From the NCBI GenBank assembly GCA_029881795.1, contig JAOULX010000005.1, positions 62,001 to 126,000 of the forward strand: DNA of 64,000 nucleotides, given 5' to 3'. The notes under the pieces were generated by a model. It made no database searches. It was not told where the DNA came from and saw only the letters and a program-made list of their open reading frames with translations. This DNA is from Gammaproteobacteria bacterium (GTDB lineage: Bacteria > Pseudomonadota > Gammaproteobacteria > SZUA-229). A program made the translations under genes and the position numbers. Positions 1 through 64,000 of the stretch are shown here, in pieces (the first letter of the stretch is position 1; the number at the start of each line of letters is the position of its first letter).

Positions 1-988
1 TAATATCATCGGGCCACACGTCGCTATCAACAACATCCTTTGAGGATTCATTTCCTGATGCTACGCGAATAATCTCCATCAATGTTGACTTACCAGTTCC
101 CCTACCTCCTATTATGCAGCTTAGATTATTACTAAAATCAATAAACTGATCATCTAGGAGCCCTCCCTTAATCTGCACTTTGACAAATTTTGGAACCTTT
201 TCAGGGATTACATCTTCGACACGAACTCGGGATTCATAGGACATCAAAGCAATGCGGAGTGCCTGAAAACTCAATTCATCGACCTTAAAACGTGTTAGTT
301 TCTTATTTCCTTCTGCGTTTGTTCCAAGCTTATTTATTGAATGTGAATCAGATGACATGACTTTAGGTAGTATTACATCATCATGGAGGTTAAGTTTTTT
401 TCTTCTCTCTTTTACTAGAGCCAATCGATTACTATCTGGATCTTCATCTGTATAAAGCTCATAACTACCTTTTTTACTTATTTCAAGCGCAAGCAATGCT
501 GGATGGCAGAATATATCATCCATTTGAGAATTAAATCGTACTACCGTCTTTTCAAATCCTGAATCTAACTCAATATGTGCAAGGATTCCAAAACCATTGA
601 ATTGAGAAGCTACATTTAAGCACTCAACAATTCCCTGCGAGCAGCGCTCTTTGTCCTCAGCTATAGTAAGCTTCCCATGAAAGGATCTTAACTCTTGAAA
701 GCTAGAAAAATAAACAAGAAGGTGGCCCTGTGTTGTGCTTACCTCAATTCCGGGTACTACAAATATATCCTTGCCTTCAGCATAATTAATTGCAGCCTTA
801 CTATTTAAAATTTCGTTGTGATCTGTAATGCTAATTATTTTCAGATTAGACTCTATTGCTGTGTCTACAATTTGTTCAGGCGTCATATTTTGATCAGTAA
901 CGTCAAAAGAACCTGAATCTTTTCCATAAGAATGTATGTGAAGATCAGCTCGAATAAACCTAGCTCCATTGTTAAAGGTAATATCCAA
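1..988 (-). CDS. PHP-domain / AAA-like P-loop ATPase (TrlF- or Ppl-like), 3' end beyond window
   Basis: The frame is open from 988 to the window start, about 329 codons. The N-terminal PHP phosphoesterase domain shows LHIHS (residues 16-20), ITDHNE (54-59), GIEVS, LAHIE and SSDSH, the usual metal-binding set. A Walker A motif, GGRGTGKS (294-301), follows, so an ATPase domain starts here and continues out of the window. PHP plus ATPase is the layout of NCBI's TrlF family and of the Ppl anti-phage protein described in defence-system screens. The start is a TTG at 988: GGAG lies at 995-998, six bases upstream, and no ATG fits. It follows an attC-like site, so it looks like cassette cargo. Nuclease or defence function is inferred from family layout. 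Confidence 0.82.
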   Translation of the reverse strand, partial: MDITFNNGARFIRADLHIHSYGKDSGSFDVTDQNMTPEQIVDTAIESNLKIISITDHNEILNSKAAINYAEGKDIFVVPGIEVSTTQGHLLVYFSSFQELRSFHGKLTIAEDKERCSQGIVECLNVASQFNGFGILAHIELDSGFEKTVVRFNSQMDDIFCHPALLALEISKKGSYELYTDEDPDSNRLALVKERRKKLNLHDDVILPKVMSSDSHSINKLGTNAEGNKKLTRFKVDELSFQALRIALMSYESRVRVEDVIPEKVPKFVKVQIKGGLLDDQFIDFSNNLSCIIGGRGTGKSTLMEIIRVASGNESSKDVVDSDVWPDDI

Positions 989-1090
989 AATAATCTCCTA
1001 CTCCTAAATGCGCAGCACTAACAGTGCTACAAATATTACATTCAGCTCTTTTCGAGCCTAGATAAAATTTCGAACTACTCGATCTGACGG

Positions 1091-1165
1091 GCATATAACG
1101 TTCAAGCTGTGCGGTGCAAACGAAGCGCAGCGTAGTTTGCATCCGAACGAGTGCCTTGTTAGCGC
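1091..1165 (-). repeat. attC-like recombination site (integron cassette type)
   Basis: Read on the minus strand, the site opens with GCGCTAAC (1158-1165) and closes with GTTATATGC (1091-1099). Between them is an imperfect inverted repeat: GATGCAAAC pairs with GTTTGCACC around a short loop, with one unpaired A interrupting the CGG/TGCAAAC arm. Simple-site boxes plus an extrahelical base are the known hallmarks of attC. Its length of about 75 bp is within the known range. The opening box is the exact complement of GTTAGCGC at the start of the preceding cassette (2075-2082), as expected for a cassette excised as a circle. The GTTATAT core departs from the GTTRRRY consensus. Confidence 0.7.
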
Positions 1166-2081
1166 ATGCTGTTAGTTGACTGAAACGCATTTTAACTTTA
1201 CGTTAAGAATCTTTGCTCTTTCCTTTAGTTCGGGAGTGAGCTGTCGCTCAGTAACTAATATAGATTGAACGTTTACAGAATATGGGGCGTGTTCAGCGAT
1301 TTTAACTTCTCTATACTTAACGCACTGATATATGCCTCTTTTGAAGTCTTCATCGTTTGAGCGTATAGACTTCACCTCTACCGTGACAAAAGAATCACCC
1401 TCAGAAAATAGAACATCAATTTCGTCACCGGATAGAAGCCGAGATTCTTTTACCCCAGTACCAAATGATTGACGAATACCGATAGCCTTGGGGTTGTTTG
1501 AAACCCAGTTCTTGAGTTTTTTATGCTCTTTGCTTTCAGCAGGGCCTCCATGATGTGGTGTCTTATAATTGTCATCATTTGCTTCTTGCTTTTTTCTTAG
1601 CGCAGGTGTTTTCTTTCCGAAGAGTTTATTATTTAAATCGCTCCATTTTGTATATTCGAAAATCTTTTTACGCTCTCTTTCGATTATTTCTTTTTTTCTT
1701 TTTAGTGAAACCTTATTCCATTTACGAAGACTTTCATCATTATATCTATCGGCAAGATAACCACCCACACCTACACCAGGTATTCCATTTGGTCTTGTGA
1801 TTAAAACATTGATAAGTGGTGCTTTTGGGGCTACTTCTAAGATTTGATTCATTAGGGACCCAGCTACATGCCCGATTTGCGTGGGAAATATTGTTTTTAT
1901 TTTAAGTTGATGCTCTAACTCAGAGCCAATATCACCATAAGTAATGAATGGCTCGCCAGAGCCAATACACTCAAGAAGCATGGCCATTGCGAACGGAGGG
2001 CCTTCCTCACCAAGTTGCTCAACGGTATATGTAGACATAACTTCCTATGCTCCTGTGAATCAGTAACTTTTGTGGCGCTAA
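1099..2081 (-). mobile_element. Complete integron-like gene cassette carrying a nuclease gene
   Basis: The unit begins (minus strand) with TTAGCGCC just after the G at 2082, has a short leader of about 40 bases with a ribosome site, one gene filling nearly all its length, and ends in the attC-like site at 1091-1165. One gene, little non-coding DNA and complementary end boxes are the classic cassette architecture. No integrase gene or attI is visible to the right, where ordinary chromosomal genes resume at 2307. It may be an array lacking an integrase (CALIN-type) or the end of an array whose integrase is elsewhere. Confidence 0.62.
1172..2038 (-). CDS. Putative PD-(D/E)XK nuclease with N-terminal alkyltransferase-like (MGMT/ATL) DNA-binding domain
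   Basis: 288 residues. The C-terminal part shows a PD-(D/E)XK core: GDEIDVLF (D208), then VEVK (E221, K223) and a QxxxY pair (Q238, Y242), the pattern of restriction-type and RecB-type nucleases. The N-terminal 95 residues resemble the winged-helix domain of O6-alkylguanine alkyltransferases: ITYGDI (32-37) matches their TYGEIA turn, HVAGSLMN (57-64) their recognition helix, and a final GxGGYL segment (90-95) their last strand. The PCHR active site is replaced by LITR (79-82), so no methyl acceptor cysteine exists, as in ATL proteins that only bind damaged bases. The middle is a lysine-rich linker. The start is supported by AGGA six bases or so upstream. Nuclease assignment is fairly firm; the ATL resemblance is my reading and needs a profile search. 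Confidence 0.68.
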   Translation of the reverse strand: MSTYTVEQLGEEGPPFAMAMLLECIGSGEPFITYGDIGSELEHQLKIKTIFPTQIGHVAGSLMNQILEVAPKAPLINVLITRPNGIPGVGVGGYLADRYNDESLRKWNKVSLKRKKEIIERERKKIFEYTKWSDLNNKLFGKKTPALRKKQEANDDNYKTPHHGGPAESKEHKKLKNWVSNNPKAIGIRQSFGTGVKESRLLSGDEIDVLFSEGDSFVTVEVKSIRSNDEDFKRGIYQCVKYREVKIAEHAPYSVNVQSILVTERQLTPELKERAKILNVKLKCVSVN

Positions 2082-2094
2082 CTTGTCGTTAGGC
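2075..2094. repeat. Cassette 5' boundary with remnant attC core
   Basis: GCGCTAAC and GTTAGGC face each other across five bases. On the minus strand this reads GCCTAAC, GACAA, GTTAGCGC. GCCTAAC matches the RYYYAAC opening box of an attC exactly, and GTTAGCGC is the start of the nuclease cassette. The usual 50 or more bases between boxes are missing, which suggests that the preceding attC lost its middle. Confidence 0.5.
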
Positions 2095-2306
2095 AGCCAC
2101 CTAAGACTCCCTATTTTTCCACTATATAAACCCAATCATCGCTACCTATTACGATATTTAAGCAAAAAAGTAGTCTCATGCCATGCTTTCAGCATTTGAC
2201 TATCATTCTTTCTAACTACTTATACCTTTTGCTTTTAATGAAAACAATCTTTAGCTTATCAATCAGTAATTACTGACATTCTACTAAAGATGTGGGGTTG
2301 CTGGGG
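2095..2306. other. Intergenic AT-rich stretch between cassette and chromosome
   Basis: No gene, integrase remnant or clear terminator is visible. This is where an attI site and cassette promoter would lie if the array were intact; I see neither. Confidence 0.5.
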
Positions 2307-3182
2307 TTAAACGACTTCGATGGCAGTTTCTTCGCTGCGCGAGCCTTCGAGGAATGCAGCGCTCAATACCATTAAGCCGCCGAGCATTTCGTGTAGTTTT
2401 AATTCTGCGCTGGTTATTAATGCCACCGAGATAACTGCTGCGACCAGTTCCATGACGATAATAATCGATGACTTGCCGGCTTCCATCTGGGTAACTGCCC
2501 ACTGTGTACCGAATGTAATAAGGGTTAACCAGAGCACGCCATAAGCTGCTGCCAGTGTTGCTGCATAATTGTCGGGCAGTGTTGCCGCTGGTGCTGATAG
2601 CATGAATACAAATACCATCATCACACTGCAACCTATAAATGTGGATGCCACTTTACTGCGTACCGGGATATGCTGGCTATAACGAAATAAAATATTCGTC
2701 ACGGCTAGTCCCAGCCCGGCAGCAAGTGCAAGCAAATCGATCCAGTTGATGCCGTGCCATGAGGTATGCCAGATATCGAGAATAACAAATGCGCCCGACA
2801 GGCAAAGCAGCACCGCGCTTATACGCACGCCATCGATTTTTTCTTTTAAAAATATCCGCCCGCCAATCACGCTCCAGACCGGCAGCATGTAAAATAAAAT
2901 CATTACGCGGATGACATCGCCGTGATAGATCGCGGTTTGAAACGTGACATTGGCAAAACCACCGGCCAGTGCGATCATCAGCATCAGTCGCAGACTTTGT
3001 TTCCAGCGGGCGTAATCTTTTATTAACCACGGTGCGAGAAATAGCGCTGCTGAGGTAAAGGCAATTAAGATCAGATGCATGCCGTCAAGGCCCATCTCGC
3101 TCAGTGTTTTTAAGGGCAGCCAGGTCAGGCCCCAGCCTGCTGAACTGATCAGCAGCACCAGTACAGCAAGCCGTGTATTCAT
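2307..3182 (-). CDS. EamA/DMT-family inner-membrane transporter
   Basis: 291 residues with about ten hydrophobic segments arranged as two EamA repeats, the layout of drug/metabolite exporters (RhaT/YdcZ-like). The N-terminus (VLVLLISSAGWGLTWLPLKT) has the WG(x)nW signature of the first EamA helix. Substrate cannot be read from sequence; relatives export amino acids, metabolites or dyes. It ends in a short acidic tail. The start codon lies nine bases after the stop of the lactonase-like gene upstream on the same strand, so the two probably share a transcript with the desaturase above them. Confidence 0.85.
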   Translation of the reverse strand: MNTRLAVLVLLISSAGWGLTWLPLKTLSEMGLDGMHLILIAFTSAALFLAPWLIKDYARWKQSLRLMLMIALAGGFANVTFQTAIYHGDVIRVMILFYMLPVWSVIGGRIFLKEKIDGVRISAVLLCLSGAFVILDIWHTSWHGINWIDLLALAAGLGLAVTNILFRYSQHIPVRSKVASTFIGCSVMMVFVFMLSAPAATLPDNYAATLAAAYGVLWLTLITFGTQWAVTQMEAGKSSIIIVMELVAAVISVALITSAELKLHEMLGGLMVLSAAFLEGSRSEETAIEVV

Positions 3183-3191
3183 TATAAAACC

Positions 3192-3974
3192 TTATTCGTA
3201 ATGCATCGGGAACGGATGACATTGTCTGTAAAACTCAATGTCGTGATTAGGCCATAGTTGTGAGCCTGTGTCACTGGCAATGTGCTTGAGTTTTCTGATG
3301 CTATCTATTGCCATCGACTCCTGATTATTCCAGCATAAGCCGGGAGCAATTTCATCTGTTATATTTTCCTGCAGATCTGCTGCATCGCCTGCCAGTATAA
3401 TCGGCGGGCCTTTGGGCAGTTCGATCATCATCGACATGTGACCTGCCGTATGACCCGGTGACTCGATGGCGCGTACGCCTGGCAGCAGGTCGTATTCTTC
3501 ATGCTGCAGTCGCCAGTGATAGTCCGCATTAAAGTCATCTTCAAAATAGGCGTCGTCTGCAAGCTGTTTGGCTGCTGCTAATTCTACATGGTGCACATGG
3601 ATATCGGCATGACACATATCCTTCAAACCGCCGCCGTGATCAAAATGCAAATGACTAACAAAAACAAGATCAACATCAAGTGGTGACAAGCCGAGCCTGG
3701 CCAGTCTGTTTTTCAGCTGCTGTTCTTCTGTCATTACCGGTGGCCCGAACGGAAAACTTTCGTTTTCATAATACAATTTGCGTTTTAACGGGTTGTTGAT
3801 TTTTTCATAATCACAGCCGACATCGTAGAGTATGCGCCCGTTAGTTGTTTCTATCAGATACGCCAGTATCGGCGCATGGATAAACTTACCATGACCGCGA
3901 CCTCGTGTTGACAGTGTTTTTTCATACTGATGGGTGCCGGTTAATAGCGGCCAGAATTTTTTTACCTGTGTCAT
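3192..3974 (-). CDS. N-acyl homoserine lactonase-like metallo-beta-lactamase-fold hydrolase
   Basis: 260 residues of the metallo-beta-lactamase fold. SHLHFDHGGG (H108, H110, D112, H113) gives the HxHxDH dinuclear zinc motif; ESPGHTAGHM supplies the next histidine and LAGDAAD the bridging aspartate. The spacing fits the AttM/AiiA-like lactonase group, which opens homoserine lactone rings and quenches quorum signals, but many members act on other lactones or esters. No LuxI/LuxR genes are nearby. It sits one base from the desaturase stop, so it is almost certainly co-transcribed with it and with the DMT exporter. Confidence 0.8.
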   Translation of the reverse strand: MTQVKKFWPLLTGTHQYEKTLSTRGRGHGKFIHAPILAYLIETTNGRILYDVGCDYEKINNPLKRKLYYENESFPFGPPVMTEEQQLKNRLARLGLSPLDVDLVFVSHLHFDHGGGLKDMCHADIHVHHVELAAAKQLADDAYFEDDFNADYHWRLQHEEYDLLPGVRAIESPGHTAGHMSMMIELPKGPPIILAGDAADLQENITDEIAPGLCWNNQESMAIDSIRKLKHIASDTGSQLWPNHDIEFYRQCHPFPMHYE

Positions 3975-3975
3975 A

Positions 3976-4977
3976 TTAATGCGCCGTTAAGAATGATACG
4001 GCATCGACGCCGATAAAATCACTGCCCAGTTCTTTCACCGGCAGATTAATTGCATCTTCATTAAGCACCCGCTGGACCCGGTGGCGATGATAACTTTTCA
4101 GCAAATCTATAAAACCAAGTATTTGCTTATTATCATCCGCGTAGAGTTCCTTATGTAATGCCGGTAACTGATACCACGGCTTTCCCGGCTGTGCATGATG
4201 CGCATTGTGATAAGAAAAATTGAGTACCAGTAAATTTATCCACGGGTATTTTTCTGAAAGAAGGTTTGAGTATGTGTTTTTCTGTTCAAACTCGCGGTTA
4301 TGTTTTTTGGCTTCTTCACCACGTTTGTTATCAAGCGTTTCAAACAGTTCGTAGGTGTGCTGATGTGCATCCATGAAACGCATAATCGTCAGAAACAATA
4401 GATATGATAACGGATAGGCCAGCACTATCTTCACAGACACAGATGCAAGAAATATAAATAAGTATATTCTTAACAACAGCACCGTTATAACTCGCGGTAT
4501 TAAATGAATGCGGTTTTCTTTTACAAAAGGCAGAACAATCACCAGCGCATGCATGACGATTTCCATCGCCGGTATATAGTACTTTTCAAGCAGCTGTATC
4601 GACTTTAACAACCGTGGGTATTTTAGTATGGCATGGCGGTAGTCAAACGAAACCACATCGGCCCGGTCAGTATGATGACGTACATGCTTGTGACGCAGAT
4701 CATCAAAATTACTGTAGCTGGCACCACATAGCCATAATAATATTTCACCGAGCCAGCGATGATAACGATTTTTTCGAAACAGACTGTTATGTGCACATTC
4801 ATGCACCAGATAGGCTGCAATCACCATAGCATGCGCAAACAGCAATATCCCTGCGATTATCGATAACCATGATGCCGATAACATCAGCAGCAGGCCGGTA
4901 ACATAAGCGAATACTGTATACGTTATTGCCAATGCATTGGGTAGCAATGCATCACGATATCTAAGAACACCAGCCAT
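3976..4977 (-). CDS. Membrane fatty acid desaturase family protein
   Basis: 333 residues from the chosen ATG at 4977. The three histidine boxes of di-iron membrane desaturases are present: HECAH (59-63), HKHVRHH (96-102) and HNAHH (257-261), with hydrophobic segments between them. The family introduces double bonds (or hydroxylates) into acyl chains or related lipids in the inner membrane; regiospecificity cannot be told. An upstream in-frame ATG at 5124 would add 49 residues unlike the family, and it would run through two hairpins. ATG 4977 has AGGTG (4986-4990) eight bases upstream and is preferred. Confidence 0.83.
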   Translation of the reverse strand: MAGVLRYRDALLPNALAITYTVFAYVTGLLLMLSASWLSIIAGILLFAHAMVIAAYLVHECAHNSLFRKNRYHRWLGEILLWLCGASYSNFDDLRHKHVRHHTDRADVVSFDYRHAILKYPRLLKSIQLLEKYYIPAMEIVMHALVIVLPFVKENRIHLIPRVITVLLLRIYLFIFLASVSVKIVLAYPLSYLLFLTIMRFMDAHQHTYELFETLDNKRGEEAKKHNREFEQKNTYSNLLSEKYPWINLLVLNFSYHNAHHAQPGKPWYQLPALHKELYADDNKQILGFIDLLKSYHRHRVQRVLNEDAINLPVKELGSDFIGVDAVSFLTAH

Positions 4978-4991
4978 AACAAAATCACCTG

Positions 4992-5036
4992 CGGGTCGTC
5001 CCGTCTTATTAACCGAGTATTCGGGTCGTCCCGAAT
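4992..5036 (-). promoter_or_regulatory. Two tandem identical hairpins/palindromes in the desaturase leader
   Basis: CGGGTCGTCCCG occurs at 4992-5003 and again at 5022-5033, 30 bp apart start to start; the second is extended by three more pairs (ATTCGGG...CCCGAAT, 5019-5036). On the transcript each forms a hairpin with an ACGA loop, the first directly abutting the ribosome site (4986-4990). As DNA, two palindromes at about three helical turns could be bound on one face by a repressor. Either reading suggests regulation of the desaturase operon. Confidence 0.5.
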
Positions 5037-5214
5037 GACTTTTTATTAGTTTATTGCTTGATTTGCAAATTACAGGCCAGAATTTAAGAGCGGGTGACTG
5101 CAGGCTACAAGCGCCGCAGATCATTGGCGACCGTTATGCTGTTGTGTGTTACTCAGCCAAACGAGGTTATGTTATGCACTAAAAAGTTACAGACGCACAA
5201 AAATGCAGCAGCGG

Positions 5215-7182
5215 CTAGCCGATACGATTCTGATCGGTCAGCCAGTAAAAGCCATAAGCCGGGATGACTAACTGATTTTTAAATAAAGACGGTGTTTCAC
5301 CTGATATAAGGTCGCTGATATGACCGTGTGAAATCACCGGTTTTATATTGGAATTATCAAGATCAAGATACTGCGGATGAGCATCAAAATTTACCACTAC
5401 CAGTACACCACCGGTGTGCAGGGTTAAGTTAAAGCGCGAGAACACAAACAGCGACGGATTTTCCACGTTTATAATTTCACGGTTATTAAAATCGGAAAAT
5501 GACGGTATTTCTTTGCGCACAGCTATCATCTTTTTAATTGCATTAAACAGCCGTTGTTCAATACTGCCGGACTTGTGTCGTAGCTCGGCTTTATCCCAGT
5601 CGAATTTTGGCCGGTGCGCCCAGCGAGTGTCATGCAGTTTGTGCTCATCGTTTAAGAAGCCACAGTCATTCAGTGTACCGATTTCATCGCCATAATACAG
5701 CAGCGGTAAGCCACCAAAAGACAGGATTAAACTGTGCAACAACAGTATATGTTGAACAGCGTTATCAATACGGTCTGCATCTGCCGACTCCATTGCTGTT
5801 TCAAGCCCTGCCAGGGATGCCAGTGAACCAGAGATGCGGGCATCACCGGTTTTGTGATTATGACCGAACGGAAAACCCCGTGCATCCGAGTCACTGAAGT
5901 TACCGGTGTAGTAGTTGATAAGGAAGTTACGATGCTGTACTGGCTCATAGCCGACTGCACGGATGTCTGTATCATCAAAACCCAGACCGATGTCATCGTG
6001 GCAGCGCACATAGTTCAGCCAGGTCGCACGTTCGAGTTTATCCGGCAGACTTTTCAGGCCCTGATACAGCAGTCTGGCATTTTTGGTGGCCACTGCATCC
6101 CACAGCAAAGCCATGAAGGTAGCGTTATAGGCAATCTCACATTCTTTGGCGTTAATTGCATCCTCACCAAAGTATTTGATGATTTCTACCGGCGCAACAA
6201 TCGCTTCGGCAATAAACAGAACACCAGGCGCCGTAACCTGACAGCAATCTTTCAACAGCTGCAAAATAAGATGCGCCTCGCGTTCATTCTGGCAGGCACT
6301 GCCAATTTTTTTCCATAAGAAGGCAACGGCATCGAGCCGGATAATATCGGCACCCTGGTTTGACCAGAACAATATAATATCGAGCATTTCAATAAATACT
6401 GCCGGGTTACTGTAATTAAGGTCCCACTGGTAATCATTAAATACTGTCATCACCCATTTTTGCATGTCTTCATCCCAGCTGAAGTTTCCGGGCGATGTTT
6501 CAGGGAAAATTTCTGGCATGGTTTCTTCAAACATATCGGGGATTTCACGATTATCAAACACGTAATAATAATCCTGATATTTTTTTTCACCGTTACGTGC
6601 GCGCTTTGCCCATTCGTGTTCGTTTGAGGTGTGATTAACCACCACGTCCATGGTCAGTAATATCTCGCGCTTTTTTAAAGCCTCGCTCAGTTCATGCAGA
6701 TCATCGTTGCTACCGATACGCGGATCCACCTGTCGAAAGTCGCTGACTGCATAACCGCCATCACTTTTTCCTTCTGGGCAGGCCAGAATCGGCATGATAT
6801 GTATCATGTTGACACCCAGTTCCTGAAAGTAACTGAGCCGTCCTGTCAGTCCGCTTAAATCATTGGCAAAGCCATCGGTATATAAGGCCATGCCGACCCA
6901 CTTCTGACTGAGAAACCAGTTGTGGTCTTTTTCACGGGCAATGTCAGTGGCTTTAAGTTGTTCGGAACGATTGATATATTGCTTAGCCATGGTTTCAACC
7001 AGACTTAATGCCTGCTGCTCGAAATCGTCACGTTCACCGTATAGCAAATGAAACAGTGAATAAATCGCATAAAAGTTTGCACCCAGACGGGTGTAGAAAT
7101 GACGCAGTTCCTGATGTTTTATTTCAGGCTTAAGCTGTATCAATATTTCATTGAGCAATGAATGTGAAATTTGTTCGTACAT
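5215..7182 (-). CDS. ams: Amylosucrase
   Basis: 655 residues, close to the usual length for amylosucrase (GH13 subfamily 4), which moves glucose from sucrose onto an alpha-1,4-glucan and releases fructose. The helical N-terminal domain (1-90) typical of the enzyme precedes a (beta/alpha)8 barrel with DVVVNHTS (179-186), nucleophile D284 in IRLDAVAF, acid/base E326 in FIAEA, and RCHDDIGLG (393-401), the variant of the NHD motif characteristic of amylosucrase. It is the last gene of the sps-spp-fruK-ams operon. There it can recycle stored sucrose into glycogen-like glucan while the fructokinase takes the freed fructose. Confidence 0.92.
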   Translation of the reverse strand: MYEQISHSLLNEILIQLKPEIKHQELRHFYTRLGANFYAIYSLFHLLYGERDDFEQQALSLVETMAKQYINRSEQLKATDIAREKDHNWFLSQKWVGMALYTDGFANDLSGLTGRLSYFQELGVNMIHIMPILACPEGKSDGGYAVSDFRQVDPRIGSNDDLHELSEALKKREILLTMDVVVNHTSNEHEWAKRARNGEKKYQDYYYVFDNREIPDMFEETMPEIFPETSPGNFSWDEDMQKWVMTVFNDYQWDLNYSNPAVFIEMLDIILFWSNQGADIIRLDAVAFLWKKIGSACQNEREAHLILQLLKDCCQVTAPGVLFIAEAIVAPVEIIKYFGEDAINAKECEIAYNATFMALLWDAVATKNARLLYQGLKSLPDKLERATWLNYVRCHDDIGLGFDDTDIRAVGYEPVQHRNFLINYYTGNFSDSDARGFPFGHNHKTGDARISGSLASLAGLETAMESADADRIDNAVQHILLLHSLILSFGGLPLLYYGDEIGTLNDCGFLNDEHKLHDTRWAHRPKFDWDKAELRHKSGSIEQRLFNAIKKMIAVRKEIPSFSDFNNREIINVENPSLFVFSRFNLTLHTGGVLVVVNFDAHPQYLDLDNSNIKPVISHGHISDLISGETPSLFKNQLVIPAYGFYWLTDQNRIG

Positions 7183-7251
7183 GGCAGTATCACTTTATCT
7201 CATCGTTATTTTTAATGGGCTGTTGCTACTGATTCAATACTTTATAACACG

Positions 7252-8169
7252 CTACAATTCCCAGGCACTGATAAACGGCTGGTAAAAATCACTATCTGTG
7301 GTGGTTGCACCACGCTGTTCTACCACCGCACTGGCAAACTGCTGTGCCCGCTGCAGTGTTTGCTGCAGACCCCAGCCTTTGAATAAACCTAACAGCAGCA
7401 CACTGCTAAAAGCATCACCGGCACCGACCGTGTCGATTAGCTGAGTGATCTTTTTCGGTGCTACCGACACGGTTTCATGTTTAGTCGCCGCCATTGCGCC
7501 TTTTTCACCCAGGGTGACCACAACCCGCTGTATTTCTGTTGCTGTTAACAGATACTGCAATTTTGATGCCGTGTCGTTTTCCTGTGGCACCAGTAGATTG
7601 AGCTCATCCTTATTTATTTTTAACCAGCGGCTTTGTCCTATCAGTTTTTGTGCCACGCTGCTCTGCCACCACGGCGCACGTAAATTAATATCAACAAACA
7701 ATGCACCCGCTGCGTGTTTTTTTACTTGCTGAAAAGCGCTGTCACTTATCGGGCTGCGTAATGCCAGTGAGCCGTGATACAAGACGCAGGGCTGATCAAG
7801 CACCGGTAAAGTTTGCTGGTCGATAAAGTCCCAGGCGCTGTTTTCTACGATATCGTATTCCGGCTCGCCGTGATTAAAGCTGACGTCGACCTTGCCGGTG
7901 GGATGTTGCGGGTCTGTCTGTATGCCTGTTGTATCCATTGACCAGTGCTGCATGGCGGCGCCTATCTGCTGACCTAATGCATCATCACCCAGTCGTGAGA
8001 TCAGCAGCGGTTGCAAACCGAATGCCTGACAATGCCAGGCCACATTAAACGGAGCGCCGCCCAGCACGCGACTGCCATCCGGAAAACAATCGAACAGTAC
8101 TTCACCAAAAATGACCAGCCTTGTATCTGCCAGTGGCGCAGCCATTGAGTCAGCCAGCGAATCATTCAT
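7252..8169 (-). CDS. fruK: Fructokinase (PfkB family)
   Basis: 305 residues of the PfkB carbohydrate kinase fold: substrate-side GGAPFNVAWH (37-46) and the anion-hole/catalytic-base motif DTVGAGDAFSS (D252). It phosphorylates fructose, presumably to fructose 6-phosphate. In the methanotroph operon of the same order the corresponding fruK product is a fructokinase that uses fructose released by amylosucrase, closing the loop with sucrose-phosphate synthase, which needs fructose 6-phosphate. It lies between spp (25 bp gap) and ams (69 bp gap) on the same strand. Confidence 0.9.
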   Translation of the reverse strand: MNDSLADSMAAPLADTRLVIFGEVLFDCFPDGSRVLGGAPFNVAWHCQAFGLQPLLISRLGDDALGQQIGAAMQHWSMDTTGIQTDPQHPTGKVDVSFNHGEPEYDIVENSAWDFIDQQTLPVLDQPCVLYHGSLALRSPISDSAFQQVKKHAAGALFVDINLRAPWWQSSVAQKLIGQSRWLKINKDELNLLVPQENDTASKLQYLLTATEIQRVVVTLGEKGAMAATKHETVSVAPKKITQLIDTVGAGDAFSSVLLLGLFKGWGLQQTLQRAQQFASAVVEQRGATTTDSDFYQPFISAWEL

Positions 8170-8194
8170 GCCTTATCTCCTTTACTGTTTTCTT

Positions 8195-9037
8195 TTATTC
8201 ATCTGCCAACCATGCGGCTGTTTCCGGTACAAAGTGCACCACACCTTCCAGTATGCCGGCGCTGTAATTTCCATTCATGCCCATAAAGTCACCCTTGGCC
8301 AGATAAAGTTTTTCACGCTGCCGGTTCTGCTCTGCACAATGCACGGCATCTTGACGGACTTTATCACTGGCATTGGCAACCAGTACCGATTGCAGCGAGC
8401 TGCTCATAACGCAGATATCATTTCCACTGTCGCCCGCAAATACGGTGTTTGCAGGATCAAAACCGGCCTGCTGCATAACAAATTCTATTGCCTGACGTTT
8501 GCCCGCACTGGCCGGCAACAGATCAAGCAGGCCGGTATTATCCTGCTCGTCAACACTCCAGATCAGATTGGCTTTTATCGAATGTTGCTGCAGAATTTTT
8601 TCCATCGCTGCCATAATGGCTGCATGATCTGCCGGCAGCGATACATAGTAACTGAGTTTAAAACGGTTTTGTTTCTCTGCTGGCTGCAACCTGAGTAACG
8701 CAATGTCGCTGAACAGCGTCTGCAATTTGTCATGCTCTACACCTTGCCAGTCGGCTGCTATTATTTCATCCCATGCCAGTTGTTGTTGCCACTGCGTGTG
8801 GCTTATTTTATACACCGTTGATCCCACATCGGCGATGACATAGTCCGGTTGCGGCAGCTGGTATTCTTCAATCGCCTGCTTAACCAGTTGCTGATCGCGC
8901 CCTGTAACATAAGCCAGACTGACCATTGGCTGCTGTACTAACCGGGCAAATTTTTTACGTGCCTGCGCCGACTCTGGCTGCGCGCCATTGGGTAACAAAG
9001 TGCGATCCAGGTCGCTACAAAGTAACAGTGGGATCAC
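8195..9037 (-). CDS. spp: Sucrose-6-phosphate phosphatase (HAD superfamily)
   Basis: 280 residues. The HAD motif I, CSDLDRTLLP with nucleophile D9 and acid D11, and the later FAGDSGNDI motif mark a Cof-type/SPP phosphatase. It removes phosphate from sucrose 6-phosphate to give free sucrose, making synthesis irreversible. Its ATG overlaps the sps stop by four bases (ATGA), so translation is coupled to the synthase. Length and order agree with the spp gene of the known sucrose operon. Sucrose made here most likely serves as a compatible solute. Confidence 0.9.
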   Translation of the reverse strand: MIPLLLCSDLDRTLLPNGAQPESAQARKKFARLVQQPMVSLAYVTGRDQQLVKQAIEEYQLPQPDYVIADVGSTVYKISHTQWQQQLAWDEIIAADWQGVEHDKLQTLFSDIALLRLQPAEKQNRFKLSYYVSLPADHAAIMAAMEKILQQHSIKANLIWSVDEQDNTGLLDLLPASAGKRQAIEFVMQQAGFDPANTVFAGDSGNDICVMSSSLQSVLVANASDKVRQDAVHCAEQNRQREKLYLAKGDFMGMNGNYSAGILEGVVHFVPETAAWLADE

Positions 9038-11184
9038 GCCTCCGGTACCTTACAACTTTTGAAAAAATCGTAGTATTCAATCGCTTCCAGAATACCACTG
9101 GCATGCGGTTGTCTGGCGTAATAGGTCTGTTCAATATTAATCAGATCAGAGAGTTCTTCATCATGCCGGTTAGCAACCACGACAGCCAGCGTGTTACCGC
9201 GAATCATGTCTTCATCAGCGCCGGAACCGCCGGCAGCCAGAATATGATTCAGCGGAATATCCCACTGCTCGGCGTACCAGCGCAATGCCAGACCTTTTGA
9301 TGCCCGTATCGGCACCACGTCAAGATACTGCCCGAATGAAAACACCACGTTTACCGTCAGCTCATGCTTCAATAACAGTTGCCTAATTGCATCTGGCTTC
9401 GGTGCCAGCGCCGCATCATAAAAATAACTGAGCTTGTAGCGACTTTGTTCCAGCTTGGCCTGCACCCGCAAACCGGGCAACTCACTAAGAACTGTTCTAA
9501 CTTTTGCCGGCCGCCATAAGTAATCGATATGATCCGTCCACGCCTGATCGCGTGTTAAATACTGACCGTAATAAATTTCTGTGCCGAGGCTGGTGATCAG
9601 TGCATCGGGGTGTGGCAGCTTATGGGCTTTGATCAGTGTCAACGCCGAATCCAGTCGCCGCCCGGTGGCGATACCAAAACTGCTGCAGCGCACATTATCT
9701 TTCATCGCTTGCGTGAAAGCTGGCAAGGCGCTGGCATCACCCGTCAGACTCTGATCCAGATCAGAAAAAACCGCACGGTCACGATAAAGCCGGGAACGAC
9801 GCTGTAAATCCATTCGAACAATCGGTTCTGTCTGTTCAATAACAGGCCGTATCATATCCAAATATTTTTCTGCATGACCCTGCCACGAATAATATTCATT
9901 AACGCCGCTAATTCCATTTTGCGCCAGCTCTTTCCATTTTTCTTTATCACTGAGTACTTTCACCAGACCTTCTTCAATCGATGCCTGATCCAGCGGGTTG
10001 ATCAGGTATCCGTTTTGACAGTTGCCGATTATGTCGGTCGGGCCACCGTCCTCGGTGGCAACAATCGGCAAGCCACTGGCGGCCGCTTCGATCAGGGTCA
10101 GTCCAAACGGTTCGGTCAATGCCGGGTTGACAAAAACACCACCCATCAAAGCTGCCAGTCGGTACATAACGGAGACTTCATCGGCACTATGGTGTTTAGG
10201 GTAAGCCACTTTGCCGTACAGATCATGATGATCAATCGCCAATAATATTTCGGTCAGCACCTCCTGCGCACCATCTTCCATGTCACGAATATCATCGCGG
10301 TTACCGGCAATAATCACCAGGTTAGCCAGCTTTTGTAAAACCGCAGACTGACCATAGGTTTCAATCAGTGCCACAATATTTTTTCGGTGATCAGGTCTGG
10401 AAATGGCCAGTATCAGCGGTTTTTCCGGCGCTGTTAAAAAGCGTTTAATTTCAGCGGCGATAGCCGTGTCCGATTCACTGCCGTCAAAGGGATGAAATTG
10501 CACCAAATCTGTGCCGGGAGGAACAACCCGCATCTGATCCGGCTGATAATAATCATAAAGCCCGTATTGCTCTTCGATTTCCTGATGGGTGCTGGTGATA
10601 ATAATATCCGCAACACCTAGGGTATTTTCTTCTGCATTAATACGACGCGCCATATTGTAGCGTTTTTCTATATCGACACCTTTGACGCCACTGGCCAGCA
10701 GACGTTTTCGTTTGCTGCGCCCGAGAGAATGACCGGTATGTATCAGCGGTACGCTGAGTTGATGTGATAACAGCGCCCCGACGTAACCGGCGTCGGCGTA
10801 ATGACTGTGAATAATCTGCGGGTTTAAATTATTTTCGTGCAGGTAGTTAAGCAGATTGTCTGCAAAAAAATCCAGATGATCCCAAAGCTGCTCCTTCGGC
10901 AGGTAGTGCTGATCAGCACAGTCGATGCGAACGATATTGGTTTTCTCACTCAGTACTTCAAGTGGCTTTGCATAGTCCTTACTGACTAATTTATCATCCA
11001 GCCGTCGAGTGATCAGATCTACTCTGGCAACAGCCGGATGCTGCCCCAGCGCACGTGCCAGCTCAACCACATATTTAGTCTGGCCACCGGTATCTGCATC
11101 ACACCCCAGCTCAAGATCTTGGCCCCGAATCAGACCATGAACACTAATCAAAACCAGATAGAGTTTTCCTTGCTCAGTCTTCAT
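9034..11184 (-). CDS. sps: Sucrose-phosphate synthase with C-terminal phosphatase-like domain
   Basis: 716 residues. The first 460 or so are a GT-B glycosyltransferase family 4 enzyme: HGLIRG and DTGGQTKYV near the N-terminus, HSHYADAGYVG, HTGHSLGRSKR and the nucleotide-sugar site TEPFGLTLIEAAASGLP. It joins a glucose from a nucleotide sugar to fructose 6-phosphate. A second HAD domain (about 470-710) begins FSDLDQSLTGD and has AGGSGADEDM; this SPP-like domain is usual in plant-type and bacterial SPS and may be inactive since a separate spp follows. First gene of the operon. Its ribosome site is weak (GTGATGAATAA). Confidence 0.93.
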   Translation of the reverse strand: MKTEQGKLYLVLISVHGLIRGQDLELGCDADTGGQTKYVVELARALGQHPAVARVDLITRRLDDKLVSKDYAKPLEVLSEKTNIVRIDCADQHYLPKEQLWDHLDFFADNLLNYLHENNLNPQIIHSHYADAGYVGALLSHQLSVPLIHTGHSLGRSKRKRLLASGVKGVDIEKRYNMARRINAEENTLGVADIIITSTHQEIEEQYGLYDYYQPDQMRVVPPGTDLVQFHPFDGSESDTAIAAEIKRFLTAPEKPLILAISRPDHRKNIVALIETYGQSAVLQKLANLVIIAGNRDDIRDMEDGAQEVLTEILLAIDHHDLYGKVAYPKHHSADEVSVMYRLAALMGGVFVNPALTEPFGLTLIEAAASGLPIVATEDGGPTDIIGNCQNGYLINPLDQASIEEGLVKVLSDKEKWKELAQNGISGVNEYYSWQGHAEKYLDMIRPVIEQTEPIVRMDLQRRSRLYRDRAVFSDLDQSLTGDASALPAFTQAMKDNVRCSSFGIATGRRLDSALTLIKAHKLPHPDALITSLGTEIYYGQYLTRDQAWTDHIDYLWRPAKVRTVLSELPGLRVQAKLEQSRYKLSYFYDAALAPKPDAIRQLLLKHELTVNVVFSFGQYLDVVPIRASKGLALRWYAEQWDIPLNHILAAGGSGADEDMIRGNTLAVVVANRHDEELSDLINIEQTYYARQPHASGILEAIEYYDFFKSCKVPEA

Positions 11185-11777
11185 TTATTCATCACTTTTC
11201 ATATCTGTGTTAATCGATTGATGCCGTGGCTTAGTATTTCTGTGCGCCATCAAATTCACTGTTACGCTATTAACTTACCCTATCCAGAAATTAATTGTTA
11301 GCCCCTAACGCCGTACTGCCCTGATAAAGTACCCAATAAAGTATTCATATTCAGGCCACCCAGATACCAATTACTTTTAAAAATATTTTTACAAAACTAT
11401 CGCAACCCAGCGCCAAGCCAGCTTATAAACACTCTCGAAAAGCAGCATGTGCAGCCGCTACACATCAACAGGTTTAGCAACAGCCCTTAATCCGACACTA
11501 TATATATATTAGCGCTTATCATCTGTTACTCAGTCGCACCCTATTCGTGCAAAATAAAAATCGCTTTGTTACAGTTTTGTTATTAGTTATTGCGACTCTT
11601 TGCAAAACACCTTGCTCTCTCCTACTATTAATTAGTTATCGTCTATCAATCATGGTCGTTAATCTGTTTTGAAGCCTGATGATGCTTTAACCTTATTTTA
11701 TTACCCTTTAAATATTACTGGAAATATTACTGGTTTTTCTGCAGGCCGCCTGTTAAAAACAGCAAGGACTTTACTTT
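11185..11777. promoter_or_regulatory. Divergent control region between the sucrose operon and the binding-protein/kinase genes
   Basis: 593 bp without a gene, holding the divergent promoters of sps (leftward) and the binding-protein gene (rightward). It is AT-rich, with a TATATATATA run near 11500 and a perfect tandem duplication of a 12-mer at 11710-11733. I cannot place a specific promoter with confidence. A kinase-regulated osmotic or sugar response acting here would be plausible but is inference. Confidence 0.45.
11710..11733. repeat. 12-bp perfect tandem repeat upstream of binding-protein gene
   Basis: AAATATTACTGG is present twice in direct contact, 45 bp before the ATG at 11778. A one-turn spaced direct repeat can be a tandem response-regulator site or a simple slippage duplication. 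Confidence 0.5.
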
Positions 11778-13073
11778 ATGTCAGACTTCGACCAGAAAAA
11801 AAAACCGATTACAGATATCTCCAAACGAGACAGTCTGGTTAGAATCGCCCGTGCCGGACTCACTGCCGGCATCATTAGCAAAGCACCTTACATACTTGCG
11901 CGCAACAAAACCCGCTTGCGAATTTTAGGCACTCACGTCACTCTGCAGGAAGAACTGCGCCAGCGTGCAATGGCAGATCTGGGTATAGAACTGGAATTTG
12001 AAGCCAAGGGTAGCGCTGCTGTGCTGCAAAAAGCCTCTGTCTCACCACAATCTTTTGACTTATATGAGCAATGGTCCAACAGCATCAATGTACTCTGGCG
12101 CTCTGGTTCTATTCAGGCCATAGACACGCAACGAATTACCCACTGGGACGAAATTAACAACCTAACTAAAACCGGAAAACTTACCGCTACCGCAAATCAG
12201 GGTGCCGGTGATGCGCCTCATAAAATCCTTAATGTGCAACCAGACGGACGTTTAGGAACGGCACAGACTGGTCAGGCAAGTTTCTTACCTTATGTACACA
12301 ATGTCGATTCTTTTGGCTACAACAGCGACGTTATTGAAAAAGGCATACCATATAAAACAGAAAGTTGGGGCTGGCTGCTGGATGAGAAATATCATGGCAA
12401 GGTCGGAATTATCAACGCCCCGACCATCGGCTTATTTGATCTAGCACTGGCTGTGCAGGCACGCGGGTTGATGCAATTTAAAAACATCGGCGCGATGAGC
12501 AAGCAGGAACTCGATCAGTTATTCAATATTCTTATTGAATTTAAAAAGCAGGGTCAGTTCAGCGGTTTCTGGACATCGGTGCCTGAGTCTGTTCATTTCA
12601 TGTCATCAAAACGGGTCGTCATTGAAAGCATGTTTTCACCGGCAGTATCAGCCCTTAACGGCCAGAACATCCCGGTGGTTTATGCCGCACCCAAAGAGGG
12701 CTATCGTGGCTGGCACGGTGTCATGTGTCTTTCGTCAGCAACTAAAGGCCCACAAAAAGATGCCGCTTATGAGTATATGAACTGGTGGTTGTCCGGCTGG
12801 CCGGGAGCCTTTATTGCACGCCAGGGTTATTACATTTCAAACCCGCAACGCTCACAACAATACCTTAATCAGGCCGAATGGGATTACTGGTATCAAGGAC
12901 TTCCTGCTACACAGAACCTTACAGGCACCGACAATAAAATTTCCGTTTACAAAGGTGAGATTCGCACCGGTGGCAGCTATGAGAAACGGTTCAGCAATGT
13001 TGCCGTATGGAATACCGTGATGCCTACTTATGAATACAGTTTGCAAAAATGGTATGAGTTCATCAGTGCTTAA
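11778..13073 (+). CDS. Periplasmic solute-binding protein (PotD/Fe-type, family 1) paired with a sensor kinase
   Basis: 431 residues. After a charged N-terminus comes a hydrophobic stretch (about 23-40) that could act as an export signal, possibly Tat-like with KRD in place of the twin arginine. The body has the features of ABC-type extracellular binding proteins of the spermidine/putrescine group: a hinge and repeated W/Y-rich motifs such as YMNWWLSGWPGAFIARQGYY. No permease or ATPase gene accompanies it; instead a hybrid histidine kinase follows at once. I infer a sensing role in which the loaded protein touches the kinase periplasmic domain, as TorT does with TorS. Ligand unknown. Confidence 0.8.
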   Translation: MSDFDQKKKPITDISKRDSLVRIARAGLTAGIISKAPYILARNKTRLRILGTHVTLQEELRQRAMADLGIELEFEAKGSAAVLQKASVSPQSFDLYEQWSNSINVLWRSGSIQAIDTQRITHWDEINNLTKTGKLTATANQGAGDAPHKILNVQPDGRLGTAQTGQASFLPYVHNVDSFGYNSDVIEKGIPYKTESWGWLLDEKYHGKVGIINAPTIGLFDLALAVQARGLMQFKNIGAMSKQELDQLFNILIEFKKQGQFSGFWTSVPESVHFMSSKRVVIESMFSPAVSALNGQNIPVVYAAPKEGYRGWHGVMCLSSATKGPQKDAAYEYMNWWLSGWPGAFIARQGYYISNPQRSQQYLNQAEWDYWYQGLPATQNLTGTDNKISVYKGEIRTGGSYEKRFSNVAVWNTVMPTYEYSLQKWYEFISA

Positions 13074-15750
13074 CTGGGCCAAAGTATTTTCCATGCGTTC
13101 ACTAAAGAGTCAGGTCTTTATCATATTAATCATCCTGGTCTCTATCCTTGCCCTGCAAATATTACTTTCACGTACTGTACAGAAGCAACTTATCAGCAGC
13201 CAACAGAGCATCAATCATTCTCACACACTGGTTGGACTGGTCCACGAACTTGAACGCGATATCATTGACCTTCAGCGCACCCTGCTTATCTACAAAGAAA
13301 CGGCAAGCAAAACGTCTGCTGCTCGATTTTATGAACTGATGACCCATGTTACTGACAAGCTTAATAGCTTTGAATACAAATTAAATAATGACCAGTTCAT
13401 TATCATTGATGACGCACTACTCGAACGTATGCGCAGTCACCTTAAAGATTACAACAGCAATTTTAATGACGTGATTGAAGGCCGCTCCCGGCGTAAACAA
13501 ATATCCGGTAACATCAGCAACAACTTTTTTAAACTGGTCGAAATGTTCAACCAAAACCCCGGCACCAAAACAAACGCCAGCACTCTTGAAATAAAATACA
13601 ACCTGACTGTGTCTGAAAACTTTATCAACCGCTACCTTATTTCTCCCGAATACGAATATATAGAACAGTTCCAGCTACACATTACTAAAGCCTCTCAGCT
13701 TATTCATAACAAGGTCGGCCAAAACCATCCGGCCAATCTGATAGTAAGCACCATCAAAAAGGATTTCATACAACTTACTCATATCACCCGTGGTTATGTT
13801 TTTCTGGTCAATGTTGTCATGGCAGGATCGGCTAACGAGTTTCTGTATTTAACCAAAAACCTGCGAAAAACAGTCACCGAATCGCAAACAAAAGTCAGTC
13901 AGCAGTCAACCACTGATGCTGCAACAGCTCAGTTCAGGACGGATATTTTTTCACTGGTATCAATACTGATTGCTCTGCTTACTGCCTGGTTTATGGCTAA
14001 TAAAATTATTAACCCGATCCGCAATATTACCGAGGTGTTTGGCAAACTCTCAAAAGACAAGCAGATCACCAAAGTTCCTGAAACCCAGCGCAATGATGAA
14101 ATAGGCGATCTTGCTAGAGCCGCTGACATCTTTCATGCTAAAAACAAACAGACTTCAGAATTACTGAAGTCTGCTCAGACCATGAATCTTAAACACGAAC
14201 TGTTAAATACTGCACTGACCAGTGAAAAACGTAAGGCAGAACTGGCAGCCAAAAGTAAAAGTATGTTTTTAGCCAACATGAGCCATGAAATTCGCACCCC
14301 TATGAATGGTATTATCGGACTGATTGATCTAACGCTTAAAACAGAACTGACTGATCAGCAGAAACATAACCTTACCAAAGCGGCTTATTCTGGCCAGATT
14401 CTTATGAATGTTATTAATGACATTCTCGACTTTTCAAAAATAGAGGCCGGCAAGCTCAGCATAGAATCAGTTGAATTTGATATCAACAGCATCATTGAAA
14501 ACCTGATTTCCTTTTCAGCTGTGCAATTAAAAGAAAAATCTCTGCGCTTCAGAATTAATACCAGCCCCAGTCTGCCTAAAAAATTCTATGGCGACCCGCT
14601 TCGCATCAGCCAGGTGCTGCTGAATCTTTGCGGTAATTCTGTTAAATTTACCGAGCATGGACTGATTGAAGTGAGCTTCGATTGCCAGAAACCGGACGAT
14701 AATGAATACCTGATTATTACAGTCAGTGATACCGGCATTGGCATGGATAAGGATGAACTGGCCAATATTTTCAGCTCATTTACACAAGCCGATGGTTCTA
14801 CCAGCCGTAAATACGGCGGCACCGGACTCGGGCTCAGCATAGTCAAACAACTGACAGAACTGATGGGAGGTGATATCAATGTTAGCTCTGAAAAAGACAA
14901 AGGCAGTTGTTTCCGTATCCGCATCCAGACCGAAGTTGTCAGTTACCATGATAACGAGCCTGACATTGAGCATGACATAACCACTCTTTATTATCTCAGC
15001 GAAGCCAAATCACCCATTCTAAACAATGAGGTCTTCTCTGGCATCAAGCCAGAACCAACCAGAGTCAGTCTACAACAATTTAACACCTGCGCTCTTCATC
15101 AAAACAGCACAGCGGTCATTATTGACATTGCCGACTCAAATTCAGTCGACGAAATAGACGGAACTGTTCAGCGTTTACAAAATGAAAATATTAAGTTCGC
15201 ATTTATCACCGACTTTATTCCGCATGGCCTGCCTGACATTCTTCACGATAAATATCAAACGGACATCTTGTCTCATCCGTTTACACCGCAACAACGCACA
15301 AGTTTTTTTAACAGGCTGCTATCGAACAATACGCAGAACACCGAAGACCAGGTCGATGATGAGCCCAGCGATGATATGTTATTCAGTGGCCATATCCTGC
15401 TGGTTGAAGATAACCCGGTAAACCAGATGGTAGCCGGACAGATTATCGATGGTTTCGGCATTAGCTATGATGTTGCCGAAAACGGTTCCGAAGCGATAAA
15501 TCAGATACTGGCTAAGACTCATTATGACCTGGTACTGATGGACATCCAGATGCCAGTTATGGATGGCTACGAAGCCACCCGCTCACTGCGGCAAAAAGGT
15601 TATCACGACCTCATCATCTGCGGCCTCTCTGCCAATGCCATGCAAAGCGATAAAGATCAGGCCATGCAGTCTGGAATGAACGACTACCTAACCAAGCCGG
15701 TGGCGTTTGATGCCATCCAAACTATTTTCAAAAAATACCTGCGTAACTAA
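13030..15750 (+). CDS. Hybrid histidine kinase with periplasmic helical sensor, HAMP and receiver domains
   Basis: Up to 906 residues. A first membrane helix (about 29-48) is followed by a mostly helical periplasmic domain (50-300), a second membrane helix (about 306-325), HAMP, and the HisKA motif MSHEIRTPMNG with H419. The ATPase domain shows NSVKFTE, DTGIGM and GGTGLGLSIV. A degenerate receiver-like segment lies near 660-770, then a true receiver with LLVEDNPVNQM and phospho-acceptor D838 in LMDIQMPVMDG. There is no output domain, so phosphate must go to a partner not seen here. The first ATG overlaps the binding-protein gene by 44 bp; ATGs at 13054 and 13093 are alternatives, none with a clear ribosome site. 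Confidence 0.87.
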   Translation: MNTVCKNGMSSSVLNWAKVFSMRSLKSQVFIILIILVSILALQILLSRTVQKQLISSQQSINHSHTLVGLVHELERDIIDLQRTLLIYKETASKTSAARFYELMTHVTDKLNSFEYKLNNDQFIIIDDALLERMRSHLKDYNSNFNDVIEGRSRRKQISGNISNNFFKLVEMFNQNPGTKTNASTLEIKYNLTVSENFINRYLISPEYEYIEQFQLHITKASQLIHNKVGQNHPANLIVSTIKKDFIQLTHITRGYVFLVNVVMAGSANEFLYLTKNLRKTVTESQTKVSQQSTTDAATAQFRTDIFSLVSILIALLTAWFMANKIINPIRNITEVFGKLSKDKQITKVPETQRNDEIGDLARAADIFHAKNKQTSELLKSAQTMNLKHELLNTALTSEKRKAELAAKSKSMFLANMSHEIRTPMNGIIGLIDLTLKTELTDQQKHNLTKAAYSGQILMNVINDILDFSKIEAGKLSIESVEFDINSIIENLISFSAVQLKEKSLRFRINTSPSLPKKFYGDPLRISQVLLNLCGNSVKFTEHGLIEVSFDCQKPDDNEYLIITVSDTGIGMDKDELANIFSSFTQADGSTSRKYGGTGLGLSIVKQLTELMGGDINVSSEKDKGSCFRIRIQTEVVSYHDNEPDIEHDITTLYYLSEAKSPILNNEVFSGIKPEPTRVSLQQFNTCALHQNSTAVIIDIADSNSVDEIDGTVQRLQNENIKFAFITDFIPHGLPDILHDKYQTDILSHPFTPQQRTSFFNRLLSNNTQNTEDQVDDEPSDDMLFSGHILLVEDNPVNQMVAGQIIDGFGISYDVAENGSEAINQILAKTHYDLVLMDIQMPVMDGYEATRSLRQKGYHDLIICGLSANAMQSDKDQAMQSGMNDYLTKPVAFDAIQTIFKKYLRN

Positions 15751-15864
15751 TCTGTCAGCACTGACTCGACCATAACGACTACTATCACCGCTGCCAATAT
15801 CAGCAAACAGATTTATATAACAGCCACTCGCCAGACCTGCGATCTCAACAAATATTATATATGC

Positions 15865-15893
15865 TTGACCATATATATGATTTTTCATATATT
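15865..15893 (+). promoter_or_regulatory. arsR promoter with overlapping ArsR operator
   Basis: TTGACC (15865-15870) and TATATT (15888-15893) are spaced by 17 bp, a near-consensus sigma-70 promoter. Between and across them lies a perfect inverted repeat, ATATATGA-TTTT-TCATATAT (15873-15892), the size and place expected for ArsR binding that blocks RNA polymerase. The predicted start of transcription, about seven bases after the -10 box, falls on the A of the ATG at 15900. Confidence 0.7.
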
Positions 15894-15899
15894 ACTAGC

Positions 15900-16253
15900 A
15901 TGAAAATCGCTGCCAATAACTTGTTCTCAACACTCTCAAACCAAATACGGCTTCGTTGCATGATGCTACTGCAACAACAAGGAGAACTCTGCGTTTGTGA
16001 ACTAACCCATGCGCTGACGCTGTCGCAACCGATGATATCCCGGCATCTGGCCATACTGCGCGAAGCTGGCTTGGTTAACGACCGCCGCGCTGGACAATGG
16101 ATTTATTATTCCATCAACCCGGCACTGGACAGCTGGGCACAACAAATTTTAGCCACAACCTCGTCAGCTAATCTGACTTCATCACCGTTTAACGAAGATT
16201 TGCTGCGCCTAAATGATATGCCAGAGCGGCCGGAGCAAGCCTGTTGTGGCTGA
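15900..16253 (+). CDS. arsR: ArsR-family arsenic-responsive repressor
   Basis: 117 residues from the ATG at 15900. It is a winged-helix ArsR/SmtB protein: ELCVCEL (29-35) carries the Cys pair that binds As(III), next to the DNA-reading helix SQPMISRHLAILREAGLV. A C-terminal CC pair may add a third ligand. An earlier ATG at 15861 would place the operator inside the gene and upstream of the -35 box, so I choose 15900, which also implies a leaderless message. It precedes the GAPDH and ArsJ genes and should de-repress all three when arsenic enters. Confidence 0.88.
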   Translation: MKIAANNLFSTLSNQIRLRCMMLLQQQGELCVCELTHALTLSQPMISRHLAILREAGLVNDRRAGQWIYYSINPALDSWAQQILATTSSANLTSSPFNEDLLRLNDMPERPEQACCG

Positions 16254-16298
16254 CATCATTTTCATTAATCAGATTTAATTATTTTTTAGGAGTTTATT

Positions 16299-17300
16299 AT
16301 GAGTATTCGCGTCGGCATTAACGGCTTTGGACGAATGGGACGATTGGGTTTCAGAGCAGGCTGGAACAAGCCTGAATTTTCAATCGTGCAAATTAACGAG
16401 ATTGCTTGCGACGCCACAGCCTCTGCGCATTTACTCAAGTTTGATTCGGTACATGGTACATGGCCACACGAAACCGGCGCCGCGAATAACCAGCTTATGG
16501 TTGATGGTCAGTCACTTAGTTATTCTTCACATCAAAGCATTGCCGAGTGCAACTGGTCTGGCTGTGACATCGTCATCGAAGCCACCGGCGTACATCATAA
16601 AACGCCTGAAAGCCTGCAGGCTTATTTTGATCAGGGCGTAAAAAAAGTGATTGTCGCAGCACCAACCGAAGGCGCGCTGAACATTGTCTACGGCATTAAT
16701 GACAGTCAATACGATGCCAGCATTCATCACCTGTTAACCGCGGCATCCTGCACCACCAACTGTCTGGCACCGGTGGTTAAAGTCATGCATGAAAACGTCG
16801 GCATTAAACACGGCTGTATGACCACAATTCACGATATTACTAATACACAAACCATCGTAGATAAAGGCCATAAAGATTTACGCCGCGCCCGTGCCTGCAG
16901 CCAGTCTTTAATCCCGACCTCTACCGGATCAGCCAAAGCTATTACAAAAATATTCCCTGAACTCGAAGGCAAACTTAATGGCCATGCCGTGCGGGTACCG
17001 TTGCTGAATGCCTCATTAACCGATTTTGTCTTCGAAGCCGCACGAGCGGTTACGGCCGATGAAATCAATCACTATTTCAAACAGGCCGCTGACGGTGAAT
17101 TAAAAAATATTTTAGGTTATGAAGAGCGACCACTGGTTTCAATTGATTATGTTAATGATGCCCGTTCTTCTGTTATTGACGCACTTTCCACCATGGTGAT
17201 CGATGATACTCAGGTAAAGATTTATGCCTGGTATGACAATGAATGGGGTTATGTTAATCGCATGATGGAACTCACGTCCAAAGTAGCCAAGAGCCTGTAG
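16299..17300 (+). CDS. ArsJ-associated glyceraldehyde-3-phosphate dehydrogenase
   Basis: 333 residues with the Rossmann start [14 protein letters not shown], the catalytic SCTTNC motif (C151) and the conserved WYDNEWGY near the end. In ars operons this dedicated GAPDH makes 1-arseno-3-phosphoglycerate from arsenate and glyceraldehyde 3-phosphate, which ArsJ exports; it then breaks down outside, releasing arsenate. The gene has a strong ribosome site (TAGGAG) and lies two bases before arsJ. A general glycolytic role cannot be excluded but the context argues against it. Confidence 0.9.
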
Positions 17301-17302
17301 CT

Positions 17303-18511
17303 ATGCACCAAGGGCTGCGTCATTACCTTACTGTCACCGGTAGTTACTGGGCTTTTACCTTAACCGATGGTGCCATCCGAATGCTGGTGGTTTTGTATTT
17401 CCACCGGCTCGGTTATTCCGCCCTTGAAGTTGCCATGTTGTTTTTGTTTTATGAGTTTTTTGGCATTATCACCAACCTAGTCGGTGGCTGGCTAGGCTCA
17501 CGTATTGGTCTTAACCTGATTATGCACAGCGGTATGGCTTTGCAAATTATTGCGCTGACGATGCTCACCGTACCTGATGCCTGGTTAAGCATTGCCTATG
17601 TGATGCTCGCTCAGGCTTTATCCGGGATTGCCAAAGACCTTAATAAAATGGCTGCCAAGGCCAGCATTAAAACCCTGCTGCCATCCGCCTCAGCCAACAA
17701 TGACACACTGTTTAAATGGGTCGCTGTTTTAACCGGTTCAAAAAATGCGTTAAAAGGTCTCGGCTTTTTTTTAGGTGCCTTACTGCTGCAGCTGTTTGAG
17801 TTCAGAGGCGCATTAATCACACTGAGCAGCCTGTTGCTGCTTGTCTTAATATTATCGATAGCGTTACTGCCCCGGGGTTTGGGCAAAGCCAAACATAAAG
17901 CCAAATTCACTCAGATTTTTTCAAAATCGGCCGAAGTAAACTGGCTTTCTGCAGCACGGTTTTTCTTATTTGGTGCCCGCGATATCTGGTTTGTGGTGGC
18001 TTTACCGCTTTATCTGCATTCTGTTTTTAACTGGAGCTTTAGTCAGGTCGGTGCGTTTATTGCTGCCTGGGTTATCGGCTATGGCATCGTTCAGGCCAGT
18101 GTTCCTAAGCTGCTAAAAAAAACACATCACGGCCACGGCCCTGATGGTCGTACCGCAAGCTACTGGGCGCTTATTCTTTCTGTCGTACCCGCGTTGATTG
18201 CGGCGGCATTAGCCAATGATTTTTACAATCAATACAGCCTCATTATTGGCTTGATTATTTTCGCAGCCGTTTTTGCTATTAACTCAGCCGTGCATTCCTA
18301 TCTAATCGTGGCTTGGTCTGATCACGATAAGGTATCGATGAATGTCGGTTTTTATTATATGGCCAATGCCGGCGGACGCTTACTGGGAACACTGATGTCT
18401 GGCTGGGTATATCAAAACCAGGGGATCAGCGGCTGCTTAGTGTGGTCGAGCTTGTTTATTATTTTAGCGGCAATTTTCTCTGTCAGGCTACCACGAGCTC
18501 AGCATAATTAA
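17303..18511 (+). CDS. arsJ: ArsJ organoarsenical efflux permease (MFS)
   Basis: 402 residues with about twelve membrane helices in the major facilitator pattern. The N-terminus GLRHYLTVTGSYWAFTLTDG matches ArsJ, which pumps out 1-arseno-3-phosphoglycerate made by the neighbouring GAPDH. Translation is probably coupled, as the start lies two bases after the GAPDH stop. Together arsR, GAPDH and arsJ give arsenate resistance without an ArsC reductase; none is present in the window. Confidence 0.9.
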   Translation: MHQGLRHYLTVTGSYWAFTLTDGAIRMLVVLYFHRLGYSALEVAMLFLFYEFFGIITNLVGGWLGSRIGLNLIMHSGMALQIIALTMLTVPDAWLSIAYVMLAQALSGIAKDLNKMAAKASIKTLLPSASANNDTLFKWVAVLTGSKNALKGLGFFLGALLLQLFEFRGALITLSSLLLLVLILSIALLPRGLGKAKHKAKFTQIFSKSAEVNWLSAARFFLFGARDIWFVVALPLYLHSVFNWSFSQVGAFIAAWVIGYGIVQASVPKLLKKTHHGHGPDGRTASYWALILSVVPALIAAALANDFYNQYSLIIGLIIFAAVFAINSAVHSYLIVAWSDHDKVSMNVGFYYMANAGGRLLGTLMSGWVYQNQGISGCLVWSSLFIILAAIFSVRLPRAQHN

Positions 18512-18553
18512 AGCAGACTGTTTGTGACAAGCCGTCACTCTGGATACTGACTA

Positions 18554-18656
18554 AGCCGCTGTTTACACCATAATTATGAATTATGAATTGATAAAATAGC
18601 TGTTTTTTCCTATTATCTGTCATCTTAATCTTTATAACCCGGTGCTTACAGCGGCT
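18554..18656. repeat. Imperfect terminal inverted repeat flanking an AT-rich spacer
   Basis: AGCCGCTGTTTACACC (18554-18569) is mirrored by GGTGCTTACAGCGGCT (18641-18656), 13 of 16 positions pairing, with about 71 bp of AT-rich DNA between. It lies in the gap after arsJ. It could be a long stem-loop that ends arsJ transcription or a small MITE-like element; I saw no second copy in the window. Confidence 0.35.
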
Positions 18657-18740
18657 ATATCTTAACAACTGACGCTTCAGCCTAACCCTCGTTTCTTGTT
18701 AAATACACCAGAAAAACAACCACTTAGTTTGGAGAAAATG

Positions 18741-19745
18741 ATGAAAAATATAAAAAAAGTTGCTGTCTTATCAGCACTGATAGCCAGTTTTGCCAGTGCA
18801 GAATCCATCGCGGCCACCGAATGGAATGTCTCTCTCTGGGGTAAACGCCGCGCCTTTACTGAAAATGTCGAAAAACTGGCCGAGCTGGTCGATCAAAAAA
18901 CGAATGGCGATTTTAAACTGAATATCTCATACGGTGGTCTGTCTAAATCTAAAGAAAATCTGGACGGTATCTCTATCGGTGCTTTTGAAATGGCACAATT
19001 CTGCTCGTTCTATCACAAGCAAAAAAACCCAAGCATTACCGTCACCGAACTGCCGTTCTCTCGTAATGTTTCTTTGTCTCGTATTACCGAGATCTATAGC
19101 GAAGTTTTCAAACACCCTGCGGTTGCAAAAGATCTGGCACGCTGGAACGCTACGTTATTAATGCCAACACCAATGCCGCAATACAACATTATCAGTAAAA
19201 GTGATCCGATAAAATCACTGGAAGATTTCAAAGGCCTGCGGGTTCGTGGCCCTGGCGGCATTATGGGTGTACTGGGCCAGCTCGGTGCAATTAAAACAGG
19301 CGTTCCTTTCTCTGAAGTTCGTCAGTCTATGGACTCGGGCGTTATCGATGCCGCTTCATTTGCCCCACATGCTCATCTGGCGACCAAGTCTTATAAAGTT
19401 GGCAAGTGGGCAACTACAAACCTGAACCTGGGTTCTGCTAACTGCCCTGTGGTTGTCAACACCGATGCTTTAAACAGCCTGAAACCGGCACATAAAAAAG
19501 CCTTGCTGGGTTCTGTTGATGAAGCGCTGGCGTTCTACGTTAAAAACTACGACGAGAACACCACCAGCAAATATCAGAAAGCCATCAGCGATCAAGGTTT
19601 AACTCAGATCACGTTTAGCGCGGCTCAAACTGCAGAGCTTAATAAAATGTCTGAATCGGTTCGTAAAAACTGGGTCACATCAAACAGCAAGAACTTTGAC
19701 GCACAGGATTTATATAACTTTACAGAAGCGCTGTTTAATAAGTAA
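18741..19745 (+). CDS. dctP: TRAP transporter substrate-binding protein (DctP family)
   Basis: About 334 residues from ATG 18741, chosen because GGAG (18731-18734) sits six bases upstream; the ATG just before (18738) and one at 18696 are less well placed. A signal peptide (KKVAVLSALIASFASAESIA) is followed by TEWNVSLWG at the mature end. FKGLRVRG and the conserved arginine in this region match the carboxylate-binding strand of DctP proteins. It captures an organic acid in the periplasm for the DctQM membrane pair downstream. Substrate unknown. Confidence 0.9.
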   Translation: MKNIKKVAVLSALIASFASAESIAATEWNVSLWGKRRAFTENVEKLAELVDQKTNGDFKLNISYGGLSKSKENLDGISIGAFEMAQFCSFYHKQKNPSITVTELPFSRNVSLSRITEIYSEVFKHPAVAKDLARWNATLLMPTPMPQYNIISKSDPIKSLEDFKGLRVRGPGGIMGVLGQLGAIKTGVPFSEVRQSMDSGVIDAASFAPHAHLATKSYKVGKWATTNLNLGSANCPVVVNTDALNSLKPAHKKALLGSVDEALAFYVKNYDENTTSKYQKAISDQGLTQITFSAAQTAELNKMSESVRKNWVTSNSKNFDAQDLYNFTEALFNK

Positions 19746-19763
19746 CACGCTGCCTGTCTGACG

Positions 19764-19800
19764 TAGCCATACCGGCTTATGCTGGTATGGCTATTTTTTT
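19764..19800 (+). terminator. Intrinsic terminator between dctP and dctQ
   Basis: TAGCCATACC (19764-19773) pairs perfectly with GGTATGGCTA (19784-19793) and a run of seven T follows. Placed inside the transporter operon, it should let the binding protein be made in excess over the membrane subunits. Confidence 0.8.
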
Positions 19801-19869
19801 AGCTACACTGTTTACCCTATTAATCGTCTATCATTACTAAACCTGCTGACTTCAAACAAAGGCTCTTCC

Positions 19870-20499
19870 ATGTCCAGTCCCACCAGCATTCTTCAAGATC
19901 AGTCCAGACTAAGCATTGCCGACCGAACCTTTTTCAAATTCGAGTCCTTTTTAAATTTACTCGGTGGCATCATTATTTTTTTACTGGTGTTTTTGGCCAC
20001 GGCCAATGCATTAGGACGCTGGCTGTTTGACCTGCCTATCAGTGGCTATATTGACTGGGTAGAGCAGTCGATGGCCTTTATGGCCTTCTTAGGCATTGCT
20101 TACACCAAGCGCGAGGGTGGTCACATCCGCATGGATATGCTGGTTAGCCGTCTGCACGGCCGTCGGCTCTGGCTGACTGAATTATTGTCCACATTCATCA
20201 TGCTTACGATTACGCTGGCACTGATCTATGGCTCTTATTTACATTTCTGGCGCGCTTATTCACTGGGTGATTCCTCTTTAGATATCAACTTACCGACCTG
20301 GCCGGCAAAACTGATCGTGCCTTTCGCACTGAGTGTTTTGGCATTACGCCTGCTCCTGCAAATCTGGGGCTATGGCCGTGCTGCGCTTGAAGCCAGTCAG
20401 CAACCGGTTGCTGTGCCCTTGATTGAAAACGCCGCTGACGTTGCCGCAAAAGAAGCACAGTCGCTTAGCGGTTCCACTGATGCACAGGAGCAACAATAA
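19870..20499 (+). CDS. dctQ: TRAP transporter small membrane subunit (DctQ family)
   Basis: 209 residues with four membrane helices (roughly 27-50, 63-82, 98-120, 139-160). YIDWVEQSMAFMAFLGIAYT followed by REGGHIRMDM is the usual DctQ signature. It pairs with DctM to form the sodium-driven TRAP permease. The C-terminal 40 residues are polar and alanine/glutamine-rich. Its stop overlaps the start of dctM by one base. Confidence 0.9.
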   Translation: MSSPTSILQDQSRLSIADRTFFKFESFLNLLGGIIIFLLVFLATANALGRWLFDLPISGYIDWVEQSMAFMAFLGIAYTKREGGHIRMDMLVSRLHGRRLWLTELLSTFIMLTITLALIYGSYLHFWRAYSLGDSSLDINLPTWPAKLIVPFALSVLALRLLLQIWGYGRAALEASQQPVAVPLIENAADVAAKEAQSLSGSTDAQEQQ

Positions 20500-21905
20500 T
20501 GTCTTTGTTTGAAAGTCTGGCAAATATGGATTCGATCAGTATTGGTCTCTGGGTTACCGGCGTTATGCTATTGCTGGTGATTATCGGTGTTCGTGTCGCC
20601 TTTGCTGCAGCAATGGCCGGCTTTATCGGACTGGTGTGGATTTTTTCTGCCAAATTCGGTTTTGAAAAAGGCTTGCTGATTGCGATTAAAATGGCCGGCA
20701 CCATTCCGCATTCAAAGGTCTCTACATTAGCCCTGTCACTGATTCCTACTTTTATTTTAATCGGCTTTTTAGCCTACCATGCCGGCTTAACTAAAGCCTT
20801 ATTTGAAGCCGCCAAACGCTGGGTTGGCTGGCTCCCCGGTGGCATGGGTGTAGCGACTGTTTTTTCAACAGCCGGTTTTGCTGCCGTTTCGGGGGCCTCG
20901 GTGGCAACCTCTGCCGTGTTTGCCCGTATCGCCATACCGGAAATGTTAAAACTCGGATATGACAAACGCTTCGCAGCCGGTGTAGTAGCTGCCGGCGGCA
21001 CCCTGGCTTCTTTAATTCCGCCTTCTGCAATACTGGTCATTTATGCAATTATTGTGGAACAGGATGTCGGGGCATTATTAATGGCCGGTTTTTTACCCGG
21101 CGCTGTTTCTGCGCTGATTTATGGCGGACTGGTTATTTTTCTGGCCACTACGCGTAAAAACTTTGGCCCGCCGGTCACCGGTTTTAGCTGGAAGCAACGT
21201 TTTCAAAGTTTACCCGGTGCATTACCGATCTTTATTGTCGTTGGCATTATTATGGTCTGTATTTATGGCGGTGTCGGCACACCGACCGAAGCCGGTTCAC
21301 TGGGTGCCTTTCTCATTCTGATCATTGCTTTATATAAAGGTATGCGCTGGAATGATTTACGCGGCTCACTGATGGAAACCGCTAAACTCACAGTAATGAT
21401 CTTCACCATTATCTGGGGTGTGCTGTTATACGTACGCTTTCTTGGCTTTGCCGATCTGCCAGGTGCTTTCTCAGACTGGATTACCAGCCTTGATCAGAGC
21501 CCGATGCTGACACTGCTGATGATACTTCTGGCCTACGCCATACTCGGCATGTTTATGGATGCGATTGGCATGCTGCTGCTAACATTGCCGGTGGTTTATC
21601 CGGCGGTGATTGCATTAAACGGTGGCGATGCGGTTACCGCTGCCGACTCAGCCTTTGGTGTTTCGGCTGTCGGCTGCTCTATCTGGTTCGGCATTATCGT
21701 GGTTAAGATGGCAGAAATTTGCCTGATTACACCACCGATTGGTCTTAACTGTTTTGTGGTTGCGGGTGTGCGAAAAGAATGTTCGGTACAGGATGTTTTC
21801 AGAGGGGTAACGCCTTTCTTTATTGCCGATGTGATAACCATTGGGGTGCTGATTATGTTACCGGGTATTGTGTTATGGCTGCCTGGCTTAATGGGCTTTA
21901 CTTGA
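20499..21905 (+). CDS. dctM: TRAP transporter large permease subunit (DctM family)
   Basis: 468 residues with twelve or more membrane segments. Signature stretches include AAVSGASVATSAVFARIAIP and GGTLASLIPPSAILVIYAI, the glycine/serine-rich hairpins that carry substrate in DctM. TPTEAGSLGAFL and GMFMDAIGMLLLTLP are also typical. It is translationally coupled to dctQ through TAATG. The set P-Q-M is complete here. Confidence 0.92.
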   Translation: MSLFESLANMDSISIGLWVTGVMLLLVIIGVRVAFAAAMAGFIGLVWIFSAKFGFEKGLLIAIKMAGTIPHSKVSTLALSLIPTFILIGFLAYHAGLTKALFEAAKRWVGWLPGGMGVATVFSTAGFAAVSGASVATSAVFARIAIPEMLKLGYDKRFAAGVVAAGGTLASLIPPSAILVIYAIIVEQDVGALLMAGFLPGAVSALIYGGLVIFLATTRKNFGPPVTGFSWKQRFQSLPGALPIFIVVGIIMVCIYGGVGTPTEAGSLGAFLILIIALYKGMRWNDLRGSLMETAKLTVMIFTIIWGVLLYVRFLGFADLPGAFSDWITSLDQSPMLTLLMILLAYAILGMFMDAIGMLLLTLPVVYPAVIALNGGDAVTAADSAFGVSAVGCSIWFGIIVVKMAEICLITPPIGLNCFVVAGVRKECSVQDVFRGVTPFFIADVITIGVLIMLPGIVLWLPGLMGFT

Positions 21906-22031
21906 TTCACTGACTGATGCGTGGCTATAGCTGCATGGCCATGCTGATTCACAAGGATGTGATTTTAGTAAACAATAAGCAGTCTCTTCAGCGCTTAAAA
22001 ACACGGCAATAAAAAACTGCCGCTGCTATCA

Positions 22032-22778
22032 CTAAAACAACAGCAGCTTAATGATCATGGCGCTTAGTGCCACGTACATAACGACTTTAATCCAGCTCTC
22101 ACCTTTGTGTACTGTGGTATGCGCTCCGTACCAGCCACCGATTGAGTTACCCACAGCCAGCCCCAGACCGGCCCACCACATTAGTTCTAACTGTGATGCA
22201 AACACCGCTAACGCGACCACGGTATAACTGAGCACCACCAAGACTTTATACATATTCACCCGCACCAGATTAAAACCCATGACTCTGTGCAGAATTGGCA
22301 TCAGGATAAAACCCACACCGATTTGTATGAAGCCGCCCCAGAAACCGGCACCAACCATACAGATATGACCAAGTAATAAATTTTTTGCAGGGCCGTTGTC
22401 AGCCACATGCGGGCTACTGCTTTTGCCACTCGCCATAATAATCATCACCACGATCATCACCAGCGCAAGAACACGATCAAACCACACACCTTGCAGCTCG
22501 ACGCCGACAAAAGCACCACCCAACGCACCGACAGAAGCCGCCAGCGATAAACTCAGGCCGAGCTTAAAATCGGAAAAACCTTTGCGGTAGAACGTGTAAA
22601 CAGCCGTGGTATTTTGCGCCAGAATCGCAATCCGGTTAGTGCCGTTCGCGACCGGAGCCGGTATCTCCATAAACAACATAGCCGGCACCGTGAACAGGGA
22701 GCCTCCACCGGCCATGACATTAAGCCAGCCGGCGAAAATACCAATGAACATCAATAAAATAATTTGCCAGAGTTCCAT
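22032..22778 (-). CDS. TauE/SafE-family sulfite or organic anion exporter
   Basis: 248 residues with about eight membrane segments and the family's repeated motif: FAGWLNVMAGGGSLFTVPAM near the N-terminus and GFWGGFIQIGVGFILMPIL in the second half. Relatives move sulfite, sulfoacetate or other sulfonates across the inner membrane. It lies 24 bp after yehS on the same strand. A small CGGCA/TGCCG hairpin at 22002-22022, downstream of its stop, may be a weak terminator. Confidence 0.85.
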   Translation of the reverse strand: MELWQIILLMFIGIFAGWLNVMAGGGSLFTVPAMLFMEIPAPVANGTNRIAILAQNTTAVYTFYRKGFSDFKLGLSLSLAASVGALGGAFVGVELQGVWFDRVLALVMIVVMIIMASGKSSSPHVADNGPAKNLLLGHICMVGAGFWGGFIQIGVGFILMPILHRVMGFNLVRVNMYKVLVVLSYTVVALAVFASQLELMWWAGLGLAVGNSIGGWYGAHTTVHKGESWIKVVMYVALSAMIIKLLLF

Positions 22779-22802
22779 AAGATTTTTTCAGCTTAAGCGT
22801 GG

Positions 22803-23267
22803 TTACGCATGGTCCCGGTATTTTGACTGCACACCCTGCAGGAAGCGTCGCAGAATCTGATCTTTACATTCACGATAATGTTTATGACCGACTTTACGAA
22901 AAAAGGCACTCAGTTCGTGTTTGCTGATATTAAAGTCGGCCAGCGCCATCAGTTCGAGAATATCGTCATCTTTCAGGTTTAATGCAATTTTTAATTTTCT
23001 GAAAACAATATTATTACTCAGACGTTTTTCGGGTTCGGGCTGGGGACCGTCTTTTTTACCGCGCATCTCATTGATCAGGCCGTTCAGAAAAGATGCAAAC
23101 AACACATCATTAATAGCCTGGTAGGCCGGATCTTCTTCCTGCTTTAGCCAGTCGCTGACCTGCTCTCTGCTGACATCAGCATCGGCTGCTGCAAAAATTG
23201 CTATCATTTTGTCGTCATTAAAATCAAAGCTATAACGAAGCCGTCTTAAGATATCATTATTAATCAC
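22803..23267 (-). CDS. yehS: DUF1456 / YehS-family protein
   Basis: 154 residues from a GTG start at 23267, giving VINNDILRRLRYSFDFNDDK, which matches the usual beginning of YehS; AGGA lies seven bases upstream. The longer in-frame reading from 23345 adds 26 unrelated residues. Two tandem DUF1456 repeats are visible (about 1-65 and 85-150), each with an ILRRLRYSF-like start and a DDKM or DDDIL turn. Function unknown; the family is common in gammaproteobacteria and cytoplasmic. Confidence 0.85.
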   Translation of the reverse strand: MINNDILRRLRYSFDFNDDKMIAIFAAADADVSREQVSDWLKQEEDPAYQAINDVLFASFLNGLINEMRGKKDGPQPEPEKRLSNNIVFRKLKIALNLKDDDILELMALADFNISKHELSAFFRKVGHKHYRECKDQILRRFLQGVQSKYRDHA

Positions 23268-23386
23268 ATTGTTATCCTGATTTGAGTAAGCCGAGAAATT
23301 TCGGTTTTTTGCAGTCGCACACTGAACCGCGATTTTAGCAGACATGGTGGTTTTGAATCTGTCTGTTTGACGATATGTTTTTTCGC

Positions 23387-24022
23387 TCAGGTCTTAAAAT
23401 GAAATTTTGGCAGACTGATGTTATAGCGGATCGCCAGCATACGACTGACGAATATAAAAACCCCGGCAAGTATTGCGGCCAGCGCGATATCCATACCGGC
23501 CGATAACAGCGCGATAAATAACAGTGAGCCAGCCCAAGACACCGTGCCATAAAGCTGACTGCTGAACACCACCGGTTTTTCATTACACAACACATCCCGG
23601 AATATGCCACCCATGGTGCCGGTCATTACACCCATAAAGCTCGCCACCAGCCAGGGCGCACCAAACATCAGTGACACCAGTGTACCAGCGATACCAAACG
23701 TTGCCAGTCCGGCGGCATCGGGTAGCAGAAAAAAACGCGGCGAGATAACTACCAGGCGCGCTACCAAAAACATGACGAAAGCACTGGCTACCGAGGCGAT
23801 AAAAAACATCTGATCACGTATCCAGAATACTTCACGGTCCAGCAACATATCCCGCATCGAACCGCCACCCAGCCCGGTGGCAATCGCAATAATAGCCACA
23901 CCAAATAAATCAAATTGATTCAGGCCGGCTTTTAATACCCCGGAGGCTGATGACACGATGACTGCAACTAATGTAATCCAGTATAAAATATTTAACAGTT
24001 CAACTGTCGGTGCAAGATTCAT
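23387..24022 (-). CDS. Trimeric intracellular cation channel (TRIC/UPF0126) family protein
   Basis: 211 residues and about seven membrane helices in two repeats. GGGSMRDMLLDR in the first half and GTMGGIFRDVLCNE in the second are the duplicated glycine-rich hinges of the YicG/TRIC family, whose prokaryotic members form trimeric monovalent cation channels. It is the middle gene of a minus-strand group with the ROK kinase upstream (46 bp gap). Confidence 0.88.
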   Translation of the reverse strand: MNLAPTVELLNILYWITLVAVIVSSASGVLKAGLNQFDLFGVAIIAIATGLGGGSMRDMLLDREVFWIRDQMFFIASVASAFVMFLVARLVVISPRFFLLPDAAGLATFGIAGTLVSLMFGAPWLVASFMGVMTGTMGGIFRDVLCNEKPVVFSSQLYGTVSWAGSLLFIALLSAGMDIALAAILAGVFIFVSRMLAIRYNISLPKFHFKT

Positions 24023-24068
24023 AAGGTATCACTGCTGTTAGTTGCTGATAATTGATTTGCTTCGCCTG

Positions 24069-24968
24069 TTACCATAACCATGCGGCTCCTCTGACGCCAC
24101 TGGAGTCGCCAAACTTTGGTGCTACAATCGGTGTATCCACCACATCAGAAAAAACGTATTTAGGCAATAGCTTGGGTACATTATGATACAACCGCTCTAC
24201 ATTTGACATGCCACCACCGAGTACAATAACGTCCGGGTCCAGTAGATTGATGACACTGGCAAGACTGCGTGCCATTCTGTCTTCATAGCGTAGCAAGGTT
24301 TCTTCTGCGCGCTCAAAACCCAAGCTCGACAGTTCAACAATTTGTTCCGCACTGAGTCTGTCTCCGCCATGCAAGAGATGATCGCGGCTAATTCCCGGCC
24401 CCGACAAATAGGTTTCAATGCACCCGTGTTTACCACAATAACATTCAGGGCCGTTCAGTTCGGCCGCTGTTGGCCACGGTAGCGGATTGTGTCCCCATTC
24501 ACCTGCGATTGCATGACGCCCGCTTAAAACATTCTGGTTAATGATGACACCTCCACCAGTACCGGTACCGACGATCACACCAAACACCACATTTTTACCT
24601 GCCGCCGCACCATCAACGGCTTCTGACAGTGCAAAACAGTTGGCGTCGTTGGCAATCCTGATCTCGCGACCCAGCAATGACACCAGATCTTTTATCACCG
24701 GCTTGCCATTCATGCACACCGTATTGGAATTTTTTAATAAACCGGTGGCCGGAGAGATAGCACCCGGTGTGCAGATGCCGATACTCGCTACCTGGTTCAG
24801 ACCCTGCTCGACTTCTTCCACCAGATCGGCCAGTGTTAATAATATCTTTTGATAGTCACCTTGAGGTGTGCTGACACGCTGACGGCTGACCTCCTCACCC
24901 TGCTGATCCAGTGCAATCACCTCTATTTTGGTACCACCCAGATCAACCCCTATTCGAAAATTAGCCAT
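24069..24968 (-). CDS. ROK-family sugar kinase (Mak-like fructo/mannokinase)
   Basis: 299 residues. The ATP-phosphate loop is GVDLGGTKIEV (7-17); IGTGTGGGVIIN and the zinc site CYCGKHGCIETYLSGPG are the ROK signature, and HNPLP between them belongs to the sugar pocket. Closest in pattern to E. coli Mak, which phosphorylates fructose or mannose. That would duplicate the PfkB fructokinase of the sucrose operon, though true substrate preference is not readable. Confidence 0.87.
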   Translation of the reverse strand: MANFRIGVDLGGTKIEVIALDQQGEEVSRQRVSTPQGDYQKILLTLADLVEEVEQGLNQVASIGICTPGAISPATGLLKNSNTVCMNGKPVIKDLVSLLGREIRIANDANCFALSEAVDGAAAGKNVVFGVIVGTGTGGGVIINQNVLSGRHAIAGEWGHNPLPWPTAAELNGPECYCGKHGCIETYLSGPGISRDHLLHGGDRLSAEQIVELSSLGFERAEETLLRYEDRMARSLASVINLLDPDVIVLGGGMSNVERLYHNVPKLLPKYVFSDVVDTPIVAPKFGDSSGVRGAAWLW

Positions 24969-25019
24969 GCTTATCCTTAATCTGTTTCCGCGTCGTTGGC
25001 GCTGCTATAATCGGCCTGA

Positions 25020-25577
25020 TCACTCGGCCTGTGTTCTGGCTTTTTGCCAGTAGATTTCTGTAATGCCGTCATTTTTACAGGCTTGTCGTGCCATAACAAA
25101 CAACAAGTCCGATAAACGATTGATAAATGCCAGTAACTCTTTATTTAATGACTCCTGCCTGTTCAGGCTGACCAGGCTGCGCTCGGCACGCCGGCACACA
25201 GCCCGTGCAATATGCGCCAGTGCTGCAGCACGACTACCACCGGGTAAAATAAATTCATCCAGCGGCGGCAGGTTTTGATTGATCTGATCAATATATTGTT
25301 CAAGCAGCTTAACATGGCCCGCTTCAATCGCCTGATAAGCCGGCAAGGTCAGTTCTGCTCCCAGATCAAACAGGATATGCTGAATCCGGTTAAGCTGATC
25401 CTGCAACTGTGGATCAGCGCTCTCCGTCTGCAATAAGCCAAGCTGTGAATTCAGTTCATCAACATCACCAATCGCCGCCACTTTACTGTGATCTTTGGCG
25501 ACACGTGTGCCGTCTGCCATACCGGTTTCTCCTTTATCGCCGGTTTTGGTATAGATTTTACTTAATCGATATCCCAT
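25020..25577 (-). CDS. PduO-type cob(I)alamin adenosyltransferase
   Basis: 185 residues of the five-helix PduO/MMAB fold. The N-terminal IYTKTGDKGETGM and the later FILPGGSRAAALAHIARAVC plus RRAERSL contain the ATP and corrinoid binding residues of the family. It attaches the adenosyl group of ATP to reduced cobalamin, making coenzyme B12. No B12 biosynthesis or B12-dependent enzyme is seen nearby. First gene of the minus-strand group running down to tauE. Confidence 0.92.
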   Translation of the reverse strand: MGYRLSKIYTKTGDKGETGMADGTRVAKDHSKVAAIGDVDELNSQLGLLQTESADPQLQDQLNRIQHILFDLGAELTLPAYQAIEAGHVKLLEQYIDQINQNLPPLDEFILPGGSRAAALAHIARAVCRRAERSLVSLNRQESLNKELLAFINRLSDLLFVMARQACKNDGITEIYWQKARTQAE

Positions 25578-25874
25578 TTTATTCGCAGCACCTGCTCAAT
25601 TTTTTTGATAAATTGATCTTAACAAGGGAACTAACTGCTGCCTAGTCTGACTAATATTGCGTGGTTAAGTTTTATCCTGCTAAACCGCGGAACCGGACTC
25701 CCTCGCCGGTTCCGCACTTGGATAATTCAGTGTCTGCCTATAAAATATCGAACAACTACTAAACAGGCATACAAGCACTGACGCGGATTACCAAACCAGC
25801 GGATAAAAATAAAAACACAATTTTTGACTTTACTATAAGATAAACCCCAACAAATCGATTAATTGATAATAACC
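25578..25874. promoter_or_regulatory. Divergent intergenic region with a strong GC-rich hairpin
   Basis: This gap separates the leftward cobalamin gene and the rightward moxR operon. GCGGAACCGG (25687-25696) is perfectly repeated in inverse at 25706-25715 around a nine-base loop, with no T-run, so it is not a standard terminator. AT-rich DNA follows up to moxR. No gene is seen. Confidence 0.5.
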
Positions 25875-26834
25875 ATGTCTAATTTTCAGAAAATACAGCA
25901 TTTAAAACAACACGTAGAACAGCATATTATCGGCCAGCAGCATCTGGTTAATCGCCTGCTGATTGCCTTGCTGGCAGATGGCCATTTGCTGGTTGAGGGC
26001 GCACCGGGACTTGCCAAGACCCGTGCCATCAAAGTTCTCAGTGATGGCATTGAAGCCGACTTTCACCGTATTCAGTTTACTCCTGACCTGCTGCCTTCAG
26101 ACCTTACCGGCACAGAAATTTACCGGCCACAGGATGCCAGTTTTGTATTTCAGAAAGGCCCGCTGTTTCATCATCTGGTGCTGGCCGATGAGATTAACCG
26201 TGCGCCGGCCAAGGTTCAGTCCGCCTTGCTCGAAGCCATGGCCGAGAGGCAGATCACCGTCGGCTCTACCACCTATCCATTGCCAGCATTATTTATGGTC
26301 ATGGCAACCCAAAACCCGATTGAACAGGAAGGCACCTATCCGTTGCCTGAAGCTCAGCTTGATCGTTTTCTTATGCATGTTCGGATTGATTATCCTGATG
26401 CCGAATCTGAACGACAAATTCTTAAACTAGCTCGTGGCGAAGCACACCTCAAAGCAGCTGCACCGGTTGAAAAAATCAGCACCCAAGTATTACTCGACGC
26501 ACGTGAAGAAATTCTTGATATTCACATGGCTGATAATATCGAAAACTATTTACTGGAACTGGTACTGAGCACGCGACAGCCTGAAAAATACGGCAGCGAT
26601 CTGAAAAAATGGCTGCAATACGGTGCCAGCCCCCGTGCCACCATCACACTCGACCGTTGTGCCCGCGCTCACGCCTGGCTTGCCGGCAGAGACTTTGTTG
26701 GCCCCGACGATGTTCAGGCCATGGCTTTTGATGTGCTGCGTCATCGTTTAATTTTAAGTTATGAAGCCGAGGCCGATGGCATCACCACCGATCGCTTTAT
26801 TAATGAACTGGTTAATCGTATTGCTGTTCCCTGA
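25875..26834 (+). CDS. MoxR-family AAA+ ATPase
   Basis: 319 residues from ATG 25875; a TTG 12 bases earlier is not needed. Walker A GAPGLAKT (42-49), Walker B LADEINRAP (D105/E106) and sensor ATQNPIEQEGTYPLPEAQLD are typical of MoxR ATPases, which act as chaperones for maturation of metal-binding or VWA-containing proteins. It leads an operon with DUF58, DUF4381 and BatA/B/D genes, the classic partner set, and its stop overlaps the DUF58 start by one base. Confidence 0.93.
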   Translation: MSNFQKIQHLKQHVEQHIIGQQHLVNRLLIALLADGHLLVEGAPGLAKTRAIKVLSDGIEADFHRIQFTPDLLPSDLTGTEIYRPQDASFVFQKGPLFHHLVLADEINRAPAKVQSALLEAMAERQITVGSTTYPLPALFMVMATQNPIEQEGTYPLPEAQLDRFLMHVRIDYPDAESERQILKLARGEAHLKAAAPVEKISTQVLLDAREEILDIHMADNIENYLLELVLSTRQPEKYGSDLKKWLQYGASPRATITLDRCARAHAWLAGRDFVGPDDVQAMAFDVLRHRLILSYEAEADGITTDRFINELVNRIAVP

Positions 26835-27790
26835 TGTTTGGTTTTCGCTTTCATAAACAGCCCGTCGAGCAGCCAGCGCCCACCGCGCCGTCTCACACCA
26901 GTGGTCTTGTCAGCATCGATCAGCAGAGCCTGATTCAGTGCCGTCATCAGGCCTCAAAACTGATTCTTTCATCTGCAAAAATTAAATCTACCCAGAGCGG
27001 CGCCTATTTATCCTCGTTTCGTGGACGCGGCATGGAGTTTAATGAGTCACGTATTTATCAAGCGGGTGATGATATTCGCAGCATGGACTGGAAAGTCACC
27101 GCCAGAACCGGTACCCCTCACACCAAAGTATTTTCAGAAGAAAAAGAACGGCCGGTATTGTGCTGGACTGATTTCCGCGAACCGATGCGGTTTGCTACTC
27201 ACGGTGTGTTTAAATCGGTAATTGCGGCGAAAGCCGCTGCCAGTATTGCCTGGGCTGCCAGCGCACAGGGCGACCGGGTCGGTGGTCTGGTATTTTCTGA
27301 ACAGTCGCATCACGAACTTAAACCACGTCGCGGTAAAAGCAATGTGCTGCACTACATCAAGCATCTGCAACAAATTCAGCAGCCGACTACTAATAATAAT
27401 GAACAACAGATCAGCGCTGAACAGGCGCTTGCCAGACTGCGGCGGGTTGCCAGACCCGGCAGCCTGATTTTTTTAATCAGTGATTTCAGAAATCTGGGTG
27501 AACGGGCTGAATCGCATATTATGCAATTATCCCGACACAATGATGTGGTTATGTTTTTTATTTATGACACACTGGAAAAATCATTACCACAGCACGGTCA
27601 GTACCTGATTCAGCAGCACGGAAAAAAACTGCGCTTTAGCACCCATGAGCAAAGTCAGGCGGAATATCACCGGCACTTTCTTCAGCGTCTGCAGTCACTG
27701 CAAGGCTTTGCGCGTTCTCATGGTATTTCATTTATCGAGTGCAGCACTCAGCAAAACCCTCTCGATCAACTAACAGCAGCCTACCGCTAA
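26834..27790 (+). CDS. DUF58 domain protein
   Basis: 318 residues. The DUF58 core is visible in SRIYQAGDDIRSMDWKVTAR, followed by the VWA-like strand RPVLCWTDFREPM and SLIFLISDFRN. DUF58 proteins always travel with MoxR ATPases and are thought to be their soluble partners; exact activity is unknown. The start codon overlaps the moxR stop (TGATG), and the next gene follows after two bases. Confidence 0.9.
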   Translation: MFGFRFHKQPVEQPAPTAPSHTSGLVSIDQQSLIQCRHQASKLILSSAKIKSTQSGAYLSSFRGRGMEFNESRIYQAGDDIRSMDWKVTARTGTPHTKVFSEEKERPVLCWTDFREPMRFATHGVFKSVIAAKAAASIAWAASAQGDRVGGLVFSEQSHHELKPRRGKSNVLHYIKHLQQIQQPTTNNNEQQISAEQALARLRRVARPGSLIFLISDFRNLGERAESHIMQLSRHNDVVMFFIYDTLEKSLPQHGQYLIQQHGKKLRFSTHEQSQAEYHRHFLQRLQSLQGFARSHGISFIECSTQQNPLDQLTAAYR

Positions 27791-27792
27791 TC

Positions 27793-28317
27793 ATGCAGCC
27801 AGCACAGCAACCATTAGCACTTAAAGACATTCACCTGCCAGACACTGTGTCATGGTGGCCACCCGCTGTCGGCTACTGGCTAATACTGGGGCTGATTGTT
27901 TTATTGATTCTCTGTTACTTCGCAATAAAATTTTTAACTAACAGACGGCGTATAAAAAAACAGGCGCTGGCTGAATTTAAAAAGATTCATAAAACTTATC
28001 AATCAGATCGTGATCAGAAAAAACTGCTGAAAGCGGTTTCTGTCCTGTTACGTCGTGCCGCTATCAGCTGCTACCCGCGTTCCGACTGTGCCTCGTTAAC
28101 CGGCAATGACTGGCTCACCTGGCTGGACCAACAACTGCCTGCTAAGTCAACGACATTCTCTGACGGCCCGGGCTATTTACTGACCGAGTTCATTTATTCA
28201 AACTCAGTCAACACCGATGATCTTGATGCGCTGCTGTCAGTTTCACGTCAATGGCTCAATCAATTACCCGCGCCCGCTAAGCATCATCCGCCAACCAGTG
28301 AGAGCGCCCTGACATGA
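27793..28317 (+). CDS. DUF4381 single-pass membrane protein
   Basis: 174 residues from ATG 27793, two bases after the DUF58 stop; a longer reading from 27739 would overlap it by 52 bp and adds nothing family-like. PAVGYWLILGLIVLLILCYF forms one membrane helix (about 22-45), followed by a basic stretch and a cytoplasmic helical domain with SLTGNDWLTWLDQ. The family occurs only in MoxR/Bat operons. The stop overlaps the next start (ATGA). Confidence 0.88.
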   Translation: MQPAQQPLALKDIHLPDTVSWWPPAVGYWLILGLIVLLILCYFAIKFLTNRRRIKKQALAEFKKIHKTYQSDRDQKKLLKAVSVLLRRAAISCYPRSDCASLTGNDWLTWLDQQLPAKSTTFSDGPGYLLTEFIYSNSVNTDDLDALLSVSRQWLNQLPAPAKHHPPTSESALT

Positions 28318-29303
28318 TACATTTTGACTGGATCTGGTCGTTTCTGGCGCTACCCTTACCATACCTGGTTTATAAATTTTTTCCGGCAGCGCCACGTCAG
28401 AATGAAGCGCCGCTGCACGTGCCGTTTATGCAGGACTTTGAAAGTTATAGCACTGACAAAGTACAAAGCTCCGGCAAACTGCTTATTGTTTTAGCGGCGA
28501 TTGCCTGGTTATTGTTAGTGATGGCAGCGGCACGGCCGCAATGGCTGGGTGATGCGGTCGAACTGCCGGTAAGTGGCCGTGATCTGATGTTAGCCGTGGA
28601 TTTGTCCGGCAGTATGGAAGTCGAAGACTTTCAGCTTAATGGTCGACTGGTTGATCGGCTCAGTGCCACCAAAGCGGTTGCCACTGAATTCATAGAGCGT
28701 CGTAACGGTGACCGACTTGGACTGATACTGTTTGGCAAAAAGGCTTATTTACAAACTCCGCTGACCTTTGACAGGCAGACTGTCAGCACCTTACTTGGCG
28801 AAGCGGTGATCGGACTGGCAGGTAAAGAAACCGCGATTGGCGATGCGATTGGACTCGCGGTTAAACGGCTTGAAAAGCAATCGGTTAACAGCCGGGTTCT
28901 TGTTTTACTGACTGATGGCGCTAACACGGCCGGTGAAGTTGAGCCCTTAAAGGCGGCTGAGTTAGCCAAACAATATCAGCTAAAAATTTATACCATCGGC
29001 ATCGGAGCCGATGAAATGATCGTACGTTCAATTTTTGGTTCACGCCGGGTTAACCCGTCGGCCGATTTGGATGAAAAAACCCTGGCGGCGATTGCCAGCA
29101 AAACCGGAGGTAAATATTTCCGGGCCCGTAACACTGAACAACTGAATCAGATCTACCAGCTGCTTGATCAGCTCGAGCCGGTCGATAAAGAAACCCAGAG
29201 TTTCCGACCTACCAGTGCTCTTTTTTACTGGCCATTATCTTTTGCGTTATTGATCTGTGCTTTGATTATCAGCATGCGACTCGTTACTAAAGGCCGCTTA
29301 TGA
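28314..29303 (+). CDS. batA: BatA-like VWA-domain membrane protein
   Basis: 329 residues. Membrane helices near the N-terminus (about 8-22 and 55-72) and at the C-terminus (about 300-322) flank a von Willebrand A domain whose MIDAS motif is DLSGS (96-100) with a later TDGANTAGEV. The domain binds a divalent metal and presumably partner proteins on one side of the membrane. It overlaps both neighbours by four bases, so stoichiometric expression with DUF4381 and BatB is likely. Confidence 0.9.
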   Translation: MIHFDWIWSFLALPLPYLVYKFFPAAPRQNEAPLHVPFMQDFESYSTDKVQSSGKLLIVLAAIAWLLLVMAAARPQWLGDAVELPVSGRDLMLAVDLSGSMEVEDFQLNGRLVDRLSATKAVATEFIERRNGDRLGLILFGKKAYLQTPLTFDRQTVSTLLGEAVIGLAGKETAIGDAIGLAVKRLEKQSVNSRVLVLLTDGANTAGEVEPLKAAELAKQYQLKIYTIGIGADEMIVRSIFGSRRVNPSADLDEKTLAAIASKTGGKYFRARNTEQLNQIYQLLDQLEPVDKETQSFRPTSALFYWPLSFALLICALIISMRLVTKGRL

Positions 29304-31117
29304 ATTTATTTCACTTCATCAGACCAGAGTGGTTACTGGCACTTATACCGCTTTTTATTCTTTACTGGTTACTGCAGCGCATGCAATTACAGAATAAGAG
29401 CTGGCAAAGTTTTTGTGACAAAGATTTACTGCCGTATTTATTCGAGCAAACCGAGCTTAAACAAAAAAAACGCCCACTATATTTATTGTTACTGGCAGGC
29501 CTGCTGGCAATTACCGCACTGGCCGGCCCGAGCTGGGAAAAACGTCCGCAGCCTGTTTTTAAAAAACAGTCGGCTTTAGTCATCATACTCGATTTATCAC
29601 GCTCAATGGATGCAAACGACATCAAGCCCAGTCGCCTTGGTCGCGCCATTCTTAAAGTCGAGGACATTCTGACGCAGCGCAAAGAAGGCCAGACAGCTCT
29701 GATTGTTTTTGCAGCCGATGCCTTCACAGTAACCCCGCTTACCGAAGATACCGGCACTATCTCTTCACAGCTTAAAAGCCTGAGCACCGAGATTATGCCG
29801 TTACAGGGCAGTAATGCCAGCAAGGCCATTGCACTGGCACAGCAACTATTTAAACAAACCTCTCAGCCTCACGGTCATGTTTTATTAATCACCGATGGTG
29901 TCAGTGAACAGACTGTTGCTGCCAGCTCTGAATTAATTGCTCCCAACTACACGCTCTCTGTACTCGGTGTTGGCACTGCCGGTGGCGCACCGATTCCTTT
30001 AGCTGATGGTGGCTTCTTTAAAGATGCCAGCGGCGCTATTGTGGTGCCTAAACTTAACGCCTCAAGACTGCAACAGCTGGCTCTGGCCGGCTCCGGTTCT
30101 TTTCGTTTATTAAGCGCCGATGACAGTGATCTTAACCAGTTACTGCAACCACTCAAGCGCGGACTTTCTGATGCACTAGATGGCGAACAGACTGAGCAAA
30201 CCGCATTTAATACCGACAGCTGGGTGGAGGCCGGTCCGTGGTTGCTACTTATTTTATTGCCTGTTGCTGCTTTTGCATTTCGTAAAGGCTATCTGTTTGT
30301 GCTGCTTATTTTTGTACTGCCTCACTCTGATCCCGGTTATGCCTTTGATGCCGGCGAGCTTTGGAAAAACGACAACCAGAAAGCCAGAGAGTTATTAAAC
30401 AACAATAAAGCAAGCGCTGCTGCCAGCCTGTTTACAGAGAAAAAATGGAAAGCCGCCGCTGAGTACAAATCCGGCCAGTTTGATAAAGCTCTGGAGGCTT
30501 ATCAGCAGTTAGACACATCAGACCCTGAGGTTTTATACAACCTTGCTAACACGCAGGCTCAGCTCGGCCAGTTTGATAAGGCATTGGAAAATTACAACAA
30601 AGTCATCGCCGCCAAAGCTGATCATAGTGACGCAAAATATAATCGCGATCTGGTTGAGAAACAAAAACAACAACAACAACAACAACAAGACAAAAACAAT
30701 CAGGACAGTAAAAACAGTCAGGATAATAAAGACAGTAAAGACGACAACAACAATGACAAAAAGTCGCAGCAAAATGACGCATCAGATGGCGATAAATCCG
30801 ATTCAGAACAGCAGCAATCAGCTGATAACAATAAGACTGATAATGCCGACAATAATCAGGAAAAAGATTCCGCGCAGGATAAGAACGATAACAAAGACCA
30901 AGACGCTACTGATAAATCACAGGATAACAGCCCACAAGATAATCAAGCTCAGCAACAGCAGTCAGCACAGGACAACACACAGTCTCAAGAACAGCAGCAG
31001 GCAAACGAGCAGTGGCTCAGACGGATACCGGATGATCCGGGCGGTTTACTCAGACGAAAGTTCAGATATCAGTCAGAACAGAGACAAAATACCACATCAG
31101 GTGAACAACAATGGTAA
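29300..31117 (+). CDS. batB: BatB-BatC type fusion: VWA domain, TPR repeats, Gln/Asn/Asp-rich tail
   Basis: 605 residues. N-terminal membrane helices (about 10-27, 59-75) precede a VWA domain with MIDAS DLSRS (98-102) and TDGVSE; another pair of helices lies near 314-345. Then come tetratricopeptide repeats (about 375-450, DPEVLYNLANTQAQLGQFDK), as in BatC. Residues from about 455 to 585 are almost only Q, N, D, K and S, ending with WLRRIPDDPGGLLRRKFRYQ, the conserved closing motif of such proteins. VWA plus TPR in one chain equals a BatB-BatC fusion. Start and stop overlap neighbours by 4 and 7 bases. Confidence 0.9.
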   Translation: MNLFHFIRPEWLLALIPLFILYWLLQRMQLQNKSWQSFCDKDLLPYLFEQTELKQKKRPLYLLLLAGLLAITALAGPSWEKRPQPVFKKQSALVIILDLSRSMDANDIKPSRLGRAILKVEDILTQRKEGQTALIVFAADAFTVTPLTEDTGTISSQLKSLSTEIMPLQGSNASKAIALAQQLFKQTSQPHGHVLLITDGVSEQTVAASSELIAPNYTLSVLGVGTAGGAPIPLADGGFFKDASGAIVVPKLNASRLQQLALAGSGSFRLLSADDSDLNQLLQPLKRGLSDALDGEQTEQTAFNTDSWVEAGPWLLLILLPVAAFAFRKGYLFVLLIFVLPHSDPGYAFDAGELWKNDNQKARELLNNNKASAAASLFTEKKWKAAAEYKSGQFDKALEAYQQLDTSDPEVLYNLANTQAQLGQFDKALENYNKVIAAKADHSDAKYNRDLVEKQKQQQQQQQDKNNQDSKNSQDNKDSKDDNNNDKKSQQNDASDGDKSDSEQQQSADNNKTDNADNNQEKDSAQDKNDNKDQDATDKSQDNSPQDNQAQQQQSAQDNTQSQEQQQANEQWLRRIPDDPGGLLRRKFRYQSEQRQNTTSGEQQW

Positions 31118-32793
31118 GACAAACTTTTTTGAGCGGGCTTTTAATTATTCTCAGCCTGATGAGTTGCAGTGTATTTGCAGCCGATATCAGTGTTTATGTT
31201 AACCGCGATAACATTAGTGTTAACGAATCCTTTAATCTTATTTTTGAAGCCGAAAGCACACCTGATGATGAACCTGATTTTTCGCCGCTGTCTGTTTATT
31301 TTGATATTCTGAGCCAGAGCCAGAGCAGTAATATGTCGATCATCAACGGCAGCTTCAGCCGCAAAAAAGTATGGACACTGGCGCTACTGGCAAAACAGCC
31401 CGGCAATTACGCCATACCGTCAATCGAATTTGGCAACGACAAGAGTCCGCTTCTGAATATTAAAGTCAGTAAAAGCACTGCAACTCAGTCAACCAGTGAT
31501 AGCAACCTGTTCCTGGAAGCGGAAGTTGATCACCAGTCCACCTATGTGCAGACCCAGATTCTTTACACCGTAAAAGTATTTCGATCAGTTGAAATCCAAA
31601 ATGCCAGTTTAACCGAACCCAAACTCAGTGCTGCCGATGCCATTATCGAAAAACTGGGGGACGACAAACGTTACCAGACAAGCCGTAACGGTGTTCGCTT
31701 TATCGTCATAGAACGGCGTTACGCTATCTTCCCGCAACAAAGCGGGCAGTTAACCATAGCGCCGGTTGAATTTAACGGCCAGATTGTGTCACAGCGCCGC
31801 TCTTTTTATGACATATCTCCGTTTAATGGCACCAGCAAACGCATTCAATCCAAAGCCATCGAGATTGATGTCAAGCCAGTGGCAGCAGCTTTTAAAAATA
31901 AACACTGGTTACCATCAACTGAAATCAAGCTGGTTGATGAGTGGCCAGAGCAGGCCCGCTTTAAAGTCGGCGAACCGGTCACCCGTACCCTGTCGTTACT
32001 GGCTGCTGGTTTAACTGCGGCCCAGCTACCCGAACTGAGTAAACAGGATATTGCCGGCATTAAACAATACCCGGATCAGCCTACTCTGAACGATCAAAAA
32101 AATGAAAACGGTATTACCGGGATACGACAGGAAAAAATTGCTTATATCCCGACTCAGGCCGGCAGCCTGACCTTGCCTGAAATTAATATTCCGTGGTGGA
32201 ATATAAAAACCGGCCGACTGGAATATGCGCGCATCGAGGCTAAAAAAATTACTGTCGAAGCAGGTTCTGCTAGCCAGCCGTCAGTTGCATTGCCACCAGC
32301 TGCCAAAGCGCAAGCCAGCACTAAAACCGTTGTCGATAATGACGCCACATCGGTGTGGTTTTACATCAGTTTGTTTTTACTGGCTGGCTGGCTCATCAGT
32401 CTGTTTTATCTGTTGCCAAAACGATCCCGCTCCGTGCAACAGCCCGTCAGCAAACCGGTCATGCCCATAAAACCTTCGGCTAAAAATATCGGCCGAAAAT
32501 TTGCCAGTGCCTGTCAGCAAAATCAGCCCGAACTGTGCAAGACACTGCTACTTGAATGGGCAGCTAGTCAATGGCCAGATGCCAATATCAACAGTTTGAG
32601 CGAACTCTCTTTATATGTTGATGATGATCTGTCACAACAAATTGCGCGATTGAATCAGCAGCTCTATGCACCGACTGCTAATGAATGGCGTGCTGCTGAT
32701 CTTTTATCAGCCTTTCAATCGAATAAGGGTAAACCCGTAAAAAGTAATAGCGACTCCCAGTCAGTTCTTAAACCGATTTCAAAAATCGTCTAA
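31111..32793 (+). CDS. batD: BatD-family (BatD/oxygen-tolerance) membrane-anchored protein
   Basis: 560 residues. A signal peptide (LLIILSLMSCSVFAADISVY) is followed by a large periplasmic region of immunoglobulin-like strands with the early NESFNLIFEAES typical of BatD, one membrane helix (about 411-432, VWFYISLFLLAGWLISLFYL) and a small cytoplasmic helical end. It is the last gene of the operon, overlapping batB by seven bases. Bat proteins are linked to oxidative or envelope stress in other bacteria, but their biochemistry is unsettled. Confidence 0.88.
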   Translation: MVRQTFLSGLLIILSLMSCSVFAADISVYVNRDNISVNESFNLIFEAESTPDDEPDFSPLSVYFDILSQSQSSNMSIINGSFSRKKVWTLALLAKQPGNYAIPSIEFGNDKSPLLNIKVSKSTATQSTSDSNLFLEAEVDHQSTYVQTQILYTVKVFRSVEIQNASLTEPKLSAADAIIEKLGDDKRYQTSRNGVRFIVIERRYAIFPQQSGQLTIAPVEFNGQIVSQRRSFYDISPFNGTSKRIQSKAIEIDVKPVAAAFKNKHWLPSTEIKLVDEWPEQARFKVGEPVTRTLSLLAAGLTAAQLPELSKQDIAGIKQYPDQPTLNDQKNENGITGIRQEKIAYIPTQAGSLTLPEINIPWWNIKTGRLEYARIEAKKITVEAGSASQPSVALPPAAKAQASTKTVVDNDATSVWFYISLFLLAGWLISLFYLLPKRSRSVQQPVSKPVMPIKPSAKNIGRKFASACQQNQPELCKTLLLEWAASQWPDANINSLSELSLYVDDDLSQQIARLNQQLYAPTANEWRAADLLSAFQSNKGKPVKSNSDSQSVLKPISKIV

Positions 32794-32996
32794 GGCTCTC
32801 TATAAAGACTGTAAATAGCTAAATTTTCTTGGCTTTTTCGCCAATATTCGTCTTTGCACCGTTTAAGCGGCCGGCAAAAGAAGGTAAAATCCCTGTTCGA
32901 AATTATATTTGCGCCAGGGACCGGTATTCACAAGCTGCTTTTGCGGGCTGTTTGAAATCAAATTATTAAATCAGTTAAACAACGACGGGAAGGTTT

Positions 32997-34208
32997 ATGG
33001 AACTCCAAATTACTACTCAGATTTTAATCTGGGCTTTCGCTCTGGCTTTCGTACTGGGTGCGGTTGCAAACAAAACTAACTTCTGCACCATGGGTGCGGT
33101 ATCTGACTGGGTAAACATGGGTGACACTAACCGCATGAAAGCCTGGTTACTGGCAATTGCAGTTGCCTTACTGGGTGTTACCTTAATTGAAGGTATCATG
33201 GGTTATGCCAGCATTGACCCTTCTCTTCCGCCTTACCGTAGCGAGCAGTTTGCCTGGTTACGTTACATTGTTGGTGGCGTTCTGTTTGGTATTGGTATGA
33301 CCTTTGCCAGCGGTTGCGGTAACAAAACTCTGGTACGCATTGGTGGCGGTAATATCAAATCAATATTTGTTCTGATCGTTGCTGGTTTCTTTGCTTATTT
33401 AATGACAAAAACTGATTTCTATGCCGTTCTGTTCCACCCATGGGTCTCTGCGACAACAATCAATCTGGGTAAAATGGGCATGGCAGGTCAGGACATCCCG
33501 GCGATTATTGGTGGTATCTTTGGTGCAGAAAACCTCAATACACTGCGTATTGTTTTCGGTTTAATCATTGGCTCGGCAATTTTATTCCATGTTTTCCGTT
33601 CTGAGGATTTCCGCAGCAATAACGAAAACGTTATCAGCGGTATTATCATCGGCATTATCATTGTGCTGGCCTGGGCCATCACCGGTGGCAGCATGGGCAC
33701 AGCCTGGAAAGAAGCCGTCGACTTTATGGATGAAGTACCGGTTGGTGTTATGACGCAGTCATATACGTTCATCAACCCGATGGGTGATACTTTTGCACTG
33801 GCGCTGGATCCGACCAACTCTCTGCTGATCAGCTTTGGTGTGATGTCACTGTTTGGTGTTATCGCCGGTTCTCTGGTTATCTCGTTACTGGCTAAAGCCT
33901 TCCGCATCGAATGGTTTAACGACCTTAAAGATTTTATCAATCACATGTTTGGTGCTGTATTGATGGGTATCGGTGGTGTATTAGGTATGGGCTGCACCAT
34001 TGGTCAGGGCATTACCGGTTTCTCAACACTGGCGCTTGGCTCCATTCTGGTGTTTGTCTCTATCGTTTTCGGTAGCGCTCTGACAATGAAAATCCAGTTC
34101 TATAAAATGGTTTACGAGGAAGAAGCAACTTTCGCTAAATCATTCATTACTGCACTGGTTGATATGAAGTTATTACCAGCTGCTATGCGTAAGCTGGAAG
34201 CTGTATAA
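32997..34208 (+). CDS. YeeE/YedE-family sulfur-compound transporter
   Basis: 403 residues with two YeeE repeats and many membrane helices. The repeat signatures are NKTNFCTMGAVSDW (about 24-37) with GMTFASGCGNKTLVRIG, and later GIGGVLGMGCTIGQGITG; their cysteines line the path by which relatives (TsuA) pass thiosulfate. So it most likely imports thiosulfate or moves another sulfane-sulfur compound. GGGAAGG upstream is a good ribosome site. A strong terminator follows, so it is probably a single-gene unit. Confidence 0.9.
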   Translation: MELQITTQILIWAFALAFVLGAVANKTNFCTMGAVSDWVNMGDTNRMKAWLLAIAVALLGVTLIEGIMGYASIDPSLPPYRSEQFAWLRYIVGGVLFGIGMTFASGCGNKTLVRIGGGNIKSIFVLIVAGFFAYLMTKTDFYAVLFHPWVSATTINLGKMGMAGQDIPAIIGGIFGAENLNTLRIVFGLIIGSAILFHVFRSEDFRSNNENVISGIIIGIIIVLAWAITGGSMGTAWKEAVDFMDEVPVGVMTQSYTFINPMGDTFALALDPTNSLLISFGVMSLFGVIAGSLVISLLAKAFRIEWFNDLKDFINHMFGAVLMGIGGVLGMGCTIGQGITGFSTLALGSILVFVSIVFGSALTMKIQFYKMVYEEEATFAKSFITALVDMKLLPAAMRKLEAV

Positions 34209-34228
34209 AAGCAGCAACTAAGCCTACT

Positions 34229-34259
34229 AAAAAAGCCTCGCCTTGCGAGGCTTTTTTTT
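34229..34259 (+). terminator. Intrinsic terminator after the YeeE-family gene
   Basis: AAAAAGCCTCG pairs with CGAGGCTTTTT around a short CCTTG loop, followed by further T. Located 20 bp after the stop codon at 34208. Confidence 0.9.
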
Positions 34260-34350
34260 GAGCACTGTTTTTTCTTGCGACTAAATGACATATTGTATTG
34301 AATTTACAGGCATTATCGGCTATTTATACACTACGTATCGAGAGACAAGC

Positions 34351-36093
34351 ATGTGCCCTGTTATACAATCCATCAATTACCGCTTTAGTCCTGACAAGCA
34401 CACTCAGCTGCTTTGCCAGACCATCTGCGATGAACTGCATAATAATGGCATTGCACTGGCCGACATTAGCGCCGAAAGTGCCACAAGCGAAGCCCTTACC
34501 ATCACAACTGTCTTCAACTGGCAGATTAAATTAAGCCTGAAACACCGGCGCCATGAAGGCAGCCTCAGTAAACAGACACTGTTACATAAAAGCCCGGCAG
34601 AAGCCCAGAATGCGGCAAAAAAACAGGGCCAATTAATGATCAGCAGCTCATCGGCAAAAATTGAGCTGGTCCGCAACATTAATGACGATCCTGCGCATTA
34701 TTACAAACACAGCACAATCAAGTTAAACAGTGGACAGAAACATGCTTTTAGCCAGGCCTGTTCAGCTAATTGTGACCATGGCCAGCTTACCTGTAAATAC
34801 TGTAATGGCCGGGGCACAAATAAAATCACTTCAAAAAAAGATAATTTACTCGGCACTACCACCTCGTTTGACCCTTCGAATATTTGTAAACATTGCGGCG
34901 GCAAGGGCAGCACCGATTGCAACACCTGCAATGGCAGCGGTGCACAAACCTATATTTATGAACTTGAGGTTGTTGCCAGCAGGCAGCATAAAAATCTGGT
35001 TCAGACAGCTGATTCAAAAATCAAAAACCTTATTTCTGAATTTATTTCACAACAAACCCATAAAGACCTTATCAACGGATACCTGTCACCGGTGGTGATT
35101 AAACTCGAGGATATTGACGAAACACACTGTAATGTTATTTACCAGAGTCAATCAACTTACTGTTTACTGAAGATATCGGTGTTACATAAGTTTTATGAAA
35201 TTATTGGCTTTGGTGATCAGTGTAAATGCATACAGAAACCGAAGATACTGAACGACACACTGATTACAAGCGTTAACACGATCATTGGTTCTAACCCGCG
35301 TAAAAACACCTCGCTCAAACTGGCACAGCTACAGTCTCTTGCTTTATTAAAGCCGCTGCTGACATCTGAAGACAACCGCATAGAGCAGGAACTGCAGGCA
35401 GTGCTTTATAATAAAGCCAGCGGTTCGTTAAGCCGGGATATTTGCGCCGACATCGTCAGACAAATCTCGCGCTTAAAAACGGCAATAACACCGCGTTATA
35501 ATTTATCAGCCTGGCTGACTCTGAGCCTTGCCGGTAGTGCCGCAGGTTTTCTTTTGGCCTTATCACAGCACCCGCCGTCTGATCTGATCATTCTGCTTTT
35601 TTCACTGCTAACCGCGGTATTAACAACAGGCTATCTGAGTAGCAAATACCTGACAAAGCGGCGGCGTATAAAAAACCGGCAAAGAACTGACAGCCCGACA
35701 TTTGAAAGACTGCCGGCAGCACTGAGTGCAGGACTTTTGATTGTGGCACTGTTATCAGCCGAGTTATTATCCGCTGACCAGCGATGGCAGATTTATTATT
35801 CGTTGAAACAGTTGAGCAGTCACATTATTAAAGCCGACAGATCTCAGACTGCCATATTAAGCAATACGGGTCTGATTCAACTGGCACAAAAGTACCTGAT
35901 TGAACTGGGTTACACAGCAGTAGTGGCGGACGGTATCTATGAGACGGAAACGGAATTTTCGGTAAAAGATTTTCAGAAAAGATTTGGTCTTCGCATCACC
36001 AGTTATCTTGACCAGAGCACGATGGACCTGCTGACAAAATATGCTGTATTAAAAAACAGCAAGTTTAAGACAACAACAAATCAAAAGAAGTAA
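34351..36093 (+). CDS. Protein with DnaJ-like zinc modules, membrane helices and peptidoglycan-binding-like tail
   Basis: 580 residues from ATG 34351 (an upstream ATG at 34285 is possible). Residues 141-197 carry cysteine modules of the DnaJ kind: CDHGQLTC/CKYCNGRG, CKHCGGKG (179-186) and CNTCNGSG (190-197), without a J domain. Two hydrophobic segments follow (about 385-430 and 458-475), separated by a KRRRIKNR stretch. The last 70 residues (LAQKYLIELGYTAVVADGIY, later TEFSVKDFQKRFGL) look like a PG_binding_1 domain. I do not recognise a named family. The order suggests a cytoplasmic zinc head and a periplasmic wall-binding end. Confidence 0.7.
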   Translation: MCPVIQSINYRFSPDKHTQLLCQTICDELHNNGIALADISAESATSEALTITTVFNWQIKLSLKHRRHEGSLSKQTLLHKSPAEAQNAAKKQGQLMISSSSAKIELVRNINDDPAHYYKHSTIKLNSGQKHAFSQACSANCDHGQLTCKYCNGRGTNKITSKKDNLLGTTTSFDPSNICKHCGGKGSTDCNTCNGSGAQTYIYELEVVASRQHKNLVQTADSKIKNLISEFISQQTHKDLINGYLSPVVIKLEDIDETHCNVIYQSQSTYCLLKISVLHKFYEIIGFGDQCKCIQKPKILNDTLITSVNTIIGSNPRKNTSLKLAQLQSLALLKPLLTSEDNRIEQELQAVLYNKASGSLSRDICADIVRQISRLKTAITPRYNLSAWLTLSLAGSAAGFLLALSQHPPSDLIILLFSLLTAVLTTGYLSSKYLTKRRRIKNRQRTDSPTFERLPAALSAGLLIVALLSAELLSADQRWQIYYSLKQLSSHIIKADRSQTAILSNTGLIQLAQKYLIELGYTAVVADGIYETETEFSVKDFQKRFGLRITSYLDQSTMDLLTKYAVLKNSKFKTTTNQKK

Positions 36094-36140
36094 TAATCAG
36101 GCAACAGTATCAGCTGCGCCCGATTATTATTCACAACAAG

Positions 36141-36779
36141 TTAGCCTAAACGCGCTTTAATTGCGTCAATCACCGCATCACTTGATGTTGCTGTTACAGT
36201 CAACAGCATACCTTCTTTTTCATAAAAGCCTGCCAGCGGAGCAGTCTTCTCATTATAGACATCAAGACGGTTGCTGATAGCCTCTTCGGTCTCATCATCG
36301 CGCTGCACCACGGCACCGCCACACTCATCGCAAACGCCTTCGGCTTTTGGTGGGTTGGATTTAACGTTATAGATAGCACCACAGTCAGTACAGGTACGAC
36401 GTGTAGTTAAGCGGTCCAGAATCACGTCTCTTGGCACATCGATATTGACCACAAAATCGAGTTTCTCATCAATTTTAACCATCAGCTCTTTCAGTGCTTC
36501 TGCCTGTGGGATAGTACGCGGAAAGCCATCTAATAAATAACCGTTTTTACAGTCATCTTCTTTCAGGCGCTCACCCATAATTCCCATAATCAGGTCATCA
36601 GAAACCAGATCCCCAGCCTTCATTGCTGCTTCCGCTTTCTTGCCCAGCTCACTGCCGGCAGCAACAGCTGCACGTAAGATATCGCCAGTAGAAATCTGAA
36701 CCGAACCATCCATTGCCGTCAGTAATTTTGCAACAGTACCCTTGCCGGCACCCGGTGCCCCTAATAAAATCAAACGCAT
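36141..36779 (-). CDS. adk: Adenylate kinase with zinc-type LID
   Basis: 212 residues. The P-loop GAPGAGKGT (7-15), DGFPRT and DRLTTRR give the adenylate kinase signature; it balances ATP, ADP and AMP. The LID domain has two Cys pairs, CTDC and CDEC, the four-cysteine zinc site usual in Gram-positive enzymes; most enterobacterial enzymes replace it with polar residues. It stands alone on the minus strand with a good ribosome site (GAGGAG). Confidence 0.95.
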
Positions 36780-37028
36780 TATTAACTCCTCGGTTTTATT
36801 TCACCGGATCTATCTGCCGGTATGTTTATTTATCTTTTATTAACATCACATTCTGCACCTGAATACAGGCACAAAGCAATAGATCAATATTTCTTGTCTT
36901 AGGCTAAATAATATTAATACATCACTGCAGCAGCGTAAGCAGGCCATGACATTTATATTTTTTATCTACAAATAAAAAGAGCTTAAGATATGACGCTTAT
37001 TTTTCAAATATTTAAGAGCAACATAAGG

Positions 37029-37589
37029 CTAAAATTCTTTTGCGCCATTTTCATGGAGTAATTTTACTAGCGCCCACTCATCTCTTGATTTTGCAAAACG
37101 GATAGCTGACATACCATACTGATTCGGCACATTCAGATCAGCACCATGTTCAATAAGCCGCTTCACCATATTGGTTCTCCCGGTTATTACAGCTGACCAT
37201 ATTGGCGTGGTGCCGAGTTTATTTTTAGCCTCTAATTCAGCACCCTTTGCAACCAGCATATCAATAATTTCAGGCTTATCACTCCAGGCAGCATGTTTCA
37301 GCGCACTGTCACCCTGATTATCAATAAGATTGATCGCGGCACCGTTCTCAAGCAATAACGCAACTATCTCGACATGACCAAAAGATGCCGCACGCATCAG
37401 TGCGGTTGTTCCTTTATAGTCTCGCTGGTCTGGCATTGCTGTCTTGCCAATGATGGATTTGACTGCTGAGTAATCAGCGGATCTGACTGCTTTAAAAAGC
37501 TCGCGATTATACTCAGCAGAAAAGCAGCTTGTTATATATAAAAACGACATCGCAAATATAAAAATGGCTGAAAATATGTTTTTCATCAA
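37029..37589 (-). CDS. Secreted ankyrin-repeat protein
   Basis: 186 residues. A signal peptide (IFSAIFIFAMSFLYITSCFS) leads into four to five ankyrin repeats, seen in TALMRAASFGHVEIVALLLE, ALKHAAWSDKPEIIDMLVAK, PIWSAVITGRTNMVKRLIEH and AIRFAKSRDEWALVKLLHEN. The fold binds proteins; periplasmic ankyrin proteins in other gammaproteobacteria help catalase or toxin systems, but no partner is visible here. It sits alone. Confidence 0.85.
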   Translation of the reverse strand: MMKNIFSAIFIFAMSFLYITSCFSAEYNRELFKAVRSADYSAVKSIIGKTAMPDQRDYKGTTALMRAASFGHVEIVALLLENGAAINLIDNQGDSALKHAAWSDKPEIIDMLVAKGAELEAKNKLGTTPIWSAVITGRTNMVKRLIEHGADLNVPNQYGMSAIRFAKSRDEWALVKLLHENGAKEF

Positions 37590-37683
37590 TACATCCCGGA
37601 TAAATTATTTAACAGGTATTGAGTTCATTTTAAACTATTAGTTCCGTATTATTTTCTGGAATGATTTAACTATAATCGTCTGC

Positions 37684-37779
37684 TCACTTACTTTTGTACC
37701 AAGCCAGCAGAGCAACAGCCACAACTATTATCAGCACCGACAGATACACAATCAATCTGAATATATCTTTATCGATCAT
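37684..37779 (-). CDS. 31-residue single-helix membrane microprotein
   Basis: ATG at 37777-37779 to TGA at 37684-37686. The product begins MIDKDIFRL and is then almost wholly hydrophobic (LIVYLSVLIIVVAVALLAW) before ending YKSK, a one-helix membrane protein with a positive tail. The start lies within the last codons of the DUF2721 gene, overlapping it by 11 bases in another frame, so translation may be coupled. GGA and AAAGG precede the ATG at 11 and 2 bases. The length is short enough for chance, but composition and coupling favour a real gene. Confidence 0.5.
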   Translation of the reverse strand: MIDKDIFRLIVYLSVLIIVVAVALLAWYKSK

Positions 37780-38176
37780 CGCCTTTTTCCAGCGCATTAA
37801 GCTCGAGGTTTAACGCATGAACTGACAGCAATACTTCGTAAAAAGAATAGGCAAGTGATAGCAGCATCATGATTAGACTCACTGCAAAAATCAGCTTGCC
37901 GACAAACAATAACTGGGCAAACAAAGCAAACATACTCATCACGCACATAAAAAGACCACCAACACCAAAACCCTGCATATTACGAATCAGGCAAACCCGT
38001 TTTCGTAACGTTTGCATCTGCTCCATCAGAAGTGTGTCTGGAAGAGTTTTATAACTAGCGCTCATCGAGCGTATTCTCGATGTCAGTGCATTAAAACGAT
38101 TATTATAAGCAACCAGCAATAATGAAACTGCCGGAAATAATAATGCAGGGGTGGTCAGTGTAATTTCAGGGATCAT
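37769..38176 (-). CDS. DUF2721 membrane protein
   Basis: 135 residues with one N-terminal and two C-terminal hydrophobic segments (about 8-24, 70-92, 94-112). The opening TTPALLFPAVSLLLVAYNNR is the usual start of DUF2721. Function unknown; the middle is a basic amphipathic helix (LRKRVCLIRN). Its last codons overlap the start of a 31-residue membrane microprotein. Confidence 0.82.
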   Translation of the reverse strand: MIPEITLTTPALLFPAVSLLLVAYNNRFNALTSRIRSMSASYKTLPDTLLMEQMQTLRKRVCLIRNMQGFGVGGLFMCVMSMFALFAQLLFVGKLIFAVSLIMMLLSLAYSFYEVLLSVHALNLELNALEKGDDR

Positions 38177-38231
38177 CGTTATCCATTATAGGTAAAATTG
38201 TAAACAGGCCACGCATCTTCGTGACATTTTA

Positions 38232-39227
38232 TTACTGCTCAAAGTGCTCCATCAAATAGCACAGGCAATCCTGACGAATAACGTCGATATTACGGGTGAA
38301 CATGGCCGGTATCACCGTTTTTTTCAAAATGATTTTATCACCTTCTGCTTTAAAATAGCTCTCATAGACATTATTACCTTGCTCATCCTGGACTTCAAAC
38401 GGTTCTGATTCTGACTGGCTAACTTCGGCAAACTCCGTGTTTTCTTTTACCTCACGAAAATTATACAGCTCAATACTGGCTTCCAGTTTTATCTCAGCAC
38501 TACCATCAAAACTAAAATCCATTTCCTTGTTTACAGTCACTCTGGCTACGGTATGCAATAAATCGATATCTGTCGGGTTATGATCCGGTAAATTATCAAG
38601 CTGCAGCACAGTATCAAGATATCGACTTGCATGAGAGATACCATCAAGCTCACCTACTTTACCACATTCAAGCGTCACCGCCGGGCAGATAGCTGAAAAC
38701 GCCTGCGACTGAACGCCAATCGGCGTTGTAAAATAGACAACGGTGTGACTGAATAATCTTGCCAGCTGTAGATACTGTGCACTGACACGATTAACACAGC
38801 CGTAATGCGGATTTCTTCCAGTATTATTATGCAGATCTATACTTGCAAACGGTTTGTGTTTTTTCATGATATCAACAACCTGTTGCATCAAACGCGTTTC
38901 CTGGCAATCAGCATGATCTGTTCCCGGCCAGACTCGGTTATAATCGGGCTGACCTTCAAGCACTCGCTGGTCTTGTTCAGCCGCACTGACATTTCCTATA
39001 AACAATGACAGTGAACGGGGTAAGGGCTTTTTTTCATAGCTTTTAAGCACTGCTTGTAATGCAAACAGCCCACTGCTTTCATTGCCGTGCAGTAACGTTG
39101 AGACAAATAATGGTCGAGGATTTTTGCCCTGTAAATGAATCAGCGTTGGCGAACCCAGCATCGCCTTCAGTTGATCAGGTTTCGCATCCAGAAAACCATC
39201 TGGCAGGGTTGTCATTTCATTCAGCAT
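38232..39227 (-). CDS. Succinylglutamate desuccinylase/aspartoacylase-family zinc hydrolase
   Basis: 331 residues from ATG 39227, chosen for GGGA eight bases upstream and an 11-base overlap with the preceding stop; ATG 39251 and 39215 are alternatives. The M14-like zinc site is visible as LLHGNESSG (H and E ligands) with SIDLHNNTGRNPHYG later. Members cleave N-acyl amino acids or small amides. It is coupled to a GCS2-family ligase, a recurrent pair, so the two probably make and break an amide bond in one unknown pathway. Confidence 0.84.
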   Translation of the reverse strand: MLNEMTTLPDGFLDAKPDQLKAMLGSPTLIHLQGKNPRPLFVSTLLHGNESSGLFALQAVLKSYEKKPLPRSLSLFIGNVSAAEQDQRVLEGQPDYNRVWPGTDHADCQETRLMQQVVDIMKKHKPFASIDLHNNTGRNPHYGCVNRVSAQYLQLARLFSHTVVYFTTPIGVQSQAFSAICPAVTLECGKVGELDGISHASRYLDTVLQLDNLPDHNPTDIDLLHTVARVTVNKEMDFSFDGSAEIKLEASIELYNFREVKENTEFAEVSQSESEPFEVQDEQGNNVYESYFKAEGDKIILKKTVIPAMFTRNIDVIRQDCLCYLMEHFEQ

Positions 39228-40668
39228 TAAGTAATTCCCAGTCCCATTCATGTACGCATTTCCCAGAATTTTGTCTTATATAATATTGCTCAGTTAACAG
39301 TGTCATATCTTTTCCATAACGGGCAACAAATTGTTGTTGCCAGTTACTACCGGTGCAGCCACTGCCAACCCTTTGCTCGATTATATCAAGGTAATAATCA
39401 CTGTCTTTTTTATCGATACCCAGCTTCTGCAACCCGGCTCTGGCACAGTTAATAAGACGCTGATCAAACAGTCTCTTAATGGAATATTTATTACCATCAC
39501 TCCATTTAACACTGGCAGCAATGCCATAGCGCGCTGCCTCATAGAAATTATCTTTTGCTGTTGCAAACTCAGCAAGCTCACCGTTAACCGGTTCCTGCTC
39601 TGCAAAATAATTTACCAGTCCATAATAAAGGGCCATATTAGCTGTCTGATCTTTAACCGTTGGCCCTGCCGGCATCACTCTGTGTTCTATTCTGAGATGT
39701 GGAACACCCTCATTATTAAAACCCAGTATCGGCCTGTTCCAGCGCCAGATTGTACCGTTTTGCAGTCGTAAATATTGCATCTCTTGTGTATTTGAACTGA
39801 ACCGCATAGGTAGTAGCACAGGAAAATGATTCAGGTTTTCGTCAAAACATTCCATCAGGCTGCGTCGGCAATAGTCGCTGCCAAAACTGACGCGATGTAA
39901 TGGCCCCTCAGCTGCAGATGCGTAACCACCTGTCTCTACCGCTTGCTCAAATAATGGTATCCGGCTTTCCTGCCACAGGTTTTTTTCAAATAAGTAAGGT
40001 GAATTTGCTGAGGCAGCAACGGTAAAGGCTGAAACAAAAACTGACGCATTATAATAGGCAACCGCTTTATCTTGCGGAACCTGCAAATGGAGCTGCAGTG
40101 ATGTCGCAGCTGACTCCAACATGACATCATAATGTTCTGATCGCAGATTTTCGTTGCCCACTATATTAAGGCACAGCGGCCGGCCCTTGCGGGTTTTTAA
40201 CACCTGTTCATTTAATGCCTGATAACGCAGCATATTCGACATATTTTTGACTGCAAGATCACTGTTTTTCAGAGTGGGTAGGATACCGACAGCAAGCGTT
40301 TTCGCTTGCATTAATGCGGCGGTCTTGTTACATCGATTCCAAAGCTGCTCCATTTCATTATTAAATAAAGAGAGCGCATTATTACTCAGACCATGAGGGT
40401 CCACATTCAGTTCGATATTAAACTTTGCCAGCTCGGCAGATAGGTAAGCAGAATCAAAACGTTCAATAAATTCCTGATTAATATTGGCAGGTCTGAAATT
40501 CTGATCAGTCAGACAGGCTTCCAGCTCAAGTCCAGCGACGTATTTATCAGCTTCAAAACAATCGTTTTCAAACCATTGCCGAAGCACAGCTGTTTCTTTT
40601 TTTAAATGTTTATCAAATAACTCAAAATCGACCGCGCTAAAACTGCGCTTATTGATTTCCTGCCCCAT
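39217..40668 (-). CDS. Glutamate-cysteine ligase-like (GCS2 family) amide ligase
   Basis: 483 residues. The N-terminal YVAGLELEACLTDQNFRPAN holds the GxExE-like metal site of GCS2 carboxylate-amine ligases; IELNVDPH, HLQVPQ and RIEHRVMPAGPT are further family patches. GCS2 enzymes join glutamate, or another carboxylate, to an amine using ATP. This one is longer than YbdK (about 370) and lies upstream of and overlapping an aspartoacylase-type hydrolase. True gamma-glutamylcysteine synthesis is only one possibility. Confidence 0.78.
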   Translation of the reverse strand: MGQEINKRSFSAVDFELFDKHLKKETAVLRQWFENDCFEADKYVAGLELEACLTDQNFRPANINQEFIERFDSAYLSAELAKFNIELNVDPHGLSNNALSLFNNEMEQLWNRCNKTAALMQAKTLAVGILPTLKNSDLAVKNMSNMLRYQALNEQVLKTRKGRPLCLNIVGNENLRSEHYDVMLESAATSLQLHLQVPQDKAVAYYNASVFVSAFTVAASANSPYLFEKNLWQESRIPLFEQAVETGGYASAAEGPLHRVSFGSDYCRRSLMECFDENLNHFPVLLPMRFSSNTQEMQYLRLQNGTIWRWNRPILGFNNEGVPHLRIEHRVMPAGPTVKDQTANMALYYGLVNYFAEQEPVNGELAEFATAKDNFYEAARYGIAASVKWSDGNKYSIKRLFDQRLINCARAGLQKLGIDKKDSDYYLDIIEQRVGSGCTGSNWQQQFVARYGKDMTLLTEQYYIRQNSGKCVHEWDWELLNAE

Positions 40669-41038
40669 AAAGCTGCCTCTATGTCCTGACCTATGACGTC
40701 ATTGAACCTTAACTATACAAATATCTACAATACGATAGTAGCGTTTTTTTCAGATCACAGATGATTTCAGACAATCTTCAATAAATTGTCTGAAATCAAT
40801 GACAGCAATCATTCAGACCCTTTATTATTATATTGCTGAGATTACTGTATATCGCTCATTTGCATCATGCTCAATACAATATATCTATATCACGGACACA
40901 ATCTACACTATACTGATCATGTCCAACCGTGCTTATTCTGAATAAGCGCTCATCAATAACAGGCTTTCAGAAGCCACTAAAGATACCTGCTGATAACCCA
41001 GAAAGTTTAAGCCTTGAATAATACCAGCGGAGTAAATT
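40669..41038. promoter_or_regulatory. Divergent intergenic region with long perfect hairpin
   Basis: 370 bp between the leftward ligase gene and the rightward DksA-like gene. TGATTTCAGACAAT (40762-40775) is perfectly mirrored at 40785-40798 around a nine-base AT-rich loop; no T-run follows on either strand. A smaller GCTTATT/AATAAGC hairpin lies near 40935-40955. The rest is AT-rich and must hold both promoters. Confidence 0.5.
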
Positions 41039-41371
41039 ATGAAAAATATCGAAGACTATAAGCACCAGTTAGAAACGCTTCGCGAAGAGTTCAGAGAACG
41101 TATTATCGCGCTTGACAAAGATCTTCATCATACTGAAGAGCCAGTTGAAAAAGACTTTTCAGAACAGGCAACGCAGCTTGAAAACAGTGATGTACTTAAT
41201 GCTCTCGATGACGAAGCCAGATCAGCCATTATCCAGATTGATAACGCCCTGTTCAGAATCAGCAACGACTCTTTTGGTATTTGCGAAGCATGTGGCAAAC
41301 CGATCAATGAAGATCGTCTGCAGGCAATTCCATACGCCAGTCTCTGTATTAAATGTGCTGAAGCAGGCTAG
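41039..41371 (+). CDS. DksA/TraR-family zinc-finger regulator
   Basis: 110 residues: an N-terminal coiled-coil (about 1-70, rich in E, K, L) then the C4 zinc finger CEACGKPI...CIKC (about 82-107) of the DksA/TraR family. Such proteins insert the coiled-coil into the RNA polymerase secondary channel. It is shorter than DksA itself (about 150), so more likely a paralogue. It is followed by a good terminator and is probably a single-gene unit. Confidence 0.85.
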   Translation: MKNIEDYKHQLETLREEFRERIIALDKDLHHTEEPVEKDFSEQATQLENSDVLNALDDEARSAIIQIDNALFRISNDSFGICEACGKPINEDRLQAIPYASLCIKCAEAG

Positions 41372-41383
41372 ACCTGCCACTAT

Positions 41384-41409
41384 AAAAAAAGAGCCGAAGC
41401 TCTTTTTTT
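41384..41409 (+). terminator. Intrinsic terminator after the DksA-like gene
   Basis: AAAAAAAGAGC pairs with GCTCTTTTTTT around a CGAA tetraloop. Its symmetry makes it able to stop transcripts from both sides, including the leftward gene ending at 41434. Confidence 0.88.
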
Positions 41410-41433
41410 ACTGGTATTAATAATTGTAAGCGG

Positions 41434-41943
41434 TCAGAAATCCCCGCTGGCACCGGCCTGCATGATCTGAATTAAAGTGGTATTTATTCTGCTTGCAATT
41501 TTCTTCAGATCCGGCGGCAGCACGCTGTTATTGATCAACATATTCAGGTTAATCATCATCAGCCAGTTCTTGCCTTCCGCATCCTCTACCAGTGCAATCC
41601 TGCATGGCATATAGGCTGCAAAAATTGGGTTGAAACGAACCATTTCAAACGCATCCGAAGGGTTACAAAACTGAAAAATTTCCAGCCGTCCTGAATCAAT
41701 ACCCCGCGCTTTCAGCTCTTTAGATAATGGCTGATGCGCAACAAACTTCATATTCAGCTCAATCGCTTTAGACTTAATAGCCACGATAGCATCATCTGCA
41801 CTGACATCCTCTGCCAACTGTATCTTGGTAACGGTTTGCGACACATCAAACATCACCAGTGGCGGCGTTTCTTTAGCTGCAAATACTGAAACAGAAAACA
41901 GTGAAATAAAACAAATTAATATAAGTTTATGTAAAGTATTCAT
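41434..41943 (-). CDS. Secreted DUF302 domain protein
   Basis: 169 residues from ATG 41943, chosen because AAGGA lies six bases upstream; an ATG at 42000 would extend the N-terminus before a clear signal peptide (HKLILICFISLFSVSVFA). The mature part has the DUF302 pattern: alternating strands with KFVAHQPLS, RLEIFQFCNPSDAFEMV and PCRIALVED. The family binds or senses small molecules in the periplasm, but function is unproven. It shares a strand with the membrane gene upstream. Confidence 0.82.
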   Translation of the reverse strand: MNTLHKLILICFISLFSVSVFAAKETPPLVMFDVSQTVTKIQLAEDVSADDAIVAIKSKAIELNMKFVAHQPLSKELKARGIDSGRLEIFQFCNPSDAFEMVRFNPIFAAYMPCRIALVEDAEGKNWLMMINLNMLINNSVLPPDLKKIASRINTTLIQIMQAGASGDF

Positions 41944-42013
41944 AACACGTCCTTTTTTGTTAATTAACATAACTGTTAAAATTAAATTAGCAGATATCAC
42001 TTATTAAACTTTC

Positions 42014-42538
42014 TTAAACATCCTTTTTCGACTTACCGATGACCTGGCATATATCGCCATCTTTAAGCCCACCTTCAAACAGCGTGTAGCGACCCAGCAC
42101 CTTTACCACATCATCAGATCTTCTGATTTCAAGCCGCAGAAAATAATCCTGTAAAATCTTCCGATACTTTTCTTGCTGAAAATTCTTCATCAGGTATATA
42201 AAAAAATATTTGAAAAAATCCGATGTCAGCATATTGCCCGGCGCTCTCAGATAATGATAACTGTTATCTACTGCCAGATTGACTGAAAATGTAATCAGGT
42301 CCATCTTTTTGGTTTGACTTTGCAGAAACCGCTTGTAGATCACGGAAGATAACAGCCCCGCAACAATTAGCACTACAGCATAAACCACATACTCTCGAAA
42401 CATTAACTCAAAAGGAATATATTGGGTTAATGAAAAATATTCATAAACACCCCATAACACAGGCAACAGTGTCAGAAAGAATACCAGCTGCGTAGTTTTG
42501 CCGGGAAGCTTTTTGGGTGAAATTAAAACAGGGCTCAT
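42014..42538 (-). CDS. Hypothetical two-helix membrane protein
   Basis: 174 residues, no family recognised. Two membrane helices (about 17-36 and 48-67) are followed by a cytoplasmic-looking region with many basic and aromatic residues (YHYLRAPGNM, FIYLMKNFQQEKYRKI) and a C-terminal strand-rich end (GRYTLFEGGLKDGDICQVIG). It lies 71 bp upstream of the DUF302 gene on the same strand; a shared transcript is possible. Confidence 0.7.
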   Translation of the reverse strand: MSPVLISPKKLPGKTTQLVFFLTLLPVLWGVYEYFSLTQYIPFELMFREYVVYAVVLIVAGLLSSVIYKRFLQSQTKKMDLITFSVNLAVDNSYHYLRAPGNMLTSDFFKYFFIYLMKNFQQEKYRKILQDYFLRLEIRRSDDVVKVLGRYTLFEGGLKDGDICQVIGKSKKDV

Positions 42539-42698
42539 TAAGATTGCCCCCGATACTGATTACATATACTCATCATAAACACTAAATGTGTCTCCACAGT
42601 GCAGTTGTTTCATCCCTCAAACAAAATTAATAAAGGTTTTAATACTAAAAAACCACTCAGACTTGCCTGATATTTATCCGGCAAGCTATATTCACTCA

Positions 42699-42950
42699 CT
42701 ACTCATCTGTCCAGCTTGTTTGTAAATACAGTTTTTCAACTTTTTCACGAGCCCATAAAGTTTTACGTAAAAACTTAAGGCTTGAGGACAGACTCGGATC
42801 TTGAGTAAAACAGTTAATATTGATGCGTCGGCCTAATTCTTCCCAGCCATAATATTCAACCAGCCGAGTCAGTAAGACTTTAAGAGTGATGCCGTGTAAT
42901 GGATCCTGCGCCCGTTGATCCGGCCCTGTTTCCGCCACAGTATCACTCAT
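42699..42950 (-). CDS. VF530-family small DNA-binding protein (DUF2132)
   Basis: 83 residues. [20 protein letters not shown], then [20 protein letters not shown] and [14 protein letters not shown], match the VF530 family of small basic proteins, with a fold thought to bind double-stranded DNA. Its ATG overlaps the stop of the RRM-protein gene (ATGA), so the two are translated together. The family's role is unknown. Confidence 0.87.
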
Positions 42951-43201
42951 TCTTTTTCCTGCTTCTCTTCCGCCTTTTTAACCCGGATTTTGTTGCCTGC
43001 CAGATCTTTACCGTTCAACGTTTTCATCGCTGCTTTTGCCTCTCCAGCTTTGGGCATTTCGACAAAACCGAAACCTTTTGAACCACCGCTGTTCTGGTCC
43101 ATAACGAGATGGCACGACTGCACACTGCCAAAGCCTTCAAACACGCTTCTGAGCTCAGTCTCGGTGGTACTGCGAGACAGATTGCGCACCAATAGTTTCA
43201 T
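42947..43201 (-). CDS. RRM-type RNA-binding protein
   Basis: 84 residues, a single RNA recognition motif: RNP2 is KLLVRNL (2-8) and RNP1 is KGFGFVEM (about 43-50), with the aromatic residues needed to stack on RNA bases. A lysine/glutamate tail follows. Bacterial single-RRM proteins (cyanobacterial Rbp type) are small RNA-binding proteins, some cold-induced. It is translationally coupled to a VF530-type DNA-binding protein. Confidence 0.9.
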
Positions 43202-43256
43202 ATAATTTCCAGGGTTATATTAATCGCCAGATTATACATGATCTCAGCATCATGTA

Positions 43257-44693
43257 TCACTCTGCCTGAGTCTTCGAATCAGCCTCAGCAATATCATTTT
43301 TGTCATTTTTTGTCGCTGGCTTATCAGAATCTGGATCTGTCTCAGCAACATCCACTTCGTTATCTGCTTTCAGATCAGGCTTTTTCTCGGTATTTGTCTC
43401 TTGTATAAAAGCTGAATTTTCAGGCGTTTTTTCAGCTGGCTTGATTTCAGCTTCTGTTGCTGCTTCTGTTGCTGCTTCTGTTTCGGCTTCTGTTCCGGCT
43501 TCTGCTCCGGCTTCTGCTCCGGCTTCTGTTCCGGCTTCTGCTCCAGCTCCAGCTTCTGTTGCTGCAGCAGCTACAGGTTTTTGCTGTAATGCTGTCAGTT
43601 TATTCGTAGCCTCATCAAGCTGTAATCGTAAACTCTGATTTTCATTATTTACTGACAGCAACTCTTGCTCTTTAGCTTTTAGTTTCTCATTAATCACTTT
43701 AAGCGCTGCACTGGTCTCACTCTTATTGCCTGCTAACAGGCTGTTGACCTTACTGACAGCCGAGGAGCTCTTTGTCGCTTTTCTAGCCAGTCTGTCCGCC
43801 TGATCTGCAATAGTAAGGCCGATCCCCGATTCAGCGTTCATTGCCTCTGCGATTTTCTCTAGCAGTGATTCTATATAGAGCGCTCTTTGTTCTGCCTGCT
43901 TTTCTTCCATGCCTTTGGTTGCTTTTACTTCCTTCGCAATCAGATAGGCATGATTGGCTTCCTGCATAGCCAGATTGCCGGCCTTTTCTGCCTCATCTTG
44001 CTTTAGGTAATGCTGTTTTATAAATTCACCGGCTTGATGAATTTTTTGTTCTGCGCTTTTATAGGTTACGACAGCCAATTCATCAGCCTTTTCATCCTTG
44101 GCCTTTTTCAGCACATCTTCTGCTAAGCCAACATATTTTTTATACAGTGTATCTATTTCAAGTGATGTCAGGCTCTTCAGTAGTGCATTTTCATCGCTAA
44201 CGGCTGCCGCTACATTGCCACTCTCCAGCGCTGAAAACAGTTCCGTCAGATCTTCTTTACGACTGTTAAATTCGGATTCGAAATATTTTTCAGCACCAAT
44301 ATCCCGGATCCGTAAAAACTGCTCAAGACTGCGGCTTAACTTGCGCTTAACCAGGGCTTTATTCTTTACACCTGCCAGTACCATCTGTCTGGCCTTGAAA
44401 CTTGACTCGAGCAATTTCACGTTATTTTTAGACTGCATGAATATGCGCGCCTCTGAGATGGCTTCTTCAGCAGCTTTCATATGCAGCGGAGCATACATAC
44501 CAAGCTCTTCACGTTTTGCCTGCTTTATTAATTCTTCTGCCTCTTCCAGCGCCTGTTGCGGACTAATGGTTGCATTTAATGCCTGCTTTCTCGCCTCAGC
44601 CTCGAGCTTCTGGCTATTCTTTAGCTGCTGCGATGCACAGCCAGTTATGGTGACCGTGATTAAAAACAAGGCAATCATCTTTTGGTATTTCAT
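43257..44693 (-). CDS. Coiled-coil lipoprotein with Ala/Glu/Gly tetrapeptide repeats
   Basis: 478 residues. A lipoprotein signal (ALFLITVTITGC) leads to a long alpha-helical, alanine/lysine/glutamate-rich body with helical repeats (about 40-370) reminiscent of DUF4398-like envelope proteins. Near residue 380 begins a run of EAGA, EAGT and EAAT units, four residues each, encoded by 12-bp repeats, then an acidic tail. It should be anchored in the outer or inner membrane facing the periplasm. No name can be given. Confidence 0.78.
   Translation of the reverse strand: MKYQKMIALFLITVTITGCASQQLKNSQKLEAEARKQALNATISPQQALEEAEELIKQAKREELGMYAPLHMKAAEEAISEARIFMQSKNNVKLLESSFKARQMVLAGVKNKALVKRKLSRSLEQFLRIRDIGAEKYFESEFNSRKEDLTELFSALESGNVAAAVSDENALLKSLTSLEIDTLYKKYVGLAEDVLKKAKDEKADELAVVTYKSAEQKIHQAGEFIKQHYLKQDEAEKAGNLAMQEANHAYLIAKEVKATKGMEEKQAEQRALYIESLLEKIAEAMNAESGIGLTIADQADRLARKATKSSSAVSKVNSLLAGNKSETSAALKVINEKLKAKEQELLSVNNENQSLRLQLDEATNKLTALQQKPVAAAATEAGAGAEAGTEAGAEAGAEAGTEAETEAATEAATEAEIKPAEKTPENSAFIQETNTEKKPDLKADNEVDVAETDPDSDKPATKNDKNDIAEADSKTQAE
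43450..43572 (-). repeat. 12-bp tandem repeat region inside lipoprotein gene
   Basis: Units close to GCTTCTGTTCCG repeat about ten times with small changes. Because the unit is 12 bp, gain or loss would lengthen or shorten the protein by four residues without breaking the frame. Confidence 0.8.
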
Positions 44694-44915
44694 TTATAGA
44701 CCTTAATATTTTCTTATCTTGAAAGGCAGAACGCCGGTCTGGTCAAGTATAGTTCAGATTTATTTAAAAACCGCTGTCAACTGACCTATTTTGAGGTAAT
44801 TTCCCATTCAAACAATCCGCTGTTACTCTGTCTAACAGGCTTCTTAGTCATTCAAAACCCGCGTCATACTGGCTGCGCTATTCCATAGTGCCCCAATCTC
44901 ATGTATAAGACCCCT

Positions 44916-45773
44916 ATGAAAATCCCTAAGCGAATTCAACCTCTGGTCGAAGACGGTCTGGTCGACGAAGTCTTACGACAACTCATGAGCGGTAAGGAAG
45001 CCACTGTCTATATGGTTCGCAGTGGCAACGAACTGCGTTGCGCCAAAGTCTATAAAGAAGCCAGTAAACGTAGCTTTAAACAGGCTGTGCTTTATCAGGA
45101 AGGCCGAAAAGTCAGAAACAGCCGTCGCGCCCGCGCTATCGAAAAAGGCTCAAAATACGGCCGCGACCAGCAGGAAGAAGTCTGGCAAAATGCCGAGGTT
45201 GATGCACTCTACAAGCTCGCCAGTGCCGGTGTACGCGTCCCCAAACCCTATGGCTGTTTTGATGGTGTGTTACTAATGGAACTGATTACTGATCAGGATA
45301 ATCAGGTAGCTCCCCGCCTCAATGACGTCTCAATGTGTGCTGAACAGGCGCGCGAAGACCATGCGATTGTTATGCAGGACATTGTACGCATGCTTTGTGC
45401 AGGCATTGTGCATGGCGATCTGTCAGAATTTAATGTACTGGTTGATGAGTATGGCCCGGTTATTATTGATTTACCGCAGGCTGTTGACGCTGCAGCCAAC
45501 AATAACGCACAAAAAATGCTGGCAAGAGATGTCAACAATATGACCCAGTATTATTCTCAGTTCGCACCAGAACTTGAAAACACTCAATACGCCAAAGAAA
45601 TATGGGGACTTTATGAAAAAGGTGATCTTCACCCTGAAATAAACCTGACTGGTGAGTTTGAGGAAAGCACCGAGGAAACCGATGTCGATCTGGTGCTACT
45701 GGAGATTCAGGCCGCTTTAATTGAAGAGCAGGAAAGACTTCTTCGCATAAACGGCCAGAATGAATCCGATTAA
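44916..45773 (+). CDS. RIO-family serine kinase-like protein
   Basis: 285 residues from ATG 44916, where KIPKRIQPLVEDGLVDEVLR matches the usual start of the proteobacterial family; ATG 44901 adds five residues. The RIO kinase core is seen in GKEATVYMVRSG (nucleotide loop, with serine/threonine), CAKVYKE (catalytic lysine), IVHGDLSEFNVLV (catalytic loop with D and N) and VIIDLPQAVD (metal-binding D). Bacterial RIO proteins have unknown targets; the archaeal and eukaryotic ones act in ribosome maturation. A convergent gene ends 29 bp further on. Confidence 0.9.
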   Translation: MKIPKRIQPLVEDGLVDEVLRQLMSGKEATVYMVRSGNELRCAKVYKEASKRSFKQAVLYQEGRKVRNSRRARAIEKGSKYGRDQQEEVWQNAEVDALYKLASAGVRVPKPYGCFDGVLLMELITDQDNQVAPRLNDVSMCAEQAREDHAIVMQDIVRMLCAGIVHGDLSEFNVLVDEYGPVIIDLPQAVDAAANNNAQKMLARDVNNMTQYYSQFAPELENTQYAKEIWGLYEKGDLHPEINLTGEFEESTEETDVDLVLLEIQAALIEEQERLLRINGQNESD

Positions 45774-45802
45774 ACCGTGACGCCACAGCAGCATGGCTTA
45801 AT

Positions 45803-46831
45803 TCACACCTGATCCGTTTCCAGATTATCCTGCAAAAATCTCTGATATTGCTCAGCATTAACAAAATGAGTGCCATCGCAGTTAAACTGCATTCGGATGG
45901 CATCCTGAATCATACTGATACTGAAATTACGCAAATAAAAACTCTGTATTGAGCGCAGCGTACTCAACTGTCTCATTACACGGCTGATCTCTTCGCGCTC
46001 AACCGGTTGCCAGTCATTATGCGACTCATTAAACAGTTTTTGGATACCGGGTGATAACTGAGAAAACAGCTCATCCTTACCAACAAAGCTGAACATCCGT
46101 TCTACAAATGCCGACTTTTCCTGATAGGAAATTTTAGGAAAGTGGCGCTCCACATAAGCCTTGCTGATCAGTTTATTAGCGGTATGAATTTCTTCATTAT
46201 AGGGGTCGAAAATAGAGCTCGTTCTGACTTCGCCACTGTTAAAATTAATAAAGATACGATAAATACAACGATTAAGCAGCAAGTCTTCCAGATTCGGCTC
46301 GAGTTCAGGAAGCAGTTTATCCACAACACTTTCATAACGCTCTCTGGTAAATGCTGACTCTCTCAACGAGGGATCGCCCTTAATACTCACCTGCAGCTTT
46401 TCACTGTTGATGCCCGTGCTACCTATTAGCGTTTCTCTTAACAACAATTCCTCATCTCTTTGTATAAGAATCAAATTGATTTTTTCTGCAAGCATCGGGT
46501 GTGTTTTGACGAAATTTAAAAAACGCTCTTTATCTATACTCAATAATACAGTATCGGAGTTTGCTCGGGCTGATGCTGTACGCTTATCTTTATTAAAGAT
46601 TGCCATTTCACCAAAATAATCATCTTTCTGCAAAACACATATAGACTCGTCTTTGCCGCATTTATCAACGAAGATAGACACCTGACCGGATTCAATGATG
46701 TAAAACGAATCCACCGTGTCGCCTTCTGCAAACACCAGCTCTCCTGGCTGAAACGTTTCTACCAGCGCATATGATTTAATTTCCGAAATATCCGGCGCTG
46801 TTAAATCCTTAAAAAATGAAGACTCACTCAC
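45803..46831 (-). CDS. Cyclic nucleotide-binding domain protein with uncharacterised C-terminal domain
   Basis: 342 residues. The first 125 form a CRP-like cyclic nucleotide-binding domain: PGELVFAEGDTVDSFYIIES and the phosphate cassette FGEMAIFNKDKRTASARA, complete with the glutamate and arginine needed for cAMP or cGMP. No helix-turn-helix follows; instead about 210 mostly helical residues without a family I recognise. So it may be a sensor acting on proteins rather than DNA. It stands alone on the minus strand. Confidence 0.83.
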   Translation of the reverse strand: MSESSFFKDLTAPDISEIKSYALVETFQPGELVFAEGDTVDSFYIIESGQVSIFVDKCGKDESICVLQKDDYFGEMAIFNKDKRTASARANSDTVLLSIDKERFLNFVKTHPMLAEKINLILIQRDEELLLRETLIGSTGINSEKLQVSIKGDPSLRESAFTRERYESVVDKLLPELEPNLEDLLLNRCIYRIFINFNSGEVRTSSIFDPYNEEIHTANKLISKAYVERHFPKISYQEKSAFVERMFSFVGKDELFSQLSPGIQKLFNESHNDWQPVEREEISRVMRQLSTLRSIQSFYLRNFSISMIQDAIRMQFNCDGTHFVNAEQYQRFLQDNLETDQV

Positions 46832-47029
46832 TTTTATATCCCCCTAAGATTTTTTGCTGTCCTTATGTCCAGCCATTTTTTATCTGACTACTTTTATGCC
46901 CGTCAACACGGCTTTATTGTTTTGATAAACCCTTACTAATTTAGCTAATGGTATTATCGCATTCCCTACAACATCACTCTGTGGCAAAATGCAAATTAAC
47001 CCACTATCTCATATCTCACCGGAACCAGC

Positions 47030-47305
47030 ATGAAATCTGCCTCAGAAGCTCTGATAGCGAAACATCAGAGCCTCACTCACAGCGAGATGATGAAAGTCAG
47101 CTCACACGTACAACGCAATAAAGGCGAGTGGATCATCAACACATTGATGCTGGAAGGCTACGATATCGCATTTAAATACAAACGAAAGAAACGCTACAAA
47201 TCACTGCAAGGACAGCGGGTCAATCTGACCTACTATCCGGCAACTGAAAATGTGGCCGGTTTATTGATAGAAGTGATGAATGTGGTCAGAATCAAAGTCT
47301 CATAG
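47030..47305 (+). CDS. Small conserved-type hypothetical protein
   Basis: 91 residues, not recognised. It is basic and cytoplasmic; an N-terminal helical part (KHQSLTHSEMMKVSSHVQRN) precedes a strand-rich part with YKRKKRYKSLQGQRVNLTYY, possibly nucleic-acid binding by charge. Codon use resembles its neighbours. It is flanked by non-coding DNA on both sides and is probably transcribed alone. Confidence 0.65.
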   Translation: MKSASEALIAKHQSLTHSEMMKVSSHVQRNKGEWIINTLMLEGYDIAFKYKRKKRYKSLQGQRVNLTYYPATENVAGLLIEVMNVVRIKVS

Positions 47306-47595
47306 CTTAGCCTGTCCCTCACTTATTCTCAGCCCCTTTGTTTCTGCCATTTCTCCTTATTGTAGCACTGCCGCTCACAATCAAAACCCCTCAGGGTAGC
47401 TGTATGAACGGTATTTATACGGCAACCACGGCGCGCAATTCAGCCTTATGGTATTAAATATTTTGCTTTTCCAGCGGCTTAATACCTATATATTAGCCAG
47501 ATAATGCTGTATATAAATACCCGCATATATTCAGTCTATACTATACTGAATAAGGTTATCGTATCAATCTTCAATGCTGCGCCAGAATAATAATA

Positions 47596-48891
47596 ATGAC
47601 TTATAAATTCAACACTTACAATTACATAAAGGATTTCAAATGCACCGGGGCAGACTGCCCTGATTCCTGCTGTGCTGTGGGCTGGCAAATTGGCTATGAC
47701 CAGACGCATTACCTGTTACTTCAGGAAATTATGAGTCAGACTCCTGAATCAAAAAAGCTATTTGAAGAAAACCTTACATTAAACCAAAGTGCTGATAATA
47801 AATTTGCCAATATCCGCACCCTGGAAAATGAGCGCTGCTCTTTTCTACAGGACGACCAGCTATGCCAGCTTCACAGTCAATATGGCACCAAATATTTAAG
47901 TAATACCTGCGCTCAATACCCTAGGCTTTTACTTCAGCTTGATGATCAGATTGAAATGCACGGCATTTTATCTTGCCCAGAAGTTGCACGGCTTTATCTC
48001 ACAACTGAGCAGACAACTCAGCCGATATCAATCGACACAAACGCATTACCGCGTGGCGATGACTACCACATTGCCAACACGGCATCGACCAAAGATAACT
48101 ATTACCATCAGCACTTCCAGCTGGTTAAAGATTTAATGTTGCAAATAACCAGCCACAGCGAGCACAATCTGGATTTAAAGCTATACCTGCTGGCAAACTT
48201 TAGCGACCAGCTTGCACCGGTCTATTTCCGTGGCTGCAAAACTCTGACAGCTGAAGCCATAACACAAGAATATAATAAAACCATCGAGCCAGATAATGTC
48301 ATCCGGCTTAACAGTCAGCTGCAAAAATATGCCGCACCGGAACCGTTTGCGGTCATGCTGATTCAGGCAATTATCTTATTCCGCCATAAACATGCCCAGC
48401 ATGACAGCTTTGGAAAACTGGTTAGCAGCGTACTCAACTCCTACAATACCGACATTGATGATTCCGCCAAAGTGAATAACGATGTTGCCATTTTTGAGCC
48501 ACACGATCTGTGGCTGGCCTATCGAAAACGGCATGAACTTGTTTATAAAAAGTTCGGAGAACAGATAGATTCATATCTGGTTAAATACCTGACAAACTGT
48601 ATCAGTCGAGAATGGTTTATTAATTTACCTGAACCTTTTTTGTATATACAAATGCTGATTACCCGCCTATCTATTCTCAAGTTCATGTTCATCAGTGATC
48701 CGAAAACCTCAGAACTGCTGTCATCGGCTGATTATGGATCATCGTTAGAACAACTGGCGATCAGTCATATCTACAGCTTTACACGAGCGATTGATCAAGA
48801 TGTCGGCTTCTTAAAAAGTATTTATCAGGTTATGGACGAGCAGCAGTTTTTTGATATTGAATACTCACCAATGTTTATCACACTGCATTAA
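47596..48891 (+). CDS. FliB-like flagellin lysine-N-methylase family protein
   Basis: 431 residues. The N-terminus YIKDFKCTGADCPDSCCAVG has the cysteine cluster typical of FliB, followed by ERCSFLQDDQLCQLHSQYG and SNTCAQYPR, completing the metal or iron-sulfur site. In Salmonella FliB methylates flagellin lysines. No flagellar gene is in the window, so the target here is uncertain. Its 3' end overlaps the convergent hypothetical gene by 14 bases. Confidence 0.82.
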   Translation: MTYKFNTYNYIKDFKCTGADCPDSCCAVGWQIGYDQTHYLLLQEIMSQTPESKKLFEENLTLNQSADNKFANIRTLENERCSFLQDDQLCQLHSQYGTKYLSNTCAQYPRLLLQLDDQIEMHGILSCPEVARLYLTTEQTTQPISIDTNALPRGDDYHIANTASTKDNYYHQHFQLVKDLMLQITSHSEHNLDLKLYLLANFSDQLAPVYFRGCKTLTAEAITQEYNKTIEPDNVIRLNSQLQKYAAPEPFAVMLIQAIILFRHKHAQHDSFGKLVSSVLNSYNTDIDDSAKVNNDVAIFEPHDLWLAYRKRHELVYKKFGEQIDSYLVKYLTNCISREWFINLPEPFLYIQMLITRLSILKFMFISDPKTSELLSSADYGSSLEQLAISHIYSFTRAIDQDVGFLKSIYQVMDEQQFFDIEYSPMFITLH

Positions 48892-49384
48892 ACAACCTGT
48901 CTATCAACTGCATACAGCTCAGCTGATCCTGATTTATCTCATCATTCGGCAGCTGACCGGCTTCTTTGATCCAGTTCTCTGACCATAACATCAACAGACG
49001 AATATCATCATCACTGAGCTCTGCTATCAACTGCTGAAGCAGCTGCAGAAAACCCTCACGCGGCTGAACCGCAAACGATGCTGTCAGCCCGACTATATTG
49101 CACTGCCTGATCGCTGCTAACATATCCTGCCGGTATTTTTCCTGCATTTGCTGATGGCATGATTCTTTTGTTACGGTGATTACCGACAGTATTCGCTTAA
49201 GTTCATCAGCGTTATCTGCCTGCTCTGCATATTCCGTAATAAATAATTCCAAGGCACTCATTGCAGCAGCAGTAGCAAACACATCCTCTGATTCTGCCAT
49301 CAGGCGCTGACAAAAATCCACGGTCTGATCATGACTAATAGCAAGCATCAGTTTGTGCTGAGAATTTATATTGTTTTTTTTCAT
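48878..49384 (-). CDS. Hypothetical acidic helical protein
   Basis: 168 residues, not recognised. It is nearly all predicted helix, acidic and rich in glutamine and leucine (FLQLLQQLIAELSDDDIRLL), with no signal peptide or membrane segment, so cytoplasmic. It lies 30 bp downstream of yaeQ on the same strand and is probably co-transcribed. The last bases overlap the convergent FliB-like gene. Confidence 0.68.
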   Translation of the reverse strand: MKKNNINSQHKLMLAISHDQTVDFCQRLMAESEDVFATAAAMSALELFITEYAEQADNADELKRILSVITVTKESCHQQMQEKYRQDMLAAIRQCNIVGLTASFAVQPREGFLQLLQQLIAELSDDDIRLLMLWSENWIKEAGQLPNDEINQDQLSCMQLIDRLFNAV

Positions 49385-49414
49385 CGATAAGTTTTGTTGC
49401 CACTGTAAAGCAAA

Positions 49415-49954
49415 TTAGGATACCGATTGCAGCACTTCCCAGCTGACTTCACATTCACCCAGCTGGGTCGCTATATAAGCCGAATCACCGGTTATTGTGA
49501 CGGAAAAGTCCATGGTTCGCTCGACTAAAGCAGCCAGCGCCTGAATACCTGGCCAGTCAAAGCGATAAACCGATACGTTTAACTGTTTAAACTTTGACTG
49601 CCCTTGCTGCCACCAGACATCCGATTTTGAATTAAAACTATAAACACTGACCTTCTTGGCCTGTCGCGATGCTTTTTTAATTCGCTCACTTGCCGGCTCG
49701 CCAATATCGATCCACAGCGCTATCTGATCATCCAGGGTACGCTGCCAGATATCCGGTTCCTCAATTGAACTCAACCCTTTGGTAAATGACAGCTCCGGCT
49801 CAGCATTAATACAAAACGCCAGCATCCGTGCCATCATTCGCTCAATGGTCTCAGAAGGGTGTAACGCAATAGTTAAACTAAGCGTATCGTAATAGTCCCG
49901 GTTAAGGTCGGACAGATTGACTCTTAGTTTATAAATGGTTGGTTTGATTGCCAC
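49415..49954 (-). CDS. yaeQ: YaeQ family protein
   Basis: 179 residues. KPTIYKLRVNLSDLNRDYYD at the start, ALHPSETIERMMARMLAFC, DIWQRTLDDQIALWIDIGEP and KKVSVYSF are the conserved blocks of YaeQ, whose structure is related to PD-(D/E)XK nucleases. It was once proposed to help RfaH-dependent transcription, which is not established. Cytoplasmic. Confidence 0.93.
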   Translation of the reverse strand: MAIKPTIYKLRVNLSDLNRDYYDTLSLTIALHPSETIERMMARMLAFCINAEPELSFTKGLSSIEEPDIWQRTLDDQIALWIDIGEPASERIKKASRQAKKVSVYSFNSKSDVWWQQGQSKFKQLNVSVYRFDWPGIQALAALVERTMDFSVTITGDSAYIATQLGECEVSWEVLQSVS

Positions 49955-50100
49955 TGATTAAGGCCTGAATAATGACGAAAACAATCTTTGATTATCACCC
50001 CTAGTGACGTCACATACCACTCATTAATCGCTACATCATCTTTCACGATATAATAAATCGCAGTGATATCGCCCAGCAAAGTTTTGCGAATGTATGTTAT

Positions 50101-50478
50101 TCAGGCATCTTCTTCCGTTTCTTCTAACTTAGCCAATAACCAGTCATAAGCTTCATCATAATTATCAAAAAAGGCCAGACGATAAAACTTTGGGAACATG
50201 ATCCCATTCAGAGGCCAGGGTAAACGACTGTATTTGACCACTGCTACATGCTCAACCGTGTTACTGGCTGCTAAAACAACATTGGCTTTAAACGTATACG
50301 AATACGGGTTTTTTCTGTTGACTAAAACACCACGAACCTTAGGTTCGATAGCCGCAATCGTATCGAGAAACTGGTGCGCCTGTTCAGATGTGATTTCTAC
50401 ACCTTGATGCACAATTACTTCCAGCACCCCACTCTCATGATGCTGAAAATCGACAAAATCTAAATGATATTCCTTCAC
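50101..50478 (-). CDS. STAS/SpoIIAA-like hypothetical protein
   Basis: 125 residues. The order of strands and helices, with VIVHQGVEITSEQAHQFLDT, GVLVNRKNPYSY and RLAFFDNYDEAYDWLL near the end, fits the SpoIIAA-like/STAS fold of small regulatory proteins. Exact function unknown. It ends in an acidic tail. It stands alone between the yaeQ group and the HD-GYP gene. Confidence 0.65.
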   Translation of the reverse strand: MKEYHLDFVDFQHHESGVLEVIVHQGVEITSEQAHQFLDTIAAIEPKVRGVLVNRKNPYSYTFKANVVLAASNTVEHVAVVKYSRLPWPLNGIMFPKFYRLAFFDNYDEAYDWLLAKLEETEEDA

Positions 50479-50650
50479 ACTACATCCTTATCAGCCACAA
50501 ACACCAGCTAACCCTAATAGACCGGCGTCTCAAAGTCAAAAATTCACGTCTACGATCTGTTCTCACTTTACTGCCAAACTCAAGCCTTATCGCTCTTGCT
50601 TATATAATTAGTTTAATCTCTCGTTTCAACAGATACAGGCTTTCCCTGAA

Positions 50651-51778
50651 TCAACCGTATGCATCCTGCTCAAAACTCCGCTGTATTTCTTCAATAGCTG
50701 GCATATTATTTATTAAAGCATTCACACAATCGTGATCCAGTGTTTCTCCTGCCAGTTTTTTAAGTGTCGTAATCGCACGCTCATTACTCCAGGCTTCTTT
50801 ATATGGGCGCGCACTGGTCAGTGCATCGAAGATGTCGGCCACCGCTACAATTCGTGCTTCAATAGGAATCTCATCACCTTTTTTACCTAATGGGTAGCCT
50901 TCTCCGTTGACGGCTTCGTGATGAAACTCAACGATATTTCGTAACATATTGATATATTCAATTTTTTCCAGATTAAAGTTTTCAAGCAGTTCATCGATGA
51001 TTACACGGCCCTGACTGGCATGTGTTTGCATGATCTTTCTTTCTTCATCATCCAGCTTGCCAGGCTTTAGCAGAATATTATCCGGAATACCTATTTTGCC
51101 AATATCGTGCAGTGGTGAGAACATGAATATATGCTCTATGTAGTCATCATTCAGACTGTATTTATCGGCCAGTGCGCTGGCAATCAATCGACTATAGCGT
51201 GACATCCTGTCCAAGTGTGTGCCGGTCTCCGGATCCCTGACATGGGTCAGCTGGCCGGTTGTTTTAACCGCTGCCGAAAGTGTTTTAATCGCGCTGATTT
51301 CGTTTATCACCATTAAAGAAATCATATGCGCGTAGAGATCAATCTGATGCAGCACCTGTTCCGTAAAGACATCGGTCTTATCTGCATTGAAGAATATAAA
51401 GCCAAAAAATTCTCCGGCATTGAACATCGGCAGGGTATAACTGGCGGCATAACCCTGGCGACCTATCCGTTTGGCATGTTCACTATCATTGTTTTCAAAA
51501 GTCACCAGGTTATTGACTACGCGTGGCAAGCCCTTATCCAGTATTGCTTTAAGCGAGGGCACATCATCAAGCCGCGCCTGATAATTATCCAGCGGGCTGT
51601 CATCACCACTACTATGCAAATATGTCTTAATAAATCCGCTCTCAGGATCATAAAGCGCAATAGCGATACGGACAATAAATGGAAATGTTTCTGCGACAGA
51701 ACGGTGAGTCGTGATGATTTTTTCACGCAATGGCACGTTTTTATTCAGTTCATCAAGCTTATTTATATGTTTTTTCAT
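50651..51778 (-). CDS. GAF-HD-GYP cyclic-di-GMP phosphodiesterase
   Basis: 375 residues. An N-terminal GAF-like sensor (about 25-165) is followed by an HD-GYP domain: HDIGKIGIPD (HD at 224-225), HHEAVNGEGYP (286-296) and VADIFDALTSARPYK. The GYP triad is present, so it should hydrolyse cyclic-di-GMP. No membrane segments; the GAF domain would sense a cytoplasmic ligand. Transcribed alone. Confidence 0.92.
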   Translation of the reverse strand: MKKHINKLDELNKNVPLREKIITTHRSVAETFPFIVRIAIALYDPESGFIKTYLHSSGDDSPLDNYQARLDDVPSLKAILDKGLPRVVNNLVTFENNDSEHAKRIGRQGYAASYTLPMFNAGEFFGFIFFNADKTDVFTEQVLHQIDLYAHMISLMVINEISAIKTLSAAVKTTGQLTHVRDPETGTHLDRMSRYSRLIASALADKYSLNDDYIEHIFMFSPLHDIGKIGIPDNILLKPGKLDDEERKIMQTHASQGRVIIDELLENFNLEKIEYINMLRNIVEFHHEAVNGEGYPLGKKGDEIPIEARIVAVADIFDALTSARPYKEAWSNERAITTLKKLAGETLDHDCVNALINNMPAIEEIQRSFEQDAYG

Positions 51779-51840
51779 AAGACACCCACGTCATCAGAGT
51801 TGTTCTTGGTTTTATTCTACATCCAATAATACAACACTTA

Positions 51841-52788
51841 TTAGCTTGCAAGACCACGTGCATATTTAGCCGCCGAGAAAACAGCAAGCAAAACCGCGCC
51901 TACTAAAACACCAACCAGCATATTCGACAATAATGGAACACTGCCTGATATGATATTGCCGGCAGCGGGTATTGCCAAACTGTGCAGACTCAATGATTCA
52001 ATCGAGCGCTCAATCAATGGTATATGATGGGCAATAATACCTCCACCCACTAAAAACATGGCAACTGTGCCAGCCACTGATAATATCTTCATCAGATTCG
52101 GCGCAGCGAATAAAATACCCTTCCCAAGGTTGTGCTTCAGGTCTACGATAACACCATGGCCATCTGTTTTTAACAAATAAAGTCCAGCATCATCGAGTTT
52201 AACAATGCCAGCAACCAGTCCATATACCAAAACAGTCACTGCAACAGCAATCGCGGTTAAAACGCCAAGCTGTGTAATCAATGCCGTTTCTTTTACAGTG
52301 CCAAGTGTCAGAACGATAATCTCTGCAGAGAGAATAAAATCGGTTCGAATCGCACCTTTAATTTTCTTCTTCTCAAATGCCAGCATGTCAATATTACTGT
52401 CTGTGATAGCAGCAAGCTGCTGCTGATGATGGGTATCATCCTTGCGCCAGATTTGTATCAGCTTATGAAAGATTTTTTCAAAGCCTTCATAGCAAAGATA
52501 ACTGCCGCCTATCATTAATAATATGATAATCAGCCAGGGAAACAGCGCACTAATCAGTAAAGCCAGGGGCACCAAAATCAGCTTGTTAACAAACGCGCCT
52601 TTGGCCACCGCCCATACTACCGGCAGCTCCCTGTTGGCATTTATCCCGGATACCTGAGAGGCATTTAAGGCCAGATCATCACCGAGCACTGCCGCTGTTT
52701 TTTTTGCTGCCAGTTTGGAATAAACAGACACATCATCCAGCAATGCTGCAATGTCATCAATCAGTGCCAGCAGGTTCGCGCTTGCCAT
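51841..52788 (-). CDS. yedI: YedI/DUF808-family inner-membrane protein
   Basis: 315 residues. The start ASANLLALIDDIAALLDDVS and the KTAAVLGDDLALNA block are diagnostic for DUF808/YedI. At least six hydrophobic segments follow (for example LVPLALLISALFPWLIIILL). E. coli YedI is an inner-membrane protein of unknown function. It lies between two single minus-strand genes. Confidence 0.9.
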   Translation of the reverse strand: MASANLLALIDDIAALLDDVSVYSKLAAKKTAAVLGDDLALNASQVSGINANRELPVVWAVAKGAFVNKLILVPLALLISALFPWLIIILLMIGGSYLCYEGFEKIFHKLIQIWRKDDTHHQQQLAAITDSNIDMLAFEKKKIKGAIRTDFILSAEIIVLTLGTVKETALITQLGVLTAIAVAVTVLVYGLVAGIVKLDDAGLYLLKTDGHGVIVDLKHNLGKGILFAAPNLMKILSVAGTVAMFLVGGGIIAHHIPLIERSIESLSLHSLAIPAAGNIISGSVPLLSNMLVGVLVGAVLLAVFSAAKYARGLAS

Positions 52789-52886
52789 AATCTCATCTTC
52801 TCTTTAGCGGCCAGTGCAACTGACACTGATCTGTTATCAAAAGCATTTATCTGTCACACAATATATCCGGCTAAAGTTCAAACAGC

Positions 52887-53738
52887 TTACTTTTTCAGCA
52901 GGCGTATCCCGTCCTGCTCTATTGTGATAACCCTCTGTTTATATAAGCCGCCAATGGACTTTTTAAAAGCTTTTTTACTCATGCCAAATAAGTCTGAAAT
53001 TAATTTAGGATCGGATTTATCATGTACCGCCGCAAAGCCAGCATTTTTTTCAAGATATTTAAGAATTGTATTGCTGTATTTATCCCTGGTTTCCTTGCCG
53101 CCCTGAAGACTCAGATCAATTCTGCTATCTGGCCTGACATTTTTAATAAACCCTTTAATACTCTGACCAAAACTCAGGCGCTGAAAAACTTCATTTTTAT
53201 ACAACACCCCCCAGTGACTGTGATTAACAATCGCCTTGTAACCCAGATCAGTGCTGTTTGCGATAATCAGATCAACAGCCTGTCCCGCCTTAAAATGATG
53301 CGGCGCTTCATCATCAATGAATTTATCGATTTTAGAAGATGCTGTAATTCGGCCGTGAATTTTATCAAGATATAAATAAACCAGATACGATCGGCCTTTC
53401 TCCATCGGTCGGTGCTGCTCGGCAAACGGTACCAGCACATCTTTATCCAGACCCCAGTCTAAAAAAGCTCCGACATTGCTGCTATCGACTACTTCCAGAT
53501 AGGCAAACTCGCCGACATGAGCTTTCGGCTTTTCGGTGGTGGCAACTGGCCGGTCTTCGGTATCGAGATATAAAAAAACCTCAATCGAATCGCCCGGTTT
53601 CAGTCCATCCGCCACATAACGGGACGGCAACAAAACCTCTCCCAGCTCTCTGGCATCTAGATAGACGCCAAAATCCACTTCTTTGACAACCGCTAATTCG
53701 TAAGTCTGGCCGATTTCTGTCATCTGAAACTCTGTCAA
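52887..53738 (-). CDS. CvfB/YitL-family S1-domain RNA-binding protein
   Basis: 283 residues. Tandem S1-like domains begin with YELAVVKEVDFGVYLDARE and DSSNVGAFLDWGLDKDVLVP; a third S1-like unit (NHSHWGVLYKNEVF) and a C-terminal winged helix (SDLFGMSKKAFKKSIGGLYK) complete the CvfB layout. In Staphylococcus CvfB affects virulence-gene expression by binding RNA; the gammaproteobacterial role is unknown. Cytoplasmic. Confidence 0.92.
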   Translation of the reverse strand: MTEFQMTEIGQTYELAVVKEVDFGVYLDARELGEVLLPSRYVADGLKPGDSIEVFLYLDTEDRPVATTEKPKAHVGEFAYLEVVDSSNVGAFLDWGLDKDVLVPFAEQHRPMEKGRSYLVYLYLDKIHGRITASSKIDKFIDDEAPHHFKAGQAVDLIIANSTDLGYKAIVNHSHWGVLYKNEVFQRLSFGQSIKGFIKNVRPDSRIDLSLQGGKETRDKYSNTILKYLEKNAGFAAVHDKSDPKLISDLFGMSKKAFKKSIGGLYKQRVITIEQDGIRLLKK

Positions 53739-53873
53739 TAATGATAATCAGCTTATTATAGCGTGTCTGAGATGTCTGGGCGCAGCTTCTCTGGTCATTT
53801 AGCCACTTCCTGCAGAACAGCTCGCTTTTAACCAATCAGTTACTTTTTAAGCAGCGTCGATAGTCTGTCCCGC

Positions 53874-54149
53874 TTAACCCATCATTTCTGTGCGCTCAAC
53901 AACACACTCATACTCGCCCATCACAAACTCCCGGCACACCAGAGGCCGGTTTTCATAGATCGTGCATTTCATGCTGCTACGGCTCAGTGCTGCGCACCAG
54001 CCGTCTTCTAATCGTCGCATAGTACTGCCACCCCAGTGATCGGTTTCGATAAAATGACGGGGCACGCCGGTATCCGAAATCAGGATAACCTCGAGCCGAC
54101 AGCAGCAGGCCTGACAATTATCACAACTGATTTTTTCTTGAATCGGCAT
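53874..54149 (-). CDS. YkgJ-family cysteine cluster protein
   Basis: 91 residues from ATG 54149, where PIQEKISCDNCQACCC gives the usual start; an ATG at 54185 would add 12 residues. Cysteines in CDNCQACCC, CAALSRSSMKC and RPLVCREF form the metal or iron-sulfur site of the YkgJ family. Function unknown. Confidence 0.85.
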   Translation of the reverse strand: MPIQEKISCDNCQACCCRLEVILISDTGVPRHFIETDHWGGSTMRRLEDGWCAALSRSSMKCTIYENRPLVCREFVMGEYECVVERTEMMG

Positions 54150-54283
54150 CGTTAATTTCTTCGGTAGATGAGTGTTGTTAAACATATCGCAGTATATTGT
54201 TTATCAACAGCCGATGATATTTGTTTTTCAAAGCTACCGAACTATCAGTTCCACTATCATCTGCGCTACTTTACCCAGGCAAA

Positions 54284-54309
54284 AAAAAACCTGCCGAAGC
54301 AGGTTTTTT
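54284..54309. terminator. Bidirectional intrinsic terminator
   Basis: AAAAAACCTGC pairs with GCAGGTTTTTT around a CGAA tetraloop, with more A before it. It lies just after the stop of the leftward beta-barrel gene and should end its transcript. Confidence 0.9.
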
Positions 54310-54327
54310 AAATTGATATCACAGAAA

Positions 54328-54828
54328 TTATTTCAACTGGAACACATAATTTGCCTGTATTGAGGTTATATTTGCTCTTTTTACATACTCAAAACGCAAA
54401 TCAGTACGTGGGTTCAGGCTGTAAGCCACACCGGCACCAAACATGACACCATCATCATCGCCAATATCGAGTCCTGCACGTCCGATAAACTCAAGTGTCT
54501 CGTTAATAGGCTTTTCAATTACCGCAGTACCCCATAGACCAGAGAAACTTGCACCCAGTCCACCAAACCCAGGAATACCGAAAGTTCCGCTATCCATAAA
54601 ACCGGCTTCAACTGACCATTTAAAATCACCCGCATCTATATTAAGTGGCGCACCGGCAAAAAATTGATAGCCGGTAGCACCATCAAAACCGGCAAGACTA
54701 TTAATCCCGATACCCGCTCCGGCATAGAGCTTATCAAAATCAATCATTTTTTTCTCTGTAACACTTTCTGCTGCCATTGCCTGCAGTGAAAACAATGATG
54801 CGATCAATAAAAAACTAACTTTCTTCAT
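54328..54828 (-). CDS. Small outer-membrane beta-barrel protein
   Basis: 166 residues. A signal peptide (KKVSFLLIASLFSLQAMAAE) is followed by glycine-rich alternating strands (YAGAGIGINSLAGFDGATGY) and the closing strand SIQANYVFQLK, ending in an aromatic-rich pattern like OmpA/OmpX-type eight-strand barrels. Function unknown. Its own terminator follows, so it is a single-gene unit. Confidence 0.82.
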   Translation of the reverse strand: MKKVSFLLIASLFSLQAMAAESVTEKKMIDFDKLYAGAGIGINSLAGFDGATGYQFFAGAPLNIDAGDFKWSVEAGFMDSGTFGIPGFGGLGASFSGLWGTAVIEKPINETLEFIGRAGLDIGDDDGVMFGAGVAYSLNPRTDLRFEYVKRANITSIQANYVFQLK

Positions 54829-55076
54829 AAACTAACCCCTATTTGATTGTTATAAATTCTTAAGTGTTTCATGCTCTAGAAACACCATACTAATTTTTAA
54901 ATATACCCTAGCCAGCCTGTAAAAACCACCTACCACCAGTCACATGCAATGTTCACACAACCGTTTTACTGACTTATATAAACGGAACTGCAATCTGCCT
55001 GCTACAGGAAACTTTGTGACAATCACTACGCAATAGCATTAAAATACACTAATCAGTAACTTCACCGCCTTTAGCC

Positions 55077-55316
55077 ATGCCACTAACCTATGACCAGATA
55101 CAATTCATTCAGGATCAACTTTGCAACAATGAATTTGCAAGCGATCAGGAAATCGAAGATATTCTGCTTCACGAAGCTCACGTTCCGCATTTTTATATTG
55201 ATGAATTACTCGGCTACCGTAAAATTTTTCTGTCCGACCCACTCGCGATACTTGACTACGAACAGCACGCCATTACCGTAAGCTATGCCGGAAAGCCAAA
55301 CGCTTACAACAAATAA
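55077..55316 (+). CDS. Small hypothetical protein
   Basis: 79 residues, not recognised. It is acidic and cytoplasmic, with no signal or membrane segment; TYDQIQFIQDQLCNNEF is probably helical and YEQHAITVSYAGKP strand-like. It is the only plus-strand gene in this stretch. The open frame is short, so I give moderate confidence. Confidence 0.55.
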   Translation: MPLTYDQIQFIQDQLCNNEFASDQEIEDILLHEAHVPHFYIDELLGYRKIFLSDPLAILDYEQHAITVSYAGKPNAYNK

Positions 55317-55437
55317 ACATCGGCCATCACGTTACTCATTATTCTTTTCTGTCATTGATCTGTATTGCGTTCAGAGCCAGGCTATAGCAGACCCACTCTG
55401 CCCAGCACAAAACTTCCGTCCCAGTTTTTATCAGGCG

Positions 55438-56043
55438 TTAATAATTTAGCAAAAAACCTATCGAGCTGGAGGCATAGTTACCCAGATTTGAATATTTTAA
55501 GATAAACCCGCCGGACATTATGCTGTAGGAAAAACCATTTTTACCACCGAAATCATTCACTACTTGCTCTTGCTCATAGACAAAATGCCAGGTTCTACCA
55601 ACATAGCCAACGCCATAGCTGGTTTTATACCCGCAAATATAATTACAGATTACACCCTCATCACCCAGATAATCATCGTAATTATATTGCGCATACCAGC
55701 GACCATGGTTCGGATCGCCAAATAAATAGGTATATCCTGCGCCATAATAAAGCGATATCTCTGCATCACTTCCTCCGGTAGACGTGCTATACAGATCCAT
55801 TAAATCTGAACCTGCTCTTACACTCAGCCCGGATGAACGAAAAGGTTTAATACCAAACTCTGCCTTCATCATGCCGCCAAAATGTTCTGTACCCTGAACA
55901 CTTTGTACAGTTGAGGCGACTCTCAGCCCCATATAACCAAAACGTCGGCTTTCCACATACTGCTCTTCTGCAGAAACCTGTGATATTAAAGAGCCAAGCG
56001 TGAGCACTACTACAAGTGGTATTTGTTTTATTTTTTCTAACAT
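55438..56043 (-). CDS. Outer-membrane beta-barrel-like secreted protein
   Basis: 201 residues from ATG 56043, with a good ribosome site (GGCAGGAAAAA) upstream; the ATG at 56070 would overlap non-coding leader. A signal peptide (IKQIPLVVVLTLGSLISQVS) precedes glycine- and tyrosine-rich alternating strands such as AEISLYYGAGYTYLFGD, and SSSIGFLLNY closes the chain. Likely an outer-membrane barrel. It lies 39 bp downstream of a PEGA lipoprotein gene and is probably in the same operon. Confidence 0.8.
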   Translation of the reverse strand: MLEKIKQIPLVVVLTLGSLISQVSAEEQYVESRRFGYMGLRVASTVQSVQGTEHFGGMMKAEFGIKPFRSSGLSVRAGSDLMDLYSTSTGGSDAEISLYYGAGYTYLFGDPNHGRWYAQYNYDDYLGDEGVICNYICGYKTSYGVGYVGRTWHFVYEQEQVVNDFGGKNGFSYSIMSGGFILKYSNLGNYASSSIGFLLNY

Positions 56044-56082
56044 TTTTTCCTGCCTAAATATATTAACCATCGCACCGAACCA

Positions 56083-57372
56083 TTACATCAGATCTGATAA
56101 AGGTAGCGGACAATCAAAACTCGCCTCTGCTGTACGCTTACAAATCATCTCCAGAAAGCCACCAGTTTGTTGACAAACTTTTATCGCAGCGACCAGTTTC
56201 AAACATTCAACTGGCGTGCTTTTTTCCTCTGCCTGAGCCTGGGCTTGCGCCTGCATTTGTTGTTGCTGTTGTTGCCGCTCTCTTTCTTCTGCACGCTGAC
56301 GCGCAATGGTTTCTAATTCCTCTTCACGCTGACGACTTCTCTTCTCCTCTGCTGCTATCCTCGATGTAACCTCCAGCATAGCGGCGGTTATATCCTGTGG
56401 CAGACCAATCTCATTCAGCTCTGAAATTTCACTAAAACTAAATTCCTTGTATGCGACTCCTGCATTAAGTATTTTCTGACGCAAAATAGCCGCACTCATT
56501 CCCTGTTTTACATAAGCAATTACCTGATAAACCTTCATACCCTCAGGCCCTATGTCTGCCAGCCTGATCCGTGCCGGCATATACTGCATTGAAGCCGGAT
56601 AACGTGACAACAAAGTTCTTAACTGTTTATCAATATCTCCTTTGCTTTCCTGAATCAGCCCCACCATGTTTTTAATGATATCTGGTTTACTCTCTACCAG
56701 ACGTTCATAGCGATTTAGCAGTTCATAATAGTTTTTTACCGGGTCAGCGCTGGTCTTTATCATAGCTATCAAACGGTCATAAAATTCCGGAACGAAATTA
56801 GTAATATGCGGATAACGCGACAGGAACTCAAAGCTCTCATTCAGCGACGGACTGTTTCTACTAAACAGCTGATAAATAAGTGGATAAACTTGTTCGCGGC
56901 TATCGCTAAAGTACTCTAAGAACCGCTCATATTCACTGCCACTATCAGTCGCCTTAACCAGTGCGAACATGCGATCGTACATTCTTTCTTTATATTGATT
57001 ATTTGGGTATTTATTAAGGTAATCATAATAGGCATTCAGATCGCCGGCTTTTTCTATGTCAACCAGCTCTATTAGAATGTCCGTATCCAGCGAATAGCGT
57101 AATCGCTGATCTACACCGACAACATCTGTCATAGAAATTTTGCTGACGCTGGTTGCTATATAACCTTCTTTGCGTAACTGGATATAAGTCCCGCCCCACC
57201 TTTTAGCCGTTGCAGAAGTATCTGAGTATGGCGTAGTCGCAAAGTATTTAAGATTCCCCAGGTTATCACCCCGGTATATTCTGGCTCCAGACGGCTCCGA
57301 CTCAATGGTATAAGTAGTGCTGCAAGCACTACTCAGAATTATTGCACACAGTATTAAAAATCGTGAAAACAC
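56083..57372 (-). CDS. PEGA-domain lipoprotein
   Basis: 429 residues. A lipoprotein signal ends LSSAC; next comes a PEGA domain (about 20-85) with YTIESEPSGARIYRGDNLG and KEGYIATSV. The middle is helical with repeated YxxxxxxYP segments (LNKYPNNQYKERMY), TPR-like in spacing, then a charged coiled-coil (RSRQREEELETIARQRAEER) with a Q/A stretch. It ends with a cysteine-rich tail (CLKLVAAIKVC). Probably envelope-bound and partnered with the adjacent barrel protein. Confidence 0.8.
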   Translation of the reverse strand: MFSRFLILCAIILSSACSTTYTIESEPSGARIYRGDNLGNLKYFATTPYSDTSATAKRWGGTYIQLRKEGYIATSVSKISMTDVVGVDQRLRYSLDTDILIELVDIEKAGDLNAYYDYLNKYPNNQYKERMYDRMFALVKATDSGSEYERFLEYFSDSREQVYPLIYQLFSRNSPSLNESFEFLSRYPHITNFVPEFYDRLIAMIKTSADPVKNYYELLNRYERLVESKPDIIKNMVGLIQESKGDIDKQLRTLLSRYPASMQYMPARIRLADIGPEGMKVYQVIAYVKQGMSAAILRQKILNAGVAYKEFSFSEISELNEIGLPQDITAAMLEVTSRIAAEEKRSRQREEELETIARQRAEERERQQQQQQMQAQAQAQAEEKSTPVECLKLVAAIKVCQQTGGFLEMICKRTAEASFDCPLPLSDLM

Positions 57373-57696
57373 AGCTTACCCCTTTATCAAAAATACTCTG
57401 CCCAGCTAACAGTTCCTGTGTTTTTATAACACCTCTGAACACTATTAACATAACACCGGATTCAGTTCAGATACATCCAACCAGCGTCAGCAGCCCCCAT
57501 CTAATCATAATTATAAATTGCTTTTATTTATTAGACATCACCCAAACAGGTGAGATTTATCCATGTTTTTCTACAAAAATGTCTTTTCTGATCTGTAACC
57601 GTGCCACCTATACAGACCTTTCTTTTAAAGCAGCGACAAAAACGCTGAGTTGTGGGCATTAAAAACCAGATAATACAGCTGTGTTTACTACCTCTG
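57373..57696. other. Intergenic stretch without visible gene
   Basis: 324 bp, AT-rich. Open frames here have no family features or ribosome sites. It probably holds the promoter of the PEGA lipoprotein gene. I see no hairpin terminator or repeat. Confidence 0.5.
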
Positions 57697-57909
57697 CTAC
57701 TTCCGGCATGATTCCTTTGCGCACAGACATTCAATCAGTCGTTCTATTTGCTGCACACAACAGCCACTCCCCATTGATGCATAGGTCTGTTTCTTAACCT
57801 CTTGCACAGTTGTAGCCCCATTAACAATCGCGTTGATAATATCCATCTTTATCACCTGATTACAGGTACACAATTCCCTGTTTAAATTTTTTTTAAGAAT
57901 TGCCGGCAA
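57697..57909 (-). CDS. BFD-like [2Fe-2S]-binding protein
   Basis: 70 residues. CTCNQV near residue 14 and GSGCCVQQIERL near residue 48 give the C-x-C and CC ligands of the bacterioferritin-associated ferredoxin type, so it should bind a 2Fe-2S cluster and may release iron or serve as a redox module. A TTG start at 57909 is chosen for lack of an ATG before the cysteines; no clear ribosome site is seen. It lies in the same frame as the PrcB-like gene upstream, 51 bases past its stop. Confidence 0.72.
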   Translation of the reverse strand: MPAILKKNLNRELCTCNQVIKMDIINAIVNGATTVQEVKKQTYASMGSGCCVQQIERLIECLCAKESCRK

Positions 57910-57960
57910 TTTATCAAGAGGATTAATCAGATAACTCTTTAAATGATTTAAACAATCAAA

Positions 57961-58431
57961 TCAGTCACAATCTATTGTTTCAACACGTTCTTCAATTACC
58001 AGTTCATTAACGCTTTCTATTTCAATAAACTCAAACGGCGCGCTTAATGCCTGTGTCGTATCACAGTGATTACCCGGCTTAATCAGTAACACTTTCAGCT
58101 TTATAAAAGCGGCGTGATCCTCAATCGACTGCGCCGATATTGAGTAACCGCCAGAAGAGCGAGGCCCCATACTCAGCAGGGCCACCCGGCGTGAATTAAA
58201 ATCCACGCTGTGCTCTACTGATGGCTGTATATATGAATATAAATGGCTATTAAATGAAGCCTGATCAGTAAACACTTCAAATTTTCTGTTCAACGGCAGA
58301 TCACTGATTGCATTATTACCCGATGCGATCACCGTAAATGCAACCACTGGCAACTCCGTCTCTGTATCACAAGCCGGCAGACACCAAGCAATAATAATAA
58401 ATGGCACAAACACCATCAGTTTTACTTGCAT
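57961..58431 (-). CDS. PrcB-like lipoprotein
   Basis: 156 residues. A lipoprotein signal (FVPFIIIAWCLPAC) is followed by strands typical of the PrcB C-terminal domain: RRVALLSMGPRSSGGYSIS and KPGNHCDTTQALSAPFEFIE. PrcB is a protease-complex subunit in spirochetes; relatives elsewhere are periplasmic with unknown function. Another cysteine pair lies in the mature protein. A small ferredoxin gene follows on the same strand. Confidence 0.78.
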   Translation of the reverse strand: MQVKLMVFVPFIIIAWCLPACDTETELPVVAFTVIASGNNAISDLPLNRKFEVFTDQASFNSHLYSYIQPSVEHSVDFNSRRVALLSMGPRSSGGYSISAQSIEDHAAFIKLKVLLIKPGNHCDTTQALSAPFEFIEIESVNELVIEERVETIDCD

Positions 58432-58718
58432 AAGCCCTCCCGGCTAATCCTTCTAACTGGCGATTTTATGGTCTCACAAAAAAACATCAACCGCTCTTAG
58501 CTTCATAGCCGTTGAGCACAACCAAATTTCGCCCTGCTGATCTATTCAGCACTGCCTGAGCACAGACCCTGATCGATTACTTTATAGCGATTATACCTCA
58601 AAACAGCCCTCTTACTATATCCAGCTAGCACAGCTATAGCTATACATGACACCATTAATTACGTATATTTAGCATTTTATTACTTTATATTTGGCCGAGG
58701 CATCAGTCGTTACCCGTC

Positions 58719-59933
58719 ATGAAAAAAATCAACAAATCCCATAAGTTAGACAATGTCTGCTATGACATTCGTGGCCCTGCACTGCGCGAAGCTCGGCGCA
58801 TGGAAGAAGATGGTGAGAAAATCCTAAAGCTCAACCTCGGAAACCCTTCGCCATTTGGTTTTGACGCCCCTGAAGAAATCGTCAAAGACATGATCCACTA
58901 TGTCCCCCAGTCTCAGGGTTATAGCGATTCTCGCGGGATTTTTTCAGGCCGCAAGGCCGTTATGCAATATTGCCAGCAAAAGAATATTCGCAATGTCGAG
59001 ATCGATGATGTTTATCTAGGTAACGGAGTCAGCGAACTTATCGTGATGTCCATGCAGGCCTTACTCGACAACGGTGAAGAAATTTTAATACCGGCGCCGG
59101 ATTACCCGCTGTGGACCGCAGCCGTCAGTCTTGGTGGCGGCAAACCGGTGCATTATCTGTGTGATGAAGAATCAGACTGGGAACCGGATCTGGCTGATAT
59201 CGAAAGCAAGATCAACAGTAACACTCGCGGGATTGTCATCATTAACCCGAACAACCCAACCGGCGCCGTCTATTCGCGTCAGGTACTGGAGTCGATCGTT
59301 GCACTGGCTCGCAAACATGAATTAATCATCTTTTCCGATGAAATTTATGACAAAATTGTTTACGACGACGCAGTGCACATTGCCACCGCCTCGCTGGCTG
59401 ATGACGTGTTGTTTGTTACCTTTAATGGCCTCTCAAAGTCCTACCGAGTGGCCGGTTTCCGTGCCGGCTGGATGATCATCAGTGGTGCCAAGCATATCGC
59501 CAAAGATTACCTGGAAGGCGTCGAGTTACTAGCATCAATGCGCCTGTGCTCTAACGTACCCGGCCAGCATGCCATCCAGACCGCATTAGGCGGCTACCAG
59601 AGCATTAATGACCTGATTGCCCCCACTGGCCGTTTACATAAACAGCGCGATCTGGCTTATAAACTGGTGAATGCAATTCCCGGTGTCAGCTGCGTAAAAC
59701 CCAAGGGCGCGATGTACATCTTTGCCAAACTCGACCCCGAAATTCACCCCATCAAAGACGATGAAAAGTTTGTGCTGGATTTATTACTGCAGGAAAAAAT
59801 ATTGCTGGTGCAGGGCTCTGCTTTCAACTGGCCCGGTACCGATCATTTTCGGATCGTCTTTCTGCCAAGAGAAGATGAACTGGAAGAGGCAATAAGCCGG
59901 GTCGCACGGTTTTTGAAAAGCTACAAACAATAA
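58719..59933 (+). CDS. alaA: Alanine-synthesising aminotransferase AlaA
   Basis: 404 residues, the length of AlaA. YDIRGPALREARRMEEDGEK at the start, NPNNPTGAVYS, SDEIYDKIVYDD and the PLP lysine in FNGLSKSYRVAGFRAGW are all present. It makes alanine from pyruvate and glutamate. It is transcribed alone; the next gene is convergent, with a near-palindrome (59970-59998) between them. Confidence 0.95.
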   Translation: MKKINKSHKLDNVCYDIRGPALREARRMEEDGEKILKLNLGNPSPFGFDAPEEIVKDMIHYVPQSQGYSDSRGIFSGRKAVMQYCQQKNIRNVEIDDVYLGNGVSELIVMSMQALLDNGEEILIPAPDYPLWTAAVSLGGGKPVHYLCDEESDWEPDLADIESKINSNTRGIVIINPNNPTGAVYSRQVLESIVALARKHELIIFSDEIYDKIVYDDAVHIATASLADDVLFVTFNGLSKSYRVAGFRAGWMIISGAKHIAKDYLEGVELLASMRLCSNVPGQHAIQTALGGYQSINDLIAPTGRLHKQRDLAYKLVNAIPGVSCVKPKGAMYIFAKLDPEIHPIKDDEKFVLDLLLQEKILLVQGSAFNWPGTDHFRIVFLPREDELEEAISRVARFLKSYKQ

Positions 59934-59969
59934 CCTCAACGCTCGTGCCAAGACAAGCTGACCTGAGCC

Positions 59970-59998
59970 CAAACTGATTAAACGTTTAATTCAGTTTG
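59970..59998. repeat. Near-perfect inverted repeat between convergent genes
   Basis: CAAACTGATTAAAC is mirrored by GTTTAATTCAGTTTG with one unpaired base and no loop. It sits between alaA and the convergent SDR gene, so it may stop transcription in both directions though it lacks a T-run. Confidence 0.45.
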
Positions 59999-60037
59999 AG
60001 GCCAGCTAACCATCTGCACCAACAAACTACTGCCAGA

Positions 60038-60844
60038 TCATGCGCCGAGCAGGCTCCGCATCTTTTTATAGATAAACTGCGCAGCCCATTGCGGATTAAG
60101 CCGGTAGATCAGATCCATAAAGACCGCATCCGAGCCAACCAGGATACGGTAACGGTTTTTTTCAATGCCATCGATAATCTTTTTAGCCGCTTCAGCAGCT
60201 GGCAAAGCACTGTATTCTTGCTGATTGCCTGCGCTGAAATCACTCATATCTATACCGGAATTCTGCGCAATATTGGTTTTCATCGCGCCCGGTAAAACCA
60301 GCGTAACAGCCACCGACGTGTCTTGCAGCTCAGAGTGCAGACCCTCAGTCATCAACTTAACCGCAGCTTTAGATGCACCATAAATGGTTTGCCCTGGCAC
60401 CGGCAAAAAGCCACCCATACTTGAAATATTGCAAATATGCGCCTGTGGCCGTTTCAGCAGATGCGGTAAAAATATTCTGCACAAACTAAGAGTAGCGAAA
60501 AAGTTAACATTCATAACCCGCTCAATAACCGCATCATCCAGCTCTGCCAGTTTTACAAACGGCTGAATAATACCGGCATTGTTAATCAAACCATCAACCA
60601 CACCATGCTCTGCAATAATCTGCTGCGTAACAGATTCCAGCGTCGCTTTGTCAGTGATATTTGCCAGATGCGTCGTCAGACTGCTTTGTTTGTCCGCCGC
60701 CAGTTCTGCGGTTGTCGCCAGCGCCGCTTCATTGAGATCTATTGCGGCAACACGAGCTCCACGAGCCAGCAGGCTTAACACCAGCTCTCGCCCCAGACCA
60801 TTACCACCACCGGTTACGACCATGACTTTGTCTGCTACTTTCAT
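60038..60844 (-). CDS. Short-chain dehydrogenase/reductase
   Basis: 268 residues. The cofactor loop TGGGNGLGRE (about 11-20), NNAG, a catalytic serine in ISSMGG and YGASK give the full SDR set. DLN after the second strand fits NAD(H) preference. The C-terminus carries a basic stretch like membrane-associated SDRs of lipid metabolism. Substrate unknown. Confidence 0.88.
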   Translation of the reverse strand: MKVADKVMVVTGGGNGLGRELVLSLLARGARVAAIDLNEAALATTAELAADKQSSLTTHLANITDKATLESVTQQIIAEHGVVDGLINNAGIIQPFVKLAELDDAVIERVMNVNFFATLSLCRIFLPHLLKRPQAHICNISSMGGFLPVPGQTIYGASKAAVKLMTEGLHSELQDTSVAVTLVLPGAMKTNIAQNSGIDMSDFSAGNQQEYSALPAAEAAKKIIDGIEKNRYRILVGSDAVFMDLIYRLNPQWAAQFIYKKMRSLLGA

Positions 60845-60964
60845 CCTCTGGCTCCTGAAACTTATACCGAGTTACTGCTCAGCTAAAAAAATACCCGGAT
60901 ACACTTTAAAATCAGATTTATCCGGGCATTCAATCCAAGCAACACCCTAACTCACAGGGCAATA

Positions 60965-61327
60965 TTACTTGCCGCTGTTCGTCCAGTTATAACTACGAAC
61001 AATACCCTTGTCGTCAAACCGAATCTGTAGAATTTTTAACTCAGCATTATCCATTGATGTCATCTTTCCTGAGCCATAAAAGTAGACCCACTCAAGCAGA
61101 CGCTCACCATCAGCATTTAATGAAAAGCCGGTATTTTTAGGTGCGCCTAGTGCAGACCGCACCAGTGTTTTTGATGTTTCACCGACTTTCGCTATAGCCT
61201 CAAAAGCCTGTACATCAAAATCCCGGCCAAGCTTAAACGTGGTACAACTGGATAATAGCAAGATCATCAATACTGCCAACATCCGAACTAACCGATTGTT
61301 TGAGAAAACACCGTTATTTTTATACAT
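60965..61327 (-). CDS. SmpA/OmlA (BamE)-like small lipoprotein
   Basis: 120 residues. A lipoprotein signal (LAVLMILLLSSC) follows a basic N-terminus. KVGETSKTLVRSALGAPKNTG has the typical SmpA/BamE G-x-T-xx-V-xx-x-LG-P pattern and LEWVYFYG the next strand. True BamE belongs to the outer-membrane assembly machine; this is more likely a paralogue. Confidence 0.78.
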   Translation of the reverse strand: MYKNNGVFSNNRLVRMLAVLMILLLSSCTTFKLGRDFDVQAFEAIAKVGETSKTLVRSALGAPKNTGFSLNADGERLLEWVYFYGSGKMTSMDNAELKILQIRFDDKGIVRSYNWTNSGK

Positions 61328-61576
61328 ACAATTACCTTAGGTTAAATAATAAGCGCCAGAATAGCCGCCTGCTTTATCAGATAGACAGAAGCATCATCAA
61401 CTACTATACGCGCCGAGATTATCAGGTTCAAAGGAAATATTTTCAAAAACAACAACAGCGCAACGCGCCATTATTTGTTCGCCACATGCAGTCGTTTACA
61501 GCTCATAACTGACAGCGGCTAAATGGATTTATGGAAGTTAACGAAGCAGACTAGCTGCCCCGTTGAATATGAGCAC

Positions 61577-62002
61577 TCAGGCTGAAACGCCGTCAACCTC
61601 TTGTGCCGCTTCTTTCATTGTAGTGGCTAGCAGCATATAGGCTGCTAGCCAGGCATCTTTTACATCATCAGTAAACTGTTCACCCAGACCAGCAGCCAGC
61701 GTCCAGATCAGTGCTTCGCCAACCGTGTCATAGTGCTCATCTTTAACACCATAAGCAACATGTGACCGACCCAGGTTTTGTACGACAGGAACAATCGCCT
61801 CAAGATTAGTCAAGCCAATCACCGCGGTATTTAACATTGCCATCAGCTTTCTACCCTGTTCTGCCTGCCCGCTTTTAAACAAGGCTTTAAGGCTGGGGTC
61901 CAGTTCAAACAGTCTGGTATAAAACAAATCAGCAGCCTGCTCACTGATTGGCTTAACAATTTGCCAGCTAGCTTGTACCCGTTGAATCTGCTCAGCGTTC
62001 AT
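61577..62002 (-). CDS. Single-domain bacterial globin
   Basis: 141 residues of the Vitreoscilla-haemoglobin type. FYTRLFELDPSLKALF covers helices B to CD with the aromatic residues of the pocket, and LGRSHVAYGV carries the proximal histidine. No reductase domain follows, so it is not a flavohaemoglobin. Such globins bind oxygen or turn over nitric oxide. Transcribed alone. Confidence 0.92.
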   Translation of the reverse strand: MNAEQIQRVQASWQIVKPISEQAADLFYTRLFELDPSLKALFKSGQAEQGRKLMAMLNTAVIGLTNLEAIVPVVQNLGRSHVAYGVKDEHYDTVGEALIWTLAAGLGEQFTDDVKDAWLAAYMLLATTMKEAAQEVDGVSA

Positions 62003-62066
62003 AGAAATATACCTTTAGAGTTAATGGTTTAACAAGGCGCCCCAACAACACGCCCCGTTTTGTTGC

Positions 62067-62102
62067 AAAAAAAACCCGCCTGCACAATGAATGACAGGCG
62101 GG
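62067..62102 (-). terminator. Intrinsic terminator downstream of the secreted-protein genes
   Basis: CCCGCCTG (62075-62082) is mirrored at 62095-62102, and on the minus strand the hairpin is followed by eight T (62067-62074). It should end the leftward transcript of the gene at 62319. Confidence 0.85.
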
Positions 62103-62318
62103 CAAGCTTTCCACAAAATAACCAACGTCAATGTTGGTACTGATTAAGGCAGAGGAATCGATAACCAGTTATGTAACATATTGCAATCTGCGTGCCAGTA
62201 AAATAACGCCGATTTCAGACTGATTTTCATCGAAGCAGCACTATTTTAGTGAAATAGCCATACTGATTGCACCATCGAGCAGCAAAAACAAGCATTTGGC
62301 TTAACAAGCTATCAGGCA

Positions 62319-63119
62319 TTAATAACTTGTTGGAAAATACATCGCAGACATTGAGTACTCACGTATTAATACACCTGTATCTTTTGATGCTCTCGCATCT
62401 AAATAATATGTTACAGGGTCACTGGAAGATACAGAAAACTGTGTTTGCGTTGAAACAGATCCACTTACCGTCATTGTCGGCATCACATTAGCGACATCAA
62501 AAGTTCGGTAGCTACCATTACAAGATGATGAAAGCAATATACCTGAAACGGTGCAAACTGAAGCCGTAGCAGTTGTATTAATCTCAACAGACAAATAATC
62601 GTCTTCAGCCGCTGTATGAGATATAGAATAACGACCAGAGAAGGTAACAAAAATATATCCAGGCCCAGGTGGCGTAATAGTCACACTTGTAACACTAAGC
62701 GCAGAACTTGTAACAGTAGTGCTGCAACCAAAGACAGGATACAAACAACCTCGGCTTGAAGAATTAATACCAGCCTCGTCGCTAATATGGCTAGCACTGT
62801 TTACAGAGTTAGCCTTCAACTCAGACGAGCCGATAGAGTCCGTACCAATAACCGTTGTATTATCATCAACTGAACAAACCCATATAGAACCATTATATTT
62901 GGCAAGCTGACCTGCTGAACACTCCAAACCTGCAAGTGAATCTGACTCTAACGAGCTTATACGCCCGTCGTTATCATTTATATTATTTTTGATGTCATTC
63001 ATCTTGCTTTCAGTCAGCGCATCGCCTGTAGCAAAAGTGCTTGCCACCTGCCCCGCATTTACTGTAGACATTAAGAACAACAGGGCTATTATAGCCAGTG
63101 AATTATGTAATATTTTCAT
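62319..63119 (-). CDS. Secreted surface protein, tail-fibre-like strand architecture
   Basis: 266 residues from ATG 63119, chosen for AAAGGA upstream; the ATG at 63173 would overlap the preceding gene. A signal peptide (ILHNSLAIIALLFLMSTVNA) precedes a short coiled-coil (ESKMNDIKNNINDNDGRISS), then a beta-rich serine/threonine-rich body with four or more cysteines. The order of coiled-coil plus beta-rich tail resembles trimeric surface or fibre proteins, but no family is recognised. It follows a lipoprotein gene by 37 bp. Confidence 0.72.
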   Translation of the reverse strand: MKILHNSLAIIALLFLMSTVNAGQVASTFATGDALTESKMNDIKNNINDNDGRISSLESDSLAGLECSAGQLAKYNGSIWVCSVDDNTTVIGTDSIGSSELKANSVNSASHISDEAGINSSSRGCLYPVFGCSTTVTSSALSVTSVTITPPGPGYIFVTFSGRYSISHTAAEDDYLSVEINTTATASVCTVSGILLSSSCNGSYRTFDVANVMPTMTVSGSVSTQTQFSVSSSDPVTYYLDARASKDTGVLIREYSMSAMYFPTSY

Positions 63120-63156
63120 TATTAAATTCCTTTTAATTATTAAAAAAATATCTAGT

Positions 63157-63696
63157 TTATATATCCAACTCACAACTACCTAACTGGTTAACCATTCCTA
63201 CTACGCAGATTGGAACAAATGGACTTGTTCCAGTCACGACCTCTGCAAGATTATTCTTAAAATCAGAATCATCATCTAAATTCAGATCAATGATCGAGTC
63301 CGGAAATGCGAGATAGTTATTTCCACTAGAAATGGTTATTTGATTTGATGCTGTAGCTAACACCACTACAGCCTGGCTATACAAAACTGACTCAAAGACT
63401 ATTGAAACTTCGTAACTTGTAATCGTTTGAGCTAGGCCGGACGGTAATCCAGTAAATATATAGGTTGCAGAATTTCCACTTAATGCCATCTCTACAGGTG
63501 TCTGACCCTGTTCGTTTATATATACTTTTAAAGTACCCTGTGTAGGTAAAGCGGCAGTGGTAATAGCAGAAGGTATGGTAACCGTTACATCTAAAGTCGT
63601 GTCTACCGGCGAACTAGAACCGCCTGCAGAACAACCAGCCAATAGAAAGGTTAACAGCGAGAAAAACAATGGTGTCAATAGCGTCATCCTGAGCAT
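63157..63696 (-). CDS. Serine/threonine-rich lipoprotein
   Basis: 179 residues. A lipoprotein signal (LFFSLLTFLLAGC) with serine at +3 and glycine between suggests outer-membrane sorting. The mature part is mostly beta strands (LKVYINEQGQTPVEMAL), with an acidic DLNLDDDSDF patch that could bind calcium and two cysteines near the end. No family recognised. Probably an operon with the secreted gene downstream. Confidence 0.75.
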   Translation of the reverse strand: MLRMTLLTPLFFSLLTFLLAGCSAGGSSSPVDTTLDVTVTIPSAITTAALPTQGTLKVYINEQGQTPVEMALSGNSATYIFTGLPSGLAQTITSYEVSIVFESVLYSQAVVVLATASNQITISSGNNYLAFPDSIIDLNLDDDSDFKNNLAEVVTGTSPFVPICVVGMVNQLGSCELDI

Positions 63697-63874
63697 TAAA
63701 ATATTCCTTTTTTAATCACGTTAATTTATTATTAAAAAATATCAAATTAAATCAATCAGAATTTTCTTAAATTTGCTATTAAAATTAAATTATTAGACGT
63801 AACTCAAATAAAGACACACAAAACGTCAAAATACTTTACAAAACACTTCAACGATATACACAAGAACCTTTACT

Positions 63875-64000
63875 TTATAATTTAACTCCATAGTAATTTA
63901 GAACAACTACCAAGAGCCAGTACGCCCCAATAGTGAAGCCGATAGAGAGGCTAATACTTGCATAAAAATGCAAGCCTTGCTTCAACAGCAAGGGCAGGGT
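63875..64000 (-). CDS. C-terminal end of a membrane protein, start beyond window
   Basis: The minus-strand frame is open from 64000 to TAA at 63875-63877. The 41 residues include FYASISLSIGFTIGAYWLLV, one membrane helix, and end NYYGVKL. The composition is that of a polytopic transporter's last helix; I cannot name the family from this piece. Another reading, a plus-strand ATG at 63968, has too little sequence to judge. Confidence 0.6.
   Translation of the reverse strand, partial: TLPLLLKQGLHFYASISLSIGFTIGAYWLLVVVLNYYGVKL

Follow-up and report, generated by a model that had tools for sequence, protein, structure and literature searches.

GmrSD enzymes belong to Type IV, the restriction enzymes that depend on DNA modification. 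Known readers of DNA base modifications are few, and each new one has yielded a class of modification-dependent restriction enzyme. Type IV enzymes of this kind that combine a winged helix with a PD-(D/E)XK nuclease have been described, namely FcyTI, Psp4BI and DpnI-like enzymes (PMC11037411), and fusions of an AGT or ATL domain with endonuclease V (EndoV) occur in archaea (PMC10779285). Guardians of restriction-modification systems, including PrrC and PARIS, have been reviewed (PMC12707154), and integron arrays have come to be seen as reservoirs of genes for phage defence (PMC12409362, PMC12444791).

Here we analysed a gene for a 288-aa protein in a 64,000-nucleotide stretch of gammaproteobacterial DNA (the whole stretch is called the window below), and find it most likely to encode an undescribed type of phage-defence nuclease. 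Like the archaeal AGT-EndoV and ATL-EndoV fusions, the protein joins an alkyltransferase-type domain to an endonuclease, but EndoV has another nuclease fold, and the archaeal AGT domains keep their pocket and belong to a repair context (PMC10779285). FcyTI, Psp4BI and the DpnI-like enzymes differ in being nuclease-first and in reading 6mA with a DpnI-type winged helix (PMC11037411), and none of the searches in this analysis tied them to the protein family studied here. GmrSD (PF03235) occupies the same Res-X-Mod slot as relatives of the window gene in related Type III-like operons, yet is built of unrelated domains (GmrSD_N/DUF262 plus HNH). EndoMS/NucS (2vld, 5gke; NucS_C, PF01939) agrees with residues 164-288 of the protein in nuclease fold and in catalytic layout (Z 13.5), whereas its N-terminal domain differs from the winged-helix/MGMT-like one of the family. 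Finally, MGMT/ATL proteins (PF01035; 1yfh, 3gva) share the predicted helix order, the TYGDI helix and an invariant Tyr at the nucleotide-flipping place, whereas the family protein has no PCHR/PWHR, no Pfam match and extra helices at 91-109. The original prediction held that no system of this layout had been described. The exact domains in this order were indeed not found in open-access papers, but the AGT/ATL-EndoV fusions (PMC10779285) and the winged-helix/PD-(D/E)XK enzymes (PMC11037411) are known; what is new is the domain architecture with its uncharacterised candidate reader, and the general idea of a reader-nuclease restriction protein is not.

The gene and its family

The open reading frame predicted at 1172-2038 proved exact in its coordinates, and its strand, which had not been given, is minus. 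The gene and the parts of its product are as follows.

1172..2038, minus strand: complete gene, 288 aa, with an ATG start and the stop at 1172-1174
1619..2038, minus strand: N-terminal domain (N-domain), residues 1-140, predicted winged-helix-like with a distant MGMT/ATL resemblance, carrying the TYGDI helix and a PGxG loop
1547..1579, minus strand: linker, residues 154-164, predicted flexible (pLDDT <50)
1175..1549, minus strand: PD-(D/E)XK nuclease domain, residues 164-288, matching EndoMS/NucS, with E168, D208, E221-x-K223 and Q238xxxY242

Single-protein searches of Pfam, NCBIfam, PADLOC and PDB sequences gave no significant match to the 288-aa protein; weak matches to Dyp_perox_C and colicin S4 both overlapped the stretch 77-130 and were judged to be chance. 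A genome scan with the protein as single query likewise returned no relatives. A profile from a four-sequence alignment found 79 loci in a scan of species genomes, and tblastn against plasmids found five relatives (in Alphaproteobacteria, Bacteroidota and one record labelled Lactiplantibacillus). In total, the family comprises about 80 homologues from at least 10 phyla, with a few of them on viral contigs. Judged by sequence, the protein thus belongs to a real, undescribed family without a Pfam, NCBIfam or PADLOC model, and a literature search covering open-access and not subscription papers found no paper describing it. The distribution is patchy: of 398 Pseudomonadota genomes, just 7 gave a match to the nuclease profile. 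In a gene tree across the at least 10 phyla, the window copy clusters with copies from an Omnitrophota MAG and a Zetaproteobacteria MAG (support 99/86), a placement with the pattern expected of horizontal transfer.

The nuclease half

An AlphaFold2 model of the 288-aa protein reached a mean pLDDT of 92.6. In a comparison with PDB structures, residues 164-288 matched EndoMS/NucS on its C-terminal nuclease domain: 2vld reached Z 13.6 (rmsd 2.2 over 107 residues) and 5gke Z 13.5, with Can2/Card1 and restriction-enzyme entries ranking lower. Across about 78 homologues scored for conservation, E168, H172, E198, S203, D205, D208, E221, K223, R234, G235, Q238, C239, K241 and Y242 vary little or not at all. 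The five residues originally proposed as the nuclease core (D208, E221, K223, Q238 and Y242) are all present and invariant among these homologues, and the catalytic layout is that of EndoMS/NucS. Model and alignment together confirm the predicted nuclease half as an EndoMS/NucS-type PD-(D/E)XK fold with intact D...ExK and QxxxY motifs. The NucS_C profile (PF01939) gave no significant match to the 288-aa protein, and because the structural match to EndoMS/NucS is confined to the nuclease domain, we did not assign the protein as NucS proper. In a structure search with the N-domain alone, the entries listed were weak winged-helix/MGMT matches and included no NucS entry.

The N-terminal domain and its resemblance to MGMT/ATL

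Folded alone, residues 1-148 gave an AlphaFold2 model with a pLDDT of 94.8, and the N-terminal half is confidently predicted to be a winged-helix-like domain. The motif order noted originally (ITYGDI, G.VAGSLM, GxGGY) is present in the window protein. Because Foldseek with the N-domain alone returned no match with E<1, the claim of a link to MGMT rests on second-look Z-scores, profile comparison and HMM tests. In the second-look comparison, MGMT/ATL structures made up 6 of the 17 PDB entries with Z of at least 2 (1yfh, Z 4.5; 3gva, an ATL, Z 4.0; 4zyg, 8aes, 1mgt and 4zyh; overall Z 3.1-4.5), with matches spanning 76-87 residues within model residues 5-129 and lying on the alkyltransferase C-domain; the generic winged helix of ScpB scored above them (Z 5.0). 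In hhalign, the family N-domain scored 34-36 (probability 82-88%) against an MGMT profile built from 24 PF01035 domains from relatives, whereas MGMT profiles with shuffled columns reached no more than 20.8, and GntR and MarR winged helices 19-24 (probability 7-24%). An MGMT HMM scored family N-domains at a maximum of 13 bits and exceeded 5 bits in 18% of them versus 0.3% of shuffled sequences. Searched against all PDB sequences, the family profile placed 1mgt (MGMT) second, aligned over the TYGDLA helix with an E of 0.18 that is not significant, and PF01035 itself gave no match to the 288-aa protein at E<=10.

These comparisons suggest that the resemblance of the family N-domain to MGMT is more than chance. 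Profile, fold and HMM evidence concur in making MGMT/ATL the nearest, if remote, of the families compared, at a level below normal significance, and a distant relationship, visible in the fold and the TYGEL helix, is probable. Within the helix, Y34 (73 Y and 3 gaps in 76 N-domain rows) aligned in both the HMM and hhalign with the TYG Tyr of MGMT, that is, the position of Tyr114, the phosphate-rotating, nucleotide-flipping Tyr of the helix-turn-helix. P74 is present in 76 of 76 rows, and P87 and G90 are conserved across the family. At position 57, the likely arginine-finger position in an inferred register, the family varies (Y19 F11 H10 K8 R6), with H in the window protein.

Neither candidate register of the N-domain contains an alkyl-acceptor Cys, a PCHR (MGMT) or a PWHR (ATL), and alkyl transfer as its activity was ruled out since there is no cysteine. 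The loss of the cysteine and of PxHR had been predicted correctly, but the exact pairing of PCHR with LITR is doubtful: the predicted secondary structure, a short helix at 76-79 followed by a strand, suggests that P74 (P-L-I-N) lies nearer the PCHR position, where the family reads P-L/P-I/L-N/Q. As hhalign per-column confidence is low outside the TYGEL helix, either register for PCHR is tentative. Reading of alkylated guanine in particular, also part of the original prediction, is unsupported because the resemblance is below normal significance and the PCHR/PWHR pocket is missing; the H at the inferred arginine-finger position and the distance of the MGMT link likewise lend it no support. The proposed two-domain fusion itself holds, as a predicted winged-helix, distantly MGMT/ATL-like domain joined to a PD-(D/E)XK nuclease with intact catalytic residues.

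Exchange of candidate reader and nuclease modules

Profile searches detected the N-domain without the nuclease in stand-alone proteins of about 115-150 aa, in a 127-aa protein (P0002) whose gene lies downstream in the Rhizobium operons that carry the family gene, and fused to an HNH nuclease at locus L183 (HNH_2, PF13391, 53 bits). Conversely, three loci (L055:4984-6378, L075:5287-6480 and L137:9839-10993) encode the same nuclease behind a different N-domain, which has the motif W-x-I-x-H/F-V-x-R-D...IGWYEDA, is elsewhere fused to DUF3883 and had no match among PDB sequences; it is possibly another reader domain. Both N-domain and nuclease are thus swapped among partners, which fits the expectation for a reader plus an effector. 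Stand-alone and HNH-fused N-domains with TYGEL/PGxG (L183, L184-L188 and L025:10569-10952) are without a Pfam model; they occur in a few per cent of the Pseudomonadota genomes sampled, with one homologue in phage NCTB.

Relatives in restriction operons

At eight loci, a helicase-REase gene, the family gene and a Type III methyltransferase gene lie close together in this order, often followed by a UvrD helicase gene; in one such operon (L004), the helicase-REase matched NF046055 with 1178 bits and the methyltransferase PADLOC MTase_III with 1213 bits. At a ninth locus (L019), the family protein follows just after the methyltransferase, and at three further loci the slot between Res and Mod is taken by the version of the nuclease with the alternative N-domain. 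In the other alphaproteobacterial operons sampled, this slot holds GmrSD_N proteins (two cases; PF03235, 90-100 bits), HepT, NYN, a DUF4268-like protein or one unassigned protein, or is empty. A variable accessory slot between helicase-REase and methyltransferase was seen at L168:3781-5655, L173:3568-5457, L164, L163 and L176. Elsewhere, homologues lie next to hsdM/hsdS/hsdR genes of Type I systems, and some have no obvious defence neighbours.

We favour, at roughly an even chance, a restriction-associated, Type IV-like defence nuclease of two modules, in which the N-domain would probe a base of foreign DNA and the NucS-type domain would cut. A reader fused to a nuclease, with no need of a cognate methyltransferase, is a Type IV trait; the protein is a fusion and its window copy is solitary, but other homologues adjoin methyltransferases. 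We infer that the winged-helix, MGMT/ATL-like domain would bind DNA and probably inspect or flip a base, that this base would most likely mark foreign DNA (as a phage modification or an absent self mark), and that the EndoMS/NucS-type domain would then cleave, so that the protein would act in modification-dependent defence. The window copy would act alone as an integron cassette, and its relatives would serve as an exchangeable accessory in Type III-like and Type I restriction-modification operons. This reading is favoured by the two domains with the nuclease fold and its intact catalytic residues, the linkage to restriction operons and their slots, the swapping of modules, the patchy distribution and a cassette array that also encodes TrlF, OLD-like and NucS-like proteins (see below). 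Against it stand a remote MGMT/ATL link (Z of about 4 and Foldseek E>1), a reader pocket that is not recognisable, the absence of restriction genes next to the window copy and the homologues that lack obvious defence neighbours. More tentatively, the MGMT/ATL fold may have been re-used as a reader of modified-base or non-self DNA, flipping a base, leaving it unrepaired and passing the DNA to the nuclease; this would be a new class of Type IV reader that plugs into Type I/III systems or travels on cassettes. The N-domain is in no profile library searched, reaches at least 10 phyla and is small enough for one integron cassette; if modified or flipped bases are what it reads, DNA-alkylation repair folds would be tied to phage defence and a testable enzyme family gained.

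The slot bears on a second explanation. Since GmrSD enzymes are of Type IV, their presence where the family protein sits in other operons favours a modification-dependent role. Toxin-like genes also occupy the slot, which makes a guardian or abortive-infection nuclease possible. Toxins and guardians are likewise housed in accessory slots of restriction operons, so that the slot alone does not imply modification dependence. Such a nuclease would read no base modification; its N-domain would sense a protein or DNA structure arising from phage attack on, or inhibition of, the restriction system, and host or phage DNA would be cut so that infection ends. HepT, NYN and DUF4268-like proteins in the slot, the linkage of homologues to Type I systems and the precedent of guardians such as PrrC and PARIS (PMC12707154) fit this account, but two of the proteins found in the slot are Type IV enzymes resembling GmrSD, and the window clade stands alone, adjoining no restriction system that it could guard; we regard it as unlikely, if a serious contender. 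Distinctly improbable is a plain sequence-specific restriction-type nuclease with an ordinary winged-helix specificity domain, whose host would be protected by absence of the site or by a partner methyltransferase. Winged helices often read sequence, and the family is closely coupled with Type III and Type I methyltransferases, but no methyltransferase gene adjoins those of the solitary window clade, so self-DNA there would have to be protected in another way.

The window copy as an integron cassette

The window gene is the first in a row of same-strand genes with attC-like sites between them; coordinates marked L123 are those of the locus.

2074..2096, minus strand: attI/attC-core-like sequence CTGCCTAACGACAAGTTAGCGCC, upstream of the window gene, identified by sequence
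1091..1166, minus strand: attC-like site just downstream of the window gene, with the boxes CTAACAAGGC...CGTTAT and, inside them, an imperfect stem CGGATGCAAAC/GTTTGCACCG that has a single extrahelical base
2..988, continuing beyond the window (ORF L123:16325-18988), minus strand: next cassette gene, encoding an 887-aa PHP+AAA ATPase of the TrlF family (NF045780, 555 bits)
L123:15501-16223, minus strand: 240-aa cassette protein, nucleotide-cyclase-like by eye, with no profile match
In the cassette row: OLD-like AAA/TOPRIM protein with weak AriA, GajA and Old matches
L123:12443-13501, minus strand: gene of the fifth cassette, for a 352-aa protein that weakly matches NucS_C and is the array's second NucS-like nuclease

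The site at 1091..1166 folds no better than shuffles (z -0.3), and the three next attC-like sites fold clearly better (z -2.4, -2.9 and -4.8). The sequence at 2074..2096 is the likely 5' boundary of the array; its core CTGCCTAACGACAAGTTAGCGCC was searched for near the integrase contig and not found. An integron integrase gene is present on another contig of the same genome (TIGR02249, IntI, 377 bits). With its one-orientation array, attC-like sites and an integrase in the genome, the window gene is an integron gene cassette whose own site folds weakly. A search near relatives of the window gene found no attC sites, and cassette carriage is therefore established for the window copy only. This copy does not lie between Res and Mod and has no restriction or methyltransferase genes in contact. 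Other genes of the array probably also serve phage defence, and the one for the 240-aa protein is possibly a signalling-type defence gene.

Genomic context thus points to restriction rather than repair, in agreement with the first of the two functions originally suggested. The second, a self-contained repair nuclease in which the ATL-like domain would locate alkylated or bulky bases for incision by the NucS-like domain, can draw on the MGMT/ATL resemblance, on a mismatch-specific repair enzyme as the nuclease's nearest structures and on the AGT/ATL-EndoV fusions (PMC10779285), but it is the weakest reading and very improbable because the PCHR/PWHR pocket is lost, the patchy, horizontally moved family sits in restriction operon slots and a cassette array rather than beside repair genes, and the host genome encodes its own, separate MGMT.

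Comparison with a congener is consistent with insertion of the array in the window genome: the congener retains the desaturase, metallo-beta-lactamase (MBL) and EamA genes, followed by an aminotransferase gene where the window has the array. A guanidine-II riboswitch (window 4991-5037, minus strand) lies at the 5' end of this row of desaturase-like, metallo-beta-lactamase and EamA transporter genes, which possibly forms a guanidine-related pathway.
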